Source: a virus
Strand: one strand, 5' to 3'
Virus record (IMG/VR): IMGVR_UViG_3300035698_014877
Span: 1-28,132 of that record
DNA: 28,132 bases
The position numbers were made by a program, and so were the translations under genes. Positions 1-28,132 of the stretch are shown here, piece by piece; the stretch's first letter is position 1; each line of letters starts with the position of its first letter. Under the pieces are notes generated by a model. That model was not told the DNA's origin. It was given only the letters and a program-made list of their open reading frames with translations, and made no database searches.

Positions 1-4
1 AAAA

Positions 5-24
5 ACGCCGGCACTACTCGGCGT
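5..24 (-). terminator. Hairpin with T-run at window edge
   Basis: On the minus strand, arms ACGCCG and CGGCGT (5-10 and 19-24) enclose an 8-base loop and are followed by a run of T. This is a compact intrinsic-terminator shape. It lies only about 10 bases downstream of a TATAAT box, so it could instead be a 5' hairpin on a new transcript. Confidence 0.5.
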
Positions 25-34
25 CACTGCCCCA

Positions 35-40
35 ATTATA
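35..40 (-). promoter_or_regulatory. -10-like box GGTATAATTGGGG
   Basis: TATAAT on the minus strand with GG before it, as at 1646-1651 and 20249-20254. No TTGACA-like -35 is visible. It would drive genes beyond the left edge, so its target cannot be seen. Confidence 0.35.
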
Positions 41-90
41 CCGCATCCCCGGATCGAATACTAGGGGGGCCTGTAGAATTTTGTTTGGTC

Positions 91-276
91 CTACTTCCAC
101 AGAGGACCCGACTTCATGGACTCACCCCACTTTTCCATGCTCTCCACCGACTTTTGCAGCCCTTCCTCCACTTTCTGAATACGCATCTCCATCTTTATGC
201 TGAGTCCAGTCTGGATCACTATCAGCAACAGGATGCCAGACAGTACGGCGTTCCGAAAGAAGTTGCTAGCTTCCAC
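91..276 (-). CDS. Small single-pass membrane protein with coiled-coil tail
   Basis: This 61-residue protein has a hydrophobic segment at about residues 9-27 (VLSGILLLIVIQTGLSI region). A charged heptad-like stretch follows at about 30-55, rich in Glu, Lys, Met and Leu, which suggests a short coiled coil. The start is GTG with a weak GGCGG ribosome site, and I see no better one before the upstream in-frame stop. It follows the 126-residue unknown gene by about 20 bases. The N-terminal anchor plus coiled coil recalls phage lysis accessory proteins, but no endolysin is visible nearby, so this is only a shape resemblance. Confidence 0.6.
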   Translation of the reverse strand: MEASNFFRNAVLSGILLLIVIQTGLSIKMEMRIQKVEEGLQKSVESMEKWGESMKSGPLWK

Positions 277-295
277 CCGCCGTGCATGACCAAAA

Positions 296-676
296 TCACT
301 TTAATTCATCGTTTTCCCTTGCCTGTTTGGCAGCTTTGAGTGTGCTGTAGCAGTATTCTACCTCAACTTTACGCTCGACCCCGTACTCATCGCGACCAGT
401 CAGCTCTACATCGTGTTCCATGATTTTGATCTCTATTACAACAATCCGAAGGATGGGGTTGTCGGTGTTGTTGTGGCATCGTACTACCCACACGTCGCGA
501 TTTATTAGGGCACGCGTAATGAGCACACCATCAGCAAGCTTCGGTAACTCGGTGTTGGTGGCTTGCAGTTGCTCCATTTCGGTGGCAGCGGCTTGAAACT
601 TCTTAGCCGTAACAGGTAAACCCTCCGACTCGGCCAAGCTAGCTTGTGTGTGTAGGAAGGTTGGATAATCATTCAT
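296..676 (-). CDS. Hypothetical protein, 126 aa
   Basis: I do not recognise this family. The N-terminal half looks helical (residues 1-45, many Ala, Glu and Gln). The C-terminal half carries alternating beta-type segments around residues 60-105, ending in a charged helix. The start is ATG with AAAGGGTAAGACG before it, a good ribosome site. It lies about 18 bases after the 40-residue membrane protein and probably belongs to the same transcript. No cysteine cluster or signal peptide is seen. Confidence 0.7.
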   Translation of the reverse strand: MNDYPTFLHTQASLAESEGLPVTAKKFQAAATEMEQLQATNTELPKLADGVLITRALINRDVWVVRCHNNTDNPILRIVVIEIKIMEHDVELTGRDEYGVERKVEVEYCYSTLKAAKQARENDELK

Positions 677-694
677 CGTCTTACCCTTTCGTGA

Positions 695-817
695 TTAGCG
701 TACCAGCGTGACGATAATGATGCAAAACACCATTGCGAACAGCATCCCGGCCAGGAACACGGACAGGAAGGTCGTCAAGTCTTCTGAGTTGCACAGGTCT
801 TGGAACCATTGTGTCAT
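695..817 (-). CDS. 40-residue single-pass membrane protein
   Basis: The reading frame encodes MTQWFQDLCNSEDLTTFLSV and then a strongly hydrophobic segment at residues 18-38 ending in a lone Arg. The ATG overlaps the stop of the upstream coiled-coil gene as ATGA, and AGGT lies just before it, so translational coupling is likely. The amphipathic N-terminus followed by one hydrophobic helix fits a small phage membrane protein. A holin or another membrane effector is possible but unproven. Confidence 0.6.
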   Translation of the reverse strand: MTQWFQDLCNSEDLTTFLSVFLAGMLFAMVFCIIIVTLVR

Positions 818-984
818 CGTTTTACCTGCGACTGGTTATTTTTTCGTTTCTGTTCTTCGTTCAGGTCCTTGATGGTCTGCCTCCAAAAATCCACGTCCGT
901 CTTGAGGTCCTCCACCCGCTTTCTCAAGACGGTATTTTCCCTCCGCAAGTTTTGCACCAAACGCGATTCCGTTTTGTCGTTCAT
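814..984 (-). CDS. 56-residue coiled-coil protein
   Basis: The protein begins MNDKTESRLVQNLRRENTVL and is almost entirely charged and helical, with a leucine-zipper-like spacing over residues 9-45. There is no membrane segment. AGGAAG lies before the ATG. Its stop overlaps the start of the 40-residue membrane protein by 3 bases, so the two are probably co-expressed and may work as a pair. The function is unknown. Confidence 0.6.
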   Translation of the reverse strand: MNDKTESRLVQNLRRENTVLRKRVEDLKTDVDFWRQTIKDLNEEQKRKNNQSQVKR

Positions 985-1006
985 TGCGTTTCTTCCTGTA
1001 AAAATT

Positions 1007-1048
1007 CACCCGACCGGCGATTGAACACGACCGTTGGCCGGTCAGGTG
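1007..1048 (-). terminator. Intrinsic terminator-like hairpin
   Basis: Arms GACCGGC (1012-1018) and GCCGGTC (1037-1043) are extended by CACC/GGTG with one mismatch. On the minus strand the hairpin is followed by AATTTTTAC. A weaker GC hairpin at about 1063-1084 precedes it. The 985-1143 gap holds these hairpins and no gene that I can support. Confidence 0.5.
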
Positions 1049-1143
1049 TCAAAAGGAGGAAGGCCCCCACTCGCAGCGGAGGGCTCCCGGTAACAGGGAC
1101 GCTCAGCACGGCCGCCTGGCTACGTGTGTCACCTGCCTAAGCA

Positions 1144-1338
1144 TTACATTTTGTCCGGGTCTGCTGAGCCATCGATGGCTCGTTCGATGCTCCCGAAATT
1201 GACGGGGACAATCCGACCATCTATCAGCTTGCAGTCTACCCTGTCCGGTCGAATTGCTTCAACCGTGACAACGTGTCCAGCGGTGGCTTCGCAAGTCATC
1301 CGAGTTCCCCGCATAACAACTGGGTCTTGTGGTTTCAT
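1144..1338 (-). CDS. Hypothetical protein, 64 aa
   Basis: This small protein is rich in beta-type residues (HVVTVEAI, VDCKLIDGRIVPVNFGSIE) and suggests a compact beta barrel. I cannot name the family. ATG is preceded by GGGAGAATTAAAG. It follows the gene at 1378-1578, with the type A leader motif between them. Confidence 0.6.
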   Translation of the reverse strand: MKPQDPVVMRGTRMTCEATAGHVVTVEAIRPDRVDCKLIDGRIVPVNFGSIERAIDGSADPDKM

Positions 1339-1347
1339 CTTTAATTC

Positions 1348-1379
1348 TCCCTTTTGTCTGAGCCCCGTAAATGCCCCTC
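1348..1379 (-). promoter_or_regulatory. Type A leader motif
   Basis: A copy of GAGGGGCATTTACGGGGC followed by TCAGACAAAAGGGAGAA ends just upstream of the 64-residue gene. The same leader recurs near 1588, 3091, 3501, 20206 and 27594. No good -10 box is seen here, so this may be a translational or transcript element rather than a promoter. Confidence 0.5.
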
Positions 1380-1578
1380 AATAATTTCCATCATAAGCAT
1401 GAACAATTCCAGGAATCGTCACTGGATGTTCTGATTGCAATCCCAATGTCGCTGGATTGAGATCGTTCTTCTTAAGCCACTCGACAGCCCTGCGTCTTGC
1501 TGCGGGCTTGTTGCCAGCAATCACAACGATGTCTGCCTTCAACCAAACTCCTTTGGCATCGAAAACATAAACTTTCAT
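1378..1578 (-). CDS. Hypothetical protein, 66 aa
   Basis: The protein begins with a beta strand (MKVYVFDAKGVWLKADIVVI), followed by an Ala/Arg-rich helix at about residues 24-38 and a loop-rich C-terminus. I do not recognise it. ATG follows AAAAGGAAACGGGAAA, a strong ribosome site. It is the first gene after the promoter-like module at 1588-1697. Confidence 0.6.
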   Translation of the reverse strand: MKVYVFDAKGVWLKADIVVIAGNKPAARRRAVEWLKKNDLNPATLGLQSEHPVTIPGIVHAYDGNY

Positions 1579-1587
1579 TTTCCCGTT

Positions 1588-1697
1588 TCCTTTTGTCTGA
1601 GCCCCGTAAGTGCCCCTCTACTCGCTTCTAGCTCCCTCCCCCTAGATTATACCCAATCCAGGCCGAAGCCCCCGCACGACCCCTTCTCGGCGATTCT
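1588..1697 (-). promoter_or_regulatory. Type A promoter module
   Basis: On the minus strand a CGAGAAG motif lies 37 bases upstream of a GGGTATAATCTAGGGGG box (TATAAT at 1646-1651). The GAGGGGCACTTACGGGGC leader starts about 28 bases below the box, and a good ribosome site follows. The same parts with the same spacings occur at 20200-20300 and 27588-27695. No TTGACA-like -35 is visible. Confidence 0.6.
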
Positions 1698-1893
1698 AAG
1701 GGGTCTCTCGTATAAAACCCTGGCCGAAGACGGGTGGCTTTCCCACGTTGCTCGTACACCACCTAGCCCGGCTGGCCTGAAATGCCCGCTTCTTCGCCGT
1801 TGCCAACCGATGCTTGGCAATCTCAGCTCCACGTCCCTTGCAGGGGCATTGGCATCCAGCGTCTTCGATCGCAGGGTCTCGTGTAAAACCCAC
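1696..1893 (-). CDS. Possible 65-aa ORF in a GC-rich spacer
   Basis: The frame starts at GTG and encodes a basic peptide with a CQCPC motif at residues 14-18 and an Arg/Lys/Ala-rich helix at about 22-45. Its ribosome site is poor. Near-identical sequences encoding GFTRDP and GFIRETP lie at its two ends (1874-1891 and 1701-1720). The 1579-2048 stretch is otherwise gene-free and contains a 7-bp hairpin (TTGCCAA/TTGGCAA, 1797-1823 region). It may equally be a non-coding element. Confidence 0.25.
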   Translation of the reverse strand: MGFTRDPAIEDAGCQCPCKGRGAEIAKHRLATAKKRAFQASRARWCTSNVGKPPVFGQGFIRETP

Positions 1894-1981
1894 CCCCGAG
1901 CCTCACCGCCGGTCTGGGGTAGTGGGCCAGCGGGGCATCGAGGGGGTGGGCGGGGATGTTTCGTTGATTGCAAAGCTCCGG

Positions 1982-2037
1982 GCCCCTCCCGTCGCTGGCT
2001 GTCTCGTCAGCAGCCTGTGGTTTCTGACGGGAGGGGC
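1982..2037 (-). terminator. 12-bp hairpin downstream of DUF932 gene
   Basis: Perfect arms GCCCCTCCCGTC (1982-1993 on plus) and GACGGGAGGGGC (2026-2037) flank a 32-base loop. It starts 12 bases after the DUF932 stop. No T-run follows, so it may stabilise a 3' end or need a factor. Confidence 0.45.
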
Positions 2038-2048
2038 TGGAGCGTCTC

Positions 2049-3056
2049 CTACATGCTCAGGGCCAGTTGCATCGCCATCACCCCGCGTTGGGCGTTGACA
2101 CCGAACAGGGCCGAGCCGAGTCGGCTGTCCTCTGCCTTGGTGGGGTCCTTCAGCCTGCTAATCCGGTCGTGCTGGAGGAAGCCCGTGTAGGCGTTGAGGG
2201 CGTTCCAGGCGGATGCTCCGGCGATAGGCAAATCCACGACAAACCGCTCCTTGAATTGATTGAACGATTCCTTCGCCCGGTTCCGATTGTTCCGCTCGAT
2301 CTTGTTGGTCGGCGTCTCGGCGATCGGTCCGAAATCACGGACGTAGCATTCGAGGAAGAACTGCTTGATCGACTCCGTGTCTACGTCCCTGGCCGCCATG
2401 GTGTCGATCATCGCCCGGTTGGTTTCCAGGCTGCGACCGTACAGCTTCAAGGCCGCCTTGGCCTCCTCGACTTTGCCCTGCACGTTTCCGATGTGCCGAG
2501 CCGTGTAGCCGTCGATTTGCAAGTTCTGTTTGCTCCCATCATCGGGAACAACCATGTGGAGCGTGTTGCTGCAAACCACCCTGATTATAGTCGGCGTGCA
2601 GCGGAGGGAGGTCTTGCCATCATGGCCGTTGCTCACAAGGATGTATGGCCTGACTTCATCCTTGTCCCTGACGGAGAACGATTCACCCTTGAGCAGGAAC
2701 CAGACCTTGGCTCCGTTGCGGATGCTGCCAGCCGACTCCACCTTGACCGTGTCGTCTTGCTCGGCCAGGGCTTCGCAGAACTCTGCCAGGTCCTTGTTCT
2801 GGATCGGTTCGTAGTGGGGGGAGACGACGCCGAGGATCGTTCGAGTGTCGGTCCGAATGTTGGCGACTTGATCGCAGGGGATAAATACCCCTGGAAATCC
2901 CGCAAACATCGGCCACTGCTCCACCTTCCAGTCCATCTCCGCAATCCGCAGGGCCTCCAGCGGCGTGGGGGCGTCCTCGACGATCGTGCCTAGCCCGTGC
3001 CAGGCTCGTTCCCCGTGCAATACCACTCTGTCGTGCTTTTCGATTTCGTGTGCCAT
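2049..3056 (-). CDS. DUF932 / phage-plasmid-like protein (TIGR03299 type)
   Basis: The 335-residue product matches the DUF932 family by its N-terminus (WHGLGTIVEDAPTPLEAL, residues about 19-36), the central LVSNGHDGKTSLRCTPTIIRVVC region cut across residues 170-190, and overall length. Family members are common in phages and plasmids. Their biochemical role is not established, though they often sit near DNA-metabolism genes. ATG is preceded by GAAGGAAG. It appears monocistronic, with a promoter-like box at 3111-3116 and a strong hairpin right after the stop. Confidence 0.85.
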   Translation of the reverse strand: MAHEIEKHDRVVLHGERAWHGLGTIVEDAPTPLEALRIAEMDWKVEQWPMFAGFPGVFIPCDQVANIRTDTRTILGVVSPHYEPIQNKDLAEFCEALAEQDDTVKVESAGSIRNGAKVWFLLKGESFSVRDKDEVRPYILVSNGHDGKTSLRCTPTIIRVVCSNTLHMVVPDDGSKQNLQIDGYTARHIGNVQGKVEEAKAALKLYGRSLETNRAMIDTMAARDVDTESIKQFFLECYVRDFGPIAETPTNKIERNNRNRAKESFNQFKERFVVDLPIAGASAWNALNAYTGFLQHDRISRLKDPTKAEDSRLGSALFGVNAQRGVMAMQLALSM

Positions 3057-3090
3057 GAGTCTTGCTTCCTTCTCGTAAAAGTTGATGGTT

Positions 3091-3116
3091 GTAAATGCCC
3101 CTCTGACTCAATTATA
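3091..3116 (-). promoter_or_regulatory. TATAAT box with short type A leader
   Basis: TATAAT (3111-3116 on the complement) is followed after 8 bases by AGGGGCATTTAC, upstream of the DUF932 gene. Here the box-to-leader distance is 8 rather than 28 bases. A sister copy at 3501-3527 has the same TGAGTCAGAGGGGCAT. Confidence 0.5.
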
Positions 3117-3125
3117 GCCCTCTTG

Positions 3126-3473
3126 TCAATCGTCTAGTTCCGGCTCGTGATTGCCTGTTACACGGTATAGCTCGAACCCAAAGTCATAGAGAGCATTGGC
3201 AACAGTAGTCGGTGGGAAAAAATGGTGGTTCCATTTCCCACTGAACGCGTTGCAGTTAATTCGCGTCCGGGCCTGTTGTGGATTATCAAAGCGGGCAAAG
3301 ACAGTTCCGACACCGCAGTCATAGTCGGACTCGACAAATAAGGTCAGTAGCCCGAGCGGCGTTGTCAATTCGTAGCGGTCAACTTCACCGTCAAGTAGTA
3401 TCCCCCCGTGCCGCTTGATAATTTGCACGGCTCCAACATGGAAGGCAGCACGGTCTTTTTTGGTTGTTTTCAT
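3126..3473 (-). CDS. Hypothetical protein, 115 aa
   Basis: The product looks like a small alpha/beta domain. It has a helical N-terminus with a basic MKTTKKDR start, beta strands at about residues 34-62, an FDNPQQAR turn, and a C-terminal helix (TTVANALYDFGFELY). The family is not recognised. The start has the shared AAAAGAAACCGAAGCG leader before ATG. It is the last gene of the 4671-3126 operon, before the DUF932 unit. Confidence 0.65.
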   Translation of the reverse strand: MKTTKKDRAAFHVGAVQIIKRHGGILLDGEVDRYELTTPLGLLTLFVESDYDCGVGTVFARFDNPQQARTRINCNAFSGKWNHHFFPPTTVANALYDFGFELYRVTGNHEPELDD

Positions 3474-3500
3474 CGCTTCGGTTTCTTTTGTTTGATAACT

Positions 3501-3527
3501 ATGAATGCCCCTCTGACTCAGTTGTAA
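3501..3527 (-). promoter_or_regulatory. Type A leader copy without a clear -10
   Basis: TGAGTCAGAGGGGCATTCAT repeats the element at 3091-3110 almost exactly. The adjacent TATTACAACTGAG is a poor -10, and it overlaps the 3' end of the 175-residue gene. It lies upstream of the 115-residue gene. Confidence 0.4.
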
Positions 3528-4045
3528 TAGACGGCGACGGCTCCGTTGTCAGGCAGCCCCTCCGGCTCGCAGGCGATGCTGATCGCCATGTCGATTTCCT
3601 GCTGCTCCGAATCCCCTTGCAGGTCGTTCCAGGTGAGAGCTTCCTGAACATCCTTCACGGTCACCTCGAACAACTTCTTGTTCGCTGCATCGTCCCACTG
3701 TTCAGCGTCGTTCGGCAGCCGTCCCGTCCACTCGACGGAGACCGAACATGCTTGCAAGAGGCGGTTGGCAATGTTAATCTCTACCGCGATTTTCCTGGCC
3801 TTTGCCAACGCCCGGCCGAGTGCAGATTGGGGACCGGAATTCTTGGCGTAGCCTTCACCACAATAGATGATCTCAATGCCTCGCAGGGTGGCATTGTGCT
3901 CGTTGATACACTTCAGGGGCTCAACCCCCTCCGGCACCACCTGGACGGCGACGTAGGTGTCTGGCCCTTGAGTAGGCCAGCTTCCCTTGGCTTTCTGGCC
4001 GTGGATTTCGACGATTGCTCTTCGTGCTTTGGTTGCTGTTGTCAT
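3518..4045 (-). CDS. Hypothetical protein, 175 aa
   Basis: I cannot assign a family. It begins with a basic helix, has beta-rich segments at about residues 28-62 (including GIEIIYCGEGYAKNSGPQSA), a long Ala-rich helix at about 74-100 and an acidic C-terminal half. ATG is preceded by AACAAAAGGAACCGAAACG, the shared early-gene leader. The length and the very acidic tail resemble small soluble phage early proteins, but no function can be given. Confidence 0.65.
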   Translation of the reverse strand: MTTATKARRAIVEIHGQKAKGSWPTQGPDTYVAVQVVPEGVEPLKCINEHNATLRGIEIIYCGEGYAKNSGPQSALGRALAKARKIAVEINIANRLLQACSVSVEWTGRLPNDAEQWDDAANKKLFEVTVKDVQEALTWNDLQGDSEQQEIDMAISIACEPEGLPDNGAVAVYYN

Positions 4046-4072
4046 CGTTTCGGTTCCTTTTGTTTAGGGGGA

Positions 4073-4249
4073 TTAGTATTCCCATCCACGAGAATAGTCA
4101 TAGTTCTTCTTTTCGCACCACGCAATTGCTTCTTTTTCGATTCGAGTCCACTTCAAAAGGTGAATGCCATAGAGGGAATCAATCACCCACCATCCACCTT
4201 GCGTGTCACCGTTTCTCGCCTTGCAGATTTTGACCCTTCGACTACTCAC
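4073..4249 (-). CDS. Hypothetical protein, about 58 aa
   Basis: This small product is rich in Trp and Tyr: GGWWVIDSLYG near the middle, AIAWCEKKNYDYSRGWEY at the end. The GTG at 4249 is chosen because GGAGGAG lies 10 bases before it and it overlaps the upstream stop by 8 bases. A TTG nine bases further upstream is too close to that ribosome site. It resembles small nucleic-acid-contact proteins in composition only. Confidence 0.55.
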   Translation of the reverse strand: MSSRRVKICKARNGDTQGGWWVIDSLYGIHLLKWTRIEKEAIAWCEKKNYDYSRGWEY

Positions 4250-4409
4250 GGTTGGCAAGCTCCTCCGACACCAGCGAATGGTGTCGGGATACCCGATTTT
4301 CAGGATCGATGTAGACAGTATTTTTCGAGCATCCCAAGATACTCTGATACGCCTGCAACTCCTCTGTCGTCATCTTCGCAAAACTGCTTTGCTCTTGGGT
4401 AGTGGTCAT
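4242..4409 (-). CDS. Hypothetical protein, 55 aa
   Basis: The frame encodes a product starting MTTTQEQSSFAKMTTEELQA, mostly helical, with one Cys (GCSKN) and a His pair near residue 43. The ATG has the shared GGAAACAGAACG leader before it. Its last codons overlap the start of the 58-residue gene, which indicates translational coupling. The family is unknown. Confidence 0.6.
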   Translation of the reverse strand: MTTTQEQSSFAKMTTEELQAYQSILGCSKNTVYIDPENRVSRHHSLVSEELANRE

Positions 4410-4485
4410 CGTTCTGTTTCCTTTTAAGTTTGGTAGTTGTCGGCCCGCTCCCTTGCCCCCCGTAGGGGGCTCGGGGCCGGGTCGG

Positions 4486-4671
4486 CTAGCCCTGAAGTTG
4501 GTGGATTGTAACGAGCATTTCTCGCTCGTGTTGCAGATTGCTCATCTGCGTGAAGACGCGAGTGTGCTCTGCGGAGCAACGGGCCAGAGCTTCGTAGCGT
4601 GGCCGCAGGCGTCGCAGGCTGTCGTTGATGTCACTGACGCGGCGGCTCGCAGAGTGTTGTGACTTGGTCAT
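4486..4671 (-). CDS. Hypothetical helical protein, 61 aa
   Basis: The ATG at 4671 is chosen because it follows the shared AAAAGGAACCGAAACG leader. An in-frame ATG at 4704, with its own GGGAAAGAACA site, would add MNQTQTKGTET. The body (residues 5-61) is a basic heptad-rich helix with one Cys, consistent with a helical dimer or a DNA-associated peptide. It is the first gene after the type B promoter module at 4718-4872. Confidence 0.6.
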   Translation of the reverse strand: MTKSQHSASRRVSDINDSLRRLRPRYEALARCSAEHTRVFTQMSNLQHEREMLVTIHQLQG

Positions 4672-4717
4672 CGTTTCGGTTCCTTTTGTTTGTGTTTGGT
4701 TCATTGTTCTTTCCCTT

Positions 4718-4872
4718 TCTATATTATATTATAGTCTTTCTCCCCCTGAAGTCTACAACCAAATCCAAATTTTGCAGGAAATAAATCGAGTAGTTGCCCT
4801 AAGTCTTTATCTAGCAAGGACTTACGCCGACAAAATACTTTCAAGAATTCCGAGAAATTCGCCGGATTTCGC
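4718..4872 (-). promoter_or_regulatory. Type B promoter module, copy 1
   Basis: On the minus strand TAGACT (4750-4755) and TATAAT (4728-4733) are 16 bases apart, and a second overlapping TATAAT lies at 4723-4728. About 100 bases upstream are shared with 11168-11322, including CGATTTATTTCC/TC and AAAGTATTTTGTC blocks. It feeds the 4671-3126 small-gene operon. The rest of the 4672-5002 gap holds only the hairpin at 4969-4996. Confidence 0.75.
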
Positions 4873-4968
4873 ACCAACACCAAAAGACAAACGCGGTTCC
4901 AGCAGCAATCAGCCAGGGATTCGGGGTACAGGACTCAATCATTCCCTCTCTTTGCATTAAAATTTTGC

Positions 4969-4996
4969 CCCTAAAATTTTACTCTGAATCTTAGGG
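4969..4996 (-). terminator. Hairpin after primase gene
   Basis: Arms CCCTAA and TTAGGG on the minus strand lie 7 bases beyond the primase stop and are followed by GGCAAAATTTTAAT. The 6-bp stem is short and the loop is long, so it is only a plausible weak terminator separating the replication operon from promoter copy 1. Confidence 0.35.
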
Positions 4997-5002
4997 TTAA
5001 AA

Positions 5003-5878
5003 TCACCCTTCCAAGTAAGTCTTGCGAATCCACTGAATCATCTTTTCTGGTGCATCCCCTGGATCGCCCGAGTCCAAAATGACCTGATACGTCTCCCCCG
5101 AAAACAGGTGCAGGGCCTCACATAATTTCCCTCCTGCCTTCACTGCTTGTTCCTCTGCGTCGAAGCACACGACCCGGATCGGATACTTGGCCAGCAACGC
5201 AACCTGCTCCTGACTGTATGCGATACCGAATGTAGCTACGGCCCCCGGTCCGATCTTCCACGCATCTGCAGGCCCCTCCACGATCACCACAGCGTGCCGA
5301 GCAAAGTCGGCCCCGTAGAGCAGGTGCTTGAGTGGCAGTCCCCCGTCCCTCTCTGGGTTGGCTGACAGGTAGCGAGTTTGATTCTCCCCAATCGCCCGCG
5401 TGGTCCAACTCACGATCTTGCCGTGTAGGTGGATCGGGATGAAGATTCGCCAACCGAGAACCGCGTGGATGCTGATCCCCTCCAAACCCCACCGAGAAGC
5501 CGCTAGGCTGGCGTCTAGGCCCCTCCCCTCTAGGTATCGTCTATGTACAGGGGAGAGGGCCGAACGCCCCGCAGGCAGCCGTACAGGGCGAATTTGGGGG
5601 TGCTCCGCGAACTGCCTCCCCACCTGCATGCGATCGAGTGTTTTCTGGCTCACCGTCTGCCGGGTGAGTCGAGACAGGACCGCCGGCAGATCGTGGTAGC
5701 CGCACCGCCAGCAAACTGAATAGTTGCCTTCGATGTTGATCCCGAGATGATATTTTTTAGAGCCCTCCCCGCACCACGGACAGTCCACTCCGATCCATCC
5801 TTCGCGGACGTGTGGGTGCTCCAGCCCTCGCTTGAAATCTACCTCGTGCTCTTCTAGCAGTTCAATGAGGGAGTTCAT
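5003..5878 (-). CDS. DnaG-type DNA primase (zinc finger plus TOPRIM)
   Basis: This 291-residue protein would make RNA primers for phage DNA replication. A CHC2-type zinc finger is visible as C33/C36 (CPWCGEG) and C56/C59 (CWRCG). A TOPRIM domain lies at about residues 195-275, with the catalytic Glu in VVIVEGPADAWK (E201), an Asp in VVCFDAEE (D240) and DSGDPGDAP (269-277). No helicase domain is attached, so it is shorter than T7-type primase-helicases and DnaG. The ATG overlaps the upstream stop as ATGA. It is the last gene of the helicase-RHH-primase run. Confidence 0.85.
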   Translation of the reverse strand: MNSLIELLEEHEVDFKRGLEHPHVREGWIGVDCPWCGEGSKKYHLGINIEGNYSVCWRCGYHDLPAVLSRLTRQTVSQKTLDRMQVGRQFAEHPQIRPVRLPAGRSALSPVHRRYLEGRGLDASLAASRWGLEGISIHAVLGWRIFIPIHLHGKIVSWTTRAIGENQTRYLSANPERDGGLPLKHLLYGADFARHAVVIVEGPADAWKIGPGAVATFGIAYSQEQVALLAKYPIRVVCFDAEEQAVKAGGKLCEALHLFSGETYQVILDSGDPGDAPEKMIQWIRKTYLEG

Positions 5879-6165
5879 ACCAACGCCCTATGCAAATAGA
5901 GGAATTCCAAAATGTCTTCGTCCGCCTCAACCTTGTCGAGGATCACTTGTGCTGTTAGCTTGAAAAAGACAGCGTCGGCCGGCCGCTCTAACATGCTGCA
6001 CAGGGATGCGATCTCCACGTATCCTCGCACCATCTGCATCCGGTGCCGGTACTGAATCAATCGTAGTCTGGCAGTATAAGGCAGCAGCTTAACTGAATAG
6101 TGTCCTTTTTCAGCGTCGAAAATACCATAACCATAAGACACCGATTTAGGATGAATGTTTTTCAT
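5875..6165 (-). CDS. Hypothetical protein, 96 aa
   Basis: The ATG at 6165 is preferred because AAAAGGAAG lies directly upstream; a longer TTG form is possible. The product has a short beta-rich N-terminus (YGYGIFDAEKGHYSVKLLPY) and then helices with many Leu and Met. The family is unknown. It overlaps the ribbon-helix-helix gene by 20 bases and the primase by 4 (ATGA), so the three are translationally coupled and it may act in replication. Confidence 0.65.
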   Translation of the reverse strand: MKNIHPKSVSYGYGIFDAEKGHYSVKLLPYTARLRLIQYRHRMQMVRGYVEIASLCSMLERPADAVFFKLTAQVILDKVEADEDILEFLYLHRALV

Positions 6166-6340
6166 CTTCCTTTTCTCCCGTCTCAATTGTAACTCGCATC
6201 GTCCGGACGGCGAACGCGAGGGCTTGGTTCACATACTCATACAAACTGAGTTTGGACAGAGCAGCAGCACCTTTCACTGCCATCGACACGTCACGACTCA
6301 CGCTCAGAGTTGTCTTGTTTTTGCTGTGGCTACTACTCAT
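6146..6340 (-). CDS. Ribbon-helix-helix-like DNA-binding protein
   Basis: The 64-residue product fits an Arc/CopG-style fold. It has an N-terminal strand TLSVSRDV (residues 11-18), helix 1 at about 18-30 (AVKGAAALSK), the turn LSLYEYV and helix 2 to about residue 46. A charged tail EKEDEKHSS follows. Such proteins are dimeric repressors or antitoxins; no toxin partner is evident here. Its ATG overlaps the helicase stop (ATGA), and GGGAGG precedes it. Confidence 0.6.
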   Translation of the reverse strand: MSSSHSKNKTTLSVSRDVSMAVKGAAALSKLSLYEYVNQALAFAVRTMRVTIETGEKEDEKHSS

Positions 6341-7722
6341 CTGAAACCTCCCAATATCTCTGCAAACAAATCGAAATTATCAATCGTCCTTGTTCCATCG
6401 ATCGCCTTGTCCATGACAGCTTGTTTCTTTATCAGGGCCGCACAAAGCCGCTCCTCCACTGTTCCCTTGGCGATCAGGTAGTGGACCCAGACCGGATGCT
6501 CTTGGCCGATCCGGTGGCAGCGATCCTCTGCCTGATTCAAATCGCTCGGCACCCAATCCAATTCGGTGAAAGCCACGGTGCTCGCGGCAGTCAGCGTAAT
6601 GCCAACACCAGCCGCTTTGATGTTGCCGACGAACAATCGAATCTTTTTGTCTTGCTGAAATTGCGTTACCGCATCTTTCTTTTTGTCGGCAGACATCCTA
6701 CCATCCAACGTCACCGATCTGTAATCGACGTGCTTCACGATGGCATCGATCATCTTGTGGTGCTTGGCGAACACGACCAACTTCTCGTCCGATGATTCCA
6801 GGAACTCATTGATCCATCGAATGACGGCACGAGCTTTCAGCTTGGCAGCAAGTCGGAGCAAGTAGCCAACTTTGGTCAGGGCCATCGGCTTTTTGTCTGG
6901 GCCGTAGTTCTCTTGCAGCCACCCAGCGAAATCCGTCTCTGCCTCCTGGTACTCGATGGGCTTCCGCATCTCACAGGGGACCGTGTCTCGCAGCTTGGCA
7001 GGGAGGTCTTTTAGCACGTCTTCCTTGCGGCGGCGGATCATCACGTACTTGGTAAGTTGGACGTTCAGTTTGTCGAGGTTGGTGGCTCCGCTCCAGTCCC
7101 ATCCGAAGTAGCCGTGCGTTAATCCACAGTAGCTTTGTGCGAACGGCCAGAACGCAGGCCACACGTCTGGGCGGAGCAGGTTGAGCGTGGGCCACAACTC
7201 GGCAGGTCGGTTGGTCATCGGCGTGCCGCTGAGGGCCAGGACGTGGGGAATCTTACGGCAGAGTTTTTTGATGGCTTTGGTCCGTTTGCTCTTGGGATTT
7301 TTTGCGAAGTGGCATTCGTCGATGATGATCGTCTGAGGTTGGAATCGGCGGAGCGTTTTCAGCCAAGCTCCCCCAAGTACCTTCATCCGCCCGTTCCGGA
7401 AAATCTTCACCTTGTCCACCAATATGTCGTAGTTGATGATGTACAAATCAACAGGCTCGACTTCATAGGGAGCCCGTCCACTCAGCACGATGCTGGAGAC
7501 TCCCATCCGTTCCGCCTCCTGCTCCCAGACAAACTTGACTGAGGCTGGGCAGACGACCACGGCGGGCAAGACTCCGGGCGTGGTGGTCAGGTAGGAAAGG
7601 GCCTGGACGGTCTTGCCGAGGCCCATACTGTCAGCGAGCAGAACCCGACCATCGAATCCTTTGATTCGCTCGACACCTTCTTTTTGGAACGGGTAGAGTT
7701 TCATTGTTAATTTTTCAGACAT
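6337..7722 (-). CDS. SNF2-family DNA translocase/helicase
   Basis: This 461-residue protein has both RecA-like lobes of an SNF2 ATPase. Motif I is MGLGKTVQ (33-40, Lys37), motif II is DECH (135-138, where many relatives have DEAH or DEGH), motif III is LSGTP (164-168) and motif VI is HRIGQ (403-407). The C-terminal helicase lobe covers about residues 310-440. No HARP or chromo domain is seen; the compact form resembles SMARCAL1-type annealing or remodelling enzymes used in phage replication. It overlaps the 38-residue membrane gene upstream and the RHH gene downstream. Confidence 0.9.
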   Translation of the reverse strand: MSEKLTMKLYPFQKEGVERIKGFDGRVLLADSMGLGKTVQALSYLTTTPGVLPAVVVCPASVKFVWEQEAERMGVSSIVLSGRAPYEVEPVDLYIINYDILVDKVKIFRNGRMKVLGGAWLKTLRRFQPQTIIIDECHFAKNPKSKRTKAIKKLCRKIPHVLALSGTPMTNRPAELWPTLNLLRPDVWPAFWPFAQSYCGLTHGYFGWDWSGATNLDKLNVQLTKYVMIRRRKEDVLKDLPAKLRDTVPCEMRKPIEYQEAETDFAGWLQENYGPDKKPMALTKVGYLLRLAAKLKARAVIRWINEFLESSDEKLVVFAKHHKMIDAIVKHVDYRSVTLDGRMSADKKKDAVTQFQQDKKIRLFVGNIKAAGVGITLTAASTVAFTELDWVPSDLNQAEDRCHRIGQEHPVWVHYLIAKGTVEERLCAALIKKQAVMDKAIDGTRTIDNFDLFAEILGGFR

Positions 7723-7823
7723 AATATGACGAGGATCGCCACTACTCCCAATGCTATGCCCCCTACGCAGGTGTTGATTGACTCAACCAATTTGATGAGT
7801 TCTGTGAATTGCTCTGGGGTCAT
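7707..7823 (-). CDS. 38-residue membrane protein
   Basis: The frame encodes MTPEQFTELIKLVESINTCV and then a hydrophobic segment, GGIALGVVAILVILCL, ending in LKN. AAAGGAAAG precedes the ATG, and the coding sequence overlaps the start of the helicase gene by about 16 bases. An amphipathic N-terminus plus one membrane helix, tucked into a replication operon, suggests membrane attachment or a small regulator. Nothing more specific can be supported. Confidence 0.55.
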   Translation of the reverse strand: MTPEQFTELIKLVESINTCVGGIALGVVAILVILCLKN

Positions 7824-7825
7824 CT

Positions 7826-8053
7826 CTACTTTCCTTTCAAGTGTTCAAGGCATTGGGGACAGATCGACGGGTGCTTCAACGACACCAGGATCGCCAAATC
7901 CCATCCCATAGGAGGCTGGACCCGCCCGCACAGAGAAGGTGTGTCTATACCACCTCCGAACTTCTGTCCTTTATCGGTAAGTACCCGCAGGCACCACTTA
8001 GCGAGTGGAGCCGCTTGGGCTGGCTCGCAGAAGCTAAGGTCGTTGGTGTTCAT
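7826..8053 (-). CDS. Hypothetical protein with CPxC motif, 75 aa
   Basis: Cysteines at 9, 21, 42, 65 and 68 include a CPQC pair near the C-terminus, which could bind zinc or be redox active. The middle is Gly/Pro rich and the C-terminus is basic. The family is unknown. AAAGGAAAGCTGAG precedes the ATG, which overlaps the upstream stop (ATGA). Confidence 0.6.
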   Translation of the reverse strand: MNTNDLSFCEPAQAAPLAKWCLRVLTDKGQKFGGGIDTPSLCGRVQPPMGWDLAILVSLKHPSICPQCLEHLKGK

Positions 8054-8241
8054 CTCAGCTTTCCTTTCCTCTTGTCACTGGTTACATACCCCGGTTTGTG
8101 CCCGTGCTTCTCGCACCGCTCCAACCCCTTCTGATCGTCCCCTGCCTCCCCTTTCGTGTCGTAGGGACCCATCGGCCCGGCGTCCGGGTCTCCGAGTATC
8201 CACCACCTGCCGCGAATCAGTTTGAGGTGGAGGGTCATCAT
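8050..8241 (-). CDS. Small phage-type hypothetical protein, 63 aa
   Basis: The pattern LKLIRGRWWILGDPDAGPMG followed by YDTKGEAGDDQKGLER is a layout I have seen in short phage proteins of unknown role: a strand pair, a GPYDTK turn, then a helix. No catalytic motif is evident. Both ends overlap neighbours by ATGA, so it is translated as part of the sigma-to-helicase operon. Confidence 0.6.
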   Translation of the reverse strand: MMTLHLKLIRGRWWILGDPDAGPMGPYDTKGEAGDDQKGLERCEKHGHKPGYVTSDKRKGKLR

Positions 8242-8438
8242 AGTCGTCTCTTCTTTCCAGTCACCCCGAATTCGGTAAGCTTCTCACATTCAGGACAACA
8301 CCCCGATTTGTTTCTCTGATAATGATACAGCCTTTTGTCTTGCTGCGGATTGAATTTCTTTCCACAAACTCGGCATGTTTTTTGGGAGGGTCCTTTGTGC
8401 CGAACCCTCCGATTTTCTTTGTGATAATGGGCCATCAT
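8238..8438 (-). CDS. Small zinc-ribbon-like protein
   Basis: The 66-residue product has CRVCGKKF (C22, C25) and CCPEC (C47/C48, C51), a four-cysteine arrangement typical of zinc ribbons. The flanks are strongly basic, suggesting nucleic acid binding. Starts and stops overlap both neighbours (ATGA). Placement next to the sigma-like gene hints at a transcription role, which is inference. Confidence 0.65.
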   Translation of the reverse strand: MMAHYHKENRRVRHKGPSQKTCRVCGKKFNPQQDKRLYHYQRNKSGCCPECEKLTEFGVTGKKRRL

Positions 8439-9046
8439 CTCAACGCCTCCCTTATCTCACCGAACGACTCGGTGATCCTCCCCACCGTCCAGCCCATCGC
8501 TCGCAAGGCGTCTACCAGCATGTCTCGCATCGACCGTGGCTTGCCCCTGACTTCCTGCCGCAGCTCATTGCCGAACTCCCCGATGAAGCTGAGCAGTTGT
8601 TGGGCATCGTCAGAGGCATCATCGCAGAATACCTCAGCGTCGAACGGGGAGCGGTCGGCCCTGTCTGGCAGGTAGTTGATGTTTGTCTCACTGTTTTCGT
8701 CAACCGGTCTGCCTGCCAGCGGTCCACGCTTGTTCGGCCACCGCTGCATGATTGACTCTCTGGCAGTTCCCTGATTAATCCGTTTGCGGAGGCTGGCCAG
8801 CAGCTTCCATCGAATTTGGAGCACGAGGATCGTGGTAAACTGGGCCCGCTCCGGATCGTGTTTTTCGAGGGCCTCGGTGAAGGCCAAATTTGCAATGCCC
8901 ATCTGCTCCTCGATGTCCCCACCATGCCGTCGGTTGAAACCGATCACAGTCTTCCAAACCAGATTCTCCACGTCTTGGTAAGTTTCGGCGTGGGCTTGCC
9001 CCTTGAGGTACTGCTGCCCTGGATTGGGTTTTGTTGCAGCGATCAC
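8435..9046 (-). CDS. Sigma-70-like RNA polymerase sigma factor
   Basis: The 203-residue protein has a region-2-like helix set at about residues 26-92 (DVENLVWKTVIGFNRRHGGD, then DIEEQMGIANLAFTEALEKH and FTTILVLQIRWKLLASLRKR). A short C-terminal helix-turn-helix-like segment lies at about 170-203 (GWTVGRITESFGEIREAL). Such proteins redirect host RNA polymerase to phage promoters. The start is GTG, preceded by AAAAGGAGAAATGAC and overlapping the upstream stop. Region 4 is weak, so it may be a divergent or ECF-like factor. The repeated promoter modules in this window are candidate targets. Confidence 0.65.
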   Translation of the reverse strand: MIAATKPNPGQQYLKGQAHAETYQDVENLVWKTVIGFNRRHGGDIEEQMGIANLAFTEALEKHDPERAQFTTILVLQIRWKLLASLRKRINQGTARESIMQRWPNKRGPLAGRPVDENSETNINYLPDRADRSPFDAEVFCDDASDDAQQLLSFIGEFGNELRQEVRGKPRSMRDMLVDALRAMGWTVGRITESFGEIREALR

Positions 9047-9228
9047 GTCATTTCTCCTTTTGTCACAGTTCGGTATTGTCTTTTCAGATGAGTGGTAATG
9101 TCAACCTCCGACGATCCACTCACCAGCATCTTCTGGTAGCCGAAACCCACGTCGGCTTCGACCTCTGCCATCAAGCACCGCCGCTCCGCTACGTGTCTGA
9201 TATTCAGGATTCTTGCGTGTCCGTCCAT
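9043..9228 (-). CDS. Hypothetical protein, 61 aa
   Basis: The ATG at 9228 is chosen because AAAGGAG lies 7 bases upstream; a TTG form extends it by 7 residues. The product contains a VAERRCLMAEVEADVGFGY strand-like segment and a basic C-terminus. It overlaps the sigma-like gene start (GTGA), so the two are coupled. The family is unknown. Confidence 0.6.
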   Translation of the reverse strand: MDGHARILNIRHVAERRCLMAEVEADVGFGYQKMLVSGSSEVDITTHLKRQYRTVTKGEMT

Positions 9229-9242
9229 GAACTTACTCCTTT

Positions 9243-9521
9243 CTACCAACTGTTATAAAACCGAAGGGTTGTTATCCCCGGCGGCAATTTGGTTACATCT
9301 ACCTCATACCCATTTTTATTTTCACACGAGTATTCAGACAATGACTCGCCCAGTGGCACCTCTTGCCCTGGCTTGTCGCCTGGGCTCTCAAAATTGAAAA
9401 ACTGCTTAACCTCATCGGGAACTGGAACACCAGCAGCTTCGCAGTTTTCCCACACGGTTTTCATTTTGTTCCACGAGTCATTGGCTGGTCTGAAACCGAC
9501 GCAGTGTGTTGACATTCCCAT
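9243..9521 (-). CDS. Hypothetical protein, 92 aa
   Basis: The product opens MGMSTHCVGFRPANDSWNKM, continues with a helix that has Cys and Trp (VWENCEAAGVPVPDEVKQFF), an acidic linker and a beta-rich end (GYEVDVTKLPPGITTLRFY). This looks like a small alpha/beta phage protein of unknown role. AAGGAGATTCAGAG precedes the ATG. Confidence 0.65.
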   Translation of the reverse strand: MGMSTHCVGFRPANDSWNKMKTVWENCEAAGVPVPDEVKQFFNFESPGDKPGQEVPLGESLSEYSCENKNGYEVDVTKLPPGITTLRFYNSW

Positions 9522-9578
9522 CTCTGAATCTCCTTGCAGTTCTCTGCCCTCCGGTTAAGCCCCTTTTCGGTTCCTTTT

Positions 9579-9794
9579 TCAGTTCATTGCAATCAGCGAA
9601 CGGATAAGGTCGGTGGCTTTCTGTCCCCATTGTCTCTTTATTGCATCGGCACAACTTTCTCCGTCTCTGGGCTTAACAACCTCTTCATCAAATCGAACAA
9701 CATCAAAGCCCCATATTGGCCTCCAGTAATGATAAATGTTTTGTCTGAAAATACGATAAAACGAATCGCAATCAGATGTTTGTGGATGTGGCAT
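9579..9794 (-). CDS. Hypothetical protein, 71 aa
   Basis: The N-terminal half is aromatic rich (FYRIFRQNIYHYWRPIWGFD). The C-terminal half is helical and basic, with one Cys (ESCADAIKRQWGQKATDLIR). No family is recognised. AAAAAGGATTAAGGCA precedes the ATG. It lies between two genes of the 11108-9243 operon, with about 57 bases to the next one. Confidence 0.6.
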   Translation of the reverse strand: MPHPQTSDCDSFYRIFRQNIYHYWRPIWGFDVVRFDEEVVKPRDGESCADAIKRQWGQKATDLIRSLIAMN

Positions 9795-9820
9795 TGCCTT
9801 AATCCTTTTTCAGTTCGTGG

Positions 9821-10114
9821 TTACGCCCCAACCAGTTCCTTGCTCCGTTGAGACAGCACATGCACACCCATCCTGCACGCAGTCTCGGGGTCCCGCTCAA
9901 TCTGACCGTGCCGAGCACAAGGCGTGTCAGGATACCAGTGTTTGACATGAGCTGCACAAGAGTATTTTCCAGGCTCCGAGCCCTCAAGGTGCGGACAAGC
10001 AATCCCACCCCCGAGATGCGTCACTAGGTTCCCTTCCACAGGACCTTTGGCCAAGTCGTCTACAATGATAACCGCACACATCTTGCAGCAATATCCGCAA
10101 CGTAGACATATCAT
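9821..10114 (-). CDS. YkgJ-type CxxCxxCC metal-binding protein
   Basis: The 97-residue product opens with MICLRCGYCCKMC (Cys 3, 6, 9, 10, 13) and has further cysteines at CPHLEG (40), YSC (53), PCARHG (66) and AC (80). This cysteine layout matches the zinc or iron-chelating YkgJ-like group, whose roles are poorly known. The ATG at 10114 has GAAAGGAACAAGCG before it; the longer frame upstream is low-complexity and overlaps the next gene. Confidence 0.7.
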   Translation of the reverse strand: MICLRCGYCCKMCAVIIVDDLAKGPVEGNLVTHLGGGIACPHLEGSEPGKYSCAAHVKHWYPDTPCARHGQIERDPETACRMGVHVLSQRSKELVGA

Positions 10115-10127
10115 CGCTTGTTCCTTT

Positions 10128-10391
10128 CTACGGCCCGGCCGGTCCGAGCCGGTAGCCGACGGAAGTGATGCGAAAAGTTCTGCCAAAACTGGTCCTGCCG
10201 ATCTGCTTGACCGTGGCCTCGGTAGCCGTGAAGAACTCGATCGCCTCAATAATCTCATCCAATTCAGGTCGGCTGTCCACCCTCACGATCGTGTTGATCG
10301 GGTTCCGCCAGTCCCGCGGATCCTGCACCCGCTTGAAGGCTTCGTTCAATTCCGTTACACTAAATCGGGTTTTGGTTGCTGTCTGGGTCAT
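10128..10391 (-). CDS. Hypothetical protein, 87 aa
   Basis: The ATG at 10391 is chosen for its AAAAGGAATCAGAACG leader. The product starts MTQTATKTRFSVTELNEAFK and continues with a helix, a DPRDWRNPI turn, a strand (TIVRVD), another helix (ELDEIIEAIEFF) and a C-terminal strand pair. No family is recognised. It shares the MTQT/MTKT N-terminus with neighbours because of the common leader. Confidence 0.6.
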   Translation of the reverse strand: MTQTATKTRFSVTELNEAFKRVQDPRDWRNPINTIVRVDSRPELDEIIEAIEFFTATEATVKQIGRTSFGRTFRITSVGYRLGPAGP

Positions 10392-10422
10392 CGTTCTGAT
10401 TCCTTTTGGTTGGGGTTGGTGG

Positions 10423-10572
10423 TTAATCGCAGTATATCTGCCGGCGTGAAATTTCCTCATTTAGAGCGTCGAGCATACGTTGGGTTGCATCATTACCCTG
10501 TCCATCATCTTGGATTTTGATGAGTTCATCTATGCACTTTTCTAGTCGCCGTATCTGACGTGTCTGGGTCAT
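10423..10572 (-). CDS. 49-residue helical protein
   Basis: The frame encodes a product starting MTQTRQIRRLEKCIDELIKI. It is helical throughout, with a GQGND break near residue 25, and suggests a small coiled coil. The ATG follows AAAAGGAACCGAAGCG. The function is unknown; it sits in the small-gene operon. Confidence 0.6.
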   Translation of the reverse strand: MTQTRQIRRLEKCIDELIKIQDDGQGNDATQRMLDALNEEISRRQIYCD

Positions 10573-10591
10573 CGCTTCGGTTCCTTTTGCG

Positions 10592-10753
10592 TTAGGAGGT
10601 TAGCAATTCTCGAATCCGTTTTGCAGCATCTTTGTACGACATACTGCATCCATTCAACGACACCGTTTTCGTTCGCGGGTAGACCTGGGCGACACGTCCG
10701 GTTACCTCATACAACTTGCAGAGGCTTCGGATTTTAGATTCTGTTTTGGTCAT
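10592..10753 (-). CDS. Hypothetical protein, 53 aa
   Basis: The ATG at 10753 follows AAAAGGAACCGAAACG; a longer frame upstream is Thr-rich shadow sequence. The product contains a basic helix (KIRSLCKLYEVTGRV), a strand pair (VSLNGCSMSY) and a final helix (KDAAKRIRELL), giving a small alpha-beta-alpha layout with two Cys. It may bind nucleic acid, but this cannot be shown. Confidence 0.6.
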   Translation of the reverse strand: MTKTESKIRSLCKLYEVTGRVAQVYPRTKTVSLNGCSMSYKDAAKRIRELLTS

Positions 10754-10778
10754 CGTTTCGGTTCCTTTTGGTTGGAGG

Positions 10779-11108
10779 TTAGTCAGCCTGATCGTCTGTC
10801 TTGTGGTAGGGCGTTGCATCCTCAGTTTCATACTGGTCGCGGTAAGGGTTGTAGCCGTCGCCGCCGTCGTTGAATTGGGCATCGTACTTTTTCTCGGCAG
10901 CCTTCCGGCCGGCCCGTTTACGGTCGGCGTCAGTCTCTATTACGATGATGTCGTAGCTCAACAGTTCGCCCTGGCCGGCCTCCCGAGTAGCAACAACCAT
11001 TTGCTGCCAGTGGGTGCGGTGAATGTCCCGCTCGTAGCCAAGGTCAAAATCCACAACTTCGATTTTACCGTTTGGTCGTTCGATCGTGATTTTGCATTCG
11101 TAGGTCAT
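10779..11108 (-). CDS. Hypothetical protein, 109 aa
   Basis: The ATG at 11108 has the AAAAGGAAACGAAACG leader; an in-frame ATG at 11144, also with a ribosome site, would add MKNITQTKGNET. The product has an N-terminal strand pair (CKITIERPNGKIEVVDFD), a central strand (SYDIIVIETD), a Lys/Arg/Ala helix and a disordered acidic tail rich in Asp, Tyr and Glu. It is the first gene after type B promoter copy 2. Confidence 0.65.
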   Translation of the reverse strand: MTYECKITIERPNGKIEVVDFDLGYERDIHRTHWQQMVVATREAGQGELLSYDIIVIETDADRKRAGRKAAEKKYDAQFNDGGDGYNPYRDQYETEDATPYHKTDDQAD

Positions 11109-11167
11109 CGTTTCGTTTCCTTTTGTTTGAGTGATGTTTTTCATTGTTTCTTCCCTTTTCTCCCCCC

Positions 11168-11322
11168 GACTATATTATATTATAGGCTTTTCCCCCTTGG
11201 AGTCTATAGGCAGACCGTTGATTTCCCCCGATTTTCAGAAAATAAATCGAGTGATTACCCTAAACCCTTGCAGACAAAGGACTTACACAGACAAAATACT
11301 TTGAGAATACCGTCGGATTTCC
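11168..11322 (-). promoter_or_regulatory. Type B promoter module, copy 2
   Basis: TAGACT (11201-11206) and TATAAT (11179-11184) are 16 bases apart, with a second TATAAT at 11174-11179. CAAGGGGGAAAAGCC lies between them. About 100 upstream bases parallel copy 1 at 4718-4872. It fires into the 11108-9243 small-gene operon. Confidence 0.75.
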
Positions 11323-11325
11323 GCC

Positions 11326-11619
11326 TCAGATCGGCTGAAACGGGGTTCCATCTTCCCATTGCAGAGGCCCGCCACCCAATTCGTGCCACAGCCGCCAGAA
11401 GTGATCCTGGTCAATCGCGGCCCCGACGCCGACCAACCGCTGCCCTCCACTAGGCCCTACGATCGTACAGTCGATCATCAGCCCGATAGACTGGATCCCT
11501 ACCACCTGTATGATCTGCCCACCGTGGACGATCTCCAGAGAGCGAGATATGGGCCGGTCCTCTTGGAGCCAGGTTCGCAGCCACCGTCGCAGTCGGTCAA
11601 TTAGATTTCCGAAAATCAT
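11326..11619 (-). CDS. Hypothetical protein, 97 aa
   Basis: An amphipathic N-terminal helix rich in Arg, Leu and Trp (MIFGNLIDRLRRWLRTWLQE) could touch a membrane. Beta-type segments (GQIIQVVGIQSIGLMIDC) and a Trp/Gly-rich end follow. No family is recognised. It overlaps the upstream glycosyltransferase by 23 bases and is the last gene of the cassette, ending right at promoter copy 2. Confidence 0.6.
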   Translation of the reverse strand: MIFGNLIDRLRRWLRTWLQEDRPISRSLEIVHGGQIIQVVGIQSIGLMIDCTIVGPSGGQRLVGVGAAIDQDHFWRLWHELGGGPLQWEDGTPFQPI

Positions 11620-12340
11620 GGTGAGTCGTTTGAGAATGTCTCAGCCTGTAGCAATGGGGAAGGGTGATTGGAAGGATCGAACCCTTGCTCGCCACGAACC
11701 GGCGGTACGCCAAGTCGCACCTGCACTGGTCGAATCCCCGCTCGTGATGATATGGAGTCTGCCGTCGCTTGTTGTCGGGGATGTAGCCGTGCTCCCTTGC
11801 GAAGTCTCCCTTGACTATCTGTACACCACCAATGGCCCTGCTGTATTTCTTTGGAACAAAGTCGTCAGGCTCAACATTGATCAAGCAAGGCTTCGCTGCC
11901 TTGGCCAACGCAACATCCCCCGTCGCATGATCCCGATGGATCAGCACCGTCTTGGGAAATACCATCGGAGCAAAGCTCGGCCAAGTCACCTCAGCCAAGG
12001 CGTCCAAACAATCCTCCCCGAACACGTAGTCGCAGTCAGTGAACCAAACGATATCTCCGGTCGCTGTAATCGCTGCCACGTTTCGCCCGATGGCTCGTCT
12101 GCCAAGATTGGGGAGGGTGCATGGTATAGTATGCAATTTTACCTTGGCTGGATTAAATTTGTTCTCAAAAAAACCCAGAACATCACAGACGATCTTATCT
12201 ACCGGATTGTAGCAGACCGTCACCGTGACGTGGCTTTTGTGCGGATGCAAGATCAACGAACTGAGTTGGTACGTCAGTGCATATCCATAGTGAGCGTACC
12301 GACCGGCCCATGCGTGCGTTACGATTTCTATGCTTTTCAC
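11597..12340 (-). CDS. GT-A fold glycosyltransferase
   Basis: A family-2-like enzyme that would move a sugar from a nucleotide donor. Visible features are an N-terminal strand IEIVTHAWAG, a GRN element (85-87) and a metal-binding DCD in WFTDCDYVF (102-104). A GIGG-like loop appears as RAIGGVQ. At 247 residues it is a compact cytosolic form without membrane segments. It starts at GTG overlapping the sulfotransferase stop (GTGA). It is one of four glycosyltransferases in the cassette. Confidence 0.75.
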   Translation of the reverse strand: MKSIEIVTHAWAGRYAHYGYALTYQLSSLILHPHKSHVTVTVCYNPVDKIVCDVLGFFENKFNPAKVKLHTIPCTLPNLGRRAIGRNVAAITATGDIVWFTDCDYVFGEDCLDALAEVTWPSFAPMVFPKTVLIHRDHATGDVALAKAAKPCLINVEPDDFVPKKYSRAIGGVQIVKGDFAREHGYIPDNKRRQTPYHHERGFDQCRCDLAYRRFVASKGSILPITLPHCYRLRHSQTTHHDFRKSN

Positions 12341-12915
12341 AATGTAGCTCCCGACAACTGGTAATCGTACTGCTCGTAAATCTCGGGCTCCACCTTCTGA
12401 ATGATCTCTTGCAAGTACGGAATCTCTTCGGCTTCCGCAGCCTTGTCTAGATCGATGGGCATCGGGGTAAGTTGATCAACCATGTTCAACCAATATGGTC
12501 CCACTCCCAACGCATCGAACAGCTCAATTATAGCTGGCTTCAAATCCTCCGTCCGGATTACGGAATCACCATGATACGATTTGATGATTCGAGTGTACCG
12601 TCCCGCCTCTTGCTCGGCGTAGGACAAAATGAATTCCTCGAAGCTCTGGGCAGCCACGGCTAGAGGGGCCAGCACGTCGATTGTGGGGACCCCAACCATT
12701 AGCCCCTGTGGAATATAGTAATAAGATCGAAGCCACTCGTATGGGTGCCTCACGAGCGTCAGATTGAATTGTAAGGGATACCTCTGGATCGGCGGGGCGT
12801 GGACCTGCGACTGGGAGGTTTCGGTGGTGAATCCCGTAGCAGTTGCCGCCTGCATTACCCAGCCAGCTCCCATCATCGGTGCGGCTGCAAATTGGAATCT
12901 GCCATAGTCGATTAT
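12337..12915 (-). CDS. Sulfotransferase-like protein (possible AUA start)
   Basis: The P-loop-like segment PMMGAGW (residues 13-19 of the extended form) sits where sulfotransferases have PKSGTTW for 5'-phosphosulfate binding. VRHPYEWLRSYYY (55-67) fits the 3'-phosphate motif. If translation starts at ATG 12876 the first strand is lost. Extending to an in-frame ATA at 12915, six bases after a strong AGAGGAGG site, restores IDYGRFQFAAAP. The motif Lys is replaced by Met, so activity is uncertain. The extended form has 192 residues. Confidence 0.6.
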   Translation of the reverse strand: MIDYGRFQFAAAPMMGAGWVMQAATATGFTTETSQSQVHAPPIQRYPLQFNLTLVRHPYEWLRSYYYIPQGLMVGVPTIDVLAPLAVAAQSFEEFILSYAEQEAGRYTRIIKSYHGDSVIRTEDLKPAIIELFDALGVGPYWLNMVDQLTPMPIDLDKAAEAEEIPYLQEIIQKVEPEIYEQYDYQLSGATL

Positions 12916-12927
12916 GATACTCCTCCT

Positions 12928-13452
12928 CTACTTGGGCTTGATCCACCAAACGTATCCACGGAGAGTTTCCACGACACAATCATGCTCTTTGGCAAAAGCA
13001 TCTACAGCAGGTTTGATGACAGGCATGAGCCCGTAGTCATGCCCACAGAAGATACCCCCTGGCCTGACTTTCAGAAACCATGCTTGCAAGTCTGCTGCTA
13101 TGTCAAGATGCCGAGGATCGATGAATACGAAATCCAAAGACCTATCTGCCACTTCATCGCAAGCCTCCAACGAAGGCTTTTCGATCAACGTGACTCTGTC
13201 CATGTATTTTTCGATGCGAGACATGGCCCGCTCTTTTACGAGGGCCATTTTCTTCGCCGTCGTAAGCTCAAAATTCTGATCGGCATACGGCTTCCATGGG
13301 TCCACCAAAATCAATCTCAATTCCGGATATTGCTCAAGCAATGCAGCAGAAGTCTTGCCTTCCCAAACACCGATCTCAGCACCACAACCCACGTGCGGCA
13401 GTACAGTTCTTAACCAAGCACGCAACGTTTTGGAATGGGCTCGCAGCATCAT
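12928..13452 (-). CDS. Class I SAM-dependent methyltransferase
   Basis: The 174-residue protein shows motif I AEIGVWEGKTSAALL (25-39), an acidic strand ILVDPW (48-53), FIDPRH (110-115) and PGGIFCGHDY (131-140). This is the pattern of the Methyltransf_24 / TylF-like group, which often methylates sugars and other small substrates. The start is ATG overlapping the upstream stop (ATGATG). The likely role is O-methylation within the glycan cassette, which is inferred from context. Confidence 0.8.
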   Translation of the reverse strand: MMLRAHSKTLRAWLRTVLPHVGCGAEIGVWEGKTSAALLEQYPELRLILVDPWKPYADQNFELTTAKKMALVKERAMSRIEKYMDRVTLIEKPSLEACDEVADRSLDFVFIDPRHLDIAADLQAWFLKVRPGGIFCGHDYGLMPVIKPAVDAFAKEHDCVVETLRGYVWWIKPK

Positions 13453-14030
13453 TCAATTCCCTTCTTGGTAAACACCATGATTCGTCGCCTCAAAAACCGG
13501 CTGGTTCCTTCTCGAATGGCAAGTGTAGCTTGCTCATTCAATTGGAAACCAACCCGCCCCATCTCACATGCCACCCACTCAGGTATTCTGCAATTCACAT
13601 GCTCATGCCCATCTCGGCCTGCTGTAGCCCAACTGATCAGTACACCTCTCTGTGCCGCTGCCAGATTGTCAAACAACTCCTTCTCAAATCTACCGGGGAC
13701 GTGTTCTCCCACTTCACTGAAAACTATCCAATCAGGTAGTCGTTGAAACAAGCTCTGGCAAATGTTGGGTGTTGTTAAATTCCCAACGGTCACCGTGCCG
13801 CCGCTGGATTTGTGGGCATCTGGACTGGCATCTATCCCATGGGCATCTCCCCATCCATTCTCCCGCATCCATCGAACGTGCTGGCCGTATGCACTGGAGC
13901 CCATGTCCACGACGAAAGCTGACTTGGGAATTATTGCCTCTATGGCAGCACACAATGCCTGATTGACCTTCCGATTGTGTCGCCGGTTTGCAATCTCAAC
14001 TGGGAATCCCCCACGCAATTCATCATTCAC
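13449..14030 (-). CDS. SAM methyltransferase paralog 1
   Basis: The product has the Rossmann pattern FVVDMGSSAYG (39-49), a post-I GIDASP (65-70) and WIVFSEVGEHVP (101-112). It is a clear paralog of the product at 15430-15999: residues 31-70 align without gaps with 24 of 40 identical by my count. Motif I is altered (MGSSA versus LGCGA in the sister), so binding may be weaker or specialised. It starts at GTG with GAGGAG eight bases upstream and overlaps the glycosyltransferase by 8 bases. Confidence 0.75.
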   Translation of the reverse strand: MNDELRGGFPVEIANRRHNRKVNQALCAAIEAIIPKSAFVVDMGSSAYGQHVRWMRENGWGDAHGIDASPDAHKSSGGTVTVGNLTTPNICQSLFQRLPDWIVFSEVGEHVPGRFEKELFDNLAAAQRGVLISWATAGRDGHEHVNCRIPEWVACEMGRVGFQLNEQATLAIREGTSRFLRRRIMVFTKKGIE

Positions 14031-14808
14031 AATTCTTGCTCCTCATCTTCATGCCAGGATAAGTCCACGCGGTAAACAATCTGATCCAATGAAATGGAAC
14101 CGGAGTATCTCGAATGATTTTCTGCCCATCGTTTCGCACAAACTCCCAAGGAACCTTTCTGCCACGCTGCACCATTATTGGTGATTCATATTGTTGGAGC
14201 CACACAGCTTCTCCCATCCACCCATCATGCTCTTCGTCCAACAAATAACCCATCACCACCTCATCATGCCACAAGTTGGAGTGGTTCCAATCTATCTTTG
14301 CCAACACCCGATCAGCAAATTCAGACCCTCGCAGATGAATCCAATTTCCACTGGCAACCATTTTCCTGGCTGATTGTGTCAGCCGATCAGGGGCGTGGGT
14401 GCGTATTTCATATTTGAATGCTGACAGTGTAAGGCTGCGACCTTCTAGCATCGAGAACGCTTCGTTTACATCCCACACCAAACTACGGACATCCCAATCA
14501 CAATAGATGACTTCTCCATGATCCTCAATTGCTCGTTGCAACAATTCCCACTTGTAATGCCATGGGCGTTTCATAGTTCGGCGTATACGAACGTCCTGGC
14601 ACCCATCTGGGAATGGATCATCATGCACCAACTTCACGCAATACCGATCTTTGTCTGCAAAAAACTCAGCATTTTTCACCCCATATACGTACACGTATTC
14701 TTTGCTGCCTGGCTCATTTACTCTACGACTAACATCTGCCTTCATCACTTTTTGCAAACGACAGTTTGGCTCATTCACTCCCCACAAGACTCGGACTATT
14801 GCGCCCAT
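14023..14808 (-). CDS. Glycosyltransferase-like protein with DWD motif
   Basis: The product, about 261 residues, has EVIYCDWDVRSL with a DWD metal-binding motif (104-106). Later come WHDEVVMGYLL and a C-terminal PVPFHWIRLF, a layout like GT-A enzymes. No membrane segment is seen. The ATG at 14808 has a GGGGGAGC site 9 bases upstream; an ATG 21 bases earlier overlaps the previous gene. It sits between two methyltransferases in the cassette. Confidence 0.6.
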   Translation of the reverse strand: MGAIVRVLWGVNEPNCRLQKVMKADVSRRVNEPGSKEYVYVYGVKNAEFFADKDRYCVKLVHDDPFPDGCQDVRIRRTMKRPWHYKWELLQRAIEDHGEVIYCDWDVRSLVWDVNEAFSMLEGRSLTLSAFKYEIRTHAPDRLTQSARKMVASGNWIHLRGSEFADRVLAKIDWNHSNLWHDEVVMGYLLDEEHDGWMGEAVWLQQYESPIMVQRGRKVPWEFVRNDGQKIIRDTPVPFHWIRLFTAWTYPGMKMRSKNCE

Positions 14809-14809
14809 C

Positions 14810-15400
14810 TCATTGCTCCCCCTTTCCATGCATCAAGTCTTCAAAAACCTCCTCCGACACAAACGGGGTGCTCATCCGTTGAAAGCAGCAGTGAATTAGA
14901 TTTTCTGAATGCCCCCGTTTCTGCCATTCGTGTCGTCGCAAAATCACTGTGTGATAACCACACGCATGAGCAAGATTGCTGACACGATCCTCTTGATATA
15001 ACACCCTTCCATGGCCCAACCAAGAGCCCTCTTCCGGCAGTGCGTGGATCATTAGTCCATCAATCCGACAAGCCTCATGCATATTCTTCCACGCATGATA
15101 GTGCCCTTTGATGTGCTCAGTGCAGCCAAAATTGGTCACAACATCAAAGTCCACAAATTTCGCCGGCAATGGATGGCCCAAATCCAACTGCAACGCCCCA
15201 TCTCTACCATTGATATCTATTGATATATGATTTGTACCGAGCCACTGGAACACCAATTTCGCAGGCACTTGCCGGCGTCGATCACCAAATCGAAATGTTA
15301 GTTGATTGCCAAATTCCAACATCCGCAAGCCTCTGAACTTCACTTTAGTCAGCCACAGAGAGTCCTGCAATAATTCCATTTGAACGGAACTAATTCCCAT
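14810..15400 (-). CDS. SAM methyltransferase, type 11-like
   Basis: RMLEFGNQL (26-34) resembles a degraded motif I, HISIDINGRDGALQLDLGHP is the acidic strand/motif II region (near residues 58-77), and VVTNFGCTEHI is a motif IV-like segment. The fold assignment is reasonable although motif I lacks the usual GxGxG. AAAAGGAAAATAAATT precedes the ATG. It overlaps nothing upstream and is followed by the DWD glycosyltransferase. Confidence 0.65.
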   Translation of the reverse strand: MGISSVQMELLQDSLWLTKVKFRGLRMLEFGNQLTFRFGDRRRQVPAKLVFQWLGTNHISIDINGRDGALQLDLGHPLPAKFVDFDVVTNFGCTEHIKGHYHAWKNMHEACRIDGLMIHALPEEGSWLGHGRVLYQEDRVSNLAHACGYHTVILRRHEWQKRGHSENLIHCCFQRMSTPFVSEEVFEDLMHGKGEQ

Positions 15401-15429
15401 AATTTATTTTCCTTTTGAAATAGAATTTA

Positions 15430-15999
15430 TCATCTTTTGAACACCAACACCTTCCTCTTCCAACCCTTGCTTGTCATCGCCCGCAACTCCAAGGTCTTTT
15501 CTTCATCGAGTTGGAATCCCACGGCCCCCATCCTGTAAGCCACCCACTCAGGAGTCCGGCAGTTGATATGGTTGTGGCCCCGCTGCCCGGGCGTGGCCCA
15601 ACTGAGTAAGACACCCTCCTTTGCACAGGCAAGGTTGGCGAAGAGTCGATGAGAAAGTTTATCAGGAATGTGCTCCCCGACTTCGCTGAATATGATCCAA
15701 TTAGGATTATATCTGAAAGTCTCTTGTTGGATGTTAGGAGATGTTATATCCCCAGTTACTGCACAACCGTTGCTCAGCACCTCTGAATTCGGACTGGCAT
15801 CGATCCCATAAACTTCCACCCAGCCTTCCTCCAACATCCATTGGACGTAGGCTCCATAAGCACCACACCCAAGATCAACCACGAACGAATCCTTCGGAAT
15901 CGTAACTTCGATAAACTTGCAAAAATCAGGGTCAAGCTTCGCTCCCCGCTGCTTGGCTTTCCTTGCCGAGAATCCCCCGCTGCTTGGTAAATCTGACAT
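15430..15999 (-). CDS. SAM methyltransferase paralog 2
   Basis: The 189-residue sister of the product at 13449-14030 has a better motif I, VVDLGCGAYGAYV (40-52). It also has GIDASP, IIFSEVGEHIP and NCRTPEWVAYRMG. The ATG at 15999 is used because AAAGGATTGACT gives a good site; a TTG 6 bases earlier is the alternative. The two paralogs flank a glycosyltransferase and a third methyltransferase, which suggests duplication within the cassette. Confidence 0.75.
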   Translation of the reverse strand: MSDLPSSGGFSARKAKQRGAKLDPDFCKFIEVTIPKDSFVVDLGCGAYGAYVQWMLEEGWVEVYGIDASPNSEVLSNGCAVTGDITSPNIQQETFRYNPNWIIFSEVGEHIPDKLSHRLFANLACAKEGVLLSWATPGQRGHNHINCRTPEWVAYRMGAVGFQLDEEKTLELRAMTSKGWKRKVLVFKR

Positions 16000-16001
16000 A
16001 G

Positions 16002-16244
16002 TCAATCCTTTAGTTTGGGCTCTTCCACCAATCGATATCGCACACCTTCGATGATCGTAAACATCGTGGTATCTGCTTCAATATCGACGCTGCCGAGATT
16101 CACTTCCAATTCGGCAGTGATAATAGTGTCCTCGCTGTAATCGAAATTGATGCTTCCTCGCACCACTCGCTGAACACCCTCAACCTCCAAGCTACGTGTC
16201 AGGAAGGGTCCATCACCGTCCGGGGTCTTGAATCGCACGTTCAT
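16002..16244 (-). CDS. Hypothetical beta-rich protein, 80 aa
   Basis: The product starts MNVRFKTPDGDGPFLTRSLE and is nearly all alternating polar/hydrophobic strand segments with many Glu and Val, suggesting a small beta sandwich. Both the ATG at 16244 and a GTG at 16253 (overlapping the upstream stop) have weak ribosome sites. I prefer the ATG. No enzyme motif is seen; it may be an accessory protein of the cassette. Confidence 0.6.
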   Translation of the reverse strand: MNVRFKTPDGDGPFLTRSLEVEGVQRVVRGSINFDYSEDTIITAELEVNLGSVDIEADTTMFTIIEGVRYRLVEEPKLKD

Positions 16245-16249
16245 CGTTC

Positions 16250-17185
16250 TCACTTCTCTTTCTGGGCCAATTCTGCCAATCGCTCCGGCCAGTTCTCCCC
16301 GGCCGCGAGCAGTTCCTTTTCCATCCCATCAAGAAACTTGTGGTGCATGTCTTTCCGCCAGTCAGCAAGACCTCCTACATTGTCATGCAGGCACGAAATG
16401 TATTCCGGCCACCATGACTCGACGGCTCGTTTGCTCTTCTGTGGCCGAGAATTGCAGTCACCGTGGAAGTGCCAGATTCGTACTTGATCGTCCGACAGAT
16501 ACTTTGGCTGAAACCGGGGTGAACAGTTGAACGCCCCACCTTGGATAATTTCCATTCCCTTACCATTGAACAATGGCATCAAGGCGTGCAGTACCGTTTC
16601 GTCGCTGATGAAGATCGATCGAGCTACCTTTGTCCATTCGTGCCACGTTCGCAAGACACGGGAATTGGGCCGGCAGCAGAACACCCCACCGTTCACGCTC
16701 GGCCACTTGTATTTCAAAACATGCTCCACGGCAGACTGGGTGATCTCGGGGAACTTCCGCAGCCGCTTCACGCGGCTTTGCACGATACCCCCTTGCGTTT
16801 GCCATCCACTGAATTGTGTGGCCAAAAAGCCCGGCTCTTCGGCAGCATCAAACAGGGGGGTCAGATCACCTTTGATGAGTGTATCGGCATCAAGGTAGAG
16901 TACCAGATCGTCGTCGTTGAAAGACTGCACGACCAATTGTTTGCACTCAAATTGAGCGTTCCTTTTTATGTATTCTGGTTCCCACCGAACGGGAATGATG
17001 CCCAGTGATCTATCTTTTGCTATTTGCGTAACAAGCTTCCACGATCCCTCACCATAGGTGTCTGGCATGTCTGGCCAAGCATGGACGCAGACCGGTCCAT
17101 TCCAATACTTCCGCAGTGAACGCAGGCTCACGATCAGGTACGGCAGGTGGGCGGGGTGGCTCATCACGTAGGTAATTACTCTCAC
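16250..17185 (-). CDS. GT8-like glycosyltransferase
   Basis: The 311-residue product shows DLVLYLDADTLIKGDL with the DAD motif (99-101), NGGVF (165-169), ISDETVLH (193-200) and WHFHGD (238-243). This order is typical of glycogenin/galactosyltransferase family 8 enzymes that use nucleotide sugars with Mn. It starts at GTG overlapping the sulfotransferase stop (GTGA), so the two are coupled. The acceptor is unknown. This is the most convincing glycosyltransferase of the cassette. Confidence 0.85.
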   Translation of the reverse strand: MRVITYVMSHPAHLPYLIVSLRSLRKYWNGPVCVHAWPDMPDTYGEGSWKLVTQIAKDRSLGIIPVRWEPEYIKRNAQFECKQLVVQSFNDDDLVLYLDADTLIKGDLTPLFDAAEEPGFLATQFSGWQTQGGIVQSRVKRLRKFPEITQSAVEHVLKYKWPSVNGGVFCCRPNSRVLRTWHEWTKVARSIFISDETVLHALMPLFNGKGMEIIQGGAFNCSPRFQPKYLSDDQVRIWHFHGDCNSRPQKSKRAVESWWPEYISCLHDNVGGLADWRKDMHHKFLDGMEKELLAAGENWPERLAELAQKEK

Positions 17186-17862
17186 TTTACAACTCCCCCA
17201 TCAAAAGTGAATCTAAACTGTTTGATCTCTTCAGAATATCGCTCAGCCACTTTCACCGCCATTCGGGATGTGTAATAACTCCGATAATCCTTTTTTCTAT
17301 GCATAGCTCCAATTACATCCAATCGCATCTGCGGCATACCCACGATGTCACATAATTGAAACCAATCAGATTCTAACGTCTCGTATCTTCCAATAAAATC
17401 CACTCCGAATTGTAACCATTTCATCTGTGAATGGGCATGTCCAAAAAAAGGTCTAGTCATCGATGCAGTACCAAATCTACCCAGGCATTTTCCTGAAACA
17501 ATCGTTTCTAAGAATAAATCGAAACTGCCTAAATATATATTAGTGCTCGCAGATGCGTTCCTTTTTCTTCGGAAGGAATAATAGTATTCATATACTGAAA
17601 CTAGCCGCTCCCAAGTATTACGCACAAACGCAAACTTGAAGCATGAATTATACCAATTCTGCAAGCTCTCTTTCTGCAAACCCTCTTGGTGTTGTAATAC
17701 ATGACTAACTGGATAATGTCCTAAAATCATACAATCGACAAAGCAATCTACCTTATAATCATTATGTTTATAATGGCAAACATTTAGATTCTGTTCGAGG
17801 CTTTTAATTATGGATCTTCCAGCTACTCTCGGTACATGCATAAACACTATTTTTCTATTCAT
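17182..17862 (-). CDS. Sulfotransferase family 2-like protein, AT-rich
   Basis: The 226-residue product starts MNRKIVFMHVPRVAGRSI, matching the PKTAGT-type phosphosulfate loop with K and T replaced by R. FAFVRNTWERLVSVYEYY (R81, S89) is the 3'-phosphate motif with P replaced by T. MHRKKDYRSYYT near the end fits the substrate region. The ATG at 17862 follows AAAGGAG. The gene is strikingly AT-rich: three 60-base rows give 38, 40 and 30 percent GC, against 63 percent for row 18121-18180. Recent transfer is likely. Confidence 0.75.
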   Translation of the reverse strand: MNRKIVFMHVPRVAGRSIIKSLEQNLNVCHYKHNDYKVDCFVDCMILGHYPVSHVLQHQEGLQKESLQNWYNSCFKFAFVRNTWERLVSVYEYYYSFRRKRNASASTNIYLGSFDLFLETIVSGKCLGRFGTASMTRPFFGHAHSQMKWLQFGVDFIGRYETLESDWFQLCDIVGMPQMRLDVIGAMHRKKDYRSYYTSRMAVKVAERYSEEIKQFRFTFDGGVVK

Positions 17863-17888
17863 AAATTCAACTCCTTTTCTCATTTTTT

Positions 17889-18578
17889 CTACTCAGAGTT
17901 TCTGTAAGCCTCAATCTGGCAGGGACAGGAACAGATTTCAGGGCGGAACAGATGCCGTCGAACATATATCGCATCGTACTGCCCACTGTGGCTCCGGGTC
18001 GTGTGCGTGGTCTGCCGCAGGAAACCATGATCCATCAACCAGCAATGAATCTCGACTGTGCTAGGCCAATACTTGGAGGGAGGATTGGCAGTCATCTCGA
18101 TGTTGATGACTTCCACCCCCTCCACAAACCCCTCCCCGCCTTCCAAGGCCTCCCACTCGGAACCCTCACAATCGAGCCACAGCAGGACGTGTTTTCCACG
18201 CCGGACAAAGAACTCATCCAACGTAGTTACATCCACGTCGATCGTCTTGTAATCCCGCCCACCCTTTTCCGTTTCATCGAACTGATAGAGCGACGATCCA
18301 TCCCCATGGCGTTCCTTATCGAACAGTTTGCCTTTTCCGACCTGCCCCCCGATAGCAGTCTGAAATACCTTACCTGGATAATCCTTCAGACAGGCGACGA
18401 TTCTCGGATGGGGCTCACAACCGAACAGATCAACATGGGGCCACGCCTCCACCATCACGAAGACTTCTTTGTGCCTGTGCCCAATTCCCACCTGATAGAT
18501 CACATCGGGAACCCAGTCCAACAACTTGGCTACATTGACTACTGCCACTCCACTGCGTCTTTGCAATTTAGAAGCCAT
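17889..18578 (-). CDS. FkbM-family methyltransferase
   Basis: The 229-residue product has VIYQVGIG (27-33 region), FGCEPHP (52-58), TTLDEFF and the family hallmark LWLDCEGSEWEAL (133-145). FkbM enzymes usually O-methylate sugars or polyketides using SAM. The ATG at 18578 overlaps the upstream stop as TGATG and has GGAAGGGGGCGATTG before it. A longer form is low-complexity and overlaps that gene. It probably caps sugars made by neighbouring transferases. Confidence 0.85.
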   Translation of the reverse strand: MASKLQRRSGVAVVNVAKLLDWVPDVIYQVGIGHRHKEVFVMVEAWPHVDLFGCEPHPRIVACLKDYPGKVFQTAIGGQVGKGKLFDKERHGDGSSLYQFDETEKGGRDYKTIDVDVTTLDEFFVRRGKHVLLWLDCEGSEWEALEGGEGFVEGVEVINIEMTANPPSKYWPSTVEIHCWLMDHGFLRQTTHTTRSHSGQYDAIYVRRHLFRPEICSCPCQIEAYRNSE

Positions 18579-19018
18579 CAATCGCCCCCTTCCTCGGCCA
18601 GACGGGACAACGCTTTCCTTCGCTTGCAAAAACACTCCAGCTCTCCCATTGACAATGCAAGTGTTTCTTCATCGACATGCCACATGGCTTTCAGAAGAGC
18701 TTCATACACGTCTGCCCACTCTGACCGATCCTCTTCTCCCTCGGTGAACTTTCCCAGTATACGGACAACCGGCCCAAACAGATCGGCGAGTGCCGTGTAC
18801 GCACTTTCCTTTTTAGCCAATCCCAGTTGACTCCTCACCCGCTTATACGCCGCTACGATTTTTTCAGAATCACCATCAACAGACAGCACCCGCTCCCCAT
18901 TTAAATTGATAAATGTCAGAACAGATTCTTCGCCATTGATAAAAGTAGTCACACTGGATACGTCCGACAAGTTGACCAGCCTTCCCGATTCCACTTCAAT
19001 CCAATTGGACTTACTCAT
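18578..19018 (-). CDS. Hypothetical protein, 146 aa
   Basis: The product has an N-terminal beta-rich domain (residues 5-50: WIEVESGRLVNLSDVSSVTT, then VLTFINLNGERVLSVDG). A helical C-terminal half follows, with an acidic stretch and a Cys pair (ELECFCKRRK). The N-terminus resembles short beta domains found in many bacterial and phage small proteins, but I cannot name it. It overlaps the glycosyltransferase upstream (ATGA) and the FkbM gene downstream. Confidence 0.65.
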   Translation of the reverse strand: MSKSNWIEVESGRLVNLSDVSSVTTFINGEESVLTFINLNGERVLSVDGDSEKIVAAYKRVRSQLGLAKKESAYTALADLFGPVVRILGKFTEGEEDRSEWADVYEALLKAMWHVDEETLALSMGELECFCKRRKALSRLAEEGGD

Positions 19019-19821
19019 TGCATCGCCTCCTCTGCATAATTACGTACGTTTTTCAGCGTACTCCAATGACTCCAACCCTGCTTTTTCATGTTTGCTCGGA
19101 CGATCCCAAACCCCAGACGCTTCGCACAGTAGTACATACACCCATCTTGCGACGGCACAGGAAGAGCACCTGGATTGCAAGTGGCCCCCACCCAGCACGC
19201 CACCTTCGCTGTGAATCGAGTGTGGAAGAATCCACACCAACTGATGACCCGATGATGTCTCAATGTGCCATAGCCCTTTTTAGGAATCAAGTCCAGCGGG
19301 GGCTTCTGCCTGAGCATCTGCAAATTCTCGTTTGCCTCCACCCAAGCGTCGAGCTTCATCATCTGATCGGCGGGCTTCGTATAGGGCCACGGCTGGGCAA
19401 CGATTGCCGGGCAGTTGTCAAACCACGTCGGGTCAATCCAATTGTCATTGCCAGTAGCCACCACGTCAGTGTCGAGCTTGAGCCAGTACCGGGTCATCAC
19501 AGACAAGGGGGGAACATAAACGAATCCCGCCAATGCCTTGTGCCGCTGGGGATTGTTCCATTTCGTCGGCTCCCCGGTCCGTCTGTAATCGCACCGCTCG
19601 CCAAATGACTTCAAGGGCCAGGCGACAACAGATAGATTCGGATGGTCGATCACCTCCCGAACAGCCTGCTCTGTAATGCTGTACTTGTCCCGAAAAACAA
19701 CCATCGGAACCTTTAACAGCGACGGCTTGTGCTTTTTCCAGGTGGGCCAGGTGAGCTTCAATTGCTCTAGGTGAGCAGCGTCGGTTCCAACTACCAAAGT
19801 GTAGTCTGTGAATTTGCTCAT
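19015..19821 (-). CDS. Glycosyltransferase-like protein with DTD motif
   Basis: The 268-residue product has a DxD motif in YWLKLDTDVVATG (117-119). There is a Rossmann-like N-terminus (DYTLVVGTDAAHLEQ) and a HHRVISWCGFFHT segment that could be a substrate loop. It has no membrane helix. It starts at ATG overlapping the cupin stop (ATGA). I am fairly sure of the GT-A fold but not of the family. Confidence 0.65.
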   Translation of the reverse strand: MSKFTDYTLVVGTDAAHLEQLKLTWPTWKKHKPSLLKVPMVVFRDKYSITEQAVREVIDHPNLSVVAWPLKSFGERCDYRRTGEPTKWNNPQRHKALAGFVYVPPLSVMTRYWLKLDTDVVATGNDNWIDPTWFDNCPAIVAQPWPYTKPADQMMKLDAWVEANENLQMLRQKPPLDLIPKKGYGTLRHHRVISWCGFFHTRFTAKVACWVGATCNPGALPVPSQDGCMYYCAKRLGFGIVRANMKKQGWSHWSTLKNVRNYAEEAMQ

Positions 19822-20186
19822 TGCTGTATTTTCTCTCCCGTGTCGCGTCTCTCAATGTCATCAGGGTCTAGCCCAACCCAATAAAACTCTATGGCGATTG
19901 TATCTTCCAAAGACTCGAATCGGTGCAGAATTCTCGGGGGCACATCCGTGATCTGATTGGGGCCCAAGACAGTCTCATCGACCGTCCCGTTAAATTGTTG
20001 GGTGACAATCTTGAGCCGTCCCGCTATCACAAAGAACCGATTCCATTTATGCTTGTGAAAATGGTTGGAGCAACGAAACCCTCTCTCGACCCGAATGAGA
20101 TGTGACTCCGTGCTGTTCCACGCAAAGACGGGCTGGGTGATCCCCCAGACCTTGCCTTCTTTTGCTCCGATCGGCGGTTGGTTCAT
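19818..20186 (-). CDS. Cupin-domain protein
   Basis: The 122-residue product has a cupin core: NHFHKHKWNRFFVIAGRLKI (His42, 44 and 46 as metal ligands), then PNQITDVPPRILHRFES (His88). This resembles the C-terminal cupin of mannose-6-phosphate isomerase/GMP and of sugar epimerases, so a role in nucleotide-sugar supply is plausible but unproven. It is the first gene of the cassette, directly behind the type A promoter module at 20200-20300. Confidence 0.75.
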   Translation of the reverse strand: MNQPPIGAKEGKVWGITQPVFAWNSTESHLIRVERGFRCSNHFHKHKWNRFFVIAGRLKIVTQQFNGTVDETVLGPNQITDVPPRILHRFESLEDTIAIEFYWVGLDPDDIERRDTGEKIQQ

Positions 20187-20199
20187 TCTCGTCTCCCAT

Positions 20200-20300
20200 T
20201 CTACCCCCGTAAGGGCCCCTGTAGTCCCTTCCTGCTCCCATCCCCTAGATTATACCTAATCTCCATTCGAGGCCGCCTATGCCCCATACTCGCCAAGATT
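20200..20300 (-). promoter_or_regulatory. Type A promoter module for the glycan cassette
   Basis: GGTATAATCTAGGGG (TATAAT at 20249-20254) is followed after 28 bases by AGGGGCCCTTACGGGGG and then the cupin gene. A GCGAGTAT motif lies 37 bases upstream of the box, as in the other two modules. The module overlaps the end of the 76-residue gene. It is the only promoter-like site visible for the 15-gene cassette. Confidence 0.65.
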
Positions 20301-20507
20301 TTGGGGTGTACCATACCTCGACTCCCATTTCCGTACCAACTGCTCTTTTTCAGACTGAGACACTGACCGCACAGCATGTATGAACGGGTCCTCTGTCACA
20401 AGCAGAAATCCACCCCCGCACGATGGGATGAATGTCAGGACAACCGGCTCCAATTCATCAACGTACTGATCGACTTCGATCGTTCGTTTTTTCATTGCGT
20501 TGGTCAT
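20277..20507 (-). CDS. Hypothetical protein, 76 aa
   Basis: The ATG at 20507 overlaps the upstream stop (ATGA) and has GAAGGTGGAAAAGAA before it. The product has a basic start (MTNAMKKRTIEVDQYVDELE), a strand-rich middle with a PSCGGGF turn and a helical C-terminus (SQSEKEQLVRKWESRYG). The family is not recognised. The last codons overlap the type A promoter module. Confidence 0.6.
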   Translation of the reverse strand: MTNAMKKRTIEVDQYVDELEPVVLTFIPSCGGGFLLVTEDPFIHAVRSVSQSEKEQLVRKWESRYGTPQNLGEYGA

Positions 20508-21601
20508 TTCTTTTCCACCTTCTTTCTTCTTTCCCTCTCCTTCTTCGGCGGCTTCCAATACCAGCCATTCAGGTCAAAGGGAGTCTCCATCCCGGCCGTT
20601 GCCATTCCAATCGCCTGACTGAACGGGACGTGGGGGAACGCTCGCAAACCACTCTGCCTGTTGCAATTATACACGTTCAATCCGAACCGCTCGAATGCCC
20701 CACTTTGCACCGTCCTGCAAAGCAGCTCGTTGATGACGGCGAACTGGTGATTGTTCGACTCACAGGCCTTGGCATCGCGGTCTTCACCGAACGAGTAGTT
20801 GTCCGTCAGCCCCTTCGCGGAGTCCATGCGAAAATCCACTCCGACCAGAAAAATCGTCCGGGCTCCCAAATGATACAGTATCCTCAAACCCAAGAGCATG
20901 GAGCAGATCGTCTTCTGTTCCCCCGTGCGAGCGACACCAACATTCAGATTGCCCATCGTCGCTCCATGCTCGGTGAAGAACGAATCATCGGACCGCATCC
21001 AACTCCGTCGCAGGAAGCCCCAAGCATTCGGGCAGTCGCACGTCGAAAACTTCTGCCCATCCGGAAACGTCAACTGCTCGAACTGCTTGTCCCTGATCTT
21101 TCGTCGCAGCCCGCCCCGCTTCTTTTTGAACTTCGGTATCGGGACGAACTTCATTATACCGGGGTCCAGCCAGATACCAGAGTGAAACTTGGATGGTGGA
21201 TCGGAGTGAACGAATGCCTGTGGTCGGAAGGCGTCCCACCCCGCCACGTTGTTGACCGCCAGCGACCAGCAGCCACGGCGGTTCAGGTCACTCATTGGCA
21301 GTTGTCGAGCGGACGGGCCACCGCAAACCAAAAAGGCAATTCCCGGATGCCGCATCGATGCCTCGAAGCAAGTAACTGCCTTTGCATGTTTGTCAACGAT
21401 GTGCAACGGGTCCCGAAACTTCCTTATCAAGTCGGGATCGGAGACGAGCAACTTTTCTTTGCACGTATCGCAAGATGGAATGCCTGCTGCTGGAAACTCG
21501 GTGTCTTTCGGAGTAGTCAACCGGCACTTGCCATATCGATAACAGATGGGCTGCCTGCCAAACTCTATGGAATCCTGATCCAAATACACACAATCAGTCA
21601 T
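20504..21601 (-). CDS. DUF115-like / glycosyltransferase-like protein
   Basis: The N-terminus carries Cys20, 26, 44 and 47 in ICYRYGKC and PSCDTC, a possible zinc knuckle. A Rossmann-like core follows: GIAFLVCGGPSARQLP (87-102), SLAVNNVAGW (113-122), then FVHSDPPS. This GGPS/VNN pattern resembles DUF115-type proteins, some of which act on nucleotide sugars. Length is 365 residues. GGAGACAAACTGCA precedes the ATG. It sits between tail genes and the glycan cassette and may belong to either. Confidence 0.5.
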   Translation of the reverse strand: MTDCVYLDQDSIEFGRQPICYRYGKCRLTTPKDTEFPAAGIPSCDTCKEKLLVSDPDLIRKFRDPLHIVDKHAKAVTCFEASMRHPGIAFLVCGGPSARQLPMSDLNRRGCWSLAVNNVAGWDAFRPQAFVHSDPPSKFHSGIWLDPGIMKFVPIPKFKKKRGGLRRKIRDKQFEQLTFPDGQKFSTCDCPNAWGFLRRSWMRSDDSFFTEHGATMGNLNVGVARTGEQKTICSMLLGLRILYHLGARTIFLVGVDFRMDSAKGLTDNYSFGEDRDAKACESNNHQFAVINELLCRTVQSGAFERFGLNVYNCNRQSGLRAFPHVPFSQAIGMATAGMETPFDLNGWYWKPPKKERERRKKVEKK

Positions 21602-21633
21602 TGCAGTTTGTCTCCCAACACACTTTTCAATTG

Positions 21634-23268
21634 TTACTTGAAACGTTCAATGAGTACCGCCACTTTGGAAAGCTGTCTGTTATCGGTGTTGTCTTCACCG
21701 TCTGGTCCGAGATGTTCTAAAAACTTGCCATCTGCTTCACCATCTAAATCATCGACTCCGCTTGTCCAAATATGACTTAGCGGATTACCTGCCAACGCCA
21801 AATCAGACCCATCGGTGCCAGCGTCAACCGTGTCACTGTTATCGACATGAATTGCATGACGGTGATTGTCGTGATCGGGGTGGTTGTTCTCCGTATCACC
21901 ATGCCACCGGAATCCCACGTCATCCCCTGGTGTGGTCTCTGATCCGTCGGCGGCAGCATCGTCGGGATCGTAGGCCATCAAGACGCGACCCTTCACATCC
22001 CACGTTTCATCGTCTCCGTTGCAAAGCACCCACCCTGTCTCGATTCGATCTGTTCCCTTCTGCCATTTCAAGTCACCGATCTTGCTCTTCAGGTATTCCG
22101 ACTCACAAACCCTATTCCCCTCTTTGGTGAAGCTCCATCGGATAATATCGTTTTTGTACACTGACGGGTCATTGTCATGGGCAACATCGCGGAGCCGTGG
22201 CAAGCCCACCCAGAACTTATCACCCCGCTCGATCGTTCCATCGTCATTGCAGAGCTTCACCTCCACGCGGGGCTTGCCATTGTTCTCCTGCCAATCATAT
22301 TGAGCCTTGGCCGACAAGTCCCTATCCTGATTCTTCATCACCCAAATCCGATATATATCATCGTGCTCGTCGTAGACTGCATACCCCTTCGCCGGGTAGC
22401 TGGCACTTTCCCCTTCCCCTTCAAACTGATACACCCCGTTGGACAGCAGCGAATTGTGAACTTCGAGTGGGACGATGTCACAATAACGAATGGGGTAATC
22501 GATGCGTTCAGGATTGATCCCATCCCAATAACGCACGACAGAGGCCTTGGCCTTTTCACTGGTGCGAGTGAGATCGGCAGTCAACTGGAATTCGATGAAA
22601 CGAGCTTTCCAAAACAGATCAACGATTTCGTAGACCGTCTTGCCATACTTACCCGTTCGCGGCAGTGCCACTCCCCGAGTTCCCTTCGGAGCCTCGAAGC
22701 CCTGCGGCCGAAAATCCTGTACTTCGATCAAGGTCGTTTCAGGGTCTATGAATTTATTGGCTTTGGCGTACCAAGATAAAATATACGCTTTAGCAGGGGA
22801 GCCTTCATTCAAATCCTGCCGTAGCTTGAAGTAGACAGGGGCCACGTCATTGACTAGCGGAATAAACATGCCCCGCTGCTGATGCCAGTACGCTGAAATC
22901 CTGTCCCCCTTGGCCAAGACGGTCTCCGTTGCAGTCGCGTCCAACTCCCACTCTTTGTCCACGGTGTCCCACTGTACATCATCGAGGCTGGCTGATCTGG
23001 TATTCTTTTCACCCCATAGTAGACGACACAAGTAAAGCCCACTGTCCCTTTTGTCTGAAGTGTTAATTTGCTCGTTGGTGATTTCAACGAGGGTCTGAAT
23101 GAACGGGGCCGGCTGTGAAGTGCCGTTAACGGACCCACCTAACTGCTGATTCTGAAAAGAACCCCTAGCACCGGCCTCGACCCGACGAGCAACGGCACTC
23201 AATCGATCCATGTATCCCACCGACAGCTTGTCACCCACCTTTTTCTTGGAGAACCGATCAAAAGACAT
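21634..23268 (-). CDS. Tail structural protein with collar-like C-terminus
   Basis: The 544-residue product has a long N-terminal structural region of unknown fold. At about residues 407-500 there is a tail-collar-like segment: GWVLCNG (412-418), WDVKGRVLMAYD, then a His-rich HPDHDNHRHAIHVDNS stretch that could bind metal, as HxH sites do in fibre proteins. It lies just downstream of the 311-residue structural gene and tape measure gene, so a distal tail or fibre role is likely. It starts with ATG. Confidence 0.65.
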   Translation of the reverse strand: MSFDRFSKKKVGDKLSVGYMDRLSAVARRVEAGARGSFQNQQLGGSVNGTSQPAPFIQTLVEITNEQINTSDKRDSGLYLCRLLWGEKNTRSASLDDVQWDTVDKEWELDATATETVLAKGDRISAYWHQQRGMFIPLVNDVAPVYFKLRQDLNEGSPAKAYILSWYAKANKFIDPETTLIEVQDFRPQGFEAPKGTRGVALPRTGKYGKTVYEIVDLFWKARFIEFQLTADLTRTSEKAKASVVRYWDGINPERIDYPIRYCDIVPLEVHNSLLSNGVYQFEGEGESASYPAKGYAVYDEHDDIYRIWVMKNQDRDLSAKAQYDWQENNGKPRVEVKLCNDDGTIERGDKFWVGLPRLRDVAHDNDPSVYKNDIIRWSFTKEGNRVCESEYLKSKIGDLKWQKGTDRIETGWVLCNGDDETWDVKGRVLMAYDPDDAAADGSETTPGDDVGFRWHGDTENNHPDHDNHRHAIHVDNSDTVDAGTDGSDLALAGNPLSHIWTSGVDDLDGEADGKFLEHLGPDGEDNTDNRQLSKVAVLIERFK

Positions 23269-23279
23269 TCGAGAACTTC

Positions 23280-24215
23280 CTAATCAGTTGCTTTGACCTG
23301 CGGCGGGAACAAATTGTTAAGATCAGATGATTCGTAAACAGGTTTTCCATTTATTTGCAACGGCTCCCATTGCCCAGTTTCATCCTTGATGAAATGATTG
23401 TGCCCAATCACCTTTCCGTCTTGCTTGACGTGCTTCTCCAGGAACTTCATACCAACCGTTACCGGGGTATTTTCCCAACCCTCCCGCCATGTGTAATCCT
23501 CCTGATATGAATAACCAATAAACATGACGGTCTCTGCAACGGCATTTTGCAAGAGTGGCATCTTCTTTTCGTTGACGAGCCCCATCCGGTTTCGCATCGC
23601 CTCGATGATCGTTGGCATAAACGCTCGATTGATGCGAGGCCACGTAACATCCCATTGCGTCTCTGGAACAATCTTCGTCACGTTGGTCAAGGGACTCTTC
23701 ACCTGATCCTCCGCCTTCCACGAGGCATGTGAGTCGCTCCATGCTGCGTTAAGCCCACGAACAGGAACAGTCAAAAATTCCGCAGTTGAGTCGGCAGAGA
23801 TTTGCAGGAAGGTAGTCGGATCGTTTTCGTCCTCGTTCTGCGGACCTGTAATGTAGGAAACCGAAACCACGATGAAATCATCGTACGTTCCACTAGGAGC
23901 ACCCGGGTCCAAGTTGTACGGATCGGCAGGTAGTGCATCTCGAAGGGGTGCGAAGGCGACGGAGGTAGTGTGAAACGCGGTTGATCCAGGATACCTGCGA
24001 TTGGGAGAAACGATGAACGTCTCTTCATCCAAATTGATGCCACGCGGAAAAGACAACCCCAAAAATCCAGCCAAGTCCTTTGCTTGTATGATGTACTTCT
24101 CATCGATCTGTCCCGACTCTTCATTGAGGCTTCCCGTTGGAAACCCGTTCATTAACTTGTACGGAATACCACCGGCAGAAAGTGCCCAAAACTTCGGATT
24201 GAGATTGATGCTCAT
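23280..24215 (-). CDS. Putative tail structural protein, 311 aa
   Basis: I do not recognise the family. The product has mixed strands and loops throughout, including a PLRDALPADPYNLDPGAP loop and an ETVMFIGYSYQEDYTW strand pair, and lacks signal peptide or membrane helix. Its position between the tape measure and the collar-like gene makes a distal-tail or tail-tip role most likely. It starts with ATG 8 bases after the tape measure stop. Confidence 0.55.
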   Translation of the reverse strand: MSINLNPKFWALSAGGIPYKLMNGFPTGSLNEESGQIDEKYIIQAKDLAGFLGLSFPRGINLDEETFIVSPNRRYPGSTAFHTTSVAFAPLRDALPADPYNLDPGAPSGTYDDFIVVSVSYITGPQNEDENDPTTFLQISADSTAEFLTVPVRGLNAAWSDSHASWKAEDQVKSPLTNVTKIVPETQWDVTWPRINRAFMPTIIEAMRNRMGLVNEKKMPLLQNAVAETVMFIGYSYQEDYTWREGWENTPVTVGMKFLEKHVKQDGKVIGHNHFIKDETGQWEPLQINGKPVYESSDLNNLFPPQVKATD

Positions 24216-24223
24216 GTGATCAC

Positions 24224-26518
24224 CTATTTGTTTCCAGCCACCAAACCACCGGCGTTTTGATCCGTCAGCGACTTGAGCATATCCTCTTGAATCTTTTTCG
24301 ATGCCTCGGCAACTGCCAATTGATCCTCTTGCACCTTGTCTTTTTTGTCCCCTACCAAACCCTTGAGCAGATTTTCTTGAATTGAACGGCCCCGCTCCCG
24401 CAGCCCCTTGAAACCGATCTCTTCCAACGCAGATGCTGCTTCTGGAGGAGCCCCCGGTTCTGGTTCTGGTTCTGGTTTCTCTCCCTCTTTTTTCTTCTTC
24501 TTTATCTTTTCCAGTTTATCAGCACGACCAGCTTCCAATTTCACCTTGCTTTCAACCACACTCTTTATGGCGTCATCAATTGATGCCGTTTTCATCAACT
24601 TCTTCGTGCGATCGCTGGCTACTCCAATATCAATTACGTTCGGAAGATCACTGAGCGTTTTTTCTAAGTTTTTCAAGAGGATTGCCCCAACATCCCCTCC
24701 CGTCAAAGCAGCTTCCAGCATCTCAGGAATGCTCATAAAAGCTCTGCCCATGCCCTTGATCATGGCCCATGCAGCATCAATCATAAACCCAACATAATTA
24801 ACGAATATATCAAAGGCGTAAGACAGTGCTGCTTTAAGAATATCTGGAAGTGCTGCCCCAACCTTCTTCCAGTTTTGGGCAATCGCCAAAATCCACTCAG
24901 ACGCCTCCAATGCAAATTCAGAAACTGCTTTGATGGCAGTAGCCGCCATCTCTGAAAAAGTATCACCAATGGCAGCTATGTCGATGTTTGTTATTCCAAG
25001 CAAATTCAACAAGCCCAGCCAGCCTTGAATGACGGCACCCATCATAATGTCGAATGTTTGCTTTATGTTCTCCCAAGCCAGACTGATAAGATCGGCAGAT
25101 TCCTTCAACGCCTTGACCACCGGAACTGTTTTTCTCAGCCAGTTAATCAACGCAATAATGCTGGCCACAACCACGCCGATAGCAACGATCAAAATTCCAA
25201 ACCCCGTTGAGACGGTGGCCAGTTGAATTGCTCTTGCTGCAACCCGAGCAGCAGGTCCCAACGCTTTAATGGCAAACCGCAATCCTATAACGGCCATGGT
25301 AGCCTTGATCGTGTTGCCAATGAAACCCCCCATCTTCTTATCGACATCCCTTATCACTTCAACTGATTTGGATATGACCAAAGACAACCCCCTGAAAATA
25401 TCGATCAAAGGTTCCACAGCATTCAGCACTGGAGTCAACGCTGCGATGGCCAACTCGGACATCGCTGAAATCAGTTCCTTGAGCGTTCCGATGAACGTGT
25501 CCATCCTTGCAGCAGCAACGCGGGCAGCCCGGCCTAGATCACTTTCAAGACCCTTGGCCAGATTCTCCACAAACTTTCCTCGCTGCATCAACGACAGGAG
25601 GCCGACGATCCTACGACCGCGGGCACCAAATAGAGCAAATGCCTTCTCGGAACGGGACACAGCATCCGTAGGCATAGCATCCGCCAAGGCCCTGAACAAT
25701 CCGATGGCATCTAACGCTCCCCCTGGTCCTGTAGCAAAGTCACGAATGTTTATGCCCAATTCCTGCAGAGCCTCAGCGGCGTCCTTCGGTTGCGAAATCA
25801 ACCGCTGCAAAGCAATAGCCATTGCCGTCCCAGCCTCACCACCACGAACACCAGCTTTTGCCAAAGCGGTCAACAAAGCAGTAGTGTCTCGAAATGAAAT
25901 CCCCAAATCAGCAGCAGATGATCCCAATGCTGTAAGGGCCACCGCCAATTCTTGAGCAGTTGTCTGTGCCCTCGATTGTGCCGAAGAAAGGAAGTCTGCG
26001 ATCCTACCCGTATCACTCGCAGCCAGCTTAAACTTGACCATGTTGTCTACAACTACCTTGGCGGCATCACCCAACTCAAAACCAGCCGACGCAGCCAGAT
26101 TCAACACAGTGGGCAACGCCCCAATCGCATCTTTAGCATTCAGACCACCTAATACTAACTGATTCATAGCCTCAGCAGCCTGCACCGAAGTATATCGAGT
26201 GGTGGCCCCCAATTGTCGAACTGCTTTTTCAATCGTAAGATAAGAAGCTTCACCCTCTTTGCCCAACAATCTAGCGTTGGCACGAACACGTACCATTGCT
26301 TCCTCGAACGTCGCTGCGGCAGTCGCCGCTTTGATGAACACCATTCCTATGGCAGCAACCCCCGTAGCGATTCCCAACGAACCCATTGCACCCGACATGG
26401 CACCTGCCAAACCACGTACTGCCCGCATGGCTGGGGCCTTCGCCCTATTCAGATCACTGCGGACCTTGCTGGCATCAGCCCTCACACGTATGTATGCTTT
26501 GGCCAATTCTATACCAAT
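24224..26518 (-). CDS. Phage tail tape measure protein
   Basis: The product, about 760 residues, matches the TIGR01760 tape-measure core: AMVRVRANARLLGKEGEASY, an ATTRYTSVQAAEAMNQL helix and repeated Ala-rich helices to about residue 400. Two hydrophobic segments follow near 435-460. The tail is charged with a PEPEPEP linker. Tape length would set a tail near 115 nm at about 1.5 angstrom per residue. The TTG at 26506 is 20 bases from a GGGAGG site, whereas an in-frame ATT at 26518 is 8 bases away and gives IGIELAKAYI, so ATT may be the start. Confidence 0.9.
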   Translation of the reverse strand: MGIELAKAYIRVRADASKVRSDLNRAKAPAMRAVRGLAGAMSGAMGSLGIATGVAAIGMVFIKAATAAATFEEAMVRVRANARLLGKEGEASYLTIEKAVRQLGATTRYTSVQAAEAMNQLVLGGLNAKDAIGALPTVLNLAASAGFELGDAAKVVVDNMVKFKLAASDTGRIADFLSSAQSRAQTTAQELAVALTALGSSAADLGISFRDTTALLTALAKAGVRGGEAGTAMAIALQRLISQPKDAAEALQELGINIRDFATGPGGALDAIGLFRALADAMPTDAVSRSEKAFALFGARGRRIVGLLSLMQRGKFVENLAKGLESDLGRAARVAAARMDTFIGTLKELISAMSELAIAALTPVLNAVEPLIDIFRGLSLVISKSVEVIRDVDKKMGGFIGNTIKATMAVIGLRFAIKALGPAARVAARAIQLATVSTGFGILIVAIGVVVASIIALINWLRKTVPVVKALKESADLISLAWENIKQTFDIMMGAVIQGWLGLLNLLGITNIDIAAIGDTFSEMAATAIKAVSEFALEASEWILAIAQNWKKVGAALPDILKAALSYAFDIFVNYVGFMIDAAWAMIKGMGRAFMSIPEMLEAALTGGDVGAILLKNLEKTLSDLPNVIDIGVASDRTKKLMKTASIDDAIKSVVESKVKLEAGRADKLEKIKKKKKEGEKPEPEPEPGAPPEAASALEEIGFKGLRERGRSIQENLLKGLVGDKKDKVQEDQLAVAEASKKIQEDMLKSLTDQNAGGLVAGNK

Positions 26519-26522
26519 TTTC

Positions 26523-26930
26523 TCATCCTCCCTTCCTCCGCCGTCTCCGCTGTTTTTGTTTGGCTCTTTGTTCTTTCTTCGCTTCCACTTCCATCAATTG
26601 CCTAGCCACCGACTTGCCCCCGATCCTTCCCTGAATCTTTTCTCCGTCCTTCGCACGTCCTTGTATCGTACCATCTTCGGAGGTATTTCCTATAAGATTC
26701 AAGGGGGCCGTCTTGACCCCCTTTTTGTCACTCTTGGCTTTCAGGACCTTTCGATCAGTCAACCGCATGAACATCTGATCAAGGGTCAAGTCTCCTGGAT
26801 CACCTTGAAAACCGCGGCCCCCGTTCCATGGATCATCACAAAGCACTCGAATATGATACGGCTCCAATCCGTGAAGCAATCCATCTTTCAAGAGGTCGTC
26901 TTTGTCAGGGCCGCTGGCCTCTTTCCTCAT
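26523..26930 (-). CDS. Tail assembly chaperone C-terminal part (GT-like)
   Basis: This 135-residue frame is most likely read as the C-terminal extension of the 212-residue chaperone by a -1 shift at 26948-26954, adding WLGAAA and then this sequence (352 residues in total). An internal ATG exists, but the frame has no good independent ribosome site. The product has a LEPYHIRVLCDDPW strand-helix and a very basic C-terminus (KQKQRRRRRKGG). It sits right before the tape measure, as in lambda G/GT. Confidence 0.7.
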   Translation of the reverse strand: MRKEASGPDKDDLLKDGLLHGLEPYHIRVLCDDPWNGGRGFQGDPGDLTLDQMFMRLTDRKVLKAKSDKKGVKTAPLNLIGNTSEDGTIQGRAKDGEKIQGRIGGKSVARQLMEVEAKKEQRAKQKQRRRRRKGG

Positions 26931-26954
26931 TGCAGCGGCCCCTAACCATTTTTT
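26908..26954 (-). other. -1 programmed ribosomal frameshift signal
   Basis: The minus strand reads A AAA AAT (26948-26954) in the zero frame of the 212-residue gene. A 6-base spacer GGTTAG contains the stop, then a perfect 8-bp stem GGGCCGCT/AGCGGCCC (26934-26941 and 26908-26915) has an 18-base loop. The -1 frame is open into the 135-residue frame. Confidence 0.85.
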
Positions 26955-27580
26955 ACTTGAGGAGCCGAAACACGTTCGATCTCCTGAGCAACCTCCGCCA
27001 TGAGATTGGGCTTGTCCGAGAACGCCTCCAAGACCTGTTCTCTCGTAACGTCAGAATGTCGGAGTGTCATCCACACGAACGAGACCATCCCCTCCATGCT
27101 CCCAGTGATCCACCATGCGACGTAAGGAATCTTCACGGACTTGATCGTGTTGCCCGTGAACTCTTCATATTGCTTCACCGTGATGGTTTTTTGATCCAAG
27201 GCCGTCACGACAAACCGTTTATAGGCATCGTCATCTTTGACCGCATCAGGTCCGAACTTCTCGGCCATGAACTTCCGCAAATTCTTGGAGATGACCACCG
27301 TGCTCACATCGTAAGCCTCTTTGTGTGGCAAATCACCAACGTCCCACCGAGCAGCTTCCTCGAACTTCTCTTGCATCATCGGTTTGCGAATTGCTTCTGG
27401 CAGCAAGTCGATATTATCAGCGAACGTTTTGAGATAGCTCCGCCGATATATCTCTACGCAGTCCCGCTCCACCTCGGTCAACTCCCGGATCGTGAGGGGA
27501 CGAATCACGCATTGCTTCCCGTCGATCTCGACCGTGAGCGGAGAACCCGCCCCTACGGCTCTTGCCATTGCTTCACTCAT
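26942..27580 (-). CDS. Tail assembly chaperone (G-like)
   Basis: The 212-residue product is a G-type tail assembly chaperone by context and layout. The ATG at 27580 is chosen because GGGAGACATTCTA lies upstream. It has an N-terminal RPLTIRELTEVERDC segment (about 27-41) and is helix-rich thereafter, with a WWITGSMEGMVSFVW stretch. It precedes the tape measure and ends in the frameshift site, as expected for a G protein that is also made as a longer GT form. Confidence 0.8.
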   Translation of the reverse strand: MSEAMARAVGAGSPLTVEIDGKQCVIRPLTIRELTEVERDCVEIYRRSYLKTFADNIDLLPEAIRKPMMQEKFEEAARWDVGDLPHKEAYDVSTVVISKNLRKFMAEKFGPDAVKDDDAYKRFVVTALDQKTITVKQYEEFTGNTIKSVKIPYVAWWITGSMEGMVSFVWMTLRHSDVTREQVLEAFSDKPNLMAEVAQEIERVSAPQVKNG

Positions 27581-27587
27581 TAGAATG

Positions 27588-27695
27588 TCTCCCGTTTCTG
27601 GCCCCGTAAGTGCCCCTCTAGTCGCTTCCAATTTCTACCCTCTAGGCATACCCATCTCAAATCCAAAGCCCCGTATGCCCCCTTCTCGACGATTA
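27588..27695 (-). promoter_or_regulatory. Type A promoter module before tail chaperones
   Basis: A GGGTATGCCTAG box (TATGCC, 27645-27650) lies 27 bases before AGGGGCACTTACGGGGCC. A CGAGAAG motif lies 37 bases upstream of the box, the same offset as at 1646 and 20249. The -10 is weaker than in the sister modules. It would drive the chaperone-tape measure unit. Confidence 0.5.
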
Positions 27696-27724
27696 CAAAG
27701 GCATCACAATCCCATCGCAGCATC

Positions 27725-28132
27725 TTACGGCATGAGTCGAGGCGTAGCTCCAACTTCACCGGGATAGTAATACACTCCATCGGCTCCCCAACTCGAAGTC
27801 CACGCGATTACTTCCTCAGTGTCCGGATCGACGGTCAGGTTGAAGTCCATGCAGAGTGCTCGCGGGAAATCATAGTACAGAGCAGCACCATCCAACCAAA
27901 GGACCGCAATCGCCACGTCCCCCCGTGCGAACAAGTTGAAAGCATTGTGAGCTATGTCGGTGTCGAACTTGCCTTCTGCCGTGAACGTACCATCGATCCT
28001 ACCGGCTGCCCGGTTGGTATATCCCCCGCTGTCTGAGTCTCCCCATTCAGCGGTGCCGGCGAGCGTGGGATTCACCGACCATGATGTGATACGGGCGACA
28101 AGGGTGACGCCCACAACAAATTTTCCATTCCT
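27725..28132 (-). CDS. Tail tube-like structural protein, partial
   Basis: At least 135 residues are visible, and the frame is open to the window edge, so the N-terminus is missing. The product includes WSVNPTLAGTAEWGDSDSGG, NRAAGRIDGTFTAEGKFD and VAIAVLWLDGAALYYDFPRA. The strand-rich pattern is typical of small tail tube proteins encoded just before the G/GT chaperones. A GTG at 28114 is possible but upstream codons (RNGKFV) look coding. Tail tube is the best guess from position and composition. Confidence 0.6.
   Translation of the reverse strand, partial: RNGKFVVGVTLVARITSWSVNPTLAGTAEWGDSDSGGYTNRAAGRIDGTFTAEGKFDTDIAHNAFNLFARGDVAIAVLWLDGAALYYDFPRALCMDFNLTVDPDTEEVIAWTSSWGADGVYYYPGEVGATPRLMP

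Follow-up and report, generated by a model that had tools for sequence, protein, structure and literature searches.

A very probable -1 ribosomal frameshift signal between two tail genes of an uncultivated virus and its conservation across 26 lineages

Tail genes of the window

The window, that is the whole stretch of 28,132 nucleotides analysed here, comes from an uncultivated 28-kb IMG/VR record, and represents a virus of microbes known only from environmental DNA. It carries the following genes and candidate genes:

27725-28114, minus strand: candidate major tail protein gene, upstream of G (weak PHROG match, E 0.02; homologues in relatives)
26942-27580, minus strand: gene G, candidate tail assembly chaperone of 212 aa (position between the major tail protein and the tape measure; A4 alignment; 26 divergent lineages)
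26523-26954, minus strand: T frame (-1), C-terminal extension of the predicted G-T fusion (143 open codons from the heptamer; GKWxG at the junction and the core conserved in relatives)
24224-26506, minus strand: tape measure protein gene, immediately following T (Pfam PhageMin_Tail match, E 8e-37; PHROG match to tape measure, E 3e-56)

The order major tail protein, G, T and tape measure is maintained in the relatives examined, and homologues of the candidate major tail protein, 55-65% identical, are found upstream of G in L020, L022, L023 and L025. Translation of G from its ATG gives 212 aa; an alternative TTG at 27631, located 17 codons earlier, would give 229 aa. The AlphaFold2 model of G has a mean pLDDT of 83, and the structure predicted for T is of low confidence (pLDDT 55). 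The C-terminus of T (26523-26600, minus strand) is a Lys/Arg-rich helix (KKEQRAKQKQRRRRRKGG), and most relatives have a basic tail, L020 and L025 being the exceptions.

Some other observations concern the surroundings of these genes. GIY-YIG and NUMOD3 homing-endonuclease genes are located between T and the tape measure gene in L005 (5099-5680) and L023 (4383-5129), with Pfam matches to GIY-YIG at E 1.7e-10 in L005 and to NUMOD3 at E 3.4e-16 in L023; no homing-endonuclease gene was found between T and the tape measure gene of the window. The tape measure gene has, in its 3' end (position 24362, minus strand), an in-frame G_GGT_TTG, after which the -1 frame continues for 360 codons without a stop and reaches into the gene that follows (23280-24215). 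The frame of this gene is open for 100 codons upstream of its own ATG, and for 49 in L005. No heptamer of the G_GGT_TTG type was seen at the end of the L005 tape measure gene, and the one at 24362 is probably a chance occurrence. Between 11597 and 21601 (minus strand), inspection by eye revealed a long block of open reading frames whose products look like glycosyltransferases, methyltransferases and a sulfotransferase-like protein, which is more than a phage fragment of 28 kb usually carries.

Anatomy of the shift site

In the zero frame, the 3' end of G reads CCT CAA GTA AAA AAT GGT TAG on the minus strand. The elements of the site are:

26948-26954, minus strand: slippery heptamer A_AAA_AAT, zero frame (GTA AAA AAT), read from the sequence
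26942-26947, minus strand: spacer GGTTAG of 6 nt, containing the stop of G, read from the sequence
26942-26944, minus strand: zero-frame stop TAG of G, 3 nt after the heptamer
26908-26941, minus strand: candidate stimulatory hairpin (RNAfold and positional test; kept with different sequence in relatives)
26928-26930, minus strand: in-frame ATG of T, a possible but not conserved secondary start, within the hairpin loop (AGGGG at 26943-26939, 8 nt upstream)

A sequence-only reading of this DNA had described a zero-frame A AAA AAT, a 6-base spacer holding the stop and a perfect 8-bp GC-rich stem. The positions, the frame and the spacer proved correct, all of them on the minus strand. The perfect stem is real as well, but it is 9 bp long rather than 8, with GGGCCGCTG (26941-26933) pairing with CAGCGGCCC (26916-26908) in perfect, GC pairs around a loop of 16 nt. 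In the RNAfold model, the stem is prolonged by a GUUA/UGAC pairing over a bulged G. The 48-nt stretch that begins 5 nt past the heptamer has a fold stability exceeding that of 99.7% of the equivalent local windows. A possible pseudoknot, between AAGAGG in the loop and CCTCTT downstream (26880-26930, minus strand), was noticed by eye in the window and not in L005; for a match of 6 bp, chance is not improbable.

The 41 likely genes of the window comprise 8062 codons, with 17 in-frame heptamers of the form X_XXY_YYZ (Y = A/T), and A_AAA_AAT at 26954-26948 is the only one of these within 12 nt of a stop codon. Taken alone, this count is only mildly surprising.

From the heptamer, the -1 frame extends over 143 open codons to 26523, and the tape measure gene starts at 26506, in line with the earlier description of a frame open up to the tape measure. 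The predicted G-T fusion comprises 211 + 141 = 352 aa and is joined at ...VKN/WLGAAA, which agrees with the fusion of about 352 residues and the KNWLGAAA junction proposed before. The junction peptide is predicted to be ...APQVKNWLGAAAMR, and tryptic digestion would yield NWLGAAAMR or VSAPQVKNWLGAAAMR.

Conservation of the heptamer, the stop and the -1 frame

Two separate records, L002 and L003, encode G and T proteins 100% identical to those of the window, with the same junction DNA. The closest divergent relative, L005, is 52% identical in G and 54% in T. Its site reads TTG GGA AAT GGA TAG, with the heptamer G_GGA_AAT and the stop in the same position as in the window. The hairpin is kept in L005 with G-U changes in the 3' arm (z -4.1), and its T frame is conserved through KWxGAAA. 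A search with T added eight lineages to these, all arranged in the same way and all with G_GGA_AAT. To obtain an unbiased set, we searched by the G alignment alone, with no T frame required, and found 32 loci in IMG/VR. Of these, 29 were analysed, and removal of near-copies left 26 lineages, 25 in addition to the window. Relatives found by their tape measure (L007-L009), with 22-23% identity, were too distant and were left out.

A zero-frame X_XXA_AAT was found in all 26 lineages. The X triplet is GGG in 22 lineages and AAA in four (the window, L046, L048 and L053), without a single intermediate. Parsimony on the G tree requires a minimum of four changes for the AAA state, although support is weak at most forks, and the well-supported branches require only one. 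In 25/26 lineages the zero-frame stop lies 3 nt past the heptamer, and in L064 it lies 9 nt past it; the -1 frame is open for 125-170 codons in every lineage.

Codon choice at the site differs from that elsewhere in these genes. The glycine codon is GGA in 22/22 sites, against 28% of the other glycine codons, and the asparagine codon is AAT in 26/26, against 55% of the other asparagine codons. In the -1 frame, the T of AAT is also the first base of TGG (Trp), and selection on the fusion protein may therefore explain part of the AAT conservation; such selection would itself imply reading across the junction. Furthermore, conservation of the -1 frame as protein already begins at the heptamer (GKWxG), ahead of any start codon.

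In 22 of the 26 lineages, a hairpin starting about 5-7 nt downstream of the heptamer belongs to the top 5% of local windows by stability, although the stem sequences differ. Across all lineages, the median stability rank is a fraction of 0.005. The hairpin is only moderate in L052, L057 and L060, and no strong one is present in L064, which lies on the same contig as L025. The combined P of 1e-26 should be read as "far from chance" only, since the windows overlap and the lineages share descent. The features expected of a frameshift signal are thus found together here: a zero-frame heptamer, a structure about 5-9 nt downstream, and conservation of both the signal and the -1 frame in relatives. 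Conservation of heptamer and stem had been suggested as a check of the sequence-only reading, and it is borne out by the heptamer throughout and by a strong hairpin in most lineages.

These comparisons bear on two explanations that do not involve ribosomal slippage. The AAAAAA at the window site could let RNA polymerase slip and produce a shifted mRNA. A run of six bases is short for transcriptional slippage. Moreover, 22/26 lineages have GGGAAAT, where the longest homopolymer at the site is three, yet the arrangement of the frames is the same, and the spacing of the hairpin suits a ribosomal signal. We rejected transcriptional slippage because most relatives lack the A-run, and we regard it as extremely improbable. 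A sequencing or assembly error might likewise be suspected in an uncultivated 28-kb record, or G and T might be plain overlapping neighbours with a chance heptamer. This is contradicted by the relatives: L002 and L003 share the junction as separate records, the frame relation is identical in 25 divergent lineages, and the results for codon choice and for the hairpin lie far from chance. Error or chance overlap therefore has next to no probability.

An independent start of T

T could also be a gene in its own right, with translation starting at the ATG at 26930 and coupled to the termination of G, in which case no frameshift would be needed. The window does offer this ATG with the Shine-Dalgarno-like AGGGG at a workable spacing, neither of which was mentioned in the sequence-only reading, and it is the only one of the 26 lineages to pass the list of Shine-Dalgarno motifs used. 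The ATG is, however, found at that codon in only two lineages (the window and L060) and is replaced by ATC in L005, the nearest relative. It lies inside the hairpin loop, and conservation of the T frame extends to codons that precede it. Between the heptamer and the T core, ATG is absent from 17/26 lineages, and ATG, GTG and TTG are all absent from 5/26. Relatives lacking heptamer and stem while T keeps a ribosome site of its own, the case named earlier as speaking against a frameshift, were thus not what we found; the relatives showed the opposite. An independent start also gives no account of the conservation of the heptamer. As a replacement for the frameshift it is very unlikely, but the ATG may be used in addition to it, giving some independent T in the virus of the window.

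The best reading is consequently a -1 programmed ribosomal frameshift between G and T. We consider it very probable, because divergent lineages retain the heptamer, the stop, the -1 frame and the gene order, and most of them the hairpin as well. The anatomy of the site and its conservation in 26 lineages thus support the earlier proposal of a -1 frameshift signal linking G and GT. The slippage itself and its rate are inferred, as is the chaperone role of both products.

Comparison with known systems

In phage lambda, gpG is made in excess over gpGT, at about 30:1; the binding partner of G is the tape measure, and that of T is the major tail protein (PMC5009743). Chaperones of the lambda type would also be expected to be absent from virions. 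The window shares with lambda the order major tail protein, G, T and tape measure (PMC5009743), an X_XXA_AAN near the end of G, and a -1 shift to T resulting in a short and a long product. Other aspects differ. Lambda shifts at GGGAAAG and has its stop about 15 nt downstream, whereas the window family has A_AAA_AAT or G_GGA_AAT with the stop 3 nt downstream. Lambda has no stable hairpin at the equivalent spot, whereas the window family has a strong one, and lambda G has 140 aa compared with 212 aa in the window. The claim that all elements match lambda G/GT accordingly holds for the gene order, the type of signal and the relation of the -1 frame, but not for the heptamer, the stop distance or the hairpin, and homology was not detectable.

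The G-T frameshifts of the haloarchaeal viruses HCTV-1, -2 and -5 also use Asn-codon sites, ending in C instead of the T of the window family (PMC5009743). The signals of E. coli dnaX and of the IS3/IS911 type resemble that of the window in having a heptamer and a structure a few nt downstream (PMC4066793). They belong to other genes, and their A-site codon is mainly AAR (chiefly AAG), as opposed to AAU in the window family. In E. coli, AAR in the A site is best, and mixed purine-pyrimidine codons such as AAU slip less well (PMC4066793). The A-site codon of the window is thus of a kind that slips poorly in E. coli, whose rules may not be those of the host. A low fusion ratio would be consistent with a weak heptamer backed by a strong hairpin.

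Searches for the identity of the family gave little. The G and T of the window had no Pfam or PHROG match, and one member of the G family matched Phage_TAC_19 at E 0.063. hhalign against lambda G and T detected no similarity. No homologues were found in 50,697 named phage records with the window G, L018 G or L017 T, and GTDB genome contigs gave no match with queries A1 and A5. Foldseek with G found nothing in the PDB, and in BFVD only uncharacterised Caudovirales proteins (best E 7e-4, probability 1.00), with a low TM-score and a large rmsd, so that no function can be drawn from the fold. Tail assembly chaperones of this kind share little sequence (PMC5009743), and for that reason absent family matches do not decide homology. 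The likeness to lambda in mechanism and gene order is well supported by the anatomy of the site; as to homology, none was detected from sequence.

Proposed function and meaning for the family

By this mechanism, most ribosomes would terminate at TAG and release G of 212 aa. Some, with the codons of A_AAA_AAT occupying their P and A sites, would pause at the hairpin, shift back by one base and read on in the T frame, resulting in the 352-aa G-T fusion. On the model of lambda gpG and gpGT, the tape measure would be covered by G, and the less abundant fusion would bring in the major tail protein. Both products would then act as tail assembly chaperones.

The kind of frameshift is long known; what is new to the searched databases is the G/T protein family. 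An annotation that overlooked the shift would break the product in two and place the start of T wrongly. The frameshift signal places a database-orphan protein pair as putative tail assembly chaperones where sequence homology misses it. The 26 natural variants of one site, with their block GGG/AAA switch and divergent hairpins, also provide a comparative set for the trade-off between heptamer and stem strength.

Tentatively, and with more doubt than confidence, these genes could represent an undescribed chaperone family with a fixed Asn-codon site of a class weak in E. coli (X_XXA_AAU, a strong hairpin and a stop 3 nt later), in which GGG and AAA have replaced one another as whole triplets at X on several occasions. 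If so, strong hairpins might offset weak heptamers to hold the required G:GT ratio or, alternatively, the ribosomes or tRNAs of the hosts might obey other rules of slippage.
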